64,000 nucleotides of DNA. Source: Phycisphaerae bacterium. GTDB lineage: Bacteria; Planctomycetota; Phycisphaerae; Sedimentisphaerales; Anaerohalosphaeraceae. Where the stretch lies: positions 24,124 to 88,123 of the forward strand of contig JAGPMT010000004.1 of the NCBI GenBank assembly GCA_018052735.1, read 5' to 3'. A model generated the notes under the pieces. That model worked only from the letters and a program-made list of their open reading frames with translations. It made no database searches and was not told the DNA's origin. Positions 1 through 64,000 of this stretch are shown in pieces. A program made the translations under genes and the position numbers. Every line of letters starts with the position of its first letter. Position 1 is the first letter of the stretch.

Positions 1-489
1 CCCCACCGCCAACGGCGGCACCGTCACCCTGCAGGCCGACGGCTCGTTTGTCTATACCCCCTCGCCGGACAACAAGACCGGCACCGACTCGTTTACCTAT
101 ACCCTGCTGGACGGCTTCGGCGGCAGCGATACCGCGGTGGTTACCATCAATCTGACCAACGCCGACCCCGTTGCCTATGACAACAGCTACGGCGTCAGCC
201 ACAATGTCCAGCTGACCGTCAGCAGCACCGACGGCACCATCACCGGCAACCTCAACGGCGCAGCGGCCGACTATGACCCCGACAACGCCAATGCCGGCAA
301 GCTCTTTGATGATGTCCTGACCGTCGTGCCTCTGACCAATGTCCCCACCGCCAACGGCGGCACCGTCACCCTGCAGGCCGACGGCTCGTTTGTCTATACC
401 CCCTCGCCGGACAACAAGACCGGCACCGACTCGTTTACCTATACCCTGCTGGACGGCTTCGGCGGCAGCAGTACCGCGGTGGTTACCAT
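1..489 (+). repeat. 342-bp near-identical tandem coding repeat
   Basis: Bases 1-147 and 343-489 match except for a few bases at the GAT/AGT codon near 129. This gives a 342-bp (114-codon) period. The copies use C-ending codons almost exclusively (ACC, GAC, GGC). The next repeat (490-830) encodes the same fold with diverged, mixed codons. The copies probably arose by recent duplication or gene conversion, and more copies probably lie upstream of the window. Confidence 0.85.
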
Positions 490-1414
490 TACATTGTCGA
501 ACCAGCTCCCGATAGCCCGTCCGGACAATTACGGCACCCAGCAGGATGTTACGCTGATTGTAACAAAACCCAATGATGTAATTACCGGCGTCATTCCTGA
601 CATTAACGGAGACTATGATCCTGACAACAGCAATGAAGGTAAAGTGTTCGATGATGTGCTGAACGCGGTATTGGCCGGAGATGGAACAACCGCGCTTGGG
701 GGCAAGGTTATTCTCAACGGTGATGGTACTTTCACTTATATCCCGCCGGCCGGTCAATCCGGAACGGACAGCTTTACCTACTTTGTAACCGACGGGTATG
801 GCAATTCAAACACCGTTGTCGTAACCATTGCAATCGAGGGCAGTTTTGCTGTTCCGGCGGCGCCTCTGCCGGTACTCGAACTGCCGCAGCTGAAGGGCTG
901 TCCGGTCGTAATGGATGCTGTCGCTGCTGAATTAGGCGTTCATTCAGACCAGCTGCAGATGATGATCCGAAATTCGCTGGCGGCCAATCCCAATCTGCAG
1001 CCGTGTGAGGCATGCGAAAATCTGCTGAATGCCGCAGCTACATTGAAGGGCATCGATGCAGAACGGCTGGGGGCTATGAACCAGATATTCAATACGCTGG
1101 CTCCTGCCGATGCCCCCTTCACACCGGAAGTCAGGGCCTCTGTCCAGATGGCATTTGAAGGTCTGGCAGCCAGAGAAATCCAGCTGGCCGAAATGACCCC
1201 CGATGAATATGCCCAATATCAGCAATATGCAATGACCAATGAAATCATCGAGGCCTTCGTCCGGTATGTTGCTGTTCTCAACAGCGACCTGAAGCTGCCT
1301 ATCGGCAATCCTGTTGCAATGGCTGTGGAAAAATACGGAGCTTCGATAACCAACAGCGAAAATCCGAATATGGCCGCTTATATCATCGCCCGGATGGAAG
1401 CAGCAATGCAGTAA
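1..1414 (+). CDS. Tandem-repeat surface protein, 3' end (partial)
   Basis: This is the C-terminal part of a large secreted or surface protein. The frame is open from base 2 without a start codon, so the gene begins upstream. It contains Ig/cadherin-like tandem repeats of 114 residues. Each carries a segment like GTVTLQADGSFVYTP followed by GTDSFTYTLLDGFG and an AVVTI strand, as in bacterial tandem-95/VCBS-type adhesin repeats. One partial repeat, one full near-identical repeat and one diverged repeat are visible. A roughly 185-residue, mostly helical C-terminal domain follows (from about base 840). It holds a GCPVVMDAV segment and a CEAC pair, and may be an anchoring or sorting domain; I recall similar tails in large Phycisphaerae surface proteins, but this is weak evidence. 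A strong terminator follows. The ligand is unknown. Confidence 0.8.
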   Translation, partial: PTANGGTVTLQADGSFVYTPSPDNKTGTDSFTYTLLDGFGGSDTAVVTINLTNADPVAYDNSYGVSHNVQLTVSSTDGTITGNLNGAAADYDPDNANAGKLFDDVLTVVPLTNVPTANGGTVTLQADGSFVYTPSPDNKTGTDSFTYTLLDGFGGSSTAVVTITLSNQLPIARPDNYGTQQDVTLIVTKPNDVITGVIPDINGDYDPDNSNEGKVFDDVLNAVLAGDGTTALGGKVILNGDGTFTYIPPAGQSGTDSFTYFVTDGYGNSNTVVVTIAIEGSFAVPAAPLPVLELPQLKGCPVVMDAVAAELGVHSDQLQMMIRNSLAANPNLQPCEACENLLNAAATLKGIDAERLGAMNQIFNTLAPADAPFTPEVRASVQMAFEGLAAREIQLAEMTPDEYAQYQQYAMTNEIIEAFVRYVAVLNSDLKLPIGNPVAMAVEKYGASITNSENPNMAAYIIARMEAAMQ

Positions 1415-1432
1415 GCGGGCTGAACAGCTATG

Positions 1433-1473
1433 AAAAAACCCTTGGAAGTCGCCCAGACTCCAAGGGTTTTTTT
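1433..1473. terminator. Bidirectional intrinsic terminator
   Basis: The inverted repeat CCCTTGGA (1439-1446) / TCCAAGGG (1459-1466) is flanked by A6 on the left and T7 on the right. It can therefore terminate both the repeat-protein gene and the convergent minus-strand kinase gene. Confidence 0.85.
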
Positions 1474-1495
1474 CTGTTGGGTCATACCAGACCGC

Positions 1496-2461
1496 TTAAT
1501 CCGGCTGACTCTGCAGAAGTGTCAGGACCTCTTCTTTTTTAGGCAGGGCTTCCTGAAGGCCGAAACGGCTTCGCATCAGGGCTTCAGCGGCGATGGCAAA
1601 CCGCACCGCATTATCGGCCGTGTCACCCGTGCCGTAGCAGGCCGTCAGAGCGCCGGTAAATGCGGAATCGCATCCATTCTGGTCAACCACTTCTGCCGCT
1701 ATGCCGGGCAGATGACGGGGTCCCTGCCGATCCATTATCAATGCGCCACGCCACCCAAGACTGATGACAACACAGGCGGCTCCTCTGGCAACCAGTTCGG
1801 TACCGATAAATTTCAAATCGCCTTCGCCCCCCGCTCCCAGTTCGGTGCCGCACATCATCCCTTTAAAACGCACAACAAGGATATCGGTATTGTAAAACTC
1901 CATCGGCCAGTCGAGGGACTGCACGGCATCACGGCTTGGCTGAGGCAGCTTGGCACTCAGCACCACACGGGTTTTGTGAATTTGTGCGCTCCGGATTACA
2001 GCCACCGAAGCAGCCCGGGGCACTGCATCATTCACCAGCACCGCATCCGCCGAGCCGATTTGCTGTTCGGCGGCGGCATACTCAATCTCATCGCGGCTTA
2101 AAATGCGGGCAGCTCCTTGCGAGCGGCAGCTGATATTCTCTCCTTTGCGGTTGACAAGCGTCAAAATAACACCCGTGCTCATTGCCTGCGTGGGATAGAC
2201 CAAATCGGTCTGTACCGAGTGCCGCTTGAGATTCTGTATTATCATTTCCCCGAAACAGTCTTCCCCGACCCGGGTCAGCAGATAGGTTTCACAACCGCAA
2301 AGTGCTACCTGTGTGGCTTCCATCACCCCGGCACCCGCCGGCGTACAGGTAAAACCGCTTCCTTCTGCAATCTTGCCCGGCATTGGGTGTTCATCACATT
2401 TAACAGCCATATCAACAAAAGCCGGACCGACCACAACAATCTTCGGAATCCGTTCAGTCAT
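1496..2461 (-). CDS. PfkB/ribokinase-family sugar kinase-like protein
   Basis: The 321-residue protein has the ribokinase fold. It has an N-terminal IVVVGPAFVDMAV strand, an AGAGVMEATQVALCGC segment like the family's sugar-binding GG(A/G)xxN region, and a C-terminal ATP/anion-hole region. I chose ATG at 2461 because AAGGGA lies just upstream; a TTG at 2476 would add five residues. The usual catalytic signature DxxGAGDxF reads DQNGCDSAF here (about residues 260-268), so the normal base position holds Ser and an Asp sits one residue earlier. It may be an altered or inactive kinase. The substrate cannot be told. It follows the beta-CASP RNase gene in the same direction after about 250 bp and has its own candidate promoter. 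Confidence 0.75.
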   Translation of the reverse strand: MTERIPKIVVVGPAFVDMAVKCDEHPMPGKIAEGSGFTCTPAGAGVMEATQVALCGCETYLLTRVGEDCFGEMIIQNLKRHSVQTDLVYPTQAMSTGVILTLVNRKGENISCRSQGAARILSRDEIEYAAAEQQIGSADAVLVNDAVPRAASVAVIRSAQIHKTRVVLSAKLPQPSRDAVQSLDWPMEFYNTDILVVRFKGMMCGTELGAGGEGDLKFIGTELVARGAACVVISLGWRGALIMDRQGPRHLPGIAAEVVDQNGCDSAFTGALTACYGTGDTADNAVRFAIAAEALMRSRFGLQEALPKKEEVLTLLQSQPD

Positions 2462-2493
2462 ACCTATTCCCTTCAATACCTCGTGTGTCCGTT

Positions 2494-2522
2494 ACTATAT
2501 CCGACAATCCTGATTTTGAAAA
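2494..2522 (-). promoter_or_regulatory. Candidate sigma70 promoter for the PfkB-like gene
   Basis: Read on the minus strand, TTTTCA, a 17-bp spacer and TATAGT end about 30 bp before the ATG at 2461. The rest of the 250-bp gap (2462-2714) shows no convincing gene or terminator. Confidence 0.45.
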
Positions 2523-2714
2523 GATTTTTCCATTTTTTCGCCCTGCAAGGTTATACGATACGGTAGGGCTGTCTTAGGTTTTGGATGAATCCCGCCGCAG
2601 AAGCATTTCAGCTGGAAGATATATATCGGCGAAGGGAGTATCTGGATATGTTATATCGCCAGAATACAGATGTTTTCGCTAATGAATGATAAAATACGAT
2701 GAAAAAAAGAGGTA

Positions 2715-4133
2715 TTAAATCCCGTTGATCTTGACGACATCTTGGTATTTGGGGACCATTACACTCCAGCCGGTTTGCTGTATCAAATAATCTTTGAAAC
2801 TTTCGGAAGTTTCTTTTTCCCCATGCACAATGAAGATTTTTTTAGGCGGAGTTTTGAAATTTTTCAGCCAAGCAAGTATTTCCTCCCTGTCGGCGTGTGC
2901 TGAAAAGCCGTGAACACGTACAATCTTTGCACGGACAGGATACATCTGACCCAATATGCGGACTTCCTGACCGGGCTTGGAATCCAGAATCGTTCGCCCC
3001 AAAGTGCCTGACGCCTGATACCCGACAAAAAGTATCGTGCTTTCAGGACGGGTGATATTATTAACCAGATGGTGCTTGATGCGTCCGCCTGTACACATCC
3101 CCGAACCGGCTATAATCATTACCGTGCCGCGGATGTGGTTGATGGCTTTGGATTCCCGTGTGGATTCAATCAGCTTAAGGCCGCGGAAGGAAAACGGCGA
3201 TTCATTCTGTTCCATCAGCCGGGCCATCTGGGCATCATAAAGTTCAGGGTGCTTCTTGAAAACCTCGGTAACCTTGACTGCCATCGGACTGTCTAAAAAA
3301 GTCATAATATGGGGGATGCGATCTTCCATCAGCAGCTCATTCATATAGTATAAAACTTCTTGACTTCGCTCGATGGAAAAACTGGGAACAACAATATTTC
3401 CGCCGGCGTTAATTGTGTCAATAACGGCCTGATACAGCTGTTCTTTGGTATCCTCGGTGCTGGTGTGCTGCCGGTCGCCGTAGGTTGATTCAACGAGAAT
3501 ATAGTCGGCCTTATCGAATACGGCAGGATCTTTGAGAATCGGCTTGCCCACCCGCCCTAAATCACCCGTAAATAAAACCGTTCGGTTTTTGCCATTGAAC
3601 GATAAGACAATCTGAATAATAGAAGAACCCAGAATATGTCCGCCCTGATGGAAACTGACCTTGATGCCGTCCGCAACAGAAACGGTTTCTTCAAAGGCAA
3701 CCGCCTTAAACATCGGGAAACAGGCCTCGGCTTCCTGAATAGTATATAAGGGTTCGACCGGCCGGGGGGGAGTATAGTTGGCCTTTTTGTGCCGTTTTCG
3801 CTTGAATTCGGCATCTTCTTCCTGAATCTTGCCTGCATCAGCCAAGACGATCTTGGCTATCTGGGCAGTGGCCTCCGTACAGAAAATCTTTCCCTTAAAT
3901 CCCTCTTTGACAAACTTCGGCAGAAGACCGCAGTGGTCCAGATGAGCATGGGTTAAAAGAATTGCATCGACATCAGCAGGATGGACGCCAAAATCTTCCC
4001 AGTTGCGATATTGCAGGTCGCGTTCCTGATACAAGCCGCAATCAACCATCACCTTGGTATGGTTGAACTCCAGCAAATGCCGAGACCCGGTAACCGATTC
4101 TGCGGCACCCAAGAATCGCAGCTGAAAATTCAT
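2715..4133 (-). CDS. Beta-CASP metallo-beta-lactamase RNase (CPSF73/YSH1-like)
   Basis: The 472-residue protein is a full-length member of the bacterial/archaeal beta-CASP nuclease family, which cleaves or processes RNA with two zinc ions. The metal motif LLTHAHLDHCGLLPK is near residue 60. A GGHILGSS segment, the LFTGDLGR strand, the ESTYGDR motif and the C-terminal HGFSAHADREE and VHGEKE motifs are all present in family order. No KH domain or signal peptide is visible, so it is probably cytoplasmic. A GAAAGG ribosome site precedes the ATG. The gene lies 19 bp after the mltA-like gene and is probably cotranscribed with it. The exact RNA targets are not shown by the sequence. Confidence 0.9.
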   Translation of the reverse strand: MNFQLRFLGAAESVTGSRHLLEFNHTKVMVDCGLYQERDLQYRNWEDFGVHPADVDAILLTHAHLDHCGLLPKFVKEGFKGKIFCTEATAQIAKIVLADAGKIQEEDAEFKRKRHKKANYTPPRPVEPLYTIQEAEACFPMFKAVAFEETVSVADGIKVSFHQGGHILGSSIIQIVLSFNGKNRTVLFTGDLGRVGKPILKDPAVFDKADYILVESTYGDRQHTSTEDTKEQLYQAVIDTINAGGNIVVPSFSIERSQEVLYYMNELLMEDRIPHIMTFLDSPMAVKVTEVFKKHPELYDAQMARLMEQNESPFSFRGLKLIESTRESKAINHIRGTVMIIAGSGMCTGGRIKHHLVNNITRPESTILFVGYQASGTLGRTILDSKPGQEVRILGQMYPVRAKIVRVHGFSAHADREEILAWLKNFKTPPKKIFIVHGEKETSESFKDYLIQQTGWSVMVPKYQDVVKINGI

Positions 4134-4152
4134 GTATGCCTTTCAACCACTA

Positions 4153-5397
4153 TTATTGTGCCTTTGTCTTATCTGCCGTCCCCTGCGGGGTCAGGTATTG
4201 GCCGACAAGGTCAGGACGCAGGAAAAGATAATACAGCTTGCCTTCTTCATAGACCTGACCAGCCATTCGTCCGGCCTGTTCGCCTATACCCATATAGACA
4301 TCGCAGCGCCCCGGCGCCCGAATTGCTCCGCCGGCATCTTGGTCGAGTGCAAAACCGGTATAGGGGGCTTTTTGTATCGTGCCGTCGGCCATTGGGCGAG
4401 GCAGCCGGGTATTCAGAAACGCCAGACATGCCCGCGGATAAATCGATTTATCCGTGGCTATCGTACGCATAGGCAGAACAGGTTCATTCAGACAGCCCCG
4501 CGGATTGCCGCTGTCGGTGCGGAAAAAGACATAGCGGGGATTCAAATAGATATACTTATCAATCTGCTGGGGATTCGCTTTGAAATAGTCAATCATCGCT
4601 TTCAGCGACAGGCCCTGTGCAGGAACCACGCCATCCTTAACCATTTGGCGGCCGATGCTGTTGTATTCATGGCCGTTGCTGGCCGCATAGCCCAAGGTTA
4701 CCATTTTGCCGTCAGGGGTACGAAGCAGCGCAGACCCTTGAACATGAGCAATATAGACCTCAAACGGATCCGCCATCCAAGCAATCTCCTGCCCTTTGAG
4801 CATCCCAGACTGCTCAATTTCTTTACGGGAGGGATATTTCCGCAGTGAACCATCCGGCATGCGCTGACCAAGGATATCGCCCTTTTCATTCTTGACCAGA
4901 TCGGCCGGCTGTTTGTAGAGCGGATAACGGTATTTATCCGATGGTGTCAGAGACCCATCAAAAATGGGGGTATAATAACCGGTAAACAGCACCGTTCCCT
5001 TGTCATCACATCCTACGGATTGATACACTTCAAATTTGCTGCGGATAGCCGCATGCAGATCCTTCCCGTAAAGACCGCTGTCCAGCAGTTCGGCCATCGC
5101 CCTCAGCGAAGCTACGGCGCGGTCGTGTGTGATGTCGGCCATAGGGAAAAAGCCCTTGCTGGAGGGTTTCGACAAATAACTAAGGGAGTTCTGAATGCCT
5201 TCCCGCACATCCTTGAGATTGTAGCAGGCAAACGTCATATCCGGAATCATCGACGGGTCGGTAATCTTTCGAAGAGCATACTGTCCGGGGGGCAAGGGCT
5301 TGTCATACTGGGGGGCCTCAACTTTTTGGGGGGCTTTGCACCCAATCAGAGCAAGACAGCACAGCAAATTGACACTGATAAAAAGTCTGCATTTCAT
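4153..5397 (-). CDS. mltA: MltA-domain lytic transglycosylase lipoprotein
   Basis: The product cleaves peptidoglycan glycan strands, forming 1,6-anhydro-muropeptides, from a lipid-anchored position facing the periplasm. I chose ATG at 5397, not an upstream start, because it is preceded by AGGGAGA and begins a lipoprotein signal with lipobox LIGC (Cys20). The MltA core appears as TVLFTGYYTPIFDGS, a middle AHVQGSALLRTPDG segment and YASNGHEYNSIGR. The C-terminal 3D-type portion has ALDQDAGGAIRAPGRCDVY with its conserved Asp residues. At 414 residues it is near the usual length. It is the first gene of a minus-strand run and is divergent from the lipoprotein gene at 5606. Confidence 0.9.
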   Translation of the reverse strand: MKCRLFISVNLLCCLALIGCKAPQKVEAPQYDKPLPPGQYALRKITDPSMIPDMTFACYNLKDVREGIQNSLSYLSKPSSKGFFPMADITHDRAVASLRAMAELLDSGLYGKDLHAAIRSKFEVYQSVGCDDKGTVLFTGYYTPIFDGSLTPSDKYRYPLYKQPADLVKNEKGDILGQRMPDGSLRKYPSRKEIEQSGMLKGQEIAWMADPFEVYIAHVQGSALLRTPDGKMVTLGYAASNGHEYNSIGRQMVKDGVVPAQGLSLKAMIDYFKANPQQIDKYIYLNPRYVFFRTDSGNPRGCLNEPVLPMRTIATDKSIYPRACLAFLNTRLPRPMADGTIQKAPYTGFALDQDAGGAIRAPGRCDVYMGIGEQAGRMAGQVYEEGKLYYLFLRPDLVGQYLTPQGTADKTKAQ

Positions 5398-5536
5398 AGA
5401 ATCTCCCTGCATTTTAAAAATCCGTTTTGGCTTTCGGGTCAAGGTAAAAATACCTACATTATGGGTATTCCGTCTGCTTTGTCAAATATTTTACACATCG
5501 AACTTTTAGAGGCAGTTTCTTTAATAAAGAAAAGCG

Positions 5537-5565
5537 TTGACAATTTAACACACACACCTGAAAAT
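5537..5565 (+). promoter_or_regulatory. Candidate promoter for the 5606 lipoprotein
   Basis: TTGACA (5537-5542) is followed after 17 bp by GAAAAT. The -35 box is perfect and the -10 box is weak. It lies 40 bp before the ATG at 5606, in the divergent gap with mltA. Confidence 0.45.
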
Positions 5566-5605
5566 ATTGCGTAAATCGGAAATTAAGGTGATTTAGGAGC
5601 ATATT

Positions 5606-6244
5606 ATGAAAACACTATTGAAGGTTTCGGCGTGTTTGAGTATCGTATCACTGCTTGGCTGTACATCCGGTTCAAGCTATTCCCGCAAAGGCTTTGACTT
5701 TTCTCAGATTGACAAGGTGGCAGTGGTGGATGTCATCGGGCCCGTAGGCGGTGAAGCGGCCAAAAACCAGATTGCCGACTTTTTTATGATGGAACTGCTT
5801 AAAAAAGGATATTCTCCAATTGAACGTTCCCAAGTCCAGATACTGCTCAATGAACAGAAGTTTCAGGCTTCCGATATAACCAGTCCGGAAGGTGCAGCCA
5901 GAGCCGGCCGGATTCTCAATGTTCCTGTCATTATGTACATCAATGTCCCCAAGTTCGGGGAGAATATTTCGATGACAGTCAAAATGGTCAACGTTGAAGA
6001 CGGCAGCATTTTGTGGATGGGAGAAGGCACAGGAACCGGCGGCAAGACACTCGGGACGATTCTGGGTGCTGCGGCTGGTGCGGCTGTCGGAGCGGCGGCC
6101 ACCGGCAGCGATGACCGCGTTGTGGGTGCTGTTATCGGAGGCGTTGCCGGCGGCGGCGCCGGCTATCTGCTGACACCCCAAACCGAAGAAAAAGTGCGGA
6201 AAATGGCCGAAAAAATCTGTAAAACCATGCCCGTTCGCCAGTAA
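5606..6244 (+). CDS. CsgG/LpoB-like lipoprotein with glycine-zipper segment
   Basis: The 212-residue exported lipoprotein has a signal peptide ending in lipobox LLGC (Cys19). Residues 30-135 alternate strand and helix (KVAVVDVIGP, FFMMELLKKGYSPIER, AGRILNVPVIMYINV, VNVEDGSILWMGEG), resembling the CsgG/LpoB-type nucleotide-binding-like fold of envelope lipoproteins. Residues 140-190 form a Gly/Ala-rich glycine zipper (GAAAGAAVGAAATG) that probably inserts in or packs against a membrane. AGGAG precedes the ATG. Curli partner genes are absent, so a curli role is not supported. A general envelope function is the most that can be said. Confidence 0.65.
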   Translation: MKTLLKVSACLSIVSLLGCTSGSSYSRKGFDFSQIDKVAVVDVIGPVGGEAAKNQIADFFMMELLKKGYSPIERSQVQILLNEQKFQASDITSPEGAARAGRILNVPVIMYINVPKFGENISMTVKMVNVEDGSILWMGEGTGTGGKTLGTILGAAAGAAVGAAATGSDDRVVGAVIGGVAGGGAGYLLTPQTEEKVRKMAEKICKTMPVRQ

Positions 6245-6275
6245 TGGTGTTGTAAATTAAAACTACCCCCTTCTG

Positions 6276-7604
6276 ATGGCACAGACAAGAACAGTCAAAA
6301 TCGGCATGGTTGGATACGGCACCGTCGGTACGGGTGTTGCCAAAGTTTTGTTCGAAAATGCCGATGAAATTACAGCGCGGACCGGCTTGAAACTGGAGCT
6401 GGCCTGTGTGGTGGATAAAGATACCCAGTCTGCACGGAAATTTCAAATCCCGCAAAAGGTGCTGACCGATAATCTGGACGCCCTGCTCAATGATCCTTCG
6501 ATCGAGATCGGGCTGGAACTGGTTGGCGGTACAACAGCGGCCAAAGATGTGCAGCTGAAACTGCTGAAAGCCGGTAAACATGTGGTTACTGCCAACAAGG
6601 CGCTTCTGGCCGAACATGGGCCGCAGCTGTATCAGGCAGCGCTGGAAGCAGGCCGATGCATCGCTTTCGAAGCAAGCTGCTGCGGGGGAATCCCGATTAT
6701 TTCCGCGCTTCGAACGGGTCTGGCAGCCAACCGCATTACCGGACTTTACGGCATCTTTAACGGCACCTGCAACTACATCCTGACAAATATGACCCGCCGG
6801 AATATGCCGTTTGCAGAAGCCCTCAAAGAGGCCCAGGCACGCGGATTTGCCGAACAGGATCCTTCTTTAGATATCAGCGGCATAGATACAGCCCACAAAC
6901 TGGCTATTTTGGCCGGTCTGGCATTTCACTGCCCTATCCGTATGAGTGACATCTGCATAGAAGGCATCGAACATATCGACAGCGTCGATATTCGAAGTGC
7001 TCTGGAAATGGGATATATCCTCAAGCTGCTGGCTATTGGCGAAAAAGATTCCGAAGGCAGAATATCGCTGCGGGTCCATCCCTCTTTTATATCTGAAAAT
7101 ACCCCTTTGGCCCGTGTGGATGGGCCTTTCAATGCTGTCAGCGTTTTCGGCAACGCAGTCGGCAATACAATGTTTTACGGCCGGGGCGCCGGGATGATGG
7201 CAACAGCCAGTGCGGTCGTGGCAGATATCATCGATATCGCCATCGGCAACAGCTGGCGATTGTTTGAAACAATGCCGATGGCAGTCCACTCTCACAGCCG
7301 CGCGCACATTAAGTCAATTGAAGATATTGACAGCCGGTTTTATCTTCGGATAATGGCCAAAGATGAACCCGGCGTGTTTGCCCAGTACGGCCAGACGCTC
7401 GGCAAGCACCGCATCAGCATCAGCGGAGCAATTCAGCATGAGTGGACAGGGCCGGATAATACCGTACCGGTGGTCATTACAACTCACCCAACAGCTCAAA
7501 GAAATATGAATGCTGCATTAAAGGAGCTGGAGCAGCTGGATATTATCCGGCAGAAACCGGTTTGCATTCGTATTGTTGATATTCCAGAGGACAAAGAACC
7601 GTGA
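6276..7604 (+). CDS. hom: Homoserine dehydrogenase with ACT domain
   Basis: The enzyme reduces aspartate semialdehyde to homoserine in threonine/methionine synthesis. The 442-residue protein has the NAD(P) loop GYGTVGTGVAKVL near residue 14, the NKALLAEHG lysine segment, the substrate-site sequence GFAEQDPSLDISGIDTAHK, and a C-terminal ACT domain (from about 350, AKDEPGVFAQYGQ) expected to bind threonine as feedback inhibitor. It is a stand-alone enzyme without an aspartokinase domain. Its stop codon overlaps the start of the next gene, which is probably a homoserine kinase. No convincing ribosome site precedes the ATG. Confidence 0.95.
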   Translation: MAQTRTVKIGMVGYGTVGTGVAKVLFENADEITARTGLKLELACVVDKDTQSARKFQIPQKVLTDNLDALLNDPSIEIGLELVGGTTAAKDVQLKLLKAGKHVVTANKALLAEHGPQLYQAALEAGRCIAFEASCCGGIPIISALRTGLAANRITGLYGIFNGTCNYILTNMTRRNMPFAEALKEAQARGFAEQDPSLDISGIDTAHKLAILAGLAFHCPIRMSDICIEGIEHIDSVDIRSALEMGYILKLLAIGEKDSEGRISLRVHPSFISENTPLARVDGPFNAVSVFGNAVGNTMFYGRGAGMMATASAVVADIIDIAIGNSWRLFETMPMAVHSHSRAHIKSIEDIDSRFYLRIMAKDEPGVFAQYGQTLGKHRISISGAIQHEWTGPDNTVPVVITTHPTAQRNMNAALKELEQLDIIRQKPVCIRIVDIPEDKEP

Positions 7605-8794
7605 CAATGAAATATGTGATTATTGTACCTGACGGAGCAGCTGATAATCCGCAAGCCTGTTTCGGCGGCAAAACTGTTCTTGAAGCCGCCGAAACCCCGA
7701 ATATGGACAAAATTGCCATGGACGGCCGGCAGGGCATTTGCCGCACTGTTCCAGCCAATATGACCCCCGGCAGCGATGTGGCCATGATGTCGCTTCTGGG
7801 ATATGATCCTGCCAAGTATTACACAGGCCGTGCCCCTATCGAGGCCGTAGCCCAAAATATCCCGCTGGGTCCAGATGATTGGGTTTTTCGATGCAATTTG
7901 GCGACAACGGCAGACAATAAAATGATGGACCATAGTGCCGGCCACATTTCTACAAAAGAAGCCAGTGTTTTAATTAATGAGTTAGATAAGGCGATTTCCT
8001 TAGACTCCGTTGCCTTTTATACAGGCGTCAGCTATCGTCATTTGTGTGTCATTAAAGGGCAGGATTTTTCAAAAGTGGTAACGCAGCCGCCGCATGACTT
8101 TATTGGAGAGAAATTGTCAAAAATCCTTCCCAGAGGCAAAAACTCCGAATTTCTCAATACACTCATAGCCAAATCCGTACAGCTTCTTGAAAATCACCCC
8201 ATCAACAAGGTCCGTCGGGATTTAGGTGAGAATCCCGTAACAACAATCTGGCTTTGGGGGCAGGGACAGCGAGCCTCGATGGAGCGATTTGAAAAAAAAT
8301 ACGGCAAAAAAGGAGCTGCTATTACTGCTGTTGATTTAGTGCGGGGTTTAGCCAAACTCATTGGATTCGACTTAATCAATGTTGCGGGGGCAACTGGATA
8401 TTTAGACACCAATTTTGCGGGCAAAGGCGAGGCAGCTATCGAAGCGCTTGACAAATACGATATTGTTCTGGTTCATATCGAGGCGCCGGATGAGGCAGGG
8501 CATTCGGGAAATCCATACCACAAAAAAGAGGCGATAGAATCTATCGACAAATTTATTGTAGGTCCTGTTTACGAAGCACTCCAAACATACAGCCAATACC
8601 GAATCCTCGTCATGCCAGACCACCCGACTCCGGTAGAGGAACGCTGCCATATTGGTGAACCTGTACCTTTTGCTTTGGCCGGCTATGGAATCAAGGGTAT
8701 TCTCAAAAAGCCCTTCTGCGAACGTAACAGTTTTGAATCGGGCTTTGAAATCAAAAACGGCCCTGATTTAATGGAATACCTTATCAAGGTATAA
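7601..8794 (+). CDS. Phosphoglycerate-mutase-like protein, probable homoserine kinase
   Basis: This 397-residue protein belongs to the archaeal-type cofactor-independent phosphoglycerate mutase family (ApgM, COG3635) in the alkaline phosphatase superfamily. The metal motif VPDGAAD is near residue 10, TPGSDVAMMSLLGYDP carries the probable Ser nucleophile, and HIEAPDEAGHSG and VMPDHPTPVEERCH supply metal ligands. One subfamily (TIGR02535) is described as a proposed homoserine kinase because it sits beside threonine genes. Here it overlaps hom by 4 bp (GTGA), which supports that role over a glycolytic one. GTG at 7601 fits an upstream GAGG better than ATG at 7607. No classical GHMP-type ThrB is in the window. 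Confidence 0.75.
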   Translation: MTMKYVIIVPDGAADNPQACFGGKTVLEAAETPNMDKIAMDGRQGICRTVPANMTPGSDVAMMSLLGYDPAKYYTGRAPIEAVAQNIPLGPDDWVFRCNLATTADNKMMDHSAGHISTKEASVLINELDKAISLDSVAFYTGVSYRHLCVIKGQDFSKVVTQPPHDFIGEKLSKILPRGKNSEFLNTLIAKSVQLLENHPINKVRRDLGENPVTTIWLWGQGQRASMERFEKKYGKKGAAITAVDLVRGLAKLIGFDLINVAGATGYLDTNFAGKGEAAIEALDKYDIVLVHIEAPDEAGHSGNPYHKKEAIESIDKFIVGPVYEALQTYSQYRILVMPDHPTPVEERCHIGEPVPFALAGYGIKGILKKPFCERNSFESGFEIKNGPDLMEYLIKV

Positions 8795-8850
8795 CCGACT
8801 ACAGAAAAACAGGGCAAAAGATGTCCAAAGGATAATGTTTTAACTCTGGT

Positions 8851-8881
8851 TTGACCATTTCGTTGGCTTTCAGCGTATAAC
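8851..8881 (+). promoter_or_regulatory. Candidate promoter with overlapping inverted repeat
   Basis: TTGACC (8851-8856) and TATAAC (8876-8881) are separated by a long 19-bp spacer. The -10 lies inside the inverted repeat GCGTAT (8873-8878) / ATACGC (8888-8893), which could be an operator or a 5' hairpin. ATG of the next gene is at 8904. Confidence 0.35.
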
Positions 8882-8903
8882 ATTTAAATACGCGGGAAAA
8901 AAG

Positions 8904-10100
8904 ATGAGCAGAAACTGGCGCAATAGACTAATTATTATCTTTTGTTTGAGCAGCATACTTTCTGCCGACACTTTTCGTCATCGAAGCCAGAACATTGTTT
9001 ATACCGGCTACGCGACACATAAGACAAACAATGGCCTCAATGTCGTAAACACCCTTGAAAAAGGACAGCTCGAATTGAATTTGGCTGATTATCATATCGA
9101 ATTTAATGAACAGGGAAGAAATCCCTTTGTGCCCGTTCTCGCAATAGACGATGAGATTGCCTATGAATACGCTGTACAATCTTTTGAAAGTGCTATCATC
9201 GAAGAGTCCGATAAAGGGCCTCTGATGATTTTAATTGAGCTGGATACCCCGGGGGGACGGGTAGATTTAGCCAAACGCATCTGTGCAGCAATTACCGGCA
9301 TCAAATATTGCAAAACTGTCTGTTATGTAAAAGGGGGCAAACATGGAGGGGCCTTTTCGGCTGGGGCAGCAGTAGCATTGGCCTGCGATACTTTGTATAT
9401 GGCACCTGAAACATCCATCGGGGCGGCTGCTATGATTGCCACCACAGAAGCCGGCCTGACAATGGATATGAAACAGGCTTTCGGGGAGACGGTAGGAGAA
9501 AAATACAACGCCGCATGGCGCAATTATCTGGCCTCTTTGGCACAGGAAAACAACCGCTCCGGGATATTGGCCAAAGCAATGGCGGATATGGATATCGCTG
9601 TGGTAGAAGTGAAGCGAAACGGCCAGCAGCTGTTTATAGATCCGCAGGAACAGCGAGCCAATGATGCTTTTGTACGGACGATTTCACGCAAGGGTGAACT
9701 CTTGGTCTTGACGGCGGCTGATGCGGCGGCCCTGCATATCGCTGACGGTGTGGCTGATTCGCTTGCGTCTCTGATCAGCCGGTTAGGGTATCCTCAGGCC
9801 AGAATTGAAAGCAATAAACGTCTGATTGCCGCCAAGGAAGATTTTGAAAAGGCGCTTCGCCGATTTGACCAGCTCAAAGAGAAATTGGATCTGAAGTTCA
9901 AGGAGATAACTGCCAAAAGCCAGCGCAGCGCCCTGACGCGGAGCCAGGCCGTTCACGACTTGGACGAATTGGCCCGCAATGCAGAATATCTTCTTCGACT
10001 CAAACGCAGCTACCCGGATATTCCTGTCTCGGAAGAAGCGATTCTTCAGCTTGTCAACAATATAAAGGCAGAATCAAAATCGATTAAGGCAATGCGATAA
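8904..10100 (+). CDS. Exported ClpP-class (NfeD/SppA-type) serine protease
   Basis: The 398-residue protein starts with a probable signal peptide (cleavage near SADTF). A roughly 60-residue beta-rich domain follows, shared with the next gene, then a ClpP-class protease domain (about 75-300) and a helical, charged C-terminal tail. Motifs are LIELDTPGGRV near 111-120, HGGAFSAGAAVALA with probable nucleophile Ser152, and YMAPETSIGAA. Lys200 in GEKYNAAWRNYLASLAQ is where NfeD/SppA proteins keep the catalytic Lys. The family degrades membrane-associated or signal peptides by a Ser-Lys dyad. No NfeD OB-fold or transmembrane C-terminus is present. GGGAAA precedes the ATG. It sits 23 bp upstream of its paralogue. 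Confidence 0.8.
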   Translation: MSRNWRNRLIIIFCLSSILSADTFRHRSQNIVYTGYATHKTNNGLNVVNTLEKGQLELNLADYHIEFNEQGRNPFVPVLAIDDEIAYEYAVQSFESAIIEESDKGPLMILIELDTPGGRVDLAKRICAAITGIKYCKTVCYVKGGKHGGAFSAGAAVALACDTLYMAPETSIGAAAMIATTEAGLTMDMKQAFGETVGEKYNAAWRNYLASLAQENNRSGILAKAMADMDIAVVEVKRNGQQLFIDPQEQRANDAFVRTISRKGELLVLTAADAAALHIADGVADSLASLISRLGYPQARIESNKRLIAAKEDFEKALRRFDQLKEKLDLKFKEITAKSQRSALTRSQAVHDLDELARNAEYLLRLKRSYPDIPVSEEAILQLVNNIKAESKSIKAMR

Positions 10101-10123
10101 ACAAGCCAAATGGGAGGTGCTTT

Positions 10124-11668
10124 ATGAAAAATGCTGTACGATTAAGCCGATGGCTGCTGATATGCATTCTGGCTTCCGCGGCACCAGCAGATACATTCAA
10201 AAACAGGCAAACCGGTGAGACTTTTACCGGATTTGTTACGCAAAAGACAGCGGGCAGCAAAACCCTGATTTTCAACAGCGAACAAAATAAGATGATTCCA
10301 GTTGTCTTGAGCGATTACGAAATTACTTACAATATACAGGGCCGTCGGGACAGTGTGGTGGTGATACCTATTACGCAGCCGGAAATACTGCTTTCGCAAA
10401 CACTTTCGGAAAAAGTTGCCGCCGCAATCGTTGATGCTTCCAATACAGGCCCTCAGGCGATTATACTGCAAATAGACAATCCCGGCGGGCGCGGGGATTA
10501 TATGGCTCTCATTGCTTCGGCTCTTTCGCAGACGGCCAATTGCCCGACGGCGGCATTTATCTCAGGAGGGGCTCACGGCGGAGCATTTGCAGCCGCCGGC
10601 GTGGTGGCAGCAGCCTGTCAGAAAGTCTATATCGCCCCCAATGCCTCGATAGGAGCTGTAGGACCAACCACAGGAATAGCCGCAAGCACATTGAGTTTTG
10701 GGGATTTCCTTTCAACATACTGCCCTGACACTCTTGTCACATACAGTACGTATGTGTCCACACTGGCCCAGCAGCGAGGCCGTCCCGACCTGCTTGTGCG
10801 GGCGCTGGTGGACAAACGGCTGTCTATTGCAGAGGTGATGAACATTAACGGCAGCCGGCAATTTATTCAGAAAAATGACCGGCAGCCGACACAAACCCTT
10901 GTCCGCACACTTGCCGAAGGACTTTCAGGAACAGCTGCGGATACATCAAAACTTACGCCTTCCGATCTGGCCGGAGCCGTTTTGACAATGACACCGCAGG
11001 ATGCTGTTGCTGCGGGGCTGGCGGACAAAATCGTCAGCTCAATAGCAGAAATCCTTGCCGATATAAACATTGCTGATGCCAAGGTAACCAGCGCTGGGGG
11101 TCTGGATACTTTAATCAAACAATTCAAAGCTGCCCGCCGCAATATTGCACAGGGTCTTGCCTCCATCGAACGACTTGAAGAGCAAACGGCCAGACTCGAT
11201 GAACAGTTCTTTGAAATTGACAAACAGATGCGCAGCGGCTTGATGACCCGTGAGGTAACTCAAGGCGGCAGCAGCGTTTATCAGCGTCGCAGCAGAAACG
11301 GTCTGCCTTCTGATTACAACCGCTCTCTCAGGGATTCTGCCGGGGACAGTTTGCCGTCCAATCAGACTTCCGCGTCCGGCCGAATCCGCAGTCCCCGCTC
11401 GGAGAGCATAACTACAATCGAACCTGCGGCCAATATTGAAGTCGTAAGAAGCCAGCTTATTGCTTCGCTTCGGAATCTTACCGCAGAGTACCGCCGGGTT
11501 ATTAATCTTGCCAAACGCTGGCCGGGGGGGCTTCCAGCCCAAGTATCCATCGACCAGCTCCAGACTAATATGAACTCGGCAGCAGCTCAACTGGATAGTC
11601 TATACCGCTATCAGCCGATTTATCAAAGTCAACCCATTCAGCCATCGGCAGGCAGGCTTATCCGCTGA
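10124..11668 (+). CDS. ClpP-class protease paralogue, probably catalytically dead
   Basis: This 514-residue paralogue of the preceding gene has the same signal peptide plus N-terminal domain (ADTFKNRQTGETFTGFVTQ). The ClpP-class fold is kept (IILQIDNPGGRGDY, IAPNASIGAVGP). The nucleophile position reads HGGAFAAAGVV, so Ala156 replaces Ser, and no lysine occurs in the stretch equivalent to Lys200 of its partner. It also has an extended Ser/Arg-rich linker (about 365-435) and a C-terminal helical region. It may be a structural partner or regulator of the active paralogue. GGGAGG-like sequence precedes the ATG, and a strong terminator follows, so the two genes form one transcription unit. Confidence 0.75.
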   Translation: MKNAVRLSRWLLICILASAAPADTFKNRQTGETFTGFVTQKTAGSKTLIFNSEQNKMIPVVLSDYEITYNIQGRRDSVVVIPITQPEILLSQTLSEKVAAAIVDASNTGPQAIILQIDNPGGRGDYMALIASALSQTANCPTAAFISGGAHGGAFAAAGVVAAACQKVYIAPNASIGAVGPTTGIAASTLSFGDFLSTYCPDTLVTYSTYVSTLAQQRGRPDLLVRALVDKRLSIAEVMNINGSRQFIQKNDRQPTQTLVRTLAEGLSGTAADTSKLTPSDLAGAVLTMTPQDAVAAGLADKIVSSIAEILADINIADAKVTSAGGLDTLIKQFKAARRNIAQGLASIERLEEQTARLDEQFFEIDKQMRSGLMTREVTQGGSSVYQRRSRNGLPSDYNRSLRDSAGDSLPSNQTSASGRIRSPRSESITTIEPAANIEVVRSQLIASLRNLTAEYRRVINLAKRWPGGLPAQVSIDQLQTNMNSAAAQLDSLYRYQPIYQSQPIQPSAGRLIR

Positions 11669-11692
11669 TTTTTTCGCTATGACAATTTTACC

Positions 11693-11727
11693 GCCGTAAA
11701 CCATATATTGTGGTTTACGGCTTTTTT
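11693..11727 (+). terminator. Intrinsic terminator
   Basis: A perfect 11-bp stem, GCCGTAAACCA (11693-11703) with TGGTTTACGGC (11711-11721), has a 7-nt loop and a T6 tract. Confidence 0.9.
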
Positions 11728-11748
11728 ATTACAAGCAGTAGAATATTC

Positions 11749-11777
11749 TTGACGATTTAATGTCTTTTTAATATCGT
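11749..11777 (+). promoter_or_regulatory. Candidate promoter for the FlgI-like gene
   Basis: TTGACG (11749-11754), a 17-bp spacer and TATCGT (11772-11777) lie about 70 bp before the start at 11845 and just after the terminator. Confidence 0.4.
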
Positions 11778-11844
11778 ATGCTTTGGGTTTATACAAAACA
11801 GAACTATTTATAAATGCGGCAATTGGATTGAAAGGAAAGCAATA

Positions 11845-13491
11845 ATGATTCATTCATCCATTATTAAATACCTTTGGGTTTTGCCGCTGCTTTTCGGCCT
11901 TATCGGCTGCACTCAGCCGGCACCGACTACAAATCCCGCTGCGGCTGTGGATCCTCGAAGTACGATAGGTTCAATTTCCGCCTATTATGCCAACGAATCT
12001 GTGGCGGTCCGGGGAATCGGTATTGTTGCGGGCCTTGCCGGAACTGGTTCTTCCGAATGTCCTCCCGGCATCCGTGAGGAACTGGAAAAATATATTTGGA
12101 AACAAATGCCCAATATAGCCGTTAATCCCCGCTTATTTATAGAAAGTCAGAATACAGCTGTCGTAGAAATCATCGGCGTTATTCCGCCTTATGCGACACG
12201 TCAGACGGCTTTTGATGTTATTGTGCGCCCTCTATCCAGCACCCAAACAACCTCGCTTAACGGCGGCTACCTTTATACTGCTGAATTAAAGGAGTTAAGC
12301 CGTCTGACAAATGTCGGACAATTTGCACAGTATTCCAAAACTTTGGCAGCGGCTGAAGGGCCAATTTTTACTAAACTGTCCCAAGATGCGTCAGACAGAG
12401 AATGGTATGTCCTCGGCGGCGGCCGTCCTGCTGAAGACGGTTTTGTCAAATTAATACTCAAAACCCCCGATTTTGTAGCCGCTAATGCGATTCGCAATCG
12501 AATCAACGAACGTTTCGGGCCCAAGACTGCCGTTCCCGTTTCAGCAGGAGAATGCAATCTGTTCTTTCCGGCCAAATATCTTGACCAAAAAGAGCGGTTT
12601 TTAAAAATGGTACAAACCCTCATCCTCGCAGACAATCCTGATATCCGAAATGACTATATGCAGACTCTTCTTGACCGGCTTGTCAGGGATTCTGATAAAG
12701 AATCTGCAGAAATCGCCCTTGAAGGCATCGGGAAACCAGTACTTGACAGTTTGGAGTCTTTGCTGGAGCATAATGATCCTGCTGTGCAGTTTTATGCCGC
12801 CCGATGCATGTTAAATATCGGCGACAGCCGCCCCCTGCCTGTCTTGAGAAAGATCATCCTCGAGCCGGCAAGCCCCTACCGGATAGCCGCTATTCGTGCC
12901 GTCGGGCAAAGTGCCAAACGCAGCGATGCCCGGCCTATTCTCTTGAATGCCTTACATGATAATGATATTCAGGTTCGCTTGGCGGCGTATGAAATGCTGG
13001 GACCAATGGACAGCCCCGAAATCTCCCGCACCTTAGTTGCCAAGGGATCTTTTGCCATCGACCGTGTTCTATGCTCCGGCCCGAAAATGATTTACGTTTA
13101 CCAGCAATTGTCACCCCGCATTGTTCTGTTTGGTTCGCCGCTGCATTGTGAAAAAGATATATTTATCCAGTCGGATGATGAGATGGTAACCATTAATGCC
13201 CGCTCGGGCGACAAATATATCACTGTTTCCCGCAAACATCCCAGCCGGCCGAGAGTCGTTGGGCCGTTGTCTTGTTCGTATGAATTAAGCAGTTTAATTC
13301 AGACCTTGGGGGAGGTTCCGGATGTCAAGGGTACATCTGCACCCCGCCCGGGATTAAATATTCCATATGCAGATATTATCCGCATTTTACAGAAAATGTG
13401 CCGGCAGGATGCCATTAAAGCGCAATTTATAGCTGGCCCAGAGCCGGAAAAGAATCCTCTTTTGCAGAATTTGCCGGTAATAGGCCGATAA
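11845..13491 (+). CDS. FlgI (P-ring)-like lipoprotein interrupted by HEAT repeats
   Basis: The 548-residue lipoprotein has lipobox LIGC (Cys22). Residues 50-250 follow the order of flagellar P-ring protein FlgI: VRGIGIVAGLAGTGSS, TAVVEIIGVIPPYATRQTAFDVIV, LNGGYLYTAELK, then a LILKTPDF...AIRNRINERFG segment. Residues about 265-400 are HEAT-like helical pairs (DPAVQFYAARCMLNIG, YRIAAIRAVGQSAKRSDA, IQVRLAAYEMLG). The FlgI-like part then resumes at 440-530 (MVTINARSGDKYITV, YADIIRILQKMCRQDAIKAQF). No other flagellar gene is in the window. FlgI is normally a non-lipidated periplasmic protein of about 365 residues, so this is a divergent envelope protein of unknown role. Homology to FlgI is inferred by eye. 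Confidence 0.65.
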   Translation: MIHSSIIKYLWVLPLLFGLIGCTQPAPTTNPAAAVDPRSTIGSISAYYANESVAVRGIGIVAGLAGTGSSECPPGIREELEKYIWKQMPNIAVNPRLFIESQNTAVVEIIGVIPPYATRQTAFDVIVRPLSSTQTTSLNGGYLYTAELKELSRLTNVGQFAQYSKTLAAAEGPIFTKLSQDASDREWYVLGGGRPAEDGFVKLILKTPDFVAANAIRNRINERFGPKTAVPVSAGECNLFFPAKYLDQKERFLKMVQTLILADNPDIRNDYMQTLLDRLVRDSDKESAEIALEGIGKPVLDSLESLLEHNDPAVQFYAARCMLNIGDSRPLPVLRKIILEPASPYRIAAIRAVGQSAKRSDARPILLNALHDNDIQVRLAAYEMLGPMDSPEISRTLVAKGSFAIDRVLCSGPKMIYVYQQLSPRIVLFGSPLHCEKDIFIQSDDEMVTINARSGDKYITVSRKHPSRPRVVGPLSCSYELSSLIQTLGEVPDVKGTSAPRPGLNIPYADIIRILQKMCRQDAIKAQFIAGPEPEKNPLLQNLPVIGR

Positions 13492-13530
13492 AATAAGAAG
13501 CATTTTTCTACCTGTAAGCCAAAGGATTAT

Positions 13531-16500
13531 ATGAAACTTGAAAAAATTATTATAAACGGATTTAAGAGCTTTGCCGACAAAACTGAATTTTCAATCAGCC
13601 ATCCCATCACTGCCATCGTAGGCCCCAACGGCTGCGGGAAGAGCAATGTCGTGGATGCACTGAAGTGGGTACTGGGCAACCAGAGTCCTAAAAGTCTCCG
13701 CAGCGGCCAGATGTCGGACGTCATCTTCAGCGGTTCCAGCAGCCGCAAGCCCAGCGGAATGGCTGAAGTAACGCTGCATTTTTCCGACGTTCACGGTCTT
13801 GAACTGGAACAGGATGAGCTTCAGATTTCTCGTCGTCTTTTCCGCAGCGGTGAAAGCGATTATTTGATTAACGGGAAATCCTGCCGTCTAAAAGATATCC
13901 GTGAACTGTTTATGGACACCGGCATCGGCGTCAGTGCGTATTCGATTATTGAACAAGGTCAGATTGACCAGCTTCTCAAGTCCTCAACGCAGGACCGGCG
14001 GATAATTTTTGAAGAAGCAGCCGGCATCAGCAAGTACAAAGCCCACAAAAAAGAGGCCTTGCGCAAGCTGGAGCGTACCGAGCAGAATCTGCTGCGTCTG
14101 GCTGATATTGTCAACGAAGTCCAAAAGCAGCTTCGCAGCATTAAGCTCCAGGCCGGCAAGGCCCGCAGTTATTTAGAATACAGCGAAAAGCTCAAGGAGC
14201 TGCGCGTCAATTATTCACTGGCAGAATATGACCGCATTGTTACCCAGCAGCGGGAGAAAAATACGGTACTGGCGGACTGGAAGGCGCAATTTGGCCAAAC
14301 TGCCGCTGATTTAGCACGGTGCGATGCAGCTGTCAGCCAGCTAACACACGCCATCATGGAAACGGACTCGCAAATCAACCGTTGGGACGGCATTTTAATT
14401 TCTGCACGCAGCCGGATTGAGCAGCATCATGACCGCATTGGCTTTCTCAATAACCGTCTTCACGAGCTGCAGGACAGAAAGAAAAATGCTGCTGATCAGA
14501 TTGCCAAACTCATGGAGCAGACTTGTCAGCTTGCCTCGCAGATAAAAGCCTGCCAGAAAATTCTTCAGGAAGTCGAGCAATTATCGGAAACAACTGCCAG
14601 CCGGCTGCATCAGGCCGAACAGGTTATCAGCACCATTACCGCCCAATGTGCAGAACTGGAAGCCCAGCTGGACGATGAAAAATCCGGAATCATCGACATC
14701 GTCCGCCGGACAGCCCAGCTGCATAACGAAATAGAAAGTTTAACCAGTTACCGCAGCACTCTTTCCGGCCGAAAGACGCGGCTTTCAGGAAAAGCGGAAG
14801 AAACACAGCACCAGCTTTCCCAATGGCTTACAGAAAAGGCGCAGCTTCAGGCCAAACTGGAGGACATACGCTCGATTCTTTCCGAGCTGCAGAGTACCTT
14901 AGAAGCAAAACGCAGCGAAATGGAAGCCATTGGAGACCAGCGGGGACGCCTGCTGGAGCAGCTGGCGGCGGATAAAGAGCAGCGAAGTGCGCTGGTCAGC
15001 GAATACAATGTGCTCAGCGACATGGAAGCGCGGCGTCAGGGATTGAACCGCACGCTGATTGAGCTGCTCAATTCCGAATCTGGCAAACGGCCCTATATTG
15101 AGGGGATTGTGGCGGATGTAATAAATGCCGAACCAATGTATGCACCGGCTGTAGAAGCTGCCCTCGAAGGCCTTACGGATGCCCTGCTGGTCAACAGTAC
15201 CGGGGACTTTCTAAATGACCATTCGCTGCAGGAGAAACTGGACGGCCGCATACGGGTTATCTGCATGGACCGCATTCCGCCGTTTTGTGATGCATCCGAT
15301 TTATCGCAGGAACAAGGTGTCCTTGGGCGAATGGTTGAATTTGTGCGCTATGAGGGGCGTTTTGGACCGCTGGTCTGGAATCTTCTGGGGCATATTGTTC
15401 TTGTTGAGTCTCTCGATGCGGCTGTGCGTCTGTGGCGGGAGTTCGGGGGGCGCTTTCGTTTTGTAACTCCGGCCGGACAGGTATTTTCCGGCGGCTGCAT
15501 GCTGAACATCGGACCGCTGGGCAAAAAGACAGGCTTAATTTCGCGCAAAAGCCGTCTTGTCCAGCTTCAGGCCGAATTGGATGAACTCAGCTGCCGTATC
15601 CGCGATAAAGAGGCCGCCCTTGAAGAACAAGAGCATAAAAATGAGCATTTGTCCGGCCTTTGCCAAGAACTTCGCACAAGCATTTATGAAGCCAACACCG
15701 AACGGGTGGATGCAGAGGCACGCCTGCGGGTATTGGACGACAATATCTGCCGGGTCAAACAGGAACAGCCGGTTATTACTGGTGAAATTGAGCAGCTGGA
15801 AGAAGAGATACAGCAGTCGGTGCAGAGAGAGCATCTGTCCCGGCAGAAACTGGAGGAACTTGAGCAAATCAATCAGCAGCGAAGCGAGCATATCCGTCTG
15901 CTGACCAGCCGCGTTGAACAGCAGCGGCAGCTGCAGCGGCAGCACGATGCGGAACTAACCAACCTTAAAGTGCAGGCCGGACAGATTCAAGAGCAGCGCA
16001 AGGCTGTCAGCCAGCAGATCGCCTCGCTGCAAAGCCAGCTACACCACACGAGAATGGCCATTGAATCAGCCCGCACCGAAGCGCTGGCCTGTGAAGAGCA
16101 GACCGTCCAAACACAGCGGACTCTGTTGGCAGCCGAATCCCGTCTGTCCGATTTGTATCTTGAAAAAGAGCAGGCCGGCCGGCACAGCATCGAACTGCAC
16201 CGGCAGCATCAGCAGCTGTCTGCACAGCAGGAGCAGAATCAGGAAGAACTGCGTGTGCATCAAGCCCGACAGAGCGAAATTGAACAGCAGATACATCAGC
16301 TCGAACTGGAATTGAGCCAGCTGGCTGTCAAAGAAGAGGATTTGACCCTGCGCGTCCGGGAAGAGCTGCAGATCGAACTGGCCGATGCTTATGAAAACTA
16401 CCGGCAGGAGAATATCGACTGGGAACAGGTGCGTCAGCAGATCGCCGATTTGCGGAGCAAAATTGAGCGGCTGGGCAATGTCAATGTAGATGCGATAGAC

Positions 16501-17097
16501 CAGCAGAAGGACCTTGAGGAACGCAGTCAGTTTTTAACCGCGCAGGTTGAAGACCTCCATCAAAGCAAACATCAGCTCGAAGATCTGATTGAGCGGATCA
16601 ACAAAGAAAGCCGTGAAAAATTTGCTCTCACATTCGAGCAAATCCGTCAAAACTTTCAGCAGCTTTTCCGCAAGCTGTTCGGGGGCGGCAAAGCAGATAT
16701 TCTGCTGGAAACCCCGGAGGATATTCTGGAAAGCGGCATCGAAATCATTGCCCGTCCGCCCGGCAAGGAAACCCGTACGATCAGTCTGCTCAGCGGGGGT
16801 GAAAAAACCATGACTGCAATTGCGCTGCTGTTTGCTGTTTTCCAGAGCAAGCCGTCCCCCTTCTGTGTGCTGGATGAAGTCGATGCCGCATTGGATGAGG
16901 CCAACAATGAACGGTTCAACCTGATTGTGCAGGAGTTCAAAAAACAGTCCCAGTTTATTATCATCACGCACTCCAAGCGCACCATGAGCATTGCAGACAT
17001 TCTGTACGGAATCACAATGCAGACACAGGGCGTCAGCAAAAAAATCAGCGTAACGTTTGAGGAAGCGCAGAGAGATACCAAAGCAGCTGTGGCATAG
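13531..17097 (+). CDS. smc: Chromosome segregation ATPase SMC
   Basis: The 1188-residue SMC protein is the usual length and organises and segregates the chromosome as a ring-forming dimer with ScpAB. The Walker A GPNGCGKS is at 31-38, followed by a Q-loop region. Two long coiled coils (about 170-500 and 675-1010) flank a hinge (about 505-670, with IEGIVADVI and a GGRFRFVTPAGQVFSGG segment). The C-terminal head has signature LLSGGEKTM (near 1085) and Walker B FCVLDEVDAALDE (near 1110). AAAGGA precedes the ATG. The M16 peptidase gene starts 9 bp later, so it may be cotranscribed. scpA and scpB are not in this window. Confidence 0.96.
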   Translation: MKLEKIIINGFKSFADKTEFSISHPITAIVGPNGCGKSNVVDALKWVLGNQSPKSLRSGQMSDVIFSGSSSRKPSGMAEVTLHFSDVHGLELEQDELQISRRLFRSGESDYLINGKSCRLKDIRELFMDTGIGVSAYSIIEQGQIDQLLKSSTQDRRIIFEEAAGISKYKAHKKEALRKLERTEQNLLRLADIVNEVQKQLRSIKLQAGKARSYLEYSEKLKELRVNYSLAEYDRIVTQQREKNTVLADWKAQFGQTAADLARCDAAVSQLTHAIMETDSQINRWDGILISARSRIEQHHDRIGFLNNRLHELQDRKKNAADQIAKLMEQTCQLASQIKACQKILQEVEQLSETTASRLHQAEQVISTITAQCAELEAQLDDEKSGIIDIVRRTAQLHNEIESLTSYRSTLSGRKTRLSGKAEETQHQLSQWLTEKAQLQAKLEDIRSILSELQSTLEAKRSEMEAIGDQRGRLLEQLAADKEQRSALVSEYNVLSDMEARRQGLNRTLIELLNSESGKRPYIEGIVADVINAEPMYAPAVEAALEGLTDALLVNSTGDFLNDHSLQEKLDGRIRVICMDRIPPFCDASDLSQEQGVLGRMVEFVRYEGRFGPLVWNLLGHIVLVESLDAAVRLWREFGGRFRFVTPAGQVFSGGCMLNIGPLGKKTGLISRKSRLVQLQAELDELSCRIRDKEAALEEQEHKNEHLSGLCQELRTSIYEANTERVDAEARLRVLDDNICRVKQEQPVITGEIEQLEEEIQQSVQREHLSRQKLEELEQINQQRSEHIRLLTSRVEQQRQLQRQHDAELTNLKVQAGQIQEQRKAVSQQIASLQSQLHHTRMAIESARTEALACEEQTVQTQRTLLAAESRLSDLYLEKEQAGRHSIELHRQHQQLSAQQEQNQEELRVHQARQSEIEQQIHQLELELSQLAVKEEDLTLRVREELQIELADAYENYRQENIDWEQVRQQIADLRSKIERLGNVNVDAIDQQKDLEERSQFLTAQVEDLHQSKHQLEDLIERINKESREKFALTFEQIRQNFQQLFRKLFGGGKADILLETPEDILESGIEIIARPPGKETRTISLLSGGEKTMTAIALLFAVFQSKPSPFCVLDEVDAALDEANNERFNLIVQEFKKQSQFIIITHSKRTMSIADILYGITMQTQGVSKKISVTFEEAQRDTKAAVA

Positions 17098-17106
17098 GGC
17101 AACACG

Positions 17107-18333
17107 ATGAATAAGCTGGATATCTATCGGCTCAAAAACGGAATGACGCTTCTTGGAGAACGGATAGAGCATGTGCATTCGGTTTCGTTTCACTTTCTGC
17201 TGCCGGCGGGGGCAGCACTACTTCCGGACGGATGCTGCGGGGCTGGCGAGGTAATCGCGGACTGGCTGTTTCGCGGTGCCGGCGATCGCTCCAGCCGCCA
17301 GCTGATTGATGCCTTAGACGGATTGGGCATTCACCACAGTACATCGGTATCAGCGTACCATCTGGCGCTGAGGGCCTCAATGGAAGCCGGCAATCTGAAT
17401 AAAGCCCTGCCGTTGTTTGCGGATATCATTCTGCGGCCCCAATTAGCCCCTGACCAATTCGAGCCGGCGCGTCAGCTTGCGCTGGCGGAGCTGGCCGGTC
17501 TTGATGATGATCCCCGCCAAAAAACGCTTATTGTGCTTTACGAGCAGTTCTTTCCCGATCCCTTAGGCCGTCCGTCTGTAGGCAAGCATCAAGAGCTTGC
17601 TTGGCTGACAGCGGAAAAAACTGCAGCTGTAGTCCGGTCTATGTTTGATCCGGCGCGCGTTATATTCGGGATTTGCGGCAAATATGATTTTGATGCGGTT
17701 TGCAATCAAATGGAAAAACTGTTCGATTCCTGCACCGGCAAGGGTCTTGGAGAATCATCTTTGAAACAACGCGGAAAGCCGTACACCCATCTGCAAACTG
17801 ACGGGGCGCAGGTTCATATCGGACTGATGACGCCGGCAGAACCTGCAACAAGCCGTTTCTTTTATGAGATAGCGGCAGCTGTTTCGGTTTTATCCGGCAG
17901 TATGAGCAGCCGTCTGTTTACCGAAGTCCGCGAAAAGCGAGGCCTTTGCTATGCCGTAGGGGCTAATTACAGAACGCTTCGCGATGCAGCCGGCATCTCC
18001 TGTTACGCCGGAACGACACCGGAGAAGGCGCAGGAAACCACAGATGTTATTTTGGAGCAGTTCCGCCGGCTTCGGGAAGGCATATCAGAGGATGAGCTGC
18101 TTCGGGCCAAAGTCGGGCTGAAGACCTCTCTGATTATGCAGACCGAATCGACCAGCGCCCGTGCTGCGGGAATCACTTCTGATTATTTTCTGCTGGGCCG
18201 CATTCGTCCGATAGAAGAAATACGTCAAAAAATCGAGGCCTTAAGCGCAGAAAACATTGTGGGGTATCTGCAGTCTCACCCCTTTGAGCATTTTACAGCT
18301 GTCAGCATCGGTCCTCGTTCAATATCCGTTTAA
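17107..18333 (+). CDS. M16-family peptidase-like subunit lacking HxxEH
   Basis: The 408-residue M16B homologue lacks the zinc motif: the expected HFLEHMLFKG position reads CGAGEVIADWLFRG. It keeps the C-terminal TEVREKRGLCYAVGANYR segment with the conserved Arg/Tyr pair that contacts substrate. This fits the non-catalytic partner of a two-subunit M16 peptidase whose catalytic chain is the next gene (16 bp downstream). No signal peptide is visible. The substrate is unknown; M16 enzymes typically clear small peptides. Confidence 0.85.
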   Translation: MNKLDIYRLKNGMTLLGERIEHVHSVSFHFLLPAGAALLPDGCCGAGEVIADWLFRGAGDRSSRQLIDALDGLGIHHSTSVSAYHLALRASMEAGNLNKALPLFADIILRPQLAPDQFEPARQLALAELAGLDDDPRQKTLIVLYEQFFPDPLGRPSVGKHQELAWLTAEKTAAVVRSMFDPARVIFGICGKYDFDAVCNQMEKLFDSCTGKGLGESSLKQRGKPYTHLQTDGAQVHIGLMTPAEPATSRFFYEIAAAVSVLSGSMSSRLFTEVREKRGLCYAVGANYRTLRDAAGISCYAGTTPEKAQETTDVILEQFRRLREGISEDELLRAKVGLKTSLIMQTESTSARAAGITSDYFLLGRIRPIEEIRQKIEALSAENIVGYLQSHPFEHFTAVSIGPRSISV

Positions 18334-18348
18334 GGGAAACCGTCATTT

Positions 18349-19572
18349 ATGGATTTCAAGCATCGACAGTTATCCAACGGCTTAACTCTCATCGGCGAGG
18401 TCAATCCGGCAGCCCGATCGGCTGCCGTTGGATTTTTCGTCCGCACAGGTGCCCGCGATGAAACAGCGCCGCTCAGCGGAGTATCTCATTTTCTCGAGCA
18501 TATGCTGTTCAAAGGCACTGCCTCTCTGTCGGCTCTGGAAGTCAACGAGGCGTTTGACCGTCTGGGTGCAAAGTTTAACGCCTTCACCAGCGAAGAAAAT
18601 ACCGTCTATTATGCAGCCGTTCTGCCGGAATATCTTATACCCGCGGCAGAATTATGGATGGAATTGATGAGGCCGGCTCTTCGGGATGAGGATTTTGCCG
18701 TTGAAAAAAATGTGATTCTTGAAGAAATCGCCATGTATAAAGATCTCCCGCAGTTTGAGGTGATGGATCAGGGCCGCGCCCAGCATTTCGGCGAACATCC
18801 CTGCGGGAACAGTGTACTTGGAACCCAAGAGTCCATATCTGCCTTGACGGCCGACCAGATGCGGTCGTATTTTGCCCGGCGGTATGTCCCAAACAATATG
18901 GTCCTTGCCTGCTGCGGAAATTTTGATTTTGATGCACTATGCAAATTGGCTGAACAGAAATGCAGCTGCTGGAATGCCTCTGAAACATACCGCTGGCTGA
19001 GTGATTTCAGAGGGACATTTGAAAAAAAATGTCGGCCCAATCCGAATCTGGCACGTCAGCACATTTGCCTGCTCAGTCCCTCGGTCTCAATGCAGGATCC
19101 GCGCCGGTATGCGGCTTCCCTGCTGGGAATGATTTTGGGTGACGACAGCGGCTCCCGTTATTACTGGGCTTTAACAGAGCCGGCCCTTGCAGAAACAGCC
19201 GTAATGCAGTGTGAATCAATGGACGGCACAGGAGTGTTTTACAGTTATATCTGCTGTGATCCCAACAATACACAGCAGGTACTGAATTGCATTCAAGACA
19301 TATACGCATCCGTCTATACACAAAAAATCTCTGAAACGGAGTTAAACGCCGCTAAAAACAAGGTTCTGAGTGCCTTAGCCCTTAAATGCGAGCAGCCGAT
19401 GGGACGGCTGGTTTCCTTAGGATTCAACTGGATTTACAACAGCCGCTATTTGAGCGTCCGGCAGGATATCGAATCCGTTAAAGCAGTTACCATCCGCGAT
19501 ATTTATCAATTGATCGAGGAGTATAATCCCGGTCACTATACGCTGTTCTCCATTGGGCCTAAAGAGGTATAA
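18349..19572 (+). CDS. M16-family zinc peptidase, catalytic subunit
   Basis: The 407-residue M16B peptidase has the inverted zinc motif HFLEHMLFKGT (near residue 48) and the downstream Glu in EKNVILEEIAMYKD. The Arg/Tyr element of the C-terminal half is replaced (DDSGSRYYWALTEPALAE). It therefore complements the preceding gene, which has Arg/Tyr but no zinc site, as in heterodimeric M16B enzymes. No signal peptide is seen, so it probably acts in the cytoplasm. Confidence 0.93.
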   Translation: MDFKHRQLSNGLTLIGEVNPAARSAAVGFFVRTGARDETAPLSGVSHFLEHMLFKGTASLSALEVNEAFDRLGAKFNAFTSEENTVYYAAVLPEYLIPAAELWMELMRPALRDEDFAVEKNVILEEIAMYKDLPQFEVMDQGRAQHFGEHPCGNSVLGTQESISALTADQMRSYFARRYVPNNMVLACCGNFDFDALCKLAEQKCSCWNASETYRWLSDFRGTFEKKCRPNPNLARQHICLLSPSVSMQDPRRYAASLLGMILGDDSGSRYYWALTEPALAETAVMQCESMDGTGVFYSYICCDPNNTQQVLNCIQDIYASVYTQKISETELNAAKNKVLSALALKCEQPMGRLVSLGFNWIYNSRYLSVRQDIESVKAVTIRDIYQLIEEYNPGHYTLFSIGPKEV

Positions 19573-19641
19573 TTATCTCTCCAATTTATAAAAATCCCCA
19601 ATCTCTTGATTTTTAAAGGTGATTATGTTAAAAGGGGTAAA

Positions 19642-19662
19642 ATGTTAGATTGGATGGCTTGA
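19642..19662 (+). other. Possible six-codon leader ORF (MLDWMA)
   Basis: A strong AAAAGGGG site is spaced for the ATG at 19642, whose frame ends after six codons in TGA. That TGA overlaps the ATG (19662) of the coiled-coil gene as TGATG. Ribosomes could start here and re-initiate on the large gene. An alternative is that the large gene starts directly at TTG 19650. Confidence 0.35.
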
Positions 19663-22121
19663 TGCGCAACGAAAAAAACGACATCTCGTTAGATGCGGAT
19701 ATCCTGCAGAGCAAAGCGGACATTCAAGCGGCTCTCCGTGCAGCCGGCAAGTCCGTTTTGAACGAGACGCCAGCCGTCCAAGGTGAAGCTTCTATATCTT
19801 CCCAAGACACTTTGTTGGGCATTGATTTAAGCAGTTTAGAGGACCAGCAAGAGGATTCTTCTGCTTCCAAAGATCCACAAATACCAGACATGTCCGCTCC
19901 AGCATCTACTGAAATGGCTTCCCCTTCGGATGAGCTCATACAAACCCTTGAGGACCTGGACAGAGAGAATAAGCAGCTGAAGGAGCAGATGCAGCAGCTT
20001 CACGAACAAAATGCCATTTTGAAAGGCGAAAATTTAAAGATAAAAGATGCAGAAGAACTTTACAAAAATGAAATACGGCAGCTGCGAAGTGAACTCAGCG
20101 CAGTTGAAATCGCACTTTCGCAGGAACAGAGCAAGAATCGCTCTCTTACAGCTAAAATAAGCGAGTTGGAGGGTCTAAACACCGCTCACGAGGAGCAGCA
20201 TAAGAATCTGTCGGAACAGCTTGAACAAATCCGTCAGGAAAAATTGGCACTGGCTGAAGAAATGGACCGTCTTCGCGCAGAGCATTCTCTTTATCAGGAA
20301 CGGACTGGGCGTGAAATCGCTGAATTAAATCTTCACAACGAACAGCTGGCCAGTGAACGAATGGCACTGAAAAAGGAATACGATCTGCTCCATCAGGATT
20401 ATCAGGCCAGTCAAATGCAGGCCGACCGTGACAGCGACAAACTAATGGAGCAGATTGAGGAACTTCAACAGGCAAATGATAACTTACGACAAAGTCTTTC
20501 GCGGCTCCAGAAAGAAGCTTCTGCAGCGGACATCGTTTCACAGGAACTGGAGGAAAAAACCCAGAAGCTGGAAGCCCTCCAAATTCAGCTGGCACAGACC
20601 GAGCAGCAGCTTAATTCTGAGCGCCAGACAGCTTCTGCCTTGCGGGCGGAAATCAAGCGTCTTGAGGTCCAAATCCATGAGGATGCCGGATGCCGGCAAA
20701 CACTGCAGGAAGAATTAACATCTCTGAAAAGCCAATTCGAACAGGAACGCCTCAGTCTTGTGCAGCAATATGAAATCCTCAGCAAGCAGCATCAGAAGCT
20801 TGAGCGCGACTATGGTCAGATGCGTCATGAATACGAGGCCTATCAGGCACAGGCCGAGACAGAATTATCTCAAATGACCGAACAGATGGCTGAAGTTCGC
20901 AAGGAGCAACAGCGTCAAGAAGAAACAATCCGGCGGCTTAATGCTGAATTGCTTGCCGCAGGCAAAGATTCAGACAAGCTTGCTGAAGCGAACACCAAAT
21001 GCGACATGCTTCAATCGGAATTGGCGGATGCCCGCCGTCAGCTGGAGGAGGAACGACAATCCAAAGACCAGCTGCACCAGCAGGTCCAACACTACCGGAC
21101 CGCTGCCCAAGAGGCGGCTCATTTCAACATGGCAATTCAAAAGGAGCTTGCGGAATTGAAGGAGCACAACGAACATCAGCAGCAGATGATAACCGGACAG
21201 CTCGAGCATGCCCTGCTGGAAAAACAGCGGATTCAAAATGGCTTCGAACTGCTTCGGAAAGAATATTCGGAATATAAAAAGCAGAGCTGTGCGGAAACAG
21301 ACAACTTAAAGAAGCAGATTGAACATATCAAAGCTGATTACCAGAGCTTGAAGCATAACTATGAGAACATCCTGCCGGAAAATAATGACCTGCACAAACG
21401 CATTCAAGAATACCAGCGCCGTCAGGATGAGCTTATCGCGGAATTGGCCGCTGTTCATCAAGAGTTCAGCAATGCCAAAATCACATTCACAACCCAGATA
21501 GAAGCTCTTCAAAAACAGCAGCAGCAAGCCATCCTGCAGAATGAGCAGCTTCAAGAAACAGTATCAAGTCTGCAGGAGCAGCTAACGCAAGCACAGAAAA
21601 ATGCAAACGTTTACCGCCGCAAAGCAGACCTTTTTGATACCGTCCAAGCCTTCTGGCAGCAAACCATAAACGAAGAGGAACCATCTGCCGTATCTGCGCC
21701 AAACGATAAAATAGAAATGTTACCTCAGCACTTGCCCTTTGAAAATCCTGAGCCTGAACAAGCTAAGCCGGTTTCACAGGAAACATCTGCAGCATTTGAT
21801 GAGGCAGCACCAATCCCGGCATTCAATCTGGCTGAACAGATTATGGCGGAGCATCGCCGTTCTATTTCCGCACGCCGTCAGCGGATTGAACCATCTCAAA
21901 GTGTCCCGCGAAATGAGCCCATTCGTCATGTAGTTGAGCATTTTGTAGCCCATCCGTCCTATGCGGCACAAAACCAATCCGATGAGTTTTCAGCCGCTTT
22001 TTGGACAGATGGATCGCTCAGTGCCTTTCAACAGGAACTGTTGAAAGAAATAGTCCTGCGGGATATCGAGTCCAGACCTATCAGACAAAACACGCCAAAG
22101 GCATTCACGATGACCTCCTGA
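19662..22121 (+). CDS. Large coiled-coil protein
   Basis: The 819-residue protein is almost entirely predicted coiled coil, Gln/Glu/Leu-rich from about residue 90 to 660. An acidic Ser-rich N-terminal region precedes it, and a non-coiled C-terminus (about 680-819) ends in a hydrophobic SAFQQELLKEIVLRDIE helix. There is no signal peptide, transmembrane segment, Walker motif or recognisable enzymatic domain. It could be a cytoskeletal or scaffold protein; similarity to SMC arms is only compositional. The start is ATG 19662 or TTG 19650. It ends 7 bp before the gene for a membrane-anchored degenerate ATPase, suggesting a functional pair. Confidence 0.7.
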   Translation: MRNEKNDISLDADILQSKADIQAALRAAGKSVLNETPAVQGEASISSQDTLLGIDLSSLEDQQEDSSASKDPQIPDMSAPASTEMASPSDELIQTLEDLDRENKQLKEQMQQLHEQNAILKGENLKIKDAEELYKNEIRQLRSELSAVEIALSQEQSKNRSLTAKISELEGLNTAHEEQHKNLSEQLEQIRQEKLALAEEMDRLRAEHSLYQERTGREIAELNLHNEQLASERMALKKEYDLLHQDYQASQMQADRDSDKLMEQIEELQQANDNLRQSLSRLQKEASAADIVSQELEEKTQKLEALQIQLAQTEQQLNSERQTASALRAEIKRLEVQIHEDAGCRQTLQEELTSLKSQFEQERLSLVQQYEILSKQHQKLERDYGQMRHEYEAYQAQAETELSQMTEQMAEVRKEQQRQEETIRRLNAELLAAGKDSDKLAEANTKCDMLQSELADARRQLEEERQSKDQLHQQVQHYRTAAQEAAHFNMAIQKELAELKEHNEHQQQMITGQLEHALLEKQRIQNGFELLRKEYSEYKKQSCAETDNLKKQIEHIKADYQSLKHNYENILPENNDLHKRIQEYQRRQDELIAELAAVHQEFSNAKITFTTQIEALQKQQQQAILQNEQLQETVSSLQEQLTQAQKNANVYRRKADLFDTVQAFWQQTINEEEPSAVSAPNDKIEMLPQHLPFENPEPEQAKPVSQETSAAFDEAAPIPAFNLAEQIMAEHRRSISARRQRIEPSQSVPRNEPIRHVVEHFVAHPSYAAQNQSDEFSAAFWTDGSLSAFQQELLKEIVLRDIESRPIRQNTPKAFTMTS

Positions 22122-22128
22122 AACAGCA

Positions 22129-22824
22129 ATGAACATCCATGTTGCGTATTTTCTTCCAGGATGGATAACAATTTCGGGCACCACAGATGTCCTATTGGCT
22201 GTTTTAATGGCTGCGGCGGGTATAGGCATATGGTGGTCTTGCCGATGCCGTCTCCGGCAGCGGAAAACAGCAGTAAATCAGCCGGCGGCTGTGCCCCTCA
22301 AATCCCCTTCCAGCCCCCCCGATATAGCGGCACTTTTGAACTCCATCCAGTCCATCAGCCGCCCACGACCCTGTATTCTTCTGGCCGCTGTTCATCATCG
22401 CGATTTGCCAGTCACGATACCTATACGCTTAGCGATTCAATTGGCTCAAAAAGGACCCTGCCTGCTGATTGATCTGGACACACGGCGAGATGCTGTTGCA
22501 CGTGCATTCGACATCCATTCGGCAGAATTTTCTCCTCATCTGAAACTGTCCCCGATACAAACAGATATTGACAATCTGTGGATTTGGCCTGCACAGTATT
22601 TTGATTTGCTGCGGCAAATGAATCTGCGGTCATTATTAGAATACGCCGGCACCAAATATCAAACAATCCTGCTCTATGCCCCTACGCTGACCACCCTTCC
22701 TGACCGCAGGCAGATAGCTGCCTGCTCGCAATATGCCATTGTATTCAAGGGGGGGCACTCCAACCATTCGATATTGAACTCCCTGCTGCAAGCCTGCCGG
22801 TGCCGGATTCTCTGCGAGGCCTGA
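22129..22824 (+). CDS. Membrane-anchored degenerate P-loop (ParA/BY-kinase-like) protein
   Basis: The 231-residue protein has one N-terminal transmembrane segment (about 17-36), a basic stretch, a Pro-rich linker and a domain resembling the ATPase part of CpsD/Wzc-type tyrosine kinases or ParA proteins. The segment CLLIDLDTRRDAVARAFDI (112-130) matches their Walker A' region. The preceding P-loop position reads LLAAVHHRDLPVTIPIR, with no GxxGxGKT and no Lys. A Tyr-rich C-terminal cluster is absent. It is probably a non-hydrolysing relative coupled to the coiled-coil protein 7 bp upstream. Its terminus nearly abuts the convergent RuvX-PGL gene. Confidence 0.55.
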   Translation: MNIHVAYFLPGWITISGTTDVLLAVLMAAAGIGIWWSCRCRLRQRKTAVNQPAAVPLKSPSSPPDIAALLNSIQSISRPRPCILLAAVHHRDLPVTIPIRLAIQLAQKGPCLLIDLDTRRDAVARAFDIHSAEFSPHLKLSPIQTDIDNLWIWPAQYFDLLRQMNLRSLLEYAGTKYQTILLYAPTLTTLPDRRQIAACSQYAIVFKGGHSNHSILNSLLQACRCRILCEA

Positions 22825-22827
22825 CAG

Positions 22828-23979
22828 CTATGCTCTTGCGGCTTCCAGCAAGGAAGCAGCCGCCTCATCCATAATCCATGTAACTTTGTGCAGAACCGGC
22901 CACAAACCGTGTATTGGATAGCGCAAAGGCTGTGCTTCAGAAGTAAAAATGCAGCGAAGAATGTCTGCTTTGCTGCGGCCGGCAGCCAGCACCAAAATAC
23001 GGCGGGCATTTTGAATAACCGGCATTGTCAGTGTAATCCGCCGATAATCATCCCGCTGTACTACCGATGCCAGAGCATTTGTCTCCAATAAATGATAGGC
23101 ATCCGGAAAAACAGATCCAATGTGCCCATCGCTGCCGACACCCAGTACAATCAAATCAAACTGGGGCCACTGGTCAGGGGCAAGATGAAATGCCGAACGG
23201 ATATTCTCTTCATATTCTGCAGCCGCAGCTGTGCTGTCCTGATGTTCACCCCGAATTCGATGAATATTCTCAGATGGGATATCAATCTTCTGCAGAAATG
23301 CTCTGCGGGCTTGTCCGAAATTGCTGGCTGGATTGTCCGGGTCTACACACCGCTCATCCACCCAGAACAAATGAATACGCTTCCAGCACAGTGCAGCATC
23401 AGGAAGTTTATCAAAAAAGCGAAGCGGGGTCTGTCCTCCGGACAAGGCTGCGTAAAAATTTCTGCCCTGCCTTATCGCTTCAGATGCCGCCTTGCAGAAA
23501 AAATCTAATGCCAATTCCGACAGCATTTCCAAATTAGCCGCTTTGATAAGATGCAGTTTAGCCAAGCAGGCCTTGGGGGAACTGAGAAAGGACCGCAGGA
23601 TATCTGCAGCAGCAAGTGCGTCCAGACGCTTTTTCTTTTGCTGGCGCGTCCAATCAAACTCGGTAGCCAGCGACTTGGCTTCAAAACTGCTGAGCCGCTC
23701 ATCCTGAAAATAAATCGGACATGCTGTCTGTTCAGCCAGCCGGCGTGCAAACTGCCGAACAGCAGAGGCACGAGGCCCTTCTGTGCTGTCCATATTAACC
23801 GGCAGCCCTATAACAATTGCTTCAATTTTCTCGTCTTTGAGAACTTTGCTGATTTGCTCAATCAATCGGCTGTCGGCAGAAACGTCAATAACTGAATGCG
23901 GTGTTATTACTGTTTCGGAGGCGTCACAGACAGCCAGCCCTGTCCGCTTTTGACCATGGTCAATTGCAAGATACCGCAT
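22828..23979 (-). CDS. RuvX/YqgF-6-phosphogluconolactonase fusion
   Basis: One 383-residue frame contains two complete domains. Residues 1-138 are a RuvX/YqgF RNase H-like nuclease (pre-16S rRNA processing): LAIDHGQKRTGLAV with Asp7, IGLP at 57-60, QDERLSS at 92-98 and RLDALAAADIL with Asp120. Residues 145-375 are a 6-phosphogluconolactonase (pentose phosphate pathway): SGGQTP at 180-185, WVDER at 206-210, NFGQARRAFL and GVGSDGHIGSVFP at 280-292. No stop or frameshift separates them. GGGAGC precedes the ATG. It follows the guanylyltransferase gene by 26 bp in a sugar-phosphate cluster. A function linking the two activities is not apparent. Confidence 0.9.
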   Translation of the reverse strand: MRYLAIDHGQKRTGLAVCDASETVITPHSVIDVSADSRLIEQISKVLKDEKIEAIVIGLPVNMDSTEGPRASAVRQFARRLAEQTACPIYFQDERLSSFEAKSLATEFDWTRQQKKKRLDALAAADILRSFLSSPKACLAKLHLIKAANLEMLSELALDFFCKAASEAIRQGRNFYAALSGGQTPLRFFDKLPDAALCWKRIHLFWVDERCVDPDNPASNFGQARRAFLQKIDIPSENIHRIRGEHQDSTAAAAEYEENIRSAFHLAPDQWPQFDLIVLGVGSDGHIGSVFPDAYHLLETNALASVVQRDDYRRITLTMPVIQNARRILVLAAGRSKADILRCIFTSEAQPLRYPIHGLWPVLHKVTWIMDEAAASLLEAARA

Positions 23980-24005
23980 AAGTCGATGCTCCCGCAGTTG
24001 TGCGT

Positions 24006-25091
24006 TCAGAGATATTTGCCGTCTTTGTGCTTCCGAACGTTTTCCAAAAGTTCTTTGATGCGCTCGTTTTGACTGATTGGACAGACAAGCGTGGCGTCTT
24101 TGCTGTGGGCAATAACCATATTTTCAAGCCCGATTGCCGCAATGAGATGATCTTTGTCTTCGGTGATTATAATCATATTCCGGCAGTCCATCAGCTCGCT
24201 GTGTTCGGCCACAATAATATTGTCATTCTCATCCGATTCAATTACATCAGCCAGAGCTGTAAAAGAGCCCATATCCAGCCAGCGGCAGTCCAGAGAAATG
24301 CCGTACACCTGATCAGACTTTTCCATAACGGCATAGTCGATGCTGATTTTGGGCATTTTTGGAAACCACTCTGCCAGCGTCTGCTGCTGTTTGGCAGTTC
24401 CCCAATCCGCCTGAATATGGCGCAAGGGTTCGATGCAGGCAGGCAGATGCTGGGCCAACTGCTGCAGAATGGTACCGCACCGCCAGACAAACAATCCTGA
24501 GTTCCAGCGGTATTGGCCGCTTTCCAGATACTCTTGGGCAGTGTGCAGATCGGGTTTTTCCTTGAAGGCATTAATCCTGTAAACAGCTTTGCCCCCCTGC
24601 CTGCATACCTCATCCCCGAAATAAATGTAGCCCAATTGGGTACTCGGAAACGTCGGCTTAATACCGAATGTTATCAGGCCCTGCGGATTTTCGCGAACGA
24701 AGGCAAGGGCAGCACGCATCGCCGATTCAAAGGCCTCTGCCGGTTCGAGAATCTGGTCGGCCGTGACCACTGCCATGACGGCGCTGCTGTCGTACTTCTG
24801 CAGCACGGCTGACGCCAATCCGATGGCTGCCGCTGTATCCCGAACCGCCGGCTCTGCAATAACATTCTCTTCCGGCAGCTCATTGAGATTTTCGCGAATA
24901 AGGTCGGCATAATCGGCATTGGCCAAAACCAGAATATTCCGAAAATCAAAAACCGCTTTCAGCCGCTCAAAGCACTTGCGCAGCAGCGTTTGACCGTCCA
25001 GCAGCTTCAATATCTGCTTGGGCCGCCTCTGCCGGCTCAGCGGCCAAAGCCGCTTGCCTGTTCCGCCAGCCAAGATTACCGCATAATCCAT
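24006..25091 (-). CDS. manC: Mannose-1-phosphate guanylyltransferase
   Basis: The enzyme makes GDP-mannose from mannose-1-phosphate and GTP for surface polysaccharides. The 361-residue nucleotidyltransferase has the N-terminal signature ILAGGTGKRLWPLSR followed by RRPKQ, the VVTADQIL strand, FKEKPD, the YRWNSGLFVW motif and DYAVMEK. It is the short form without a fused isomerase domain. A GGGAG site precedes the ATG. It sits 27 bp after pgi, which makes the fructose-6-phosphate that feeds mannose synthesis. A ManA isomerase is not in the window. Confidence 0.92.
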   Translation of the reverse strand: MDYAVILAGGTGKRLWPLSRQRRPKQILKLLDGQTLLRKCFERLKAVFDFRNILVLANADYADLIRENLNELPEENVIAEPAVRDTAAAIGLASAVLQKYDSSAVMAVVTADQILEPAEAFESAMRAALAFVRENPQGLITFGIKPTFPSTQLGYIYFGDEVCRQGGKAVYRINAFKEKPDLHTAQEYLESGQYRWNSGLFVWRCGTILQQLAQHLPACIEPLRHIQADWGTAKQQQTLAEWFPKMPKISIDYAVMEKSDQVYGISLDCRWLDMGSFTALADVIESDENDNIIVAEHSELMDCRNMIIITEDKDHLIAAIGLENMVIAHSKDATLVCPISQNERIKELLENVRKHKDGKYL

Positions 25092-25118
25092 CCTGTCCCA
25101 CTCCCTTCAGTTGAATTG

Positions 25119-26558
25119 TTATACCAGATACGCTGTATCCACCTGTGCTACAGGTTTGATTTTTTCTGCAAGATCAGCATATTCAGCCTGTCCCATCAGG
25201 GCAAAAGTCGCCTCTTTGCCTAACTCCACTGCCGGCTGATTATAGGCATCAATGCCGAACAGCAGACCCGCAATCGAGGTTGTTACCTCATACAAGTAAA
25301 TAAACTGCCCAATCGCATCCGCATCAATGCGGTCAAAAAGAATAGTCATGCAGGGCCGCTTGTCATAAAGCAAGGCATATTCTGTAGCCAGCTTTTCACT
25401 GTTGAGCAGTTTTGACATTTTCTGACCGGCCAGATAAGCCAGTTCAGGTGCAGCTGCCGGCTGGGGTCCGATTACAATGTCCGGCTGAAATTCGCTAACC
25501 TGCAGAAAAGTAAACAGCTTATCATTCGGTCCTTCGCGATAGAGCTGGACCTGACTGTGCTGGTCGGTTGTGCCCAATGCTTTGACTGGTGTGGGGCCGA
25601 CAAACACCTTGCTGCCTTTCAAATCACAGGACTTGCCCAGACTTTCAGCCCATAATTGTCGGTACCAATCGGATAAATCCTTAAGGCCATAAGCATAAGG
25701 CATCATCACAGAAATCCGCTTGCCGCGATGATAATAATGCCAGTTTACAGCCGCATTAACCGCCGCCGGATTGGCAAAAAAGTCTTCTCGACTGACCTTT
25801 TCATCCATCGCCCGTGCGCCTTCCAGCAGCGCATCAATATCAATGCCGCAGACTGCCGCACTCAGAAGACCAACCGGACTGAGCACGCTGAACCGCCCGC
25901 CTACACCATCCGGTACAATCAGCGTACGGAGCTTATCCTCATCTGCGATTTTCCGCATTGTGCCGGAACGCGCATCTGTAGTTGCCACAACCTGACGGCG
26001 ATACCCATCCGTCCCCAGTTTTTCTATCAGTATCTGACGGATAATTAGAAACTGGGCAGCGGTTTCCGCTGTTCGCCCCGATTTGCTGATAACATTGAAA
26101 ACGGTCTTGTCCAGCTTGTCGGCAATCCAGTCCAGAAAACTTCCGAATTGTGCCGGATCTACATTGTCAAATACAAACAAACGCGGCCCTTTTCGCTGCT
26201 TTTCATCCAGATTATACATATACGGATTCAGCGCTGTCTGCAAAGCGATATTGCCCAGCGCTGAACCGCCAATGCCAAGTACAACAAAATTTTCGCAGCC
26301 GGGTTTTATATCCGCTGCAACATGTTTGACTTGACTGGGGTATTGCTTATGATACGGCAAATCCCGATATGGAATTGCCCCATTTTTCCGCTGCCGGTTG
26401 CATTCGGCAATTGCCGGCCGGGTTTTCTGTGCTAATTCATCAAACTGCTGCTTTGTTATCCCATGCTCGGGGCCAATAACATCTGCAGTTACATTCTTGT
26501 AATAGAGGGATAATTTTGTTTGCGACACAGCTAGCACTCCTGATTGGTCAATTTTCAC
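25119..26558 (-). CDS. pgi: Glucose-6-phosphate isomerase
   Basis: The 479-residue enzyme interconverts glucose-6-phosphate and fructose-6-phosphate. Family motifs are VVLGIGGSALGN, VFNVISKSGRTAETAAQF with the phosphate-binding Ser/Thr cluster, the DGVGGRFSVLSPVGL signature, and QLYREGPNDKLFTFL. The start is GTG, preceded by AGGA. It lies 5 bp after pcrA and is read in the same direction, probably cotranscribed with the guanylyltransferase and RuvX-PGL genes downstream. Confidence 0.95.
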   Translation of the reverse strand: MKIDQSGVLAVSQTKLSLYYKNVTADVIGPEHGITKQQFDELAQKTRPAIAECNRQRKNGAIPYRDLPYHKQYPSQVKHVAADIKPGCENFVVLGIGGSALGNIALQTALNPYMYNLDEKQRKGPRLFVFDNVDPAQFGSFLDWIADKLDKTVFNVISKSGRTAETAAQFLIIRQILIEKLGTDGYRRQVVATTDARSGTMRKIADEDKLRTLIVPDGVGGRFSVLSPVGLLSAAVCGIDIDALLEGARAMDEKVSREDFFANPAAVNAAVNWHYYHRGKRISVMMPYAYGLKDLSDWYRQLWAESLGKSCDLKGSKVFVGPTPVKALGTTDQHSQVQLYREGPNDKLFTFLQVSEFQPDIVIGPQPAAAPELAYLAGQKMSKLLNSEKLATEYALLYDKRPCMTILFDRIDADAIGQFIYLYEVTTSIAGLLFGIDAYNQPAVELGKEATFALMGQAEYADLAEKIKPVAQVDTAYLV

Positions 26559-26563
26559 ACTTT

Positions 26564-28705
26564 TTAACGTCCTATTCGCTGCAACTTAGCATATTTTACC
26601 ATCAGCGATTTGGTATTTCCAGAATTGAATTTCACAACAACAATGCTGTCTTGGCCCAAGTCTAAAAACTCCTTGACCCGTCCTATGCCGAATTTTGCAT
26701 GTTCCACAAGTTCATTAACCTCAAAAGCATATGCGGAACGCTTTTTCTCTGCTGCAGGACAAGCAATCAGCTCGTCCTCCTGCCCGGCTGTTTCCCATCC
26801 GGCATCCAGCGATTCCCCCTTGAAGCCAATCTCATACAAGAACTGGGAGGGGGTATTGCGGACAAACTGCCCGCGCATTACTCGATGCCGGGCATAGGTA
26901 ATAATGAGCTTTATTCGGGCACGTGTGATTCCCACAAAGAAAAGCCGGCGTTCTTCTTCTAAATCATCGATCCCTCCCCAGCTGCTGCGTTCATGGGGCA
27001 GAATGCCTTCTTCCAGCCCGATAATAAAAACGCAGTCAAACTCCAACCCTTTGGCCGCATGCAGCGTCATCAGCGATACCTTGCCCGAATCAGCATTGTA
27101 CGCATCGACATCACTGTACAGGGCAATCATTTGGAGGTAATCGGTTAGACTGGGCTGCTCTGTCTGCTGTTCATATTCTGCAGCCGCATTAACCAGACCA
27201 TTGATATTCTCAACCGCATCCGGATCGGATTTCAGCGCATCGGCCAATCCGCTTTCGACAAACACACAATCCATCAGCGGAGCGATTCCGCCTGACGCTT
27301 CCTGCTGAAAACGCCGGATCATCGCAGCAAATTCAATCAGCCGCATACGTGTCGGTCGGCTGATTGTATCAATCTGATCAGCCTTTTCTGCAGCTTCCAG
27401 CAGTGAAAGCCCGTGTCGTCTGGCGTAAATCCCTAAATTCTCAATGGAGGTTTTGCCTATCCCCCGCGGATGGGTAGCGATGGCTCGATTAAAAGCGACA
27501 TCATCTGCCGGATTGACAATTAGCTTAAGATAACTAAGCAAATCCCGAATTTCCTTGCGGGCATAAAACTCAATACCCCGAACCATCTGATAAGGAAGCT
27601 GCCGGCTGACAAACGCTTCTTCAATAGCCCGGCTCATTGCATTTACCCGATAAAAAACAGCGATTTCATTCGGATCTGTCCCATTTCGAATCAGATTTTC
27701 AATTGTCTGGGCCACCCATACGGCCTCTTGAGCTTCATCATCGCAGGTCTGGATAACAACTTCATCCCCATCAGACCGGGTAGGTATTAGGACCTTCGAT
27801 TTTCGCTTAGTATTATGTGCAATCAGTTTGTCTGCTGTTTTCAGAATATTGGGCGTCGAGCGGAAATTTTCTTCCAGTTTGACCACCGCCGCCTCCGGCC
27901 AATCTTTTTCGAAAGCCAGAATATTTTCAATATCGGCTCCCCGCCAGCGGTAAATCGATTGGTCCGGATCCCCTGTCACACAGATATTTCTATGGGCAAG
28001 GGCAATGCCTTTGGCAATTTGATACTGGGCGTGATTGGTATCCTGATATTCATCGACCAGCAGATAACGGAAACGCTCGCTCAGCTGGAGACGGATTTCG
28101 GGCCAGTCGCGCAGCAGCATGGCCGTTCGTATCAGCAAATCATCAAAGTCAAGGGCATTGTTCAGGGCGAGTATTCGCTGATATTGTCGATATATTTTTG
28201 CTGTATTCTTTTCAAAATAATCCCCCGCGCGGGCTTCAAATGTTTCTACATCCTCCAAGTCATTCTTAAGCCGGCTGATATAGTCGATCATTCGCGACGG
28301 AGTAAAATTAGCTGCATCAACAGAACATTCCTTTATGGCCTCTTTCATACAGCGCTGCTGATCTGGAACATCAAAAATGCTGAAGTTGGGCTTGATGCCG
28401 GCATATTCAGCATAGCGACGCAGAATCCAAACGCACAATGAATGAAATGTACTGATATGAGCTCCAGCAGCCGGAACAAACTGCTGAACACGCAGACGCA
28501 TTTCTTCTGCGGCCTTGTTTGTAAATGTAATTGCACAAATATGGCGTCCTGCCACACCGGCCTCTATCAGGGCTGCAATCCGGCAGGTAATTACACGAGT
28601 TTTGCCGCTGCCCGGTCCGGCAAGAACCAACAGAGGTCCATTCTTGTGGTAAACTGCCTTTTTTTGTGCCTCTGTCAGGTTGACTATAGGAACTGCAGAA
28701 GTCAA
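26564..28705 (-). CDS. pcrA: UvrD/PcrA-type DNA helicase
   Basis: The 713-residue superfamily 1A helicase is an ATP-dependent 3'-5' enzyme used in repair and replication restart. It has Walker A LAGPGSGKTRVI (near 32), AITFTNKAAEEMR (Ia), LLVDEYQDTNHAQ (II), TGDPDQSIYRWRGA (III), EENFRS (IV), VSLMTLHAAKGLEFDCVFI (V) and VGITRARIKL (VI). The C-terminal tail has the VEHAKFGIGRVKEF tudor-like segment typical of PcrA that contacts RNA polymerase. Length is normal. It is divergent from the trp operon and heads the minus-strand cluster with pgi. Confidence 0.95.
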   Translation of the reverse strand: MTSAVPIVNLTEAQKKAVYHKNGPLLVLAGPGSGKTRVITCRIAALIEAGVAGRHICAITFTNKAAEEMRLRVQQFVPAAGAHISTFHSLCVWILRRYAEYAGIKPNFSIFDVPDQQRCMKEAIKECSVDAANFTPSRMIDYISRLKNDLEDVETFEARAGDYFEKNTAKIYRQYQRILALNNALDFDDLLIRTAMLLRDWPEIRLQLSERFRYLLVDEYQDTNHAQYQIAKGIALAHRNICVTGDPDQSIYRWRGADIENILAFEKDWPEAAVVKLEENFRSTPNILKTADKLIAHNTKRKSKVLIPTRSDGDEVVIQTCDDEAQEAVWVAQTIENLIRNGTDPNEIAVFYRVNAMSRAIEEAFVSRQLPYQMVRGIEFYARKEIRDLLSYLKLIVNPADDVAFNRAIATHPRGIGKTSIENLGIYARRHGLSLLEAAEKADQIDTISRPTRMRLIEFAAMIRRFQQEASGGIAPLMDCVFVESGLADALKSDPDAVENINGLVNAAAEYEQQTEQPSLTDYLQMIALYSDVDAYNADSGKVSLMTLHAAKGLEFDCVFIIGLEEGILPHERSSWGGIDDLEEERRLFFVGITRARIKLIITYARHRVMRGQFVRNTPSQFLYEIGFKGESLDAGWETAGQEDELIACPAAEKKRSAYAFEVNELVEHAKFGIGRVKEFLDLGQDSIVVVKFNSGNTKSLMVKYAKLQRIGR

Positions 28706-28885
28706 TTATGCCTCATCTTTAGAAAGTTCAATCTCTCTCTGTTTACCCGAAAGAATGAACATTAAAAAAGATTGGATTACAAAAGTCAACACAATCCCTG
28801 ATTCCTATAAATACGGATTTTTCCGAAGAAAAAAACGTTTTTGAAAATGTTTAAAAATTTTTCATAAAAAAGCATAATTACCGTA

Positions 28886-28914
28886 TTGACACCCGTATGT
28901 TATCCTGCTAAAAT
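28886..28914 (+). promoter_or_regulatory. trp operon promoter
   Basis: TTGACA (28886-28891) is a perfect -35 box. It is separated by exactly 17 bp from TAAAAT (28909-28914, 5/6 match). AT-rich sequence with A and T tracts lies just upstream (28820-28880) and could act as an UP element. The predicted transcription start is near 28921, on or next to the A of the leader-peptide ATG. I see no clear TrpR-like operator palindrome. Confidence 0.8.
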
Positions 28915-28920
28915 GCTTCT

Positions 28921-28977
28921 ATGCATAGAAACGTTTATCCATGCTGTGGTTTTTGCTGGCGTTGGCCTGTCGTATAA
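28921..28977 (+). CDS. trpL: trp leader peptide (18 residues, two Trp)
   Basis: The ORF reads MHRNVYPCCGFCWRWPVV and ends in TAA. Trp codons 13 (28957-28959) and 15 (28963-28965) stand immediately before and at the first base of attenuator segment 1. The stop codon lies in the loop between segments 1 and 2, the geometry of classical trp leaders. No Shine-Dalgarno is present and the start coincides with the predicted transcription start, so translation may be leaderless. An overlapping frame from ATG 28941 has one early Trp codon but runs through the terminator, so it fits less well. Confidence 0.7.
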   Translation: MHRNVYPCCGFCWRWPVV

Positions 28978-29063
28978 ATCGGCAGGCGCAGAAGATTTTT
29001 TGTATCTCTTATCGGTATTTATCAGCGACCTGCGGATTTTGGAGTAATCCCGCAGGTTTTTTT
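28965..29063 (+). promoter_or_regulatory. trp transcription attenuator
   Basis: Segments 1 (GCCTGTCG, 28965-28972) and 2 (CGGCAGGC, 28980-28987) form an 8-bp pause hairpin. Segment 2 can instead pair as GCAGGCGC (28982-28989) with GCGACCTGC (29025-29033, one bulged A), an antiterminator that destroys the downstream terminator stem. When Trp is scarce a ribosome stalled at codons 13-15 would cover segment 1 and favour the antiterminator; when Trp is abundant the 1:2 and terminator hairpins form. The mechanism is inferred from the E. coli paradigm. Confidence 0.75.
29028..29063 (+). terminator. Attenuator intrinsic terminator
   Basis: ACCTGCGGATT (29028-29038) pairs with AATCCCGCAGGT (29046-29057, one bulged C) around a 7-nt loop. 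A T7 run (29057-29063) follows, 26 bp before trpE. Confidence 0.88.
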
Positions 29064-29089
29064 ATATCGTCTATCAACAGAGGTCTTCT

Positions 29090-30712
29090 ATGAATGATTA
29101 TAAACGGCGTATCGAGCAAGCCCGGCCGGGACAGATCATCCCGATGGTGAGGGATATTGACATTACCTGTCCAGTCGAGTTTTTTGCCAAGCTGAGCAAT
29201 TATGGGCGCAGCCGGCATTGCTGTCTTCTTGAATCGCGGGACTACCTCACTCAAGGAGATGCCGGCGAATTGACTTTTGGAACCGCAAATCCTGCTCTGT
29301 ATCTAACTGGTACGGGCAGGTATTTTATGATTAAAGCCCTCACCGAGACAGGCAGCCGGATGCTTCAATACTTTTCTGCCAGACCGGAACTGTTTTCATT
29401 CTGCCAATCAATCCGCTTTGATTCTAATGTTATCGAAGGGCATCTCGCTGCCAATCAAGGTATTCTGGATGAAGAAATGCGTCTGAAAAGCGTCAACCAA
29501 ATGGATATCATTCGGACTGTTGCGTTTGCTTTTGAATTAGCCAGCAAACCCTTCCGCATCACCTGTGGTCTGATGGGAGCAATCAGTTATGATTTTATTG
29601 ACCAATTTGAAAAACTGCCTACCAACCAGCGGGATATCCTGCATAATCCTGACTATGAGCTGTATTTTGCAGACAATATTTTTCTGATGGATCATAAAAA
29701 CTCAAAGGGCTATGTCATTGTAAATGCGGTAATCACCGACGGTGACCGTGATTTAATTTACCAGCAGGCTCAGCAGTGTTTCGACCAATACTTCGACAAA
29801 ATCAAAGAAGAACGTCCCATCGCCTTGTTTCACGCAGATACAACAACAGCTCCGTCTACCGATACGCAGCAGGAGGAGTACGAAGCAATGGTCAAAACTG
29901 CCCAGAAACATATTCTTGACGGAGATATTTTTCAGGTTGTTTTGAGCCGTACAATCACTGAGCCGTGTCCAGCTGAGCCGCTGGATGTCTACCGGAAGCT
30001 TCGAACTGTCAATCCTTCCCCGTATATGTTTTATCTGAACACCGAGAATACCATTCTGATGGGAGCCAGCCCTGAACTGAACTTGCGGGTCAGCGGGACA
30101 CGGGAACGGATTGTTGAAATCCGTCCTATTGCAGGCACAAAACCCCGGGGCCGTAAAGACGGCAAAATCGATCCTGATACTGATGTACGGTATGAAGCGG
30201 AATTAAAGCTGGACCGCAAAGAGCTGGCCGAACATATTATGCTGGTTGATTTGGCGCGGAATGACATTGCCCGCGTTGCCGAGCCAGGCAGCCGTATCGT
30301 TAATGAAATGCTGATCGTCGAGCGGTATGAATCTGTGATGCATCTTGTCAGCAACGTGCGGGGACGCCTGCGAAACGGCTTGGACGCCTTGAGTGCCTAT
30401 TTGGCCACAATGAATATGGGCACGCTGACCGGTGCGCCCAAAATTGAAGCAATGAAAATCATCCGCATGCTTGAAAAAACCAAACGCGGCTACTACGGCG
30501 GCGCTGTAATGTATCTGACTGTCGACGGCCAATTTGACAGCTGCATCACCATCCGCAGCATGCAGATTCGCAACCATCAGGCCTATGTACGGGCCGGCGC
30601 GGGTATTGTACATGACAGTATTCCCAGAACCGAATTTGAAGAAACAGAACACAAGGCACAGTCATGCCTGAAAGCTATCCGCATGGCCTGTGAAGATGCC
30701 GATAAGGGATGA
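29090..30712 (+). CDS. trpE: Anthranilate synthase component I
   Basis: With TrpG this enzyme makes anthranilate from chorismate and glutamine, the first step of tryptophan synthesis. The 540-residue protein has the N-terminal LLES motif linked to feedback inhibition by tryptophan. The chorismate-binding core includes QVVLSRTI, NPSPYMFYL, GASPELNLRV, EIRPIAGTKPRG, HIMLVDLARND, GTLTGAPKIEAMKII, and RAGAGIVHDS. AGAGG is spaced 6 nt from the ATG. It is the first structural gene after the attenuator. Only 4 bp separate it from trpG. Confidence 0.96.
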   Translation: MNDYKRRIEQARPGQIIPMVRDIDITCPVEFFAKLSNYGRSRHCCLLESRDYLTQGDAGELTFGTANPALYLTGTGRYFMIKALTETGSRMLQYFSARPELFSFCQSIRFDSNVIEGHLAANQGILDEEMRLKSVNQMDIIRTVAFAFELASKPFRITCGLMGAISYDFIDQFEKLPTNQRDILHNPDYELYFADNIFLMDHKNSKGYVIVNAVITDGDRDLIYQQAQQCFDQYFDKIKEERPIALFHADTTTAPSTDTQQEEYEAMVKTAQKHILDGDIFQVVLSRTITEPCPAEPLDVYRKLRTVNPSPYMFYLNTENTILMGASPELNLRVSGTRERIVEIRPIAGTKPRGRKDGKIDPDTDVRYEAELKLDRKELAEHIMLVDLARNDIARVAEPGSRIVNEMLIVERYESVMHLVSNVRGRLRNGLDALSAYLATMNMGTLTGAPKIEAMKIIRMLEKTKRGYYGGAVMYLTVDGQFDSCITIRSMQIRNHQAYVRAGAGIVHDSIPRTEFEETEHKAQSCLKAIRMACEDADKG

Positions 30713-30716
30713 GACA

Positions 30717-31334
30717 ATGAAAACCAATGTTTTGTTTATTGATAATTTTGATTCGTTTACCTATAACCTTGTAGATGAGTTTGCCAAGCGCCAATGTTCT
30801 GCAAAAGTCTATCGTGCTGATGTTCCGCTGGAAGCGCTCGATACAGCATACCAGCAGTTCCATCCGGACTTATTGGTTATTTCCCCCGGTCCCGGCAATC
30901 CCGACACAGCCGGCGTGACGCTGAAGGCAATTGATTTTTTTAAGGACAAACTGCCGATTTTCGGCGTTTGTCTCGGCCATCAGGCAATCATTCAGTACTT
31001 CGGGGGTGTTATTGAGCATGCTCCCGAAGTGATGCACGGCAAGCCGTCCCGAATTACCCACACCGGAAAAGGCATTTTCGAGGGGCTTGAGAATCCCCTC
31101 CAGGCAGGCCGGTATCACAGTTTATGCGCTTTTGCCCTGCCTGAATGTCTGGAAAAGACCGCTGAATACGGCAGCATTATCATGGGCATTGAGCACAAAG
31201 AGCTTCCAATCTATGGTGTGCAGTTCCATCCAGAAAGCGTTTTAACGCCTACAGGCGGAAAAATCATTGAAAATATGCTCAACATTGCCCATAATCTCAA
31301 AACCAATCGGCAGACCAGCCAAAGGAGGTCTTAA
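30717..31334 (+). CDS. trpG: Anthranilate synthase component II (glutamine amidotransferase)
   Basis: The 205-residue class I glutamine amidotransferase supplies ammonia to TrpE. It has FIDNFDSFTYN at the N-terminus, SPGPGNP, the nucleophile Cys in GVCLGHQAI, and VQFHPESVLTP with the catalytic His and Glu. I chose ATG 30717, preceded by GGGATGAG, over GTG 30690, which would overlap trpE. It is not fused to TrpD. Its TAA overlaps the trpD ATG by one base (TAATG). Confidence 0.95.
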   Translation: MKTNVLFIDNFDSFTYNLVDEFAKRQCSAKVYRADVPLEALDTAYQQFHPDLLVISPGPGNPDTAGVTLKAIDFFKDKLPIFGVCLGHQAIIQYFGGVIEHAPEVMHGKPSRITHTGKGIFEGLENPLQAGRYHSLCAFALPECLEKTAEYGSIIMGIEHKELPIYGVQFHPESVLTPTGGKIIENMLNIAHNLKTNRQTSQRRS

Positions 31335-32371
31335 TGGCAAAAATAACAAAATATCTAAATATTATTTTTGAAGGAAAAGACTTAACATTTGAACAGGCAA
31401 AAGAACTGCTGGACACAATCTTTGAAGGGGATGTGGCGGATGTTCAGATTGCGGCCTTTTTGGCGGCGATGCGGATAAAAAAGGCAACCGTTTCAGAAAT
31501 TGCAGGGCTGGCTGTTTCACTCCGCCAACACGCAGTACCTGTTCAGGTCAGCGTCAATCCGTTGGTCGATACCTGCGGCACCGGCGGTTCTTCGGTTAAA
31601 ACATTTAATATCTCTACTACCGCTGCTTTGGTTGCTGCCGGTGCGGGCGTTTACATCGCCAAACACGGCAACCGCGGCATCACCAGCCTGTGCGGCTCGG
31701 CTGATGTTCTGGCAGCTTTGGGAGTGAATATCTCACCCGGGCCGCAGCGCGTTGCTGAATGTATCGAAAAGGCCCATATCGGCTTTATGTTCGCACCCAA
31801 TTTTCATCCGGCAATGAAATTTGTGCAGCCAATCCGGAAAAGTCTGGACTTTCATACGGCCTTTAATATCCTTGGACCGCTGGCGAATCCCGCCAAGGCC
31901 CAAGCCCAAGTGCTGGGTATTTCAGATGAGTCCCTGATGACGCGTATGATTGAAGTTCTTAAAATTTTAGGATTAGAAAGGGCTATGGTTGTTCACAGCG
32001 GCGGCTTGGATGAAATCAGCACAATGGGACCCACTAAAATAATGCATCTGGAAAACGGGCAAATCCGTTCCAGTACGATTGACCCGACTGAATACGGTTT
32101 CCGACTGGCAAATTTGGATGACCTTGCCGGAGGGGATGCTGCTGTCAATGCTCGAATTGTTCGCGACCTGCTGACCTGCCGTGAAACGGGACCTAAAAAA
32201 GATATTGTGCTGCTGAATGCCGCTGCTGCCATTTGGGCTGCGGGTCTTGCAAAAGATCTTGTGGAAGGCATTGAAATGGCTGACTCTTCCATTTCATCCG
32301 GCAATGCCTTACAATGTCTTGAAAAACTAATTGAAATCAGCAACCAGCCGATGGAGCAGCAACAGCAATGA
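31334..32371 (+). CDS. trpD: Anthranilate phosphoribosyltransferase
   Basis: The 345-residue enzyme joins anthranilate to phosphoribosyl pyrophosphate. It has the DTCGTGGSSVKTFNIST motif for PRPP and magnesium binding, KHGNRGITSLCGSADVLAALG, HPAMKFVQPIRKSL, FNILGPLANPA, and the HSGGLDEIS segment. AGGAGG precedes the ATG. It is translationally coupled to trpG upstream, and its end overlaps trpF by 4 bp (ATGA). Confidence 0.96.
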   Translation: MAKITKYLNIIFEGKDLTFEQAKELLDTIFEGDVADVQIAAFLAAMRIKKATVSEIAGLAVSLRQHAVPVQVSVNPLVDTCGTGGSSVKTFNISTTAALVAAGAGVYIAKHGNRGITSLCGSADVLAALGVNISPGPQRVAECIEKAHIGFMFAPNFHPAMKFVQPIRKSLDFHTAFNILGPLANPAKAQAQVLGISDESLMTRMIEVLKILGLERAMVVHSGGLDEISTMGPTKIMHLENGQIRSSTIDPTEYGFRLANLDDLAGGDAAVNARIVRDLLTCRETGPKKDIVLLNAAAAIWAAGLAKDLVEGIEMADSSISSGNALQCLEKLIEISNQPMEQQQQ

Positions 32372-33006
32372 TCAGCATAAAAGTTAAGATCTGCGGCATT
32401 ACCAATCTGGATGATGCCGTAGCAGCTATGGAAATGGGAGCAGATATTCTCGGATTCAATTTTTACCCACGAAGCCCCCGCTATATTGAGCCTCGGCGAG
32501 CAGAAGCCATCATTCGCAAGCTGCCGGCTTTTGTAGACACAGCCGGTGTATTCGTAAATGTCCCGGCACGTGACATTCGGCATCTGACAAATTCGGGTTT
32601 ATTCAATTGGATTCAGTTCCATGGCGACGAAACACCGGAGTTTTGCCGCCAGTTTAACAGCTGGAATATCCAAACAATTAAGGCCGTCCGAGTACGGACT
32701 GTCGACGATATACAAAGTTCCTTGTCTTATCCGACCTATGCCCTGCTGTTTGATGCCTTTGATCAGGCACACTATGGCGGAACAGGCAAAACTTTTGACT
32801 GGTCCTTAATCCGGGATTGTCCACGAAGGGTTTTTTTGGCCGGCGGCATTCATCCCGATAATGTCGTCAAGGCCTTAAAAATGGACGTGTACGGCATTGA
32901 TGTATGCAGCAGCATTGAGAAAGAACCGGGCAAAAAAGATATTGAAAAAATGAAACAGCTTTTTGCGGCGATTTACAACTATACGGGACAAAAGGTGCGA
33001 TTATGA
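32368..33006 (+). CDS. trpF: Phosphoribosylanthranilate isomerase
   Basis: The 212-residue TIM-barrel enzyme performs the Amadori rearrangement before the indole-glycerol phosphate step. [12 protein letters not shown] carries the catalytic Cys, followed by [35 protein letters not shown] and a phosphate-binding [11 protein letters not shown] segment. It overlaps trpD and trpB by 4 bp each. No trpC (indole-glycerol phosphate synthase) is fused or adjacent, so that step must be encoded elsewhere. Confidence 0.95.
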
Positions 33007-34178
33007 TACAACGCGGACGCTACGGCCGTTTCGGCGGCTTTTATGTACCCCAAGTGCTGATTCCAGCATTGGAAGATATCGAAGCAGGTTTTTTGCAATT
33101 TCGCGACAATCCTCAATTTATATCTGAACTGGATGACCTGTACCGGAACTATGCAGGACGGCCAACTCCCCTTTATCATGCAAAACGGTTTAGTGAGTAT
33201 GTCGGCTTTCAGGTTTACATCAAACGAGAAGATTTGCTTCACGGCGGGGCTCACAAGGTAAATAATGCTCTTGGACAGGGACTTTTAGCACGGTATATGG
33301 GCAAAAAGAAACTCATCGCCGAAACCGGAGCCGGTCAGCACGGGCTGGCTACAGCTATGATCGGCGCCTTGTTCGGCATGGAAACCAAAATCTTTATGGG
33401 CTCGGTCGATGTAGCCCGCCAAAATGTCAATGTTCACAAGATGAAACTATGCGGTGCCGAAGTCATCTCTGTTTCAGGAGGCACTTGCACGCTGAAGGAT
33501 GCCATTAACGATGCTCTGCGATACTGGACATCTCATGTAGAAGATACATTTTACCTTTTCGGCACAGCAGGCGGGCCACACCCGTTTCCGATGATTGTAC
33601 GCCACTTTCAGTCGCCTATTGGTGCAGAAGCCCGCAAACAATGCCTCGACCAACTAGGTAAACTTCCGGATATGGTTGTCGCCTGTGTTGGGGGCGGCTC
33701 GAATGCGATCGGTATCTTTTCCGGCTTTTTAAATGACGCCTCTGTCAAACTGGTGGGGGTTGAAGGCGGCGGCAAGGGACTGCATACCCATCAACACTGC
33801 GCTACGCTGACGGCCGGAAGCATCGGCATACTGCATGGGGCACAAACCTATGTACTGCAGGATGAAAATGGTCAGATTCTTGAAACCGAATCCATCTCTG
33901 CCGGCCTTGACTATCCCGGAGTCGGGCCGGAACATTCGTATCTCAAAGAAACCGGCAGAGCTTTATATACGGCGGTTACCGATGTGGAAGTTTTGGATGT
34001 TTTCGAGATGTTTACCCGATTTGAGGGCATCATCCCGGCCCTTGAAAGCTCCCATGCCTTGGCTTATTTAATCAATCAGAAAGGTAAACTGCCAAAGGAT
34101 ACAGCCGTGCTGGTCAATCTTTCCGGCCGCGGCGACAAAGACATCTCAATTGTTGAACAGCACCGACCGATGATATGA
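33003..34178 (+). CDS. trpB: Tryptophan synthase beta chain
   Basis: The 391-residue PLP enzyme condenses indole with serine. It begins with [29 protein letters not shown] contains the PLP lysine, ETGAGQHG contains the catalytic Glu, and [10 protein letters not shown] is the phosphate-binding loop. It has the usual features of the TrpA-dependent TrpB1 type (length near 390-400, [15 protein letters not shown]). Its ATG overlaps the trpF stop. Confidence 0.97.
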
Positions 34179-34186
34179 GGACTTCT

Positions 34187-34978
34187 ATGGGTATTTATCA
34201 AAAACTTTTCAGCACACTCAACCGTCCTGCGTTGATACCCTTTTTTGTGATTGGAGACCCCGAGGAGCAGCTTTCTCTCGAACTGGTTAAAACCGCTATT
34301 GACGCCGGAGCCGATGTTCTGGAGCTGGGTATCCCTTTTTCCGATCCTGTAGCCGACGGTCCAACCATCCAGAAGGCCGACATCCGAGCAATGCAGGCGG
34401 GTATGACGCCGGCAAAGGCACTTAACTTCATCAAAAAGGTTACGGACTATAAACCTTTGCCGGTAGGTTTGCTGGTGTATTACAACCTGATTTTCCAATA
34501 TGGCATTGAGGCATTTTTTGCTGATTTCAAGGCCGCCGGCGGAACCAGCGTTCTGGTGGCAGATTTAAGCATTGACGATGCCGATGAAATAGTTCCAGCC
34601 GCAACAGCAGCCGGCTTGGAAACAGTTTTTATGGCCACACCCAATACCACAGATAAACGCATCCGCAAAATCAGCGAGAAAACAACCGGTTTTATCTACG
34701 CCGTTTCCCTGATGGGAACCACAGGTGAAAGAAGTGTTCTTTCGGAAAAGATTAAACCCCTCACAGAGCGGCTTAAATCCCTCAGCGATAAACCCGTTTG
34801 CGTAGGTTTTGGCATCAGCAGCCCGCAACATGCCCGTCAGGTTGCCGCCGCCGGCGCGGATGGTGTGATTATCGGCAGCCGAATCATCAACATTATCGAA
34901 GAAAACCTAAAGAATCCGGCCGCAATGAAATCCCAAATAAAATCCTTCATCGAAGCTATAAAAAATGCTCTCAGCTGA
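34187..34978 (+). CDS. trpA: Tryptophan synthase alpha chain
   Basis: The 263-residue TIM-barrel subunit cleaves indole-glycerol phosphate to indole for TrpB. ELGIPFSDPVADGPTIQ carries the catalytic Glu and VADLSIDDADE the catalytic Asp. The flexible loop and C-terminal phosphate site GFGISSPQHARQ and ADGVIIGSRI follow. I prefer ATG 34187 because GAGGA is well placed upstream. ATG 34175 would overlap the trpB stop by 4 bp and add four residues. It is the last gene of the operon; no clear intrinsic terminator follows. Confidence 0.95.
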   Translation: MGIYQKLFSTLNRPALIPFFVIGDPEEQLSLELVKTAIDAGADVLELGIPFSDPVADGPTIQKADIRAMQAGMTPAKALNFIKKVTDYKPLPVGLLVYYNLIFQYGIEAFFADFKAAGGTSVLVADLSIDDADEIVPAATAAGLETVFMATPNTTDKRIRKISEKTTGFIYAVSLMGTTGERSVLSEKIKPLTERLKSLSDKPVCVGFGISSPQHARQVAAAGADGVIIGSRIINIIEENLKNPAAMKSQIKSFIEAIKNALS

Positions 34979-35065
34979 TACCGCTGCCCGCAGACAGTCT
35001 GGCCGTTTAAAACTGAACCCTTTGGGGCTTTCCTTATTTGAATAATCCCAACCGGCGGCTGCCCA

Positions 35066-35425
35066 TTACTCGACAGCGGGAATCTGCTTATCTGCCTTGC
35101 GGAAGGATTCGAGCGGCTGCGGTTCGGCTACTTTACGATAGCCGATTGCTTTGATTACTTCCAGTACCTCTGTCCAAGTGGGAAAAGGCCTCTGATTAGC
35201 CCGTTTATACTGATCGATAGCCATTAGGAATTCAAACTGTTCCGGCGTCATCTGCCCTTCCTCGGCAGCCCGTCGTTCGGGGGTGCGGCGATGACCGGGG
35301 CCGCGCCGGCGGTCAAAGCCGCTGCGCCGATCCACGAGATTTCTCCGCCGTTCTGTGAATTCCCGTCTTTCTTCAAAACTCTGCTCGATATCTTGAGACT
35401 GTCTTTGTTCTGCCTGTATGTTCAT
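35066..35425 (-). CDS. Small Arg-rich protein of unknown function
   Basis: The 119-residue protein has an extremely basic N-terminal half (RREFTERRRNLVDRRSG, DRRRGPGHRR, PERRAAE). An ordered C-terminal part with a QFEFLMAIDQYKRANQRPFP segment and a helical TWTEVLEVIKAIGYRKV follows. The C-terminal part resembles a small helix-turn-helix and the basic part could bind nucleic acid; this is inference. ATG 35425 is favoured over 35443 by an AAGAGAG site. It lies 41 bp after the next minus-strand gene and is probably cotranscribed with it. Confidence 0.65.
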   Translation of the reverse strand: MNIQAEQRQSQDIEQSFEERREFTERRRNLVDRRSGFDRRRGPGHRRTPERRAAEEGQMTPEQFEFLMAIDQYKRANQRPFPTWTEVLEVIKAIGYRKVAEPQPLESFRKADKQIPAVE

Positions 35426-35466
35426 TATATTCTCTCTTGACATTTTATAAAAAGCTGCTGATTATC

Positions 35467-35805
35467 TTAATCCAGCTGGTCTTCATCTTCCTCTGAAGAC
35501 CAATCCCGATATTCTTCTTTATACGGTTCATCAAAAGCCATCCCGAAGAAATCCTCCCCGGCAGCCTGCTGACAAATCAGCGAATGGGCCTCATCCAGAT
35601 AGTCTTCTGGAACCAGTATGGCTATATCCGAAAAGCCGCTCTGGGCCATCTCGGTCTGCCGCCTGATAACAGCCGGAATCTGATTCTTTTCAAGAAGCTG
35701 CTGATACTGGCGGGCAAGTTCCATATCTTCGGCAAACGCAACGGTTACAACAGATACCGCGGCGGCTGCAGATTTGCCTTGTTCTTTTCGTTCTTTTCGC
35801 TGCAT
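35467..35805 (-). CDS. DUF2007-like small protein
   Basis: The 112-residue protein has a basic start, then a compact alpha/beta segment (VTVAFAEDMELARQYQQLL, IPAVIRRQTEM, DIAILVPEDYLDEAHSLI) like the DUF2007 family of putative signal-transducing proteins, and an acidic C-terminal tail. The function is unknown. GGAG lies upstream of ATG 35805; an in-frame start at 35835 would add ten residues. No membrane segment is seen. Confidence 0.6.
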   Translation of the reverse strand: MQRKERKEQGKSAAAAVSVVTVAFAEDMELARQYQQLLEKNQIPAVIRRQTEMAQSGFSDIAILVPEDYLDEAHSLICQQAAGEDFFGMAFDEPYKEEYRDWSSEEDEDQLD

Positions 35806-36116
35806 TATTTTAATCTCCAATTCGCTGCCCAACACTTAACTGCACATAAGCGGCAATGACATCGGCTATTTTGTGGGATCGATTAACAAAAAAGGATTTG
35901 AAAATGGCATAGAATGCATCCTTAGGCCGTTTTGAGAGGTCAGATTTTACCGATTTTTCGGTTTATACGCCCTATGCATGCAAAATTTTGCAGTTTTTCG
36001 AGATTTTTTTATTGCAAAGGGGCTGTATTCTTTTCAAAATAAGCATCTAAATGCCGTTCTGGCCATTTCGAGGCCGATTTTATTGGAACTATTAACTTTT
36101 TACATGGAGGTGCCAC
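35806..36116. other. Intergenic region upstream of the histone-like gene
   Basis: This AT-rich 311-bp gap separates two divergent units. It contains a perfect 14-bp palindrome TGCAAAATTTTGCA (35979-35992), a candidate promoter (36012-36040) and the GGAGG ribosome site of the next gene. I see no tRNA, terminator or further ORF with a ribosome site. Confidence 0.6.
36012..36040 (+). promoter_or_regulatory. Candidate promoter for the histone-like gene
   Basis: TTGCAA (36012-36017), a 17-bp spacer and CAAAAT (36035-36040) each match consensus at 4 of 6 bases. They lie 77 bp before the ATG. The palindrome at 35979-35992 is just upstream, where an activator or repressor could bind. Confidence 0.35.
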
Positions 36117-36338
36117 ATGGCAAAGAAAAAAGCAGCAAAGAAACCGGCAGCAAAGAAAAGCGGCAAAGAAGTCCTGATCGTAGCCAGCAAAGTAAAGGCA
36201 TACGTCAAGAGCAAAGGGATGATGAGTTCCTCCGAATCCATCGGCGCTCTGAATGACTGTGTTTATGCCATACTCGATGCGGCTGTCAAACGGACACAGG
36301 CAAATCGCCGCAGCACACTCAAGCCGCAGGATCTATAA
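36117..36338 (+). CDS. Histone-fold protein with Lys/Ala-rich N-terminal tail
   Basis: The 73-residue basic protein starts with a tail of repeated AAKK/PAAKK (residues 1-18), like the tails of eukaryotic H1 or of some bacterial DNA-binding proteins. The rest reads like one histone fold: helix 1 EVLIVASKVKAYVKSKG, a loop MMSSSE, a long amphipathic helix 2 SIGALNDCVYAILDAAVKR, and ANRRSTLKPQDL, which matches the GRKTxxxxDI ending of archaeal histones and of bacterial histones such as Bd0055. Helix 3 is nearly absent. It probably binds or bends DNA. A GGAGG site precedes the ATG and a strong terminator follows, so it is a single-gene unit likely to be well expressed. Assignment is by eye. Confidence 0.75.
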   Translation: MAKKKAAKKPAAKKSGKEVLIVASKVKAYVKSKGMMSSSESIGALNDCVYAILDAAVKRTQANRRSTLKPQDL

Positions 36339-36364
36339 GCCCTGTTTGCTGGAAACAATTCCTC

Positions 36365-36402
36365 AAAGACCGCTTTCATTCTATGGAAGCGGTCTTTTTT
36401 TC
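36365..36402 (+). terminator. Intrinsic terminator of the histone-like gene
   Basis: AAAGACCGCTT (36365-36375) pairs perfectly with AAGCGGTCTTT (36387-36397). The T tract continues to 36401. Confidence 0.9.
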
Positions 36403-36502
36403 TCCTCATTTCCAAACAAGAATACGACAAAACAATTCGCCTTTTTTCCTGTATTTTTTGTTATTTGCTTGAATTTTTAACATATTTTAGGAAAAATTTT
36501 GA

Positions 36503-36531
36503 TTGACGCCGCACCTTCTTGTATTTATAAT
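36503..36531 (+). promoter_or_regulatory. Promoter of the alpha-glucan operon
   Basis: TTGACG (36503-36508), a 17-bp spacer and a perfect TATAAT (36526-36531) lie about 100 bp before the ATG at 36631. The leader also contains a small GCGTA/TACGC hairpin (36565-36585 region) of uncertain role. Confidence 0.8.
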
Positions 36532-36630
36532 TTTAGCAAATCGTTTCTTTGAAGAAGAAAAAAGGGCGTACAAATACGCAGGAAAAATGGACTTTGACTG
36601 TTCAGTTTATTGGAAAGCCGAGGGGAGACT

Positions 36631-37983
36631 ATGAGAGTCTTTATGCTCGGTTGGGAATTTCCCCCCTACATAAGCGGTGGTTTGGGGACTGCCTGCTATG
36701 GGCTGACCAAAGCAATGAATGACTTGGGAATAGAGGTTATCTTCGTTCTGCCCAAGCCGATTGATGTCAGTCCTGCGACTCATGTCAAGATAGTTAGTCC
36801 GCTGCAGTGCAGTTCCGCCGCTGCAGGAGGGAAGACAACCATTCAAGAATGGGAAAAAGAATTTCCAAACGTTTCGTTCCGTACAATTCCCTCACCGCTG
36901 GAACCCTATGCGAGCCCGCAGTATTACCAGCAGAAAATCGAGGGAATTATCCGAGAGCGCACAGCTCAGGCGGTCAGAGAAAAAGGGGTGGAGCCTGCAG
37001 TCGAACAGTGGCTCAGCAAGGCGGAGGAATACCTTCATATCCCCTATGACCAGTATGGCGGTGATATGTATTCGGAAGTCCATCGTTATGCGGCTTTTGC
37101 CGTTCGGCTGGCAATGCAGGAAACATTTGATATTATCCATGCCCATGACTGGATGACCTATCCGGCTGGAATTGCCGTAGCTGCTGTAACCGGAAAACCG
37201 CTGGTCGTTCATGTTCACTCTACAGAGTTTGACCGAAGCGGCGAACACGTTAATCAGATGATTTACGATATCGAACGCCGGGGAATGCATGCGGCATCCA
37301 AAATTATCGCCGTCAGCTACCTGACCCGCAACATTATCATCAGCCGCTATGGAGTTCTTGGAGAAAAAGTAGAAGTCGTTTATAACGGCGTCGAGCAGAA
37401 CGGCGACAACCGGCAGGGATTTACCAAAGTCGGCATCAGCAGCAATGAAAAAATCGTCCTGTTTCTGGGACGAATCACAATGCAGAAAGGACCGGAATAT
37501 TTCCTTATGGCCGCCCGCAAGGTGCTTGAGGAAATAGAAAATGTCAAGTTTGTCATGGCCGGTTCAGGCGACATGATGCATCGGATTATTGAAATGGCCG
37601 CCCAGATGGGCATCGGCCACAAAGTCCTGTTCACAGGTTTTCTGCGCGGCCACGATGTGGAAAAGGTCTACCAGATGGCTGATTTATATGTGATGCCGTC
37701 GGTTTCGGAACCGTTCGGCATTGCCCCTCTGGAAGCCCTCAACCACGATGTGCCGGTGCTCATCAGCAAACAGAGCGGCGTTTCGGAAGTGTTGACCCAT
37801 GTGCTGAAAGTAGATTTCTGGGATATTAATGAAATGGCCAATAAAATCATTGCCGTTCTGAAATACCCGCCGCTTCAGCTGACGCTGCGTGAACACGGGA
37901 ATTTTGAAGTGCGCCGTCTGCGGTGGTCGGGAGCGGCGGAAAAATGCCGGAAAATCTATGAGGGAATGCTTCAGCCGGTATGA
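36631..37983 (+). CDS. GT4-family glycosyltransferase (glycogen synthase-like)
   Basis: The 450-residue GT-B enzyme has an N-terminal GWEFPPYISGGLGTACYGL glucan-synthase-type nucleotide-sugar loop and a HAHDWMTYPAG motif. The C-terminal donor site has LGRITMQKGPEYFL and SVSEPFGIAPLEAL with the conserved Glu pair. It probably elongates an alpha-glucan from an ADP- or UDP-glucose donor. I chose ATG 36631, preceded by GAGGGGAG. It is followed by a GH57 amylase and a debranching enzyme, so a glycogen role fits. A residue stretch of about 90 between the loop and HAHD carries an extra helical insertion (QYYQQKIEGIIRER). Confidence 0.85.
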   Translation: MRVFMLGWEFPPYISGGLGTACYGLTKAMNDLGIEVIFVLPKPIDVSPATHVKIVSPLQCSSAAAGGKTTIQEWEKEFPNVSFRTIPSPLEPYASPQYYQQKIEGIIRERTAQAVREKGVEPAVEQWLSKAEEYLHIPYDQYGGDMYSEVHRYAAFAVRLAMQETFDIIHAHDWMTYPAGIAVAAVTGKPLVVHVHSTEFDRSGEHVNQMIYDIERRGMHAASKIIAVSYLTRNIIISRYGVLGEKVEVVYNGVEQNGDNRQGFTKVGISSNEKIVLFLGRITMQKGPEYFLMAARKVLEEIENVKFVMAGSGDMMHRIIEMAAQMGIGHKVLFTGFLRGHDVEKVYQMADLYVMPSVSEPFGIAPLEALNHDVPVLISKQSGVSEVLTHVLKVDFWDINEMANKIIAVLKYPPLQLTLREHGNFEVRRLRWSGAAEKCRKIYEGMLQPV

Positions 37984-38033
37984 GCCGGCAGGAAGAATAC
38001 GGCAACATAAGCATACGGGATTGAGGACAAGCG

Positions 38034-39254
38034 ATGGCTTCAGTGTGTTTTTATTTTCAGGTTCATCAACCGTTTCGCTTGAGACATTATACAGTTTTTG
38101 ACCACTCTCCGCGGTACTTTGACGAATTCAAGAACGCTTCCATCTGCCGTAAAGTCGCCAACAAATGCTATCTTCCTGCCAACCGGCTGATGCTGGATAT
38201 TATTCGGCGATTCGAAGGCCGATTTAAAATCGCCTTCAGTCTGACGGGGGTCATTATAGAGCAGTTCAAAAAGTACTGTCCCGAGGTAATGAGCACTTTT
38301 GATGCTTTGGCGGAGACCGGCTGCGTCGAGTTTCTGGGAGAAACTTATTACCACAGCTTAAGCTTTCTGTATTCCTATGGCGAGTTTATCGACCAAATCA
38401 ACATGCATACCGAGCTGATGCGTCAGCTGTATGGCCAGACCCCGCGGGTGTTTCGCAATACCGAGCTGATTTACAGCAATGCATTGGCAGAAACCATCGA
38501 AAAAATGGGGCAGTTTGATGCGGTTATTACGGAAGGCGCCGACCACATTCTCGGCGGCCGCAGCAGCAATTTTGTTTACCGCCCCCCCAACTGCAGCCGC
38601 ATCAAGCTGCTGCTGAAGAATTATTCGCTCAGCGATGACATTGCCTTTCGCTTCGGCAATCGCAACTGGTGCGAGTATCCGCTGACAGCCGAAAAATTTG
38701 CATCTTGGATTAATCGCATCAATGGCAACGGACAATGTGTAAATTTGTTTATGGATTATGAAACGTTCGGAGAACATCAATGGGAAGACACGGGCATTTT
38801 TTCGTTTATGTCTCATCTTCCCGAGGAAGTTCTTAAGCACCCGGACAACAATTTTATGACGCCCAGCGAGCTGGCAGATACTTACGACGCCGCAGGCGTT
38901 GTTGATGTGCCGCACATTATCAGCTGGGCCGATATAGAGCGGGATTTGTCTGCATGGCTTGGAAATGCGATGCAGTCCAATGCCCTTCACGAGATTTATA
39001 AAATTGAAAAACTTATCAAGCAGACGCACAATGAGGAGCTGATTGCCGACTGGCGGCGGCTCCAAACCTCCGACCATTTCTATTATATGTGCACCAAATA
39101 TTTTTCCGATGGGGATGTGCACAAATACTTCAATCCCTATGAATCGCCTTACGATTCCTATATCAATTTTATGAATGTGCTGACCAATCTTCGGGAACGG
39201 TGCAATCAGTCTTTTTTGGCATCCAAAAAACAGCCTCTCGGCAAAATTTCTTAA
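38034..39254 (+). CDS. GH57 glycoside hydrolase (alpha-amylase/glucanotransferase type)
   Basis: The 406-residue cytoplasmic GH57 protein has FQVHQPFRLRHY at the N-terminus, GCVEFLGETYYHS, NTELIYSN with the probable nucleophile Glu, and MDYETFGEHQW with the acid/base Asp. The family acts on alpha-1,4-glucans by a retaining mechanism. No signal peptide is present. It lies 50 bp after the GT4 gene and 6 bp before the debranching enzyme, so it probably works on intracellular glycogen. Hydrolase and transferase activity cannot be distinguished from the sequence. Confidence 0.9.
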   Translation: MASVCFYFQVHQPFRLRHYTVFDHSPRYFDEFKNASICRKVANKCYLPANRLMLDIIRRFEGRFKIAFSLTGVIIEQFKKYCPEVMSTFDALAETGCVEFLGETYYHSLSFLYSYGEFIDQINMHTELMRQLYGQTPRVFRNTELIYSNALAETIEKMGQFDAVITEGADHILGGRSSNFVYRPPNCSRIKLLLKNYSLSDDIAFRFGNRNWCEYPLTAEKFASWINRINGNGQCVNLFMDYETFGEHQWEDTGIFSFMSHLPEEVLKHPDNNFMTPSELADTYDAAGVVDVPHIISWADIERDLSAWLGNAMQSNALHEIYKIEKLIKQTHNEELIADWRRLQTSDHFYYMCTKYFSDGDVHKYFNPYESPYDSYINFMNVLTNLRERCNQSFLASKKQPLGKIS

Positions 39255-39260
39255 TCCGGG

Positions 39261-41300
39261 ATGGTTCGAACGGGAAATATGCTGATGCATAAGCGAACTG
39301 CAGAAACAGTGAAGGTTTCAGTGTCCATTCAGGACAAGCCGGCAGATCTTCTGCTGAGCAAGGAATGGCTGCTGACCAACAGCCGGGGGGGATTTGCCTC
39401 CAGCACCCTGATCGGCTGCAATACACGCCGCTATCACGGACTGCTGATTGGAACACTGACTCCCCCTGCCAGCCGGATTGCCGCTCTGTCAAACTGTCTG
39501 GAAGTGCTGACCTGGAAAGACCGCAGTATTTCCCTGAGCAGTTTTGAATTCGACCATGTGATACACCCAAAGGGCTTATGCCACATGCTGGAATTCCGTC
39601 AGGATACCGGCATACATTTTGAATATGCGACCGGACCCGCTGCTGTTGTCAAATCGGTTTACCTTGCTCCCGATGCGGATATTGCTGCGATTGTATATGA
39701 TTTTTCGGATGTGCGGGAACGATTTGTCTTTACAGTCCGCCCCTTTGCGGCACTGCGGGATTTTCATGCGCTTCAGCATGCACAGGCTGCTCTGCTGGCT
39801 GTGGGCGACGGCAACCGACTTTGCATACGCTGCGATCGGCCGGAGATGGGGCAGCTGGTGCTCCGCTGCGACAGCATGCGATTTGAGCAGAGTCCCCAGT
39901 GGTGGTACCGTTTCTTCTATCGTATCGAACAGCAGCGGGGGCAAGACTGCTTTGAAGACCTTTGGTCCCCGGGTCAATATGCATGTTCTATTGACGAACC
40001 CTGCCGTATTATTTTGTGGGCCGGTTTGTTTACCGACATTGAAACATCGCAGATGCTGGATGATATCGAACTGGAAACTGTTATTGATGCTTTGGAACTG
40101 AAAGAAAAAGAACTTCTGGAACAGTGCAGCACCAGCGATCCAGTGTGTCAGCAGCTTTGTCGGGCGGCAGATCAGTTTATTATCGAACGGCACATTGAGG
40201 ATGCCCCGGCACCTTCGATTCTGGCCGGCTATCCTTGGTTTTTGGACTGGGGTCGCGATACATTTATTGCTTTGGAAGGCCTGTGTCTCTGTACCGGCCG
40301 TCCAAAGATTGCATGGGGCGTGCTTAAAACCTTTGCCAAAGCGGTCAGCCAAGGAATGATTCCCAACCGCTTTGATGATTACGGCGGCCAGCCGCATTAC
40401 AACAGTATTGATGCGTCATTATGGTTCGTGCATGCGGCATTTCGGTATCTTCGTTACACAAAAGACAACCAGAATTTCAGCCATAAGCTCCTTCCAGCTG
40501 TCAAATGGATTATGGATTCTTACCGCAAGGGAACCCGCTTCGGGATTCACGCTGATACGGATATGCTCATCACCGGCGGCGATGTCAACACCCAGCTGAC
40601 CTGGATGGACGCTAAATATGACGGCATTGCCTTTACCCCCCGCTATGGAAAAGCCGTCGAAATAAACGCCCTGTGGTACAGCAATTTATGCTGTCTGGCA
40701 GATTATTACCGCTCTCAAAACGAGCAGGAAGCCCGTTTTTACTGGACTCTTGCGGAACAGGTTCGGCACAGTTTTCAGGAACAGTTCTGGAACAGCCCGC
40801 TGGGGTATCTTAATGATTGCATCCTCCAGCCGGGCAAGGCGGATACCAGCCTGCGGCCAAATCAGATTTTTGCCGTGTCTTTGCCTTACAGCCCGCTGAC
40901 AGCTGTGCATCAGGCAGCAGTTGTTGCGGTTGTAGAAAAGGAATTGTTGACGCCTTTTGGACTTCGCACGCTCAATCCTGCTGACCCCCGCTACAAAGGA
41001 CGCTATACGGGGCCGATGAGTCAGCGGGATGCGGCCTATCATCAGGGGACTGTTTGGGCTTTTTTGATGGGGCCGTTTATCGAGGCTTACTTGAAGGTAC
41101 ACGGTTTTGATCCCACCGCCAAGCGCCGCTGCCGCGGATTTCTCTCCCGATTGCTGGTGCATATCAACGAGGATGCCTGCATCGGCAGCATATCTGAAAT
41201 TTTTGACGGGGATCCGCCGCATTACCCGCGCGGGGCTTTTGCACAGGCATGGTCTGTTGCCGAGGTCCTGCGCGCATGGCAACTGGCACAAGACATATAA
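39261..41300 (+). CDS. Glycogen debranching enzyme (amylo-alpha-1,6-glucosidase)
   Basis: The 679-residue protein has the N-terminal GDE domain (EWLLTNSRGGFASSTLIG, NTRRYHGLLIG) and a C-terminal (alpha/alpha)6 catalytic domain (GYPWFLDWGRDTFIALEGL, GMIPNRFDD, YNSIDASLWFVHA, TWMDAKYDG, QRDAAYHQGTVWAFLMGP, EIFDGDPPHYPRGAFAQAWSVAE). It removes alpha-1,6-linked glucose from branched glucan. It lacks the 4-alpha-glucanotransferase half of the eukaryotic enzyme. Start choice is uncertain: ATG 39261, 39279 and 39285 are all in frame and none has a strong ribosome site. Third gene of the operon. Confidence 0.93.
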   Translation: MVRTGNMLMHKRTAETVKVSVSIQDKPADLLLSKEWLLTNSRGGFASSTLIGCNTRRYHGLLIGTLTPPASRIAALSNCLEVLTWKDRSISLSSFEFDHVIHPKGLCHMLEFRQDTGIHFEYATGPAAVVKSVYLAPDADIAAIVYDFSDVRERFVFTVRPFAALRDFHALQHAQAALLAVGDGNRLCIRCDRPEMGQLVLRCDSMRFEQSPQWWYRFFYRIEQQRGQDCFEDLWSPGQYACSIDEPCRIILWAGLFTDIETSQMLDDIELETVIDALELKEKELLEQCSTSDPVCQQLCRAADQFIIERHIEDAPAPSILAGYPWFLDWGRDTFIALEGLCLCTGRPKIAWGVLKTFAKAVSQGMIPNRFDDYGGQPHYNSIDASLWFVHAAFRYLRYTKDNQNFSHKLLPAVKWIMDSYRKGTRFGIHADTDMLITGGDVNTQLTWMDAKYDGIAFTPRYGKAVEINALWYSNLCCLADYYRSQNEQEARFYWTLAEQVRHSFQEQFWNSPLGYLNDCILQPGKADTSLRPNQIFAVSLPYSPLTAVHQAAVVAVVEKELLTPFGLRTLNPADPRYKGRYTGPMSQRDAAYHQGTVWAFLMGPFIEAYLKVHGFDPTAKRRCRGFLSRLLVHINEDACIGSISEIFDGDPPHYPRGAFAQAWSVAEVLRAWQLAQDI

Positions 41301-41376
41301 ACCAGCAGCCTATTAATAAGCTGTGTCGAACGAGCTGCAAATTGGTCTATGGTGTATTTTAAGACCGATATTCAAA

Positions 41377-42270
41377 CTACGCTTCTTGTTTGATATTTGA
41401 ATTGTCCTTTTTGCCGGCATGCTGACGGTATTTTCGATCCATCAGAAAAATTACTTTTTTGAAGATCTCTGCCGGCAGTTTTTCCCGCAGCAGTTTACGG
41501 GCTTCAATCATACTGGTGCGCTGTGTCAAATGGGTAATCAGTATAACCTGATTATTCATTCTCTCCAGCAGCGGTCCGAACTCATCAATATGCATATGCC
41601 GGCCGGCATCAGCCCGCTGGGTATGCTCATCTGCAAAAAAAGTGCATTCGGCTATCAGTATCCGGCTGTTGGAAACATAATCCAGCTGCGAAAAATCAAC
41701 ATAGGAAGTATCCCCCAGATAGCTGACGATCGGCACTTCGACAGGGTTATCAATAACAACACCCTGCTTTTTCAGCTCTACCAGCTGAGGTCCGGTGAGA
41801 TGATGGTATTCCGGCTTAAGCTTCTTGCGTGTTTCGATAACTGAAAATCCGACGGCCTGACGCGTGTGTTTTGTTGGAAAAACGCGGGCCACCAGATTAG
41901 GCTTCAGGCGGTACTCATCTCCCGGCTGAACCGGCACCAGATTGGCAGGTATACGCGTCCCATCCAGCCGCCCCCATGCATCAAGAATCTGGCGAATCGA
42001 TTCAATGGTATTGGGGGGCGTCAGAACAGTTCCTTCCGGCAGGCCGCAGAATTTTCGGTGAGACAGATAGTAGGCAATACCGGCAGCATGATCCATATGA
42101 CCATGCGTTAAGAGGACGTGGTTAATTGAGATCAATTGTCCGGGGGCCTTGCCGATGTCAAAGCAGACATCCAGCTGCGGCATACCTACTACGGTCTCCT
42201 CGCCGGCAACCGAATAGCCGATGATCTCTAAATCATCAATTTTTAACTTTGCTAAATGATGACTGGCCAT
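41377..42270 (-). CDS. Metallo-beta-lactamase-fold hydrolase, RNase Z-like
   Basis: The 297-residue protein has the zinc motif LLTHGHMDHAAGIAYYL, a VFPTKHT histidine, YLGDTSY with the bridging Asp, ILIAECTFFADEH, and a late HLTQRT. The arrangement resembles RNase Z (tRNA 3' processing), but the family's exosite arm is not clear, so another phosphodiesterase is possible. ATG 42270 (MASHHLAK) is preferred; in-frame starts up to 42324 would add a hydrophobic leader lacking a good ribosome site. It is convergent with the glucan operon and divergent from the DUF434 gene. Confidence 0.75.
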   Translation of the reverse strand: MASHHLAKLKIDDLEIIGYSVAGEETVVGMPQLDVCFDIGKAPGQLISINHVLLTHGHMDHAAGIAYYLSHRKFCGLPEGTVLTPPNTIESIRQILDAWGRLDGTRIPANLVPVQPGDEYRLKPNLVARVFPTKHTRQAVGFSVIETRKKLKPEYHHLTGPQLVELKKQGVVIDNPVEVPIVSYLGDTSYVDFSQLDYVSNSRILIAECTFFADEHTQRADAGRHMHIDEFGPLLERMNNQVILITHLTQRTSMIEARKLLREKLPAEIFKKVIFLMDRKYRQHAGKKDNSNIKQEA

Positions 42271-42374
42271 TGTGAATCCCAACATCCAAAACAGCATAGT
42301 AGAAAAATAGAGTCCAGCTGTCAACTTCTTTTTGACTGCTTGTTCGGAATCAATACTGATGTTATGATAAAGAT

Positions 42375-43124
42375 ATGCCTGACAAACGCAGCCATCGAGG
42401 TCCGCATCCGGACGATGCGGCTCTGTTTACAGATCAAAGCCAATCTATCCTTGCTAAGGCGACAGCGGATATGAGCTGGCTTCTCAGCCGGGGATATGCT
42501 GAAAAATCATCGCTTAAGCTGATTGGCGACCGGTACAATCTTAAACAGCGCCAGAGAATCGCAGTCATGCGGTCAGCCTGTTCGGATGCTCAGCTTCACA
42601 GACGCAGAGCAACAGAATTTAAACAAGAGAAAATCAAGGGACAACCGTTGATTCTGGATGGATATAATCTGCTAATTACAATTGAAGCTGCATTAGGGGG
42701 CGGTATTCTGCTTATAGGACGCGACGGCTGCATTCGCGATTTGGCAAACATACATGGAACTTACCGCAAGGTCGAGGAGACTCTCCCGGCTATTGGTATT
42801 ATTGCTGACACGCTAAACCGCTTGGAAATAACCAATGTAACTTGGCTACTGGATAGGCCTGTATCCAATTCCGGCCGGCTTAAAAATATCCTCATGCAGT
42901 TTGCACAAAGCCGTATGGTCAACTGGACAGTAGAGCTGGTACAAAGCCCTGACAAAACCCTCATCGAATCCGGCTGGATTATCGCCACAAGCGACAGTGC
43001 CGTGCTGGACAGCTGTCTGCAATGGCTGAACCTCGGAAAAATAGCTATCGAAAGCTTAAAGCCGAATCATAGTTTGCGTCTTTTTGACATGAGAATGCCC
43101 GAACCTTCCTCTGGCACTATTTGA
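42375..43124 (+). CDS. DUF434 domain protein
   Basis: The 249-residue protein has an N-terminal basic helical domain (DMSWLLSRGYAEKSSLKLIGDRYNL, the DUF434 pattern). A C-terminal alpha/beta domain (GQPLILDGYNLLITIEAALGG, CIRDLANIHGTYRK, NVTWLLDRPVSNSGRLK, WIIATSDSAVLDSC) resembles the nuclease-like DUF5616 part of COG2454 proteins. Conserved acidic residues in DGYN, LLDRPVSNSG and TSDSAVLD suggest a PIN-like metal site. This is inferred, and the function is unknown. It is a single-gene unit divergent from the RNase Z-like gene. Confidence 0.75.
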   Translation: MPDKRSHRGPHPDDAALFTDQSQSILAKATADMSWLLSRGYAEKSSLKLIGDRYNLKQRQRIAVMRSACSDAQLHRRRATEFKQEKIKGQPLILDGYNLLITIEAALGGGILLIGRDGCIRDLANIHGTYRKVEETLPAIGIIADTLNRLEITNVTWLLDRPVSNSGRLKNILMQFAQSRMVNWTVELVQSPDKTLIESGWIIATSDSAVLDSCLQWLNLGKIAIESLKPNHSLRLFDMRMPEPSSGTI

Positions 43125-43236
43125 CCGCGTGAACAGCTCACTGCGTCCAATTGAAAACAAGCCATCATCTTCTTTACTGTGAAAGTACAAATTTTCCTAA
43201 AAAAGCCATCTTTTAATCCAATTTTTTCAACACACC

Positions 43237-43265
43237 TTGCTTTAAAAGGCGTTTGTAAATATGAT
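43237..43265 (+). promoter_or_regulatory. Candidate promoter for the sigma factor gene
   Basis: TTGCTT (43237-43242), a 17-bp spacer and TATGAT (43260-43265) end about 40 bp before the TTG start at 43307. An AAC-type ECF autoregulatory box is not obvious. Confidence 0.45.
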
Positions 43266-43306
43266 GTTGCAAGTAAAGCAGAACAGGTTGTTGAGAAAAA
43301 ATCGTA

Positions 43307-43903
43307 TTGGCCGTTGCTCAGGAAACATCTTCTGCAAGTCTGATCGAGGCGGCTCGGACAGACAAAATGGCATTTTCTACCCTGTTTCGCCGGTATTACG
43401 ACGAAATTTTCCGATATTGCGCTCGCCGTCTTCCTGATCGGGATAATGCCGAGGATGCAGCCAGTCAGGTGTTTTTGAAAATGGTCAGCAATTTCGATAG
43501 TTTTACGGGGGATGAAGTGGCCTTTCGCTGCTGGCTTTTTCGCATCGCATGCAATGAAATCAACAATTTTTATCGGCAAACAGGCCGCCAAAATAGACTT
43601 TTTGAAAAACTTCAGCATGAAACGGCCTGCTCTAATGCAACAAGCACTGGCTTTTCAGATGATGAAAATCAGGCAAAACTGCAATTTCTCCGTGCTGCCG
43701 TCAGCACACTTAAACCTAATTATCAGGACATTTTGACACTGCGTTTTTTTCAGGGATTAACAAGCGAACAGATTGCCGAAATTCTCGGCTTGAATCCGGC
43801 AACCGTGCGAAGCCGTCTGAGCCGGTCTTTGAAGCATTTAAAAAAATTATACCGTCTGCATCAGCAGAAAATCGCAAAGGAAATCTTTTCCGATGACGCC
43901 TGA
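43307..43903 (+). CDS. ECF-type RNA polymerase sigma factor
   Basis: The 198-residue sigma70-family factor has region 2 (FSTLFRRYYDEIFRYCARRL, DRDNAEDAASQVFLKM, FRCWLFRIACNEINNFYR) and region 4 (LKPNYQDILTLRFFQGLTSEQIAEIL, ATVRSRLSRSLKHLKKLY). It directs RNA polymerase to an unknown regulon. An in-frame stop at 43292 leaves TTG 43307 as the only usual start that keeps region 2.1 whole; ATG 43364 would cut into it. The next gene overlaps by 11 bp and encodes a membrane protein, as for ECF/anti-sigma pairs. Confidence 0.88.
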   Translation: MAVAQETSSASLIEAARTDKMAFSTLFRRYYDEIFRYCARRLPDRDNAEDAASQVFLKMVSNFDSFTGDEVAFRCWLFRIACNEINNFYRQTGRQNRLFEKLQHETACSNATSTGFSDDENQAKLQFLRAAVSTLKPNYQDILTLRFFQGLTSEQIAEILGLNPATVRSRLSRSLKHLKKLYRLHQQKIAKEIFSDDA

Positions 43904-44486
43904 TGAACACAATTTCGAGGAATTTGTCAAAACCATTCGCTTTGATGACCAGCCCAGCAGTGAGCATCGCCAGCGATTGGAATTTCAGCTCCTCCAACGA
44001 TGGGAAAACAGACAAAAAGAAACTGGATATATTGAGCCGGCAGCTCTTTATTTGAAGCGTCTGGCCATTGCGGCCGGGATTCTGCTGGCAAGCAGTGTAT
44101 TATTCTGGACAATTGATAATCTGTGGATAAGCCGACCGCTGGCCGTTCATCCAGATTCTAAAATGATAGAAACCATCCTCCAGCAGGAACAACCATCGGA
44201 AGCAGAGAAGCCGCATTTGCTGGCACAGATTAACCACGTATGGCATCTAATCTGCCGTCAAGATTCTGAGGCATTGGTCAGTATCCTGCAGACACAAGAA
44301 ACCGCCTATGCAATTCGGTGCTGGGCAGCGAAATATCTGGGACAATTCGGCAACGAAAAAACTTTGGAACTGCTCAATACTGCCATCGAAACCCTTCACA
44401 TCAGTGATTCCAATGAGCCGCTGGTCCTCGCAGCCCGCACCATTCGCCAGCGTCTTGAGGCGTCTGAACCCAACACCCCAAACTAA
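43893..44486 (+). CDS. Single-pass membrane protein, putative anti-sigma factor
   Basis: The 197-residue protein has an N-terminal cytoplasmic part (about 1-50), one transmembrane helix (about 56-74, LAIAAGILLASSVLFWTI) and an outer C-terminal HEAT-like helical domain (WHLICRQDSEALVSIL, AIRCWAAKYLGQFGNEKTLELL). Its start overlaps the sigma gene, so coupling and topology suggest an anti-sigma factor. A zinc-binding HxxxCxxC anti-sigma motif is absent, so the role is inferred from position. It ends before a bidirectional terminator. Confidence 0.6.
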   Translation: MTPDEHNFEEFVKTIRFDDQPSSEHRQRLEFQLLQRWENRQKETGYIEPAALYLKRLAIAAGILLASSVLFWTIDNLWISRPLAVHPDSKMIETILQQEQPSEAEKPHLLAQINHVWHLICRQDSEALVSILQTQETAYAIRCWAAKYLGQFGNEKTLELLNTAIETLHISDSNEPLVLAARTIRQRLEASEPNTPN

Positions 44487-44500
44487 TGTGCCGGCGCAGT

Positions 44501-44552
44501 AAAACAAACACCGTCTCTAAGCCCCCCGCTTAGAAAGCCGATGTTTGTTTTT
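44501..44552. terminator. Bidirectional terminator-like structure
   Basis: AAAACAAACA (44501-44510) and TGTTTGTTTT (44542-44551) enclose an inner hairpin TCTAAG (44516-44521) / CTTAGA (44529-44534). It lies between convergent genes, with A-rich and T-rich flanks suited to both directions. Confidence 0.5.
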
Positions 44553-44614
44553 GTTGGGAATTGTGCTCCTCATACCGGACCACAGCCCCCGCCGCTGAAG
44601 GCAGGCAACAACTG

Positions 44615-44926
44615 TTATTGGTGCCTATCCGATTGACTGCTCTGCCCCATTTTTGACCGAAACAAGTCGGCGGCCCGCAGAGCATTTTCCTCGGCGAAAC
44701 GAATACAGATATCGATTCCGCTGCGTATGGATGATGCCCACGCATGGCAATCGATGCCGGCATTGCCGCCGAAGGCCTCTTCAGCAGGCAATCTGCTGTG
44801 CTGCCCTTCGGACTGTGTTTCAGACAATGCCGCTGCTGAAACCGGGGCTAAAAAATAGACTGCCGTAAGGAATCCTGAACAATACACAATCAGGGTAAAC
44901 AGGATTTTGCTTCGCCAACGGCCCAT
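44615..44926 (-). CDS. Small exported or membrane protein of unknown function
   Basis: The 103-residue protein starts with MGRWRSKILF and a hydrophobic segment (about 8-33, ending near PVSAAALS), either a signal peptide or an anchor. A Gly/Ala region and a C-terminal amphipathic helix (SGIDICIRFAEENALRAADL) follow. ATG 44926 is preceded by a well-spaced GGGAGA, which supports it as real. It has no recognisable family. It is convergent with the sigma/anti-sigma unit. Confidence 0.55.
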   Translation of the reverse strand: MGRWRSKILFTLIVYCSGFLTAVYFLAPVSAAALSETQSEGQHSRLPAEEAFGGNAGIDCHAWASSIRSGIDICIRFAEENALRAADLFRSKMGQSSQSDRHQ

Positions 44927-45204
44927 CAGAGTTTCTCCCGCGGAAAACATCAGTTTTCTTATTCTGCCGGATTCGAATCCAGCCCCGTCACCAATTAAAA
45001 TCTACAAAATAAAAGGTGCTCCGGCAAATAAAGAAAAATCGTATTCTTATACTGATAAGCGTAAATAAAAGACTGGTACGGCCCATCCAAGCGGACAATC
45101 TTTGTCCACTAATCACACAGCCGAAACCGTTGGGCTTCATTCTGCCAAAACCAGCCCTCATAGAATGAAATCCTGCAAGATGTGTTTTGTCTGCGGCGGA
45201 TTGT
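44927..45204. other. Intergenic region, no gene seen
   Basis: The 278-bp gap lies between two minus-strand genes. It contains a small GGACAA/TTGTCC hairpin (about 45093-45107) and a palindrome GGATTCGAATCC (44969-44980). I found no ORF with a ribosome site and no intact tRNA. Confidence 0.5.
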
Positions 45205-46329
45205 TTAGAGTTCGTCCAAACAGGCCTTTAATTCCCTGCAAACCTGCTGGATTTCCTTCTCGGTCAGATTGTTGTGGAAAGGCAGTGCAATCGTACTGCT
45301 GGAAATAGTATCCGTTACGGGGAAATCGCCTTCTTTGAAACCGAATTTTTCAGCAATAAACGGCTGAAGATAAACTGGCGGAAAATAATTGCCAACCTGG
45401 ATGCCGCGTGCCGTCAGCTTTTCCAACACGCTATTACGCTGCTGACGGGTGTATCGGTCGGCCAGACGTATAACAAAAACAAACCAGCTCATCCGGCAGC
45501 CGGCTGGAGTTTGCGGCACAATCACTCGGTCGTCACCAGCAAGATAGTGACGATACATATCGGCAACTTCGCTGCGCTTGCGTACAAATTCCTCAATGCG
45601 AGAAAGCTGGACAATACCCAGTGCACAGTTGATATCGCACAGCCGGAAGTTGTAGCCCAGCCGTTCATGCGCCAGCCAGCCGGGGCCTGTCCCGCGGCCC
45701 TGATTACGCAAAGACCGGCAAGCTGATGCAAGCTCGTCATCATCTGTCAGAATCATCCCGCCCTCGCCGGTTGTCATCTGCTTATTCGGATAAAATGCAA
45801 AAACGCTCATCTTTCCAAATGTACCAACTTTCTTGCCGTTCAGCTGAGAGCCGAGCCCCTCGCAGCTGTCTTCCAAAACAGTCAGCTTATATTTTTGCGC
45901 GGCTGCGCAAATGCGGTCCATCCCTGCCGGACTGCCGAAGACTTCCACCGGCACTATGCCTTTGGTTTTTTCGGTAATGGCGGCCTCAATCTTGTCCGCA
46001 TCGATATTCAGAGTTTCAGGGTCGATATCTACAAAAACCGGCTTGGCTCCGGCCATCAGAATGATATTGACGGTTGCGATAAAAGTAAAAGGCGTTGTGA
46101 TTATTTCATCCCCGGGACCCCACTCAAGCGCCTGTGTGCATAAAAACAGACCGCTTGTGCCACTGTTAACAGCTATGGCATGCTTGAGACCAATATAACG
46201 CTCAAAGGCCTGTTCAAATTCGCGTAGTTTAGGCCCCAGCGACAAATAAGGACTACGCAACACAGCGCAAACGGCATCGATTTCGGCTTGAGAAATATCC
46301 GGACGAGACAGGGGCACTTTTATTTCCAT
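45205..46329 (-). CDS. DegT/DnrJ/EryC1/StrS-family sugar aminotransferase
   Basis: The 374-residue PLP enzyme transfers an amino group to a nucleotide-linked keto-sugar for surface glycans. The family pattern is VPLSRPDIS, VNSGTSGLFL, GDEIITTPFTFIAT, VEVFG, LEDSCEGLGSQ, the PLP lysine in FAFYPNKQMTTGEGGM, and the LGYNFRLCDINCALG signature. No sugar-modifying neighbour is adjacent; the epimerase at 57946 and GDP-mannose gene at 24006 may supply the same pathway. The substrate cannot be told. Confidence 0.93.
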   Translation of the reverse strand: MEIKVPLSRPDISQAEIDAVCAVLRSPYLSLGPKLREFEQAFERYIGLKHAIAVNSGTSGLFLCTQALEWGPGDEIITTPFTFIATVNIILMAGAKPVFVDIDPETLNIDADKIEAAITEKTKGIVPVEVFGSPAGMDRICAAAQKYKLTVLEDSCEGLGSQLNGKKVGTFGKMSVFAFYPNKQMTTGEGGMILTDDDELASACRSLRNQGRGTGPGWLAHERLGYNFRLCDINCALGIVQLSRIEEFVRKRSEVADMYRHYLAGDDRVIVPQTPAGCRMSWFVFVIRLADRYTRQQRNSVLEKLTARGIQVGNYFPPVYLQPFIAEKFGFKEGDFPVTDTISSSTIALPFHNNLTEKEIQQVCRELKACLDEL

Positions 46330-46469
46330 CGCAGTCGGCCTTTATCTAAAACATATTGTAATCTACCATAAAAAGTTGTAATGTTATATATTTGCCTTAT
46401 TGCTGTCAAGATTTATCTTATTTGCCGGCCAAATACCGTTATAGAAATCATTCGAAATCGAAATCGTTG

Positions 46470-46478
46470 TGGTATAAT
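46470..46478 (+). promoter_or_regulatory. Extended -10 promoter for the PCMT gene
   Basis: TGG immediately precedes a perfect TATAAT (46473-46478), giving an extended -10 element. The -35 region is poor. The ATG is at 46496, only about 10 nt after the predicted start of transcription. Confidence 0.5.
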
Positions 46479-46495
46479 AGCAATCTGGTTCCATC

Positions 46496-47326
46496 ATGAA
46501 AACACAACGGCTCACAATAAGAACTTTCTTTGGGATTATCACGGCAGGATTGATTGTCAGCGGCTTCAGTTCCTGCAGAGAAGATTCTTCCCTGTCTGGT
46601 CCCAGCGGTTATCCACCTGCAACAGAAAAGTCTCTTTCTAAATCGGCCGAACCCAATCAGCCCCAAGTCTGGCGCCGGCCCCGCTCCGATGAGCGACGTC
46701 AGGAACGGCTCGAGATGGTTCAATGGATACGCCGCGGCTATGGGCTGGACGAGCCGAGGATTTTGGAGGCAATGCAGAATGTTCCGAGACATTGGTTTGT
46801 ACCGCCGGCCCAGCAGCCGTATGCCTATCACGATACGCCGCTGCCCATCGGTGAAGGACAAACCATTTCACAGCCATTTATCGTAGCGGCAATGACGCAT
46901 CTGCTAGCCCTGAATTTCAATGACCGTGTGCTTGAAATCGGCACCGGTTCGGGCTATCAGGCGGCTGTACTCAATGAATTTACCCCACAGGTCTTCACAA
47001 TCGAGATTATCGAATCACTCGGCAAGCGGGCTATCCAAACATTCAGAGAGCATGGCTACGATACGATTTGCGTTAAAATCGGCGACGGCTACAAAGGCTG
47101 GCCGGAATATGCCCCCTTTGACGCCATTATTGTTACTTGCGCTCCAGACAGCATCCCTCCGCCCCTGCTGGACCAGCTCAAAGCCGGCGGCAGAATGGTT
47201 ATCCCTGTCAGCAGGGAAACGGGCTATCAGGAATTGATTTTAGTTGAAAAAGACGCACAGGGATCTGTCTCCAAGCGGTCGGTTATGCCGGTTCGTTTTG
47301 TGCCGCTGCTCAGAAGAGGAAACTGA
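46496..47326 (+). CDS. Exported protein-L-isoaspartate O-methyltransferase-like protein
   Basis: The 276-residue protein has an N-terminal hydrophobic export signal ending in FSSC (Cys27, a loose lipobox), a Pro/Ser-rich linker to about residue 60, then a complete PCMT domain. Motifs are MVQWIRRGYGLDEPRILEAM, VPRHWFVP, IGEGQTISQPFIVAAMT, VLEIGTGSGYQAAVL (SAM-binding), GDGYKGWPEYAPFDAIIVT and LKAGGRMVIPV. PCMT repairs isoaspartyl damage using SAM. A lipid-anchored or periplasmic location is odd because SAM is cytosolic. An inner-membrane anchor facing the cytoplasm is an alternative. Confidence 0.82.
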   Translation: MKTQRLTIRTFFGIITAGLIVSGFSSCREDSSLSGPSGYPPATEKSLSKSAEPNQPQVWRRPRSDERRQERLEMVQWIRRGYGLDEPRILEAMQNVPRHWFVPPAQQPYAYHDTPLPIGEGQTISQPFIVAAMTHLLALNFNDRVLEIGTGSGYQAAVLNEFTPQVFTIEIIESLGKRAIQTFREHGYDTICVKIGDGYKGWPEYAPFDAIIVTCAPDSIPPPLLDQLKAGGRMVIPVSRETGYQELILVEKDAQGSVSKRSVMPVRFVPLLRRGN

Positions 47327-47440
47327 CAGCTCCAGCAGGCCAATTTTCTGCCCCATTGGGCTCATAAAAGAGAGCCGACTGGAAATCCTCATTAACAAAC
47401 CCTCTACTTCGCCTTTTTATATTCAGTTGACCGGAGGCGC

Positions 47441-50107
47441 TTATCGAACAATAACTGCCTTTTTGAGTCGGATATCGCCGCTGGAAGACCCGATTTGAAT
47501 TTCAAACTCTCCCGGTTCTACGGCATACCGACTCAGACGTGAATCATAATACCGCATATCGATTGACGGCTTCAGGACAAATTCAACTGTTTTCTGCTGC
47601 CCTTTTGCAAGAGATATCCGTTCAAATCCCCGAAGCTGCTTCAACGGCATCGGCCATCTCGACTGCACATCCCGAACATAAAGCTGCACAACTTCTTCAC
47701 CATCGCGGTTTCCTGTGTTTTTCACAACTGCCGAAACCGTAATCGTTTCCTCGGGGCCGGCTTCATCTCGACTCAACTTTAATTCTGAATAGGCAAATTC
47801 AGTATAGCTTAGCCCATGACCAAAGGGGTATAACGGCTGTCCTGTGTAGTATCGATAGGTTCTGCCTTTGCCGGCGGCCATTGCATAATCAGAAAAATCA
47901 CCCAATTCCTGCGTAGAGGCATAAAATGTTACAGGAAGACGCCCAGCCGGATTATAATCACCAAACAACACCTCTGCCACTGCATCGCCGCCGCGCTGCC
48001 CCGGATACCATGCCATCAGGATTGCCGGGAGTGTCTGGTCTAATCCGTCAAATGCTATTGCACTTCCGGCCATCAGCACAAGAATAACCGGCGTACCGGT
48101 TTGCTGCATGGCTTTAATTGTTTCGAGCTGCACCGCCGGCAGTTCAATCTTGGTCCGGTCCCCGCGGTTGAAACCGTCGGCCTGCAGTTTCATTTCCTCG
48201 CCCTCTATATCGGCATCAAGCCCTCCGACAAAAATGGCCACATCCGCCTTTGCAACATCTTCCAGCATGCGGCCGGATGGGGCAGAAGAATCCGGCGGCA
48301 GCCAAACAAAATGAATTCCTGCATCCTTGCTGGCCTCATAATATTCAATCGTGATATCGCATCGCTGATCCTTTTCCAGAGACACATCGGCCCAATAGGG
48401 CTGCTTTGCAGGCTCAGACCAGCCGTCAATAACCTTTTTTCCGCCAATATATAACCGGCAGCCGTCGTCGGACATAATTCCCAGCTTATACACGCCGCTG
48501 ACGGGGGGTTGAAGCTGACCTGTCCAACGTACCGAAAAATTATCCGCTTCCATTTGCTTGTCAGGCGCTAAAATCCCCTGTGCAACAGCTGTCGCCGTTG
48601 GGGAATCCAATCCCCAGTCCATGTTGATAACGGTGTCGATGCGAGTCAGGACCGGTTTGCCTTCCAAATGAATGCCGGAGTAATAATCCCCCCGCAATCC
48701 GGACACTTCCCGGCCCGCTTCATCGCGGCAGAATAGGTATCTTGAATCCACCGGCTGATAGGCAGTTCGCTCGACACCTTCTGCCAGAGGGCATCCAAGC
48801 CAGTACAGTATCTCTACTTCATTGCCTGCTGCTTTCCACAGTCCTTCCAAGACTGTTACCGGATGAGATGCCTGACCATAATAATTGCCCCGCAGGACTG
48901 TTGTGCTGTCGGCATTGGGACCTACGACCGCAATCGTCTTGATCCGCTTTTTATCCAGCGGCAGAATACCCGTATTCTTCAGCAGTGTCATCGATTTACG
49001 GGCCATTTCCAATGCTGCCTGACTGTGTGCGGGACAATCATTGACCGAATAGGGAATCTGGGCATACGGCACCATTTCCGGCGGATCGAACATCCCCAGT
49101 TTCATCCGTGCCAGCATAAGCCGCCAGACCGCCCGGTCAATCTGTCCTTCATCCATCATTCCAGCCTGCACAGCATCGAGCAGCCAGCGCTGATATACCT
49201 GCCCGCATTCAAGATCGCATCCCCTGCGAAGCCCAATAGCAGCTGCTTGAGCGGCATTCTGGGCAATCTTGTGATTGGCATAGATATCCTGAATGGCCCC
49301 GCAGTCGGAAACAACATACCCATCAAACTTCCACTGCTGCCGAAGTATATCCTGCAGGAGCATCCAACTGGCTGAGGCGGATTCGCTGTCAACGCGATTA
49401 TAAGCCCCCATAACTGAATAAGCCTTGGCGGTGGCCACCAAATCGTAAAAGGCAGGCAGATAGGTTTCCCACAAATCCCGTGTATTGACTACAGCATTAA
49501 AATGATGGCGGTCTGCTTCGGGGCCGCTGTGAACGGCAAAATGCTTAGCGGTAGCCACTACCTTCAAGTAGCGCGGGTGCTCTCCCTGCAGCCCGCGCAC
49601 AAACTGAATACCCATCTGTCCGGTCAAATACGGATCTTCTCCGTAAGTCTCATGGCCGCGTCCCCACCGCGGATCCCGAAAAATATTGATATTGGGCGAC
49701 CAGAAAGTAAGCCCTTTGTACCGCCCGTAATCCTGCTGACGGACAAACTCATGATGCTTGGCTCGTGCTTCATCACTGATAATAGAGGCGGTTTTGTACA
49801 TCATGGCGCGGTCAAAACTTGCCGCCATTCCGATGGCCTGCGGAAAAACTGTTGCGGTGCCCGCCCGCGCAACTCCATGAAGGCATTCATTCCACCAGTT
49901 ATAGGGCGGTATGCCGAGCCGTTCGATGGCCGGAGCCGCATCACCCAACTGCGATATTTTCTCCTCGAGGGTCATCCGCTCAACAAGATCGGATGCCCGG
50001 ATTTCAAAGTCAACAGTAACATCCTGATAAACCGGTTTGGCGCTGTCAGCAGCCCAGCAAATCCCTTCAGCAATCATCAGTATCCATACGATCCGCTGCC
50101 TATTCAT
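47441..50107 (-). CDS. GH3 beta-glycosidase with PA14 insertion
   Basis: The 888-residue exported hydrolase has a signal peptide (about 1-19). The GH3 N-terminal barrel includes ERLGIPPYNWWNECLHGVAR, SPNINIFRDPRWGRGHETYGEDP, VATAKHFAVHSGPE and VSDCGAIQDIY with the nucleophile Asp. The second domain (about 370-730) carries a PA14 carbohydrate-binding insertion (GLRGDYYSGIHLEGKPV, SDDGCRLYIGGKKVIDGW). A C-terminal fibronectin III-like domain ends the protein. The WWNE.LHG motif is common in xylosidase/beta-glucosidase members of plant-polymer degraders. It is a single gene; GGGAAAA precedes the ATG. Confidence 0.95.
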   Translation of the reverse strand: MNRQRIVWILMIAEGICWAADSAKPVYQDVTVDFEIRASDLVERMTLEEKISQLGDAAPAIERLGIPPYNWWNECLHGVARAGTATVFPQAIGMAASFDRAMMYKTASIISDEARAKHHEFVRQQDYGRYKGLTFWSPNINIFRDPRWGRGHETYGEDPYLTGQMGIQFVRGLQGEHPRYLKVVATAKHFAVHSGPEADRHHFNAVVNTRDLWETYLPAFYDLVATAKAYSVMGAYNRVDSESASASWMLLQDILRQQWKFDGYVVSDCGAIQDIYANHKIAQNAAQAAAIGLRRGCDLECGQVYQRWLLDAVQAGMMDEGQIDRAVWRLMLARMKLGMFDPPEMVPYAQIPYSVNDCPAHSQAALEMARKSMTLLKNTGILPLDKKRIKTIAVVGPNADSTTVLRGNYYGQASHPVTVLEGLWKAAGNEVEILYWLGCPLAEGVERTAYQPVDSRYLFCRDEAGREVSGLRGDYYSGIHLEGKPVLTRIDTVINMDWGLDSPTATAVAQGILAPDKQMEADNFSVRWTGQLQPPVSGVYKLGIMSDDGCRLYIGGKKVIDGWSEPAKQPYWADVSLEKDQRCDITIEYYEASKDAGIHFVWLPPDSSAPSGRMLEDVAKADVAIFVGGLDADIEGEEMKLQADGFNRGDRTKIELPAVQLETIKAMQQTGTPVILVLMAGSAIAFDGLDQTLPAILMAWYPGQRGGDAVAEVLFGDYNPAGRLPVTFYASTQELGDFSDYAMAAGKGRTYRYYTGQPLYPFGHGLSYTEFAYSELKLSRDEAGPEETITVSAVVKNTGNRDGEEVVQLYVRDVQSRWPMPLKQLRGFERISLAKGQQKTVEFVLKPSIDMRYYDSRLSRYAVEPGEFEIQIGSSSGDIRLKKAVIVR

Positions 50108-50272
50108 ATACCATTTTCCCTTTCTTCATTTTTATTCTCTGGATACTTCCAGCCAATTCGTTTTTCCCAAATGCCATAATTCTATTATCCCTCCTTTTGG
50201 TATGCAAGGCAATTCACAGCCGACCTGCAAAACAAGTACAAAGCAGTCCTCGGATTGATCAAACTAAAATCC

Positions 50273-50300
50273 TTGCCCTTGCAGATTCTTTGGGTATAAT
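50273..50300 (+). promoter_or_regulatory. leuS promoter
   Basis: TTGCCC (50273-50278), a 16-bp spacer and a perfect TATAAT (50295-50300) give a 5' leader of about 48 nt. No T-box-like specifier structure is visible in so short a leader. Confidence 0.6.
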
Positions 50301-50354
50301 GGAGGTTTTAAGACAGTAACAAGATGATTTGCCGGTAAAGACAAGGATACATTG

Positions 50355-52901
50355 ATGGAAAACGGACAATACGACTTTAACCGTATTGAAAAGAAATGGC
50401 AGAACTATTGGCTGGTAAATAAAACATTCAAAACACCCGACACATCTGCCAAACCAAAGTATTATGTTCTGGACATGTTCCCTTATCCGTCGGGGGCAGG
50501 GCTGCATGTAGGTCATCCGGAGGGCTACACAGCCAGCGACATCGTCGCCCGATACAAAAGGATGCGCGGCTTCAATGTACTGCATCCAATGGGCTGGGAT
50601 GCTTTCGGTCTTCCGGCAGAGCAGTACGCTGTACAGACCGGCACGCACCCGGCCGTCACCACGCAGAAAAATATCGATAATATGCGCCGGCAGATTCAGT
50701 CTTTGGGCTTTTCCTACGACTGGGACAGAGAAGTCAACACCACTGACATTCACTATGTCAAGTGGACACAGTGGATTTTCCTGAAATTCTACAACAGCTG
50801 GTTTGATGAGTCGCTGCAGAAGGCCCGCCCTATCAGCGAGCTGCCCATTCCTGACAATCTGACCGGTCCTGAACGGGAAAAATATATAAATGACCGCCGC
50901 CTCGCTTATGAAGCTGAAGCACCCGTCAACTGGTGTCCAGCTCTTGGAACAGTGCTGGCCAATGAAGAAGTCGTCGGGGGCGTCAGTGAACGCGGGGGCT
51001 ACCCTGTTATTCGCAAACCGATGCGTCAATGGATGCTGCGCATCACCAAATATGCCGAGCGTCTGTTGGAAGGGCTTAAGGACTTGGACTGGTCGGAGTC
51101 GATTAAAAAACTCCAGCAGGACTGGATCGGCAAAAGCGTCGGAGCAGAGGTAGATTTTAAAATTGACGGAAGCAGCGACATCATCCGTATTTTTACCACC
51201 CGCCCGGACACACTGTTCGGGGCAACCTATATGGTTATGGCGCCGGAACATAAACTGGTTGAAAAAATTACAACCGCTGCATACAAAGAGGCGGTTGAGA
51301 CCTATAAGCAGGAAGCTGCCCGCAAAAGCGACCTCGACCGCACAGATCTAGCCAAGGAAAAAACCGGACAGTTTACTGGTGCCTATGCAGTCAATCCTGT
51401 AAATGGACAAAAAATCCCGATATGGATCAGCGATTATGTCCTTATCAGCTACGGCACCGGTGCAATTATGGCCGTGCCGGCTCACGATGAACGCGACTTC
51501 GAATTTGCTGCCAAATTCAACCTGCCGATTATTCAGGTTGTTGAGCCGGATGATCCAGAACAGGCCCAACTCTGCCGTCAAGGCAAACTTTGCTTTACGG
51601 GAGACGGCACAGCCATCAACTCGGGCCCCTTTACAGGGCTGCGGACACCCCAATTCAAGGAACAAATTACCGCTTGGCTGGAAAAAGAAGGGCTGGGGAA
51701 GAGAGCCGTAAACTACAAACTGCGTGACTGGCTGTTCAGCCGGCAGCGATATTGGGGTGAGCCGTTTCCGATACTCCATACCGAAGACGGCCGGATTGTT
51801 GCTCTCGACGAAAACCAGCTGCCTCTGGCACTGCCCGATTTGGAAGACTTTAAACCATCGGATTCCGGCGAGCCGCCTCTGGCCAAAGCAAAAGAGTGGG
51901 TTAATGTAACACTGTCGGACGGCACAAAAGCAAAACGGGAGACCAACACAATGCCCCAATGGGCAGGAAGCTGCTGGTACTACCTGCGGTATATCGATCC
52001 CCATAATCCTGCCGCTGCAGCAGATTTTGAAAAACAGAAATACTGGCTGCCGGTAGATTTGTATATCGGCGGAGCCGAACATGCGGTACTGCATCTTCTT
52101 TATTCACGGTTCTGGCACAAACTGCTCTATGATCTGGGCTATGTCAGCACGCCGGAACCCTATCAGAAGCTTATTAATCAGGGGATGATTTTAGGCGAAG
52201 ACAACCAGAAGATGAGCAAGTCTCGCGGCAATGTCATCAATCCTGACCAAGTGGTTAATGATTACGGGGCGGATTCGATGCGGCTGTATGAAATGTTCAT
52301 GGGGCCTCTGGAAGCAACAAAGCCCTGGTCAATGCAGGGCGTCGAAGGCGTACACCGTTTTCTGCAGCGGGTTTGGCGGATGATCATTGACCCTCAAAGC
52401 GGTCAGGTTTTGGATAATATCAGCGACAGCCAAGCCGATGAAGCAACTGTTCGGCTTCTGCATCAGACCATCAAAAAAGTTACCGAAGATATAGACGGCT
52501 TCGCTTTTAACACAGCCATCAGCCAAATGATGATTTTTGTCAATCACTTGAGCCGTCAGGAGGTCCGGCCTAAAAAGATTGTCGAACAGTTTGTTTTAAT
52601 TCTCTCGCCGTTTGCACCGCATATTGCCGAAGAGCTTTGGCAGCGGCTGGGACATACCCAAACGCTGGCCTATGAGCCGTGGCCGGCATTTGATGCCAAT
52701 CTGGCCAAGGAAAAGGAAATCGAAATGGCGGTTCAGGTGTTGGGCAAAATCAAGGACAAAATTGTTGTCCCTGCAGACGCCGGCGATGATCAGATTGAGC
52801 AGGCGGCGCTGGCCAGCGAGAAGGTTAAAACAGCAATGGCTGGCAAGCTGCCAAAGAAAATCATTGTCATTAAGCCGCGTCTGGTGAATATCGTTGTTTA
52901 G
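50355..52901 (+). CDS. leuS: Leucyl-tRNA synthetase
   Basis: The 848-residue class I synthetase charges tRNA-Leu. The N-terminal [21 protein letters not shown] contains the HIGH-type motif. The CP1 editing domain (about 220-420) has [14 protein letters not shown] and [13 protein letters not shown], and the KMSKSRGN loop is near residue 620. A C-terminal anticodon-binding domain ends the protein. ATG 50355 follows AAGGA; a TTG one codon earlier is less likely. Downstream are CYTH, DAG kinase and, after a separate promoter, kdsA. Confidence 0.97.
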
Positions 52902-52924
52902 TGTGAAAAACTACATAACTTTCA

Positions 52925-53479
52925 ATGGCACAAGAAATCGAAGCTAAAATCAAAGTTGAGGCGCTGGAGCCGACAGCCCAGCGGCTTACAGAATTAGGAG
53001 CGCGGTTTTCTGCCGTACAGCATCAGCACGATGTTTATTTTCATGATGCTGATGGATTGCTTAAAAAAAGAGGCTGCGGACTGCGGCTGCGGGAGGAGAC
53101 TGTTAATGGAAAATCTGTCTTTATCCTGACTTTTAAGGGCCCTCGTCAGGACAGCCCCTTCAAAAGCCGCCCCGAATTTCAGACGCAGGTGTCAGACAGT
53201 GCTGAGATGATAAAAATTCTCGAAGGTCTGGGCTATCAGCCGGTTCTGACGGTAGAAAAAAAACGCAGCCTCTGGCAAATGGACGGCTGCGATATCTGCT
53301 TGGACGAAGTAGAAATGCTGGGACCATTTGTAGAGATAGAAGGTCCAAATGAAGAGAGCATCCGCAGGATCCTTAATAAGCTGGGGCTGCAGAATAAGCT
53401 GCATCTATCGCAAAGCTACTCTTCGATGATAGCCCATAAGCTTCAGGCCGAAATGCTCAACCGCAAATCACAGGGATAA
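52925..53479 (+). CDS. CYTH-domain protein (class IV adenylate cyclase-like)
   Basis: The 184-residue protein has the N-terminal EIEAKIKV signature and the tunnel-fold residues RLRE, LTFKGP, VEKKR and CLDEVEMLGPFVEIEG. This is the CyaB/thermostable-AC2 arrangement, which binds triphosphate with metal ions. The activity may be adenylate cyclase or a triphosphatase; the sequence does not decide. It lies 23 bp after leuS and abuts the DAG kinase gene. Confidence 0.88.
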   Translation: MAQEIEAKIKVEALEPTAQRLTELGARFSAVQHQHDVYFHDADGLLKKRGCGLRLREETVNGKSVFILTFKGPRQDSPFKSRPEFQTQVSDSAEMIKILEGLGYQPVLTVEKKRSLWQMDGCDICLDEVEMLGPFVEIEGPNEESIRRILNKLGLQNKLHLSQSYSSMIAHKLQAEMLNRKSQG

Positions 53480-54427
53480 ATGATGAAACCGCAGGATGGG
53501 TATATACAATACATCGTAAATCCAAAATCCGGTGCCAGCAGCAGCAAGCGGATGGTCAGCCAGTTCCGAGATTATTTGTCTGAAAAGGGTTTTGATGTAC
53601 GTGTACAATTTACAGCTTCGCTGACCCATGCCGGCCAATTGGCAGCCGAGGCTGCTGCTGATGAGGGCTGTATGCTGGTAGCCGGTGCAGGCGGTGACGG
53701 GACTCTTCGAGAGGTCGTGCAGGGGCTTAAGGGTACCGGCAAGCTTTTCCTGCCTGTTCCCTGCGGCACCGAGAACCTGCTGGCTAACGAACTGGGCTTC
53801 GACCAGCACCTGCAGACGCTGATTAACGCCTTTGAAGGCAACTGCATAAAGCCGCTGGACCTCGGGATGATTAATGGATGCTGCTTTACTTCAATAGTCG
53901 GCTTCGGTTTTGACGGTTCGGTTGTGGACCGCATCAGCAAAATCCGAACAGGACACATTAATCACCTAACCTACTTCTGGCCGATTTGGCGAACATTCTG
54001 GGAATATTCTTTTCCTCCGGTCAGAGTTTCCGTCGACGGCAAAGAAATTTTCTGCAATCGAGGTCTTGTCTTTGTAGGAAACATTTCACACTATGCCATC
54101 GGACTGGGAATCTGCAAAAAAGCCGATTACAGCGACGGACTTCTGGATGTATGCATTTTTCCCTGTCATGACCAAGCCCATTTGCTGGCGTATGCCTTTA
54201 AGACCGCACTCAAAACCCATCTGAAAAGCAGGAGCACCATTTATGTCCGTGCGAAAACAATTCAAGTCAGCGATTGCGGCCAGCCGGTACTGTGCGAGAT
54301 TGACGGAGACCCCGGTCCCTCACTCCCGGCTGATATTCACATTCTTCCGCAGGCCGTTCGGGTGATTGTGCCCCCCGGCGCCAAACCTGCCGGTATTCGC
54401 ACACGATTCCGGAGAATAATTGGCTAA
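53480..54427 (+). CDS. Diacylglycerol/sphingosine kinase-family lipid kinase
   Basis: The 315-residue DAGK-catalytic-domain protein (YegS/DgkB type) has the IVNPKSGASSSKR strand, the nucleotide motif VAGAGGDGTLREVVQGL, the PCGTENLLANELG motif and a C-terminal beta-sandwich (LDVCIFPCHDQAHLL, CEIDGDPG). It phosphorylates a lipid alcohol, probably diacylglycerol. Two ATGs in tandem (53480, 53483) directly follow the CYTH stop codon, so translation is probably coupled. Confidence 0.9.
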   Translation: MMKPQDGYIQYIVNPKSGASSSKRMVSQFRDYLSEKGFDVRVQFTASLTHAGQLAAEAAADEGCMLVAGAGGDGTLREVVQGLKGTGKLFLPVPCGTENLLANELGFDQHLQTLINAFEGNCIKPLDLGMINGCCFTSIVGFGFDGSVVDRISKIRTGHINHLTYFWPIWRTFWEYSFPPVRVSVDGKEIFCNRGLVFVGNISHYAIGLGICKKADYSDGLLDVCIFPCHDQAHLLAYAFKTALKTHLKSRSTIYVRAKTIQVSDCGQPVLCEIDGDPGPSLPADIHILPQAVRVIVPPGAKPAGIRTRFRRIIG

Positions 54428-54524
54428 CTATATCCTCTTTATCTTTTAATGGTATCCACCAATACATTAACTCCCCATAGTCAAAGGGAATAATTCTGTT
54501 AAGTCTTTAATATTTGTGCTTTCG

Positions 54525-54533
54525 TGTTATAAT
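54525..54533 (+). promoter_or_regulatory. Extended -10 promoter for kdsA
   Basis: TGT plus a perfect TATAAT (54528-54533) lies 30 bp before the kdsA ATG. The -35 region is weak. Confidence 0.5.
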
Positions 54534-54563
54534 AAAGGCTGTTAGCTTCAGATTGGGAAAATT

Positions 54564-55388
54564 ATGCAAAAAATATTTGAGATAGGAACTGTTCCAGTCG
54601 GCTTCGGCCAGCCGTTGTTCATTATTGCCGGGCCTTGTGTCATAGAAAGCGAATCCCTTTGTTTGCATGTTGCAGATTTTCTGGTTAACTTGCAGAGATC
54701 TTCCGGCGTAAAATGTATCTTTAAAGCCAGTTTCGACAAGGCTAACCGTACCAGCATTGACAGTTTTCGCGGGCCGGGGATGGAAAAGGGCTTGTCTATC
54801 CTTGAACGCATTCGCAACCAAACAGGTCTGCCGGTTTTAACCGACGTTCACGAACCATCACAGGCAAAACCAGTCGGGGAGGTTGTAGATTGCCTTCAAA
54901 TTCCGGCGTTTCTTTGTCGCCAAACTGACCTGCTCGTTGCCTGCGGCCAGACTGGAAAGCCGGTTAATATCAAAAAGGGGCAATTTGTCAGCCCTGAAGA
55001 AATGAAAAACTGCGTCGAAAAGGTCCGTTCAACTGGCAACAATAAGATTATGCTGACAGAGCGGGGAACATTTTTCGGTTATAATCGTCTGGTTAATGAT
55101 ATGACTTCCATACCTGCAATGCAGCAATTCGGCTGTCCGGTTGTATTCGACACTACCCATAGTACCCAGCGGCCGGGGGGATTAGGCATCGCTACTGCTG
55201 GAAAGCCGGATATGGCTCCGGTGCTTGCCCGAGCAGCTGTTGCGGCTGGAGCAAATGCCTTGTTTATGGAAGTTCACCCCAATCCGGCCGAAGCTCTGTG
55301 TGACGCGGCCTGTATGCTCCCTTTGGATAATGTTCAATCGCTTGTAGAAAGCTGCAGAAAGATCTACGAGGTCGTTAATAATAAATGA
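54564..55388 (+). CDS. kdsA: KDO-8-phosphate synthase
   Basis: The 274-residue TIM-barrel aldolase condenses phosphoenolpyruvate with arabinose-5-phosphate to form KDO-8-phosphate for LPS inner core. It has FIIAGPCVIESE, FKASFDKANRTS, SFRGPGMEKGL, TDVHEPSQA, ILTERGTFFGYN-type motif (here MLTERGTFFGYN), VFDTTHSTQRPGG and the C-terminal FMEVHPNPAEALCDA. The CVIES sequence contains the Cys seen in metal-dependent members (about residue 24), while a metal-independent enzyme would have Asn. It implies a diderm with KDO-containing LPS. Confidence 0.95.
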   Translation: MQKIFEIGTVPVGFGQPLFIIAGPCVIESESLCLHVADFLVNLQRSSGVKCIFKASFDKANRTSIDSFRGPGMEKGLSILERIRNQTGLPVLTDVHEPSQAKPVGEVVDCLQIPAFLCRQTDLLVACGQTGKPVNIKKGQFVSPEEMKNCVEKVRSTGNNKIMLTERGTFFGYNRLVNDMTSIPAMQQFGCPVVFDTTHSTQRPGGLGIATAGKPDMAPVLARAAVAAGANALFMEVHPNPAEALCDAACMLPLDNVQSLVESCRKIYEVVNNK

Positions 55389-56320
55389 CTCAAAAGAGAT
55401 ATAAATACCTGTTTGGCCCTGTACCATCCCGCCGGCTCGGACAAAGCTTAGGTGTCGATATTATCCCTTTTAAAACCTGCACCCAGAACTGTATCTACTG
55501 CCAACTTGGAAAAGACGCCAAGCAAACAATTGAGCGTCGGGATTATGTACCTATCAATGCTGTTCTTGAGGAATTGCGTCAAAAAATTGAAGAAGGACTG
55601 AGGGCAGATTATATTACTATCAGCGGCTCCGGAGAGCCGACATTGCATATCCATTTAGGACAGCTCATCGACGGAATTCGTCAACTGACTCAAATCCCAA
55701 TTGCAGTTATTACCAATGGTACTCTTTTCAGCCGTTCGGATGTGCGGGCTGACTGCTGCAAAGCAGATGTGGTATTGCCCTCGCTGGATGCCGGCGATGA
55801 AGACACTTTCAAGAAAATAAATCTGCCCCACAAACAGCTTGATTTTGCAGTTTTTGTCGAGGGTCTGAGGCAGTTCCGCCGGGAGTATACGGGACAATTC
55901 TGGCTGGAAGTCTTTCTGTGCGAAGGCATAAATACCGATGAAACGGCCTTATCAAATCTGAAACGATGGATCGATACAATCAATCCGGATAAAATACAGA
56001 TTAATACATCCGTCCGCCCGGTTACTCATCCCCAAGCTGTTCGCGTGCCTCTTGGCAAACTTGAACAAATCGCTCGTTTTTTCGGACCGCATGCAGAAGT
56101 TATTGCTGATTATTCCAAACACAGTTCCCAAGACACAATAATCCCGGATGAAGAATACATTCTTAAGACTCTTCAGCGGAGGCCCTGTTCGCTGGATGAT
56201 TTGTGCCGGGGGCTTGGACTGGCAGCCGAAGCCATTCAATCTGCTCTGGACAATCTGCTAGCAAGCCGGAAAATCTCCTGCGATGAACAACACGGAAAAA
56301 AGTTTTATACAGCCAACTAA
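55385..56320 (+). CDS. Radical SAM protein (COG0731-type) with winged-helix tail
   Basis: The 311-residue protein has LFGPVPSRRLGQSLGVD followed by the 4Fe-4S motif CTQNCIYC (Cys x3 Cys x2 Cys), ITISGSGEPTL, and VITNGTLF, the pattern of COG0731/TYW1-like radical SAM enzymes. A C-terminal winged-helix-like segment (about 255-311, DEEYILKTLQRRPCSLDDLCRGLG) is attached. The substrate is unknown. Its ATG overlaps the kdsA stop by 4 bp. Confidence 0.88.
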   Translation: MTQKRYKYLFGPVPSRRLGQSLGVDIIPFKTCTQNCIYCQLGKDAKQTIERRDYVPINAVLEELRQKIEEGLRADYITISGSGEPTLHIHLGQLIDGIRQLTQIPIAVITNGTLFSRSDVRADCCKADVVLPSLDAGDEDTFKKINLPHKQLDFAVFVEGLRQFRREYTGQFWLEVFLCEGINTDETALSNLKRWIDTINPDKIQINTSVRPVTHPQAVRVPLGKLEQIARFFGPHAEVIADYSKHSSQDTIIPDEEYILKTLQRRPCSLDDLCRGLGLAAEAIQSALDNLLASRKISCDEQHGKKFYTAN

Positions 56321-56557
56321 AAATACTCCGGCCGCATTTCTTTTACCACCCTCAGACCTGAAATTCTTATAGGACGATGCAAATAATACCCCGTTAATTG
56401 CCAAATTTTGCGGTTTTTTTTTAAGAACTTTAAGTTATCGGTCGATAATACAGACAGTAGAGCGAGGTGTGTTTTCATTTTAGCACTTTAAAATAACTAA
56501 TCCAGTAGAGTCCCAAATAATCGAAATAGATTGGGGATTTGCCGAGACGAGACCGAT

Positions 56558-56809
56558 ATGGCACAGATAAAAAAACAGCTTGTTCTAAATAAAGGTTCAG
56601 AGAAGTTTATCTTCCGTTATGATAACGGCAATGAAGGACAGCTGCTGGATGCATTGGTAGCAGCGGCAACCAATCCGAACACCAATTTTGATTGGTTCGA
56701 TGCGGCCGTGCTCAGCTTTAAGCTGACCCAATCGCTGATTCACGAAGCAGATGATATTTTGTACAAGGATTTAAGCGACCCTGTACATACCTATCCGCAG
56801 GGTTCTTGA
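56558..56809 (+). CDS. Small conserved-looking protein of unknown function
   Basis: The 83-residue acidic protein has a strand pair (KKQLVLNKGSEKFIFRYDN) followed by helices (EGQLLDALVAAATNP, DWFDAAVLSFKLTQSLI). No motif suggests a function. ATG 56558 is preferred over TTG 56531; the ribosome site is weak (GAGACGAG). It lies 62 bp upstream of the Xer recombinase and could share its transcript. The 237-bp gap before it holds a T9 tract (about 56414) but no clear hairpin. Confidence 0.6.
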   Translation: MAQIKKQLVLNKGSEKFIFRYDNGNEGQLLDALVAAATNPNTNFDWFDAAVLSFKLTQSLIHEADDILYKDLSDPVHTYPQGS

Positions 56810-56871
56810 AACACTCGGAATACTTACCCTTTCGGGAGCAGAAAAACCTTCGGCAGTAAAAGGGATATTTT

Positions 56872-57882
56872 ATGGACAATTCAGCCATTATACAGGAATT
56901 TATCAGCTATCTAAAATTTGAAAAGCATTTCTCCGAGCATACCGCCAAATGCTACCACGCAGATTTGGAGCAGTTTGTCTCCTTCCTTGCGGATGCTTAT
57001 TCTGGACATGCATCTCCTTCCGACCATCCAGCCGACAATCCGTGGGACACCACGTCAGCTACAGCAACAGCCGTTCAGACAAAACCGGCGACGACTGTGG
57101 ACGAACTGGTTAAATCCGCAGATGTCAACACCATTCGCCGGTATATGGCCGAATTATCTCAGCATCAATACTGTAAATCGACAACCGCTCGGAAACTGGC
57201 CACCCTTCGCAGCTTTTATAAGTTTATGGTCAAGCGAAACTACCTGACGAGCAATCCCGTGGTATCCATAAAGACCCCGAAACAGGAGAAGAAATTACCT
57301 AAATTTCTTGAATATGAACAGGTTATTCGCCTTCTGAATACTCCGCCGGTCAATACATGGCTGGGAGCAAGGGATCGGGCGATGCTGGAGGTTTTGTACA
57401 GTACAGGCATGCGTGTCAGCGAACTGGTAGCCCTCAATATGGATGACGTCGATTTCCTCGGGGAAGTCATTCACGTCCGCGGCAAAGGCAAAAAAGAGCG
57501 TCTGTGCCCCATCGGCTCAAGTGCTTTGCAAGCAATTCAAAACTATATCGAGTTCCGCAATCGCCGTATGTCAAATGATTCGAATTTTGATTCAAAGGTA
57601 CTATTTGCCAACAAGCACGGCAAACGGTTAAGCACACGCAGCGTCCGTCGTAAAATGGACAAATACTTGACCGAGGCCGGTCTGGATCCTTCCATCAGCC
57701 CCCATACACTTCGACACAGTTTTGCCACACATATGCTCAATAATGGAGCAGATTTAAGGAGTGTTCAGGAACTTTTAGGTCACCAGTCGCTTTCGACTAC
57801 CCAGATTTACACACATATAACTACCAGCCGGATGAATGAGCAGTACCACAGTGCCCACCCGCTGGAACAACACCAGCCGTAA
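56872..57882 (+). CDS. xerD: Xer-type tyrosine recombinase
   Basis: The 336-residue recombinase resolves chromosome dimers or acts as a related site-specific enzyme. The N-terminal SAM-like DNA-binding domain (about 5-125) is interrupted by a Thr/Ala/Pro-rich insertion at residues 43-82. The catalytic set is complete: Arg181 in STGMRVSEL, Lys205 in RGKGKKE, HTLRHSF (His278, Arg281), LLGHQSLSTTQIYTH (His304, Tyr313). It is about 35 residues longer than typical XerC/XerD owing to the insertion. No attachment site or phage gene is nearby, so a housekeeping role is likely. XerC versus XerD is not resolved. Confidence 0.88.
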   Translation: MDNSAIIQEFISYLKFEKHFSEHTAKCYHADLEQFVSFLADAYSGHASPSDHPADNPWDTTSATATAVQTKPATTVDELVKSADVNTIRRYMAELSQHQYCKSTTARKLATLRSFYKFMVKRNYLTSNPVVSIKTPKQEKKLPKFLEYEQVIRLLNTPPVNTWLGARDRAMLEVLYSTGMRVSELVALNMDDVDFLGEVIHVRGKGKKERLCPIGSSALQAIQNYIEFRNRRMSNDSNFDSKVLFANKHGKRLSTRSVRRKMDKYLTEAGLDPSISPHTLRHSFATHMLNNGADLRSVQELLGHQSLSTTQIYTHITTSRMNEQYHSAHPLEQHQP

Positions 57883-57900
57883 AAAATGTATTAAGAAAAC

Positions 57901-57929
57901 AAAAAAAACCGCCTGACGGCGGTTTTTTT
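57901..57929. terminator. Bidirectional intrinsic terminator
   Basis: ACCGCC (57908-57913) and GGCGGT (57918-57923) flank a TGAC loop. An A7 run before and a T7 run after serve both the recombinase gene and the convergent epimerase gene. Confidence 0.92.
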
Positions 57930-57945
57930 ATGGCTGCAGTTTCGA

Positions 57946-60084
57946 TTAATCTTTTCCGATGTAGTTTGGAACCAATTCTTTAATCACCGCTACAATCTTT
58001 GATCGGTCTTGTGTAGCGGCAACCGCGATAAGCTTCTCAATTCCAGCCCGAAGAGACTGACGGTCTTTGGGAATATTTTTCCATACGGCGATTTTCGGAT
58101 GCTTTGTTGGAAGCATATCTTCGCCCTCAATCGAAAGCTCTTCAAATAGCTTTTCACCGGGGCGAAGTCCAGTAAACTCTATCTCAATATCCTCTCCGGG
58201 CCGAAAACCGCTTAATGTTATCAGTTCACGAGCCAAATCGACGATTTTTACCGGCTCACCCATATCCAGCACAAAAATCTCGCCGCCCTGCCCCATCGCA
58301 GCGGCCTGCAAGACCAATTGGCTGGCTTCGGGAATGGTCATAAAATAGCGGCGCATTTCGGGGTGCGTAACCGTGATCGGTCCGCCGGCTGCTATCTGCT
58401 GGTTGAAAATCGGTATTACGGAACCGTTTGAGCCGAGCACATTGCCGAAGCGAACCGTAACAAAATGCGTTTTACTGGTGGCGTTGAGGTCCTGAATATA
58501 CATTTCTGCTATTCGCTTGGATGAACCCATAATGCTGGTAGGATTAACAGCCTTATCGGTGCTGATCATTACAAAGTTGTCCGCTCCGAATGCATCTGCC
58601 GCATCTGCAATATTGCAGGTTCCTACAACATTGTTCTTAATAGCTTCGCCGGGGTTCGTTTCCATGAGAGGAACATGCTTATGGGCAGCCGCATGTATAA
58701 CAATTTGCGGACGATACATGTCGAATATCTGAAATACCCTTGCTCTTTCAACTATATCACATATAATTGCCTCGGTATGAACCTCCGGAAACTTCTGGCG
58801 AAGCTCCCGATCAATAAAAAAGAGGGGATTTTCCGCCTGTTCCACCAAAAGAAGCCGCCGGGGCCTAAATGCACATACCTGCCGGCACATTTCAGAACCG
58901 ATTGAACCGCCTGCTCCCGTAACAAGAATAATCTTATCTTTTAAGAATGTTTCTATCTGTCCCAGATCAAGATTTACCACCTCACGCCCGAGCAAATCAT
59001 TGATATCCACCGTACGCATCTGGGACACCTGCAGCTTGCCGGAGGCGATATCCGTCAGCGACGGGACAGTACTAAACCGCAGCTTGGTACCCTGACAGAC
59101 CTGTATCACCCGTCTCATCTGCTTTCGCGTTGCCCCGGGCATTGCGATTGCAATCTCATCAATGGCATTCTTGCGGCAGATTTCAGGCAATTGATCAACA
59201 TTTCCCAGTACGGTTATTCCATGAATACTCATCCCGATTTTGGCCGGATCATCATCAATCAGCCCCACCACCTGATAGTTGACATCCTTTCGCCGCAGCA
59301 TCTCCCGCAAAAGTGCTTCGCCTGCATTGCCGGCACCAACAATCAAAAAACGCCGTACGGGTCCCTTGACCTCGGAGAAGAATTCTTCATGATACAGACG
59401 AACCAGCATTCGAAGACCTGACAGGACAATAACGGTTGCAAATAAATCAAGGACCAAGACACCTTCGATAGACCGTTTAATATCGTTAAGTTCAATATAT
59501 TGGACTTCTAAAAGCTGCCGGGATTCGCTGTTGACGGCTGTTTTTTTCTGCTGGCGAACCACTTCCGGTATGCGGGCTACACGGACAAGATCATAAAGGC
59601 CTTTCAGATTAGCATATTTTTGTCCATATTCGGTTCTTTCAGCCGCAATCACTGAATTGCTGGAAAGTTCTTTATAGAATAGAAGCTTGTTTTCTAATTT
59701 ATCAATCACGGAAAGCGGAATAATCTTTTCGCCCCAGTAAACATAGCCGTACCAGAAAACCAGCAGAACCAGCCAGCTTATAAATGAGGCTTTTGTAATC
59801 ATCAGCAGATCCGACAGCCCGACATATCTCCACCAGCCGTGAAATTGCTTCAAACGCGCAAATACAAACAGTTTAACCGGCAACACTGCTGCAAACAAAA
59901 TAGGGAGCTGAAATACAAGCCGCCGTCTTGAGGAGTAGTCCCCGTAGGCAAAAGCCAAGGTAAAAGCGACCAGTAAAGCCGCAAAAAAACAGCTGATATG
60001 AGCTAAAATAATAAGCAGCCGCCGGTATCGAAATATAGGTTTTTTAGTCTGCTGATTATGCTGTTGAATCTCTGTTGCAGGCAT
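57946..60084 (-). CDS. Membrane nucleoside-diphosphate-sugar epimerase/dehydratase
   Basis: The 712-residue protein is the PglF/WbpM/CapD type. It has N-terminal transmembrane helices (about 25-130 and 215-235), a CoA-binding-like Rossmann domain (LIVGAGNAGEALLREML near 250) and a C-terminal SDR domain. The SDR domain has VTGAGGSIGSEMCRQ near 395, STDKAVNPTSIMGSSKR with the active-site region, VRFGNVLGSNGSVIP and a GLRPGEKLFEEL tail. The usual Tyr of YxxxK is Met-Gly here, as in this family. It makes deoxy-amino sugar precursors. An extra polar loop of about 80 residues (135-215) lies before the last helix. It overlaps the next gene by 29 bp. Confidence 0.93.
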   Translation of the reverse strand: MPATEIQQHNQQTKKPIFRYRRLLIILAHISCFFAALLVAFTLAFAYGDYSSRRRLVFQLPILFAAVLPVKLFVFARLKQFHGWWRYVGLSDLLMITKASFISWLVLLVFWYGYVYWGEKIIPLSVIDKLENKLLFYKELSSNSVIAAERTEYGQKYANLKGLYDLVRVARIPEVVRQQKKTAVNSESRQLLEVQYIELNDIKRSIEGVLVLDLFATVIVLSGLRMLVRLYHEEFFSEVKGPVRRFLIVGAGNAGEALLREMLRRKDVNYQVVGLIDDDPAKIGMSIHGITVLGNVDQLPEICRKNAIDEIAIAMPGATRKQMRRVIQVCQGTKLRFSTVPSLTDIASGKLQVSQMRTVDINDLLGREVVNLDLGQIETFLKDKIILVTGAGGSIGSEMCRQVCAFRPRRLLLVEQAENPLFFIDRELRQKFPEVHTEAIICDIVERARVFQIFDMYRPQIVIHAAAHKHVPLMETNPGEAIKNNVVGTCNIADAADAFGADNFVMISTDKAVNPTSIMGSSKRIAEMYIQDLNATSKTHFVTVRFGNVLGSNGSVIPIFNQQIAAGGPITVTHPEMRRYFMTIPEASQLVLQAAAMGQGGEIFVLDMGEPVKIVDLARELITLSGFRPGEDIEIEFTGLRPGEKLFEELSIEGEDMLPTKHPKIAVWKNIPKDRQSLRAGIEKLIAVAATQDRSKIVAVIKELVPNYIGKD

Positions 60085-61381
60085 TTCTGGGTTCCAAAGG
60101 AATGTTTTTGCCGATTTGTTGCAGATGTATATAAATCTGATTCAGTTCAACATTATCCACTTTTCTGCGCATCAGCGCATAGATTACCGTTGCGGTGCTA
60201 AAAAAATAGCTGACCACATACGACAGCAGCAATCCGACGATTACCAGCATAAAAACATAAATCACAATCGATGCTGCCGATTCCGTCCAGCCTACTGCGC
60301 TGGACGAACGTTTGAGAAAATCCATGAAATCGGGCTTGGGCCAAATTCGCTCCAGTTTAGAGCCAGCTCCTGCTGTCATCATCCCAGCCAGCAGCAATCC
60401 GTAGGTAAAACGCAGAATCCCGAACAATACCAGCCGGATAATAAGGTAAAAGAAGGTCCCGAATATTCCCGACACAAGAACATAATAAAACATCCGTACC
60501 GGACAACTGAGGACATAGCAGAAGGACCGGCCAATTGAATCCAGCCCGGTTGTTTTCTCATACGCAATGGCAGGAAACAGCAGGAGTCCTCCGGCTATTG
60601 TTCCCATAACCATAACCGTAATCACAAAACCAAACACCAGCAGCAGCCCAAACAGCAGTGCGATAATCAGCTCCCCTGCATGCGAAATGGAACCAGCCAA
60701 ACCAACAGCAAAAATCACAAATGCCGCCAAACTCACCAGTCCCATCGGCAATAATGGCGCCGAGAGAAATGCACGGCAATTTTCTGTTACATAACTAACC
60801 GCTTCCAGCAAACCGGGCTTCTCGCCCTGTGCAAACTCCAGCGCAGCACAGCGGCATATGGTTCCTCCCGTAAAGACAAAAACCAGAAAAGCTGCCGTAA
60901 AAAAAATTAAGCTGTACATCGGGTGAAAACGAAAAGCCCAGCCGACAGCCCGAATACAGAGCCATATATTGGTCAGGGCAAACTTTACATTCGCAAAAAG
61001 ATTAGCATTGTCCAGATTCAGCAATTGAAAAACCGCGGCATGAAACCGGCCGGCCGCAAATTTCCAAAGTGTCGAAAAAACACCTTGCCGATATGTCTGC
61101 GTTTGGTGTTCTTTGATAAACCGTTTTGTCTGGGCAGGATTAGCGGCAATATAGATGTCCAGTTCCGACCGACTCGCCAAGCCAGCTGCTGCAGTCTCCG
61201 GACGATAGACAATTACATTCTGACTGCACATATCCATTACTGCACCCAGCACACACACGGCAAGGACACCGCTGAAAGCAATAATAATTTTTGCCGGCCC
61301 CAGCGCCAGCTTAAAACTATACGCCAGATCGGGCAGTGCAGATTCTTCCCATATACTTTTGAGTGAGTATCGTTGCGTCAA
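60056..61381 (-). CDS. Polytopic membrane protein of unknown function
   Basis: The 441-residue protein has about seven transmembrane helices (near 33-52, 155-175, 210-235, 240-270, 275-290, 315-345, 385-410) and two larger loops. I recognise no family. The start is TTG 61381, with AAGGGG inside the end of yacG as ribosome site, and no ATG lies before residue 49. It follows yacG by one base and overlaps the epimerase gene, so the three are translated from one mRNA. Confidence 0.75.
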   Translation of the reverse strand: MTQRYSLKSIWEESALPDLAYSFKLALGPAKIIIAFSGVLAVCVLGAVMDMCSQNVIVYRPETAAAGLASRSELDIYIAANPAQTKRFIKEHQTQTYRQGVFSTLWKFAAGRFHAAVFQLLNLDNANLFANVKFALTNIWLCIRAVGWAFRFHPMYSLIFFTAAFLVFVFTGGTICRCAALEFAQGEKPGLLEAVSYVTENCRAFLSAPLLPMGLVSLAAFVIFAVGLAGSISHAGELIIALLFGLLLVFGFVITVMVMGTIAGGLLLFPAIAYEKTTGLDSIGRSFCYVLSCPVRMFYYVLVSGIFGTFFYLIIRLVLFGILRFTYGLLLAGMMTAGAGSKLERIWPKPDFMDFLKRSSSAVGWTESAASIVIYVFMLVIVGLLLSYVVSYFFSTATVIYALMRRKVDNVELNQIYIHLQQIGKNIPLEPRNACNRDSTA

Positions 61382-61382
61382 A

Positions 61383-61613
61383 TTACCCCTTTGTCAAATC
61401 TATTTGCCCCTCTTCACCCGAATACCAGTCCTCATTTGCAGCCGGCTTTTCCGATGGGATACGGTACTTCTCACCGAACCAGCCGTCCAAATCAACCCAA
61501 CGGCAACGCTCACTGCAAAAGGGGAAAAAAGGGGCGTTAATCTGCTTCTTTCCCTGCAGAGTCGTGGACGTCGAAGGAATTACTTTTCCGCATATCGGAC
61601 ATTTGAAATCCAT
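61383..61613 (-). CDS. yacG: YacG-type zinc finger protein (DNA gyrase inhibitor family)
   Basis: The 76-residue protein has a CPICGK pair (Cys5, Cys8) and FCSERCRWVDLDGWFGEKYRI (Cys33, Cys37), the complete YacG/DUF329 zinc finger. In E. coli YacG binds GyrB and inhibits gyrase; here that is inferred. It is followed after one base by the membrane protein gene. Confidence 0.9.
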   Translation of the reverse strand: MDFKCPICGKVIPSTSTTLQGKKQINAPFFPFCSERCRWVDLDGWFGEKYRIPSEKPAANEDWYSGEEGQIDLTKG

Positions 61614-61733
61614 TGTCTTTTTTGATACCTGCCTATCAAGACAACTATTTCGAATGATTCTCGTTTAACAAAATCCAGATTGTTCTATAACAAATTCAAA
61701 AGTGTATTTTTTCTGTTCAAAAAACTACTTTAG

Positions 61734-62441
61734 CTAATAATTTTCATCGTCACTTTTATTGCTGTCTACATCAAAAATGCCAGTATTGGTCTGCTCTTGG
61801 ATTTCGGACTCTTGCTCTTGATATAAATTCACCTGCTTTGATGAGGCTGCTGTCTGAGAAGCAGCGGTTTCGTCTGCAGCTTTACCCCTTTCCATCTGTT
61901 GTGCGTACTCAAGACAATAGCGCGTCCATGGAATCCCTTCTAATCGCTGCCGGGGAATGGGATTTCCTGTGCCCTCGCATATTCCATAGGTTCGATTCTG
62001 GATGCGCTTCAGTGCGGCCAGTATCTCCGCCACAAGCTTGCGTTCGCTGTCCATCAGTCCAAGAGCAAACTCTTGTTCATAATTATCGCTGCCGATATCA
62101 GCCATATGAATCGGCATACTCGACAAATCTCCGCTGGCATCCGAACGAGAAGATTTCAATGCGCCGGACTCGATTTGATAAACATCACCTGTAATTTCAT
62201 TGAGCTTCTCAACAAGTAGTGTCTTAAAATGCTGCAAATCCTGCTCACTTAACCACGTTTTCTGTATTTCCAAAAGAGGTTCAGACGAGGGATTTACCGG
62301 CGAAGATTTGGATTTTTGCCGAGAAGTGTTCTTTTCTGGCGGACCGGTCTTTTTTGATGCTTTTTTCCCCGCGGAAGGTACCCTGTTGCCTTTGCCGGCT
62401 GCAGTTTTGTGTTCCTTTTTTTTGGTCCTTTTTATCACCAA
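61734..62441 (-). CDS. DksA/TraR-like protein with incomplete zinc finger
   Basis: The 235-residue protein has a basic Lys/Ser-rich N-terminal tail (about 1-55), a DksA-like helical hairpin (LSEQDLQHFKTLLVEKL to NYEQEFALGLMDSERK, LVAEILAALKRI) and a finger segment YGICEGTGNPIPRQRLEGIP then WTRYCLEYA. Only two of the four zinc cysteines remain. A Gln/Glu-rich acidic tail follows. DksA modulates RNA polymerase; whether this protein does is inferred. The start is TTG 62441 or GTG 62438 after AGAGGG. Confidence 0.8.
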   Translation of the reverse strand: MVIKRTKKKEHKTAAGKGNRVPSAGKKASKKTGPPEKNTSRQKSKSSPVNPSSEPLLEIQKTWLSEQDLQHFKTLLVEKLNEITGDVYQIESGALKSSRSDASGDLSSMPIHMADIGSDNYEQEFALGLMDSERKLVAEILAALKRIQNRTYGICEGTGNPIPRQRLEGIPWTRYCLEYAQQMERGKAADETAASQTAASSKQVNLYQEQESEIQEQTNTGIFDVDSNKSDDENY

Positions 62442-62497
62442 ATCTTACCCTCTTTTCTGGATAACCAGTCGTTTTAGCTCTTAACATAGAATTATTT

Positions 62498-62527
62498 ATT
62501 ATATATAAAATATCGTCATTTCTTCAA
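62498..62527 (-). promoter_or_regulatory. Candidate promoter for the DksA-like gene
   Basis: Read on the minus strand, TTGAAG (62522-62527), an 18-bp spacer and a perfect TATAAT (62498-62503) lie about 57 bp before the start. Confidence 0.5.
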
Positions 62528-62590
62528 TCAAAAATATGTTTGTTTCGCCGGAAAAATTAACTCCAATATAAGACATTCGCAGTCCAAATA

Positions 62591-63400
62591 TTAATATTTC
62601 CGTTTATCTTTTGAATAATTTCCTAAGGGAAGGAAAAATTTTTCTGCACATACAAGACCTTGATGCACTTTAACAGAAAAAAACTGCTCTATGATTTCTG
62701 CAGTCAGCAGTTCATTAGGTTTTCCTGTTGCATAACAACCATCTTTTCCAACCAGCAGAACATAATCACTGTATTGACAGGCCAAGTTCAAATCATGAGT
62801 AACCATCAGAATTGTCTTGCCCTGCTCAACCTGCATCCGCCGCAGCAAGTCAAAAATCTGAATCTGGTGCTTCATATCAAGATGGCTGGTTGGCTCATCC
62901 AGCAATAGTATCGGCGTTTGCTGTGCTAAGGCCCGTGCAATAAAAACGCGCTGCCGTTCGCCGGCACTGATTTGAGCAAGATTGCGATCGGCCAATTGGT
63001 ATGTGTCTGTTTGTTTCAGTGCAGATTCAGCAGCTTCCCGGTCATGAGCCGTTTCAAAAAGCGACCACTTCCGTAAAAACGAGCGGGCCATTAGAACGGT
63101 TTCAAACACCGTAAAATCGAACACCGGTACAAATTCCTGCCGAACATAGGACATTTTTTGTGCCCGCTGGCTGGGTGACCACGATTCCAGCGGCCGGCTG
63201 TCCAGCCCAACAGCACCCTGCCGGGGCTTCAATTGACCAGACAGCAGCCTTAAGAATGTTGTTTTCCCTGCTCCGTTAGGTCCGACTATTGCCCAAAAAG
63301 AGTTTGCCTCAATAGACACCGAAAGGTTCTGCAAGACCGGGGTATTGTCATATCCAAACCAAATCGATTGTAACTCTATAAAGCCCATACATGCTTTCAA
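62591..63400 (-). CDS. ABC transporter ATP-binding protein (iron/heme/cobalamin type)
   Basis: The 269-residue ATPase has Walker A GPNGAGKTTFLRLLSG (near 39), the Q-loop VRQEF, signature LAQISAGERQRVFIARAL (LSGGQ reads ISAGE), Walker B ILLLDEPTSHLD and the H-loop VTHDLN. This is the FecE/BtuD/HmuV subfamily that drives uptake of siderophores, heme or vitamin B12. The ATG overlaps the permease stop by 4 bp. An ATG four codons later (63388) is an alternative. A substrate-binding protein is not in the window. Confidence 0.93.
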   Translation of the reverse strand: MKACMGFIELQSIWFGYDNTPVLQNLSVSIEANSFWAIVGPNGAGKTTFLRLLSGQLKPRQGAVGLDSRPLESWSPSQRAQKMSYVRQEFVPVFDFTVFETVLMARSFLRKWSLFETAHDREAAESALKQTDTYQLADRNLAQISAGERQRVFIARALAQQTPILLLDEPTSHLDMKHQIQIFDLLRRMQVEQGKTILMVTHDLNLACQYSDYVLLVGKDGCYATGKPNELLTAEIIEQFFSVKVHQGLVCAEKFFLPLGNYSKDKRKY

Positions 63401-64000
63401 TGCATACTTCTTGTACAGCGGACCAGCAGAATTAAAAAAAACGGTCCTCCCGCCAAAGCCGTAATGACCCCTACCGGCAGTATCGCCGGAGCCACTGCAA
63501 TCCGGGCCGCTGCATCTGCCGCCGCCAGAAAAGCGGCTCCTGTCAGCGCACTGAGTGGTATTAACTGCCGATGGTCCGGTCCAGCTATCAGCCGGACAGC
63601 ATGGGGTACAATCAAACCGACAAATCCAATAAGCCCGCTGAGTGATACAGCCGCAGAGGTCATCAAAGCCGCAGCTGCAAAAGCCAGAAAATACGTTTGT
63701 TCAACCGGCACTCCCATGCTGCGGGCTTCGTCTGGCCCAAAGCTCAAAATATTCAGCCGCTGTCCCAGAAGCATTAAAACAATAATTCCAAACCCACATA
63801 TACCGCCGGCAGCCCCAAGCACAGGACCGTACTCCAATTCTGCAAAGCTGCCCATCAGCCAGAAAAGCGTCGTCTGCAGATGGCCGGCCTTCACAATCGA
63901 AATCAAAAACAAAATCCCTGCCGATAAAAAAGCATTCACAACAACACCCGCCAGTAAAAGCCCCGTGGTTTGCAGGCGACCGGTCATCCGCCCGATCCCC
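63397..64000 (-). CDS. FecCD/BtuC-family ABC permease (partial)
   Basis: About 200 C-terminal residues of a FecCD permease are visible. The frame stays open to the window edge, so the gene starts beyond 64000. Typical segments are LLLAGVVVNAFLSAGI, LFWLMGSFAELEYGPV, LGQRLNILSFGPDEARSMGVPVE and the GLIGFVGLIVPHAVRLIAGPDHRQLIP coupling region. The family takes up iron complexes or cobalamin. It overlaps the ATPase gene by 4 bp. Confidence 0.93.
   Translation of the reverse strand, partial: GIGRMTGRLQTTGLLLAGVVVNAFLSAGILFLISIVKAGHLQTTLFWLMGSFAELEYGPVLGAAGGICGFGIIVLMLLGQRLNILSFGPDEARSMGVPVEQTYFLAFAAAALMTSAAVSLSGLIGFVGLIVPHAVRLIAGPDHRQLIPLSALTGAAFLAAADAAARIAVAPAILPVGVITALAGGPFFLILLVRCTRSMH

Follow-up and report, generated by a model that had tools for sequence, protein, structure and literature searches.

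The region at 28914-29063 of the window (the whole 64,000-nucleotide stretch of DNA analysed here) is predicted to subject the trpEGDFBA operon to dual control, in which transcription attenuation is combined with repression by TrpR, a reading to which we give a probability of roughly 0.88. Ribosome-mediated trp attenuation is by far the best fit to the sequence data and is, on comparative grounds, close to certain. On each feature examined, namely an ORF with Trp codons, mutually exclusive helices and a terminator before trpE, the element is a member of the trp attenuator class. The features are as follows (positions are those of the window unless a contig is given; strand in brackets):

28886-29063: trp control region, the observed element, between a divergent UvrD-type helicase gene and trpE
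28886-28914 (+): sigma-70-type promoter, TTGACA, 17-bp spacer, TAAAAT (direct reading; promoters of relatives)
28914-28933 (no strand assigned): 20-bp palindrome TGCTTCTATGCATAGAAACG, predicted TrpR operator, 12 of 14 consensus positions of TGTTTCTN6AGAAACA
28921-28977 (+): trpL, leader peptide MHRNVYPCCGFCWRWPVV followed by a stop, probably leaderless, Trp codons at 28957 and 28963
28964-28972 (+): segment 1, GGCCTGTCG (folding, covariation)
28980-28989 (+): segment 2, CGGCAGGCGC, partner of segment 1 or 3 (folding, covariation)
28987-29015 (+): region pairing with the 5' end in relatives (helix 0:2b, which hides the AUG), weak in the window at -7.4 kcal/mol
29026-29038 (+): segment 3, CGACCTGCGGATT (folding, covariation)
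29046-29056 (+): segment 4, AATCCCGCAGG (folding, covariation)
29057-29063 (+): T7 tract of the intrinsic terminator (direct reading, folding)
29090-30712 (+): trpE, anthranilate synthase component I, enteric-type
30690-31334 (+): trpG
31334-32371 (+): trpD
32368-33006 (+): trpF
33003-34178 (+): trpB
34175-34978 (+): trpA
G000:C49:92082-92864: trpC (IGPS), apart from the operon, on a contig that also holds a second chorismate-binding enzyme gene
G000:C15:19636-19872 (outside the window): trpR homologue, PF01371 67.7 bits against a cut-off of 27

Elsewhere in the window, a single ORF at 22828-23979 (-) encodes both a RuvX Holliday-junction resolvase domain (PF03652) and a 6-phosphogluconolactonase domain (PF01182); it may represent a genuine fusion, or else two genes that have been read together.

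Direct reading bore out the parts listed in the original prediction. The TTGACA (28886-28891) and TAAAAT (28909-28914) boxes form the consensus promoter that it had described, and its 18-codon ORF runs from the ATG at 28921 to a TAA at 28975-28977, with TGG at both expected positions. This stop codon falls between the end of segment 1 (28972) and the beginning of segment 2 (28980), as had been claimed, and the T7 tract indeed stands just before the trpE start.

The same prediction held that the 1:2, 2:3 and 3:4 pairings are mutually exclusive, and proposed folding the RNA with and without a ribosome. Doing so gave the expected switch: in the absence of a ribosome the window RNA forms 1:2 and 3:4, a ribosome on the Trp codons (RNA free from 28973, segment 4 not yet made) yields 2:3 at -19.6 kcal/mol, and a ribosome at the stop codon leaves the terminator 3:4 as the sole helix. 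The fold of the window is only mildly better than that of shuffled sequences (z -1.8; 8 of 200 shuffles as good), and its folding energy by itself is weak evidence for an attenuator. Such a slim margin is what might be expected if a short ORF with two Trp codons had come by chance to lie next to an ordinary terminator, and the Trp motif of the window leader, the weakest among its relatives, points the same way (other leaders usually have Trp-Trp-Trp or Trp-Trp-Arg-Trp, of which its Trp-Arg-Trp is a reduced version). Chance is nevertheless refuted by the conservation and covariation seen across the order, and we regard its probability as practically negligible.

Conservation and covariation in relatives provide what we consider the decisive comparative evidence for the attenuator. 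The trpE gene is present in 56 of 59 related genomes, and nearly all available trpE upstream regions contain an ORF that starts with ATG, is 16-26 codons long and has adjacent Trp codons; in the relatives with an upstream region available, this ORF is followed by GCCTGTCG, its complement, a second GCCTGTCG and a terminator. Another set of 80 named records, which overlaps in part with the first and is mostly titled Sedimentisphaerales, Anaerohalosphaeraceae or Phycisphaerae, showed the same layout. A covariance model built from 33 leaders matches 133 of 161 Sedimentisphaerales genomes, including 63 of the 66 of good quality, and 74 of 84 genera. This genome has one strong match (E 4e-14), the next being at 0.5, and all matches outside the order but within the same class had E values of at least 0.018 and were taken as noise. 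The Trp codons and alternative pairings, whose loss in relatives had been named as an outcome that would speak against the element, are both retained: every one of the 113 leaders has at least one Trp codon and 111 have at least two (counts across species are not independent events), and the pairings are kept with compensatory changes. Trp-Trp-Trp and Trp-Trp-Arg are the commonest leader motifs across the order. Two leaders (L025 and L029) possess an in-frame insert (CPLRDALGQ-like) ahead of their Trp codons, which can pair with the region after segment 2.

When every pair of columns in the 33-leader alignment was scanned blind, with no assumed structure, 3:4, 1:2 and 2:3 came out as the top conserved helices; one further top-ranked helix is a reflection of the sequence likeness between segments 1 and 3. 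In all three helices 84% of cells are paired, and changes on both sides were found at 6 of 8 pairs in 1:2, at 6 of 8 in 3:4 (46 double-change cells, compared with 11 expected by shuffling) and at 5 of 8 in 2:3. Pairing of 2:3 is far above that of slid versions of the helix, and its covariation exceeds that of column shuffles only marginally, owing to the sequence that segments 1 and 3 have in common.

Only 6 nt separate the -10 box from the ATG in the window, and there is therefore no room for a Shine-Dalgarno sequence. A promoter with the same ATG spacing was found in 105 of 106 relatives (score of at least 9.5 out of 13.5, which 23% of shuffled sequences reach), the gap between the -10 box and the ATG in these 105 promoters being 3-13 nt and mostly 6-10 nt. 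Shine-Dalgarno-like pairing is detected for 3% of leaders, compared with 46% of trpE starts. Given the absence of a Shine-Dalgarno sequence from the leader and the position of its AUG at the site where transcription should start, trpL is probably leaderless. A precedent exists in Sinorhizobium meliloti, in which the leader ORF's ATG is the very start of the trpL transcript (PMC7298713). Resemblance to that arrangement, with its leaderless trpL and strong terminator, also lends some appeal to the view that the terminator is constitutive and follows a trpL-derived small RNA, so that termination would not be controlled by tryptophan and the leader RNA or peptide would act in trans, along the lines of the proposal made for Sinorhizobium rnTrpL/peTrpL (PMC7298713). 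We judge this very improbable: it leaves unexplained why the Trp codons are kept exactly ahead of segment 1 and why the competing 2:3 helix is conserved, and a role in trans could in any case coexist with attenuation.

Across the order, the leader's first codons show complementarity to the stretch that immediately follows segment 2. In the 33-leader alignment, true partners of this 5' helix pair at -10.9 kcal/mol compared with -7.6 kcal/mol for partners swapped from other species (z -7), and two control pairings in the same alignment displayed no such cognate-over-swapped effect. In 80 genomes outside the alignment the corresponding values are -13.8 and -10.6 (z -10.9). The 5' helix thus appears to covary; it would hide the AUG of the finished leader RNA and favour termination when no ribosome has been loaded.

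The second layer of control is suggested by the palindrome, which overlaps the predicted transcription start and the trpL start codon. In the family to which the window belongs, the start codon lies at the centre of a palindrome, TGTTTCTATGNNTAGAAACA, of which the first bases of the leader make up one half. In congeners, a pattern search located this palindrome at the start of a different gene, which encodes a Trp repressor homologue; a few recurrent sites besides trpL and trpR were also retrieved when operator targets were searched by pattern. The trpR homologue of this genome adjoins a second trpB-like gene. At L226 and L196 (G000:C15, outside the window), the homologue starts with MSRN within its own copy of the operator and adjoins a trpB2-type gene. 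The nearest solved structures of the TrpR homologue are those of E. coli TrpR. With TIGR01321, the NCBIfam TrpR equivalog, the protein of a congener scores 60.7 bits, below the cut-off of 67.25 and still the best family (yecD_yerC, 27.3), and by this rule the homologue is TrpR-related rather than a certified TrpR. The E. coli TrpR residues T44, R54, R69, T83, R84 and G85, which contact tryptophan or DNA, are kept in 29 of 29 homologues, L41 and S88 are changed in all 29, and positions 79-81 of the DNA-reading helix differ from those of E. coli. T44, R54, R84, G85, L41 and S88 are what we take to be tryptophan-contact positions in the E. coli TrpR structures.

A trpR homologue is present in 30 of 161 genomes. 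Among genomes with an attenuated trp operon, the palindrome is found at trpL with a score of at least 11 out of 14 in 21 of 22 that encode TrpR versus 4 of 91 that do not (Fisher 8e-18, a value that overstates the evidence, as the match of site and regulator spans only a few independent lineages). The genomes are MAGs, which makes calls of TrpR absence uncertain, and the four exceptions with a good operator include three close kin of TrpR-encoding genomes, with incomplete assemblies or a possibly lost contig. The location of the palindrome varies as well: in another family it is non-coding and sits on the -35 box, several trpR genes have it upstream at various positions, including -27 to -37, and in four more TrpR-encoding genomes it lies upstream of an unrelated, attenuator-less trpE. 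At L043-L046, in genomes belonging to two other families within the order, the TrpR palindrome likewise stands upstream of an unrelated trpE that has no attenuator.

Because the palindrome follows the regulator and changes place, it is best regarded as a DNA operator and not as an RNA or peptide feature. An RNA hairpin was considered and rejected, as the left half precedes the point at which the transcript is predicted to begin and the palindrome is at the -35 box in other families. Operators of the TrpR family are 20-bp palindromes (TGTAcTnGTnnACnAgTACA; PMC9413887), and the window palindrome matches them in its 20-bp length and its TGT...ACA ends. Given its recurrence at trpR and its tracking of TrpR-encoding genomes at trpL, it is likely to be a TrpR operator through which TrpR represses the operon, in a dual control resembling that of E. 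coli. Attenuation could be real and the palindrome unrelated to TrpR, being either the site of another regulator or a by-product of the peptide MxRN; the palindrome does differ from the E. coli TrpR motif, its copy in the window matches only 12 of 14 positions, and the DNA-contact residues at positions 79-81 are unlike those of E. coli. This is unlikely in our view, since it is at odds with the co-occurrence with trpR, with the non-coding copy at the -35 box in another family, with the copies upstream of several trpR genes (-27 to -37) and those close to trpE genes that lack an attenuator, and with the length and ends shared with TrpR-family operators (PMC9413887). The designation of the element as E. 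coli-style thus finds support on both sides of a TrpR-attenuator pair: the Trp codons and exclusive helices are kept order-wide, and the genome possesses, in addition, a gene for a TrpR homologue and a palindrome to match it at this promoter.

Leaders from TrpR-encoding genomes tend to be poorer in Trp codons, with as few as one (Trp-Arg-Arg), as seen in L010, L011, L014 and L001. Within the family, the mean number per leader is 2.26 with TrpR versus 3.0 without (p 0.013, kinship ignored), and TrpR lineages may be relaxing the attenuator.

In the mechanism that we propose for attenuation combined with TrpR repression, RNA polymerase would start at or within a few bases of the leader AUG, and a ribosome would load on this 5'-terminal AUG and trail the polymerase. 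When Trp-tRNA is short, the ribosome would wait at the Trp codons and cover segment 1, allowing 2:3 to form and transcription to proceed into trpE; when it is plentiful, the ribosome would reach the stop codon and cover segment 2, so that 3:4 forms and transcription terminates at T7. Without a loaded ribosome, 1:2 and 3:4 would form and transcription would stop too. At high tryptophan, the TrpR homologue would bind the palindrome over the transcription start and block initiation, and the same palindrome at trpR would provide autoregulation. In most of the order, pairing of the 5' end with the bases after segment 2 would additionally hide the AUG of the finished leader RNA. Termination in vivo, tryptophan as the signal and TrpR binding are what we infer from these elements. 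More tentatively, and at somewhat below even odds, the arrangement may be a compact leaderless form of dual control, in which a single stretch of about 20 bp serves as transcription start, leader start codon and TrpR operator, while across the order its RNA copy is sequestered by a dedicated helix, few ribosomes translate each leader transcript and failed initiation leads to termination by default.

The cell organisation of planctomycetes has raised questions about the coupling of transcription and translation. An order-wide attenuator that requires a ribosome close behind the polymerase would be evidence that coupling is used there. Some members of the order, this genome included, carry both a ribosome-read switch and a tryptophan repressor homologue, and the natural presence or absence of TrpR among otherwise alike operons offers a ready comparative test of the reason for which bacteria stack two controls. 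Of 23 other planctomycete trpE upstream regions scanned, only one contains a convincing attenuator. In this region, L051, from outside the order, trpE is preceded (around 1190-1380) by a separate Trp-Trp-Trp leader (MNPNRSNSTVHESDAACRWWWSAPT) and a GC-rich terminator; the existence of a family with a separate leader suggests a broader distribution of the mechanism within the phylum. The open-access literature searched yielded no description of either trp attenuation or TrpR regulation for Planctomycetota. The element is well supported and its mechanism is known; the novelty lies in the taxonomic range and in the arrangement (a probably leaderless trpL, a predicted operator that spans the start codon and a helix that would hide it), and classical trp attenuation, alone and with TrpR repression, is extended to an order of Planctomycetota.

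As in E. coli trp, the Trp codons precede segment 1, the stop codon falls between segments 1 and 2, the 1:2, 2:3 and 3:4 helices are exclusive, a terminator precedes trpE, and a predicted TrpR operator is found both in the promoter and at trpR; trpR and trpE form the core of the known TrpR regulon (PMC5343134). Unlike in E. coli, the window leader lacks a Shine-Dalgarno sequence, the predicted operator covers the leader start codon and is of the form TGTTTCTN6AGAAACA rather than CTAG-type, the gene order is trpEGDFBA with trpC elsewhere, and relatives possess an extra 5' helix. The Rfam Trp_leader model (RF00513) gives no match above its gathering score in the window or in 19 relatives, and recovers the E. 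coli control at 93 bits; the likeness to E. coli is one of mechanism, and in sequence and structure the RNA is not recognisably the same. Sub-threshold, terminator-like Rfam matches in the window (OmrA-B, PhrS) were rejected as chance. Corynebacterium and Streptomyces likewise have double or triple UGG codons and a terminator and antiterminator before their trp genes (PMC1262725), but these are Actinobacteria, and that paper describes no 5' helix or TrpR operator. TrpR regulation together with a predicted attenuator is shared with Chlamydia, of a related superphylum, in which the attenuator is contested and is located between trpR and trpB, and the gene arrangement and leader differ (PMC3937554). 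With trpLE(G) of S. meliloti the region has in common tandem Trp codons, attenuation and, probably, a leaderless trpL, but that operon is without transcriptional repression (PMC7298713), whereas here a predicted TrpR operator lies at the start.
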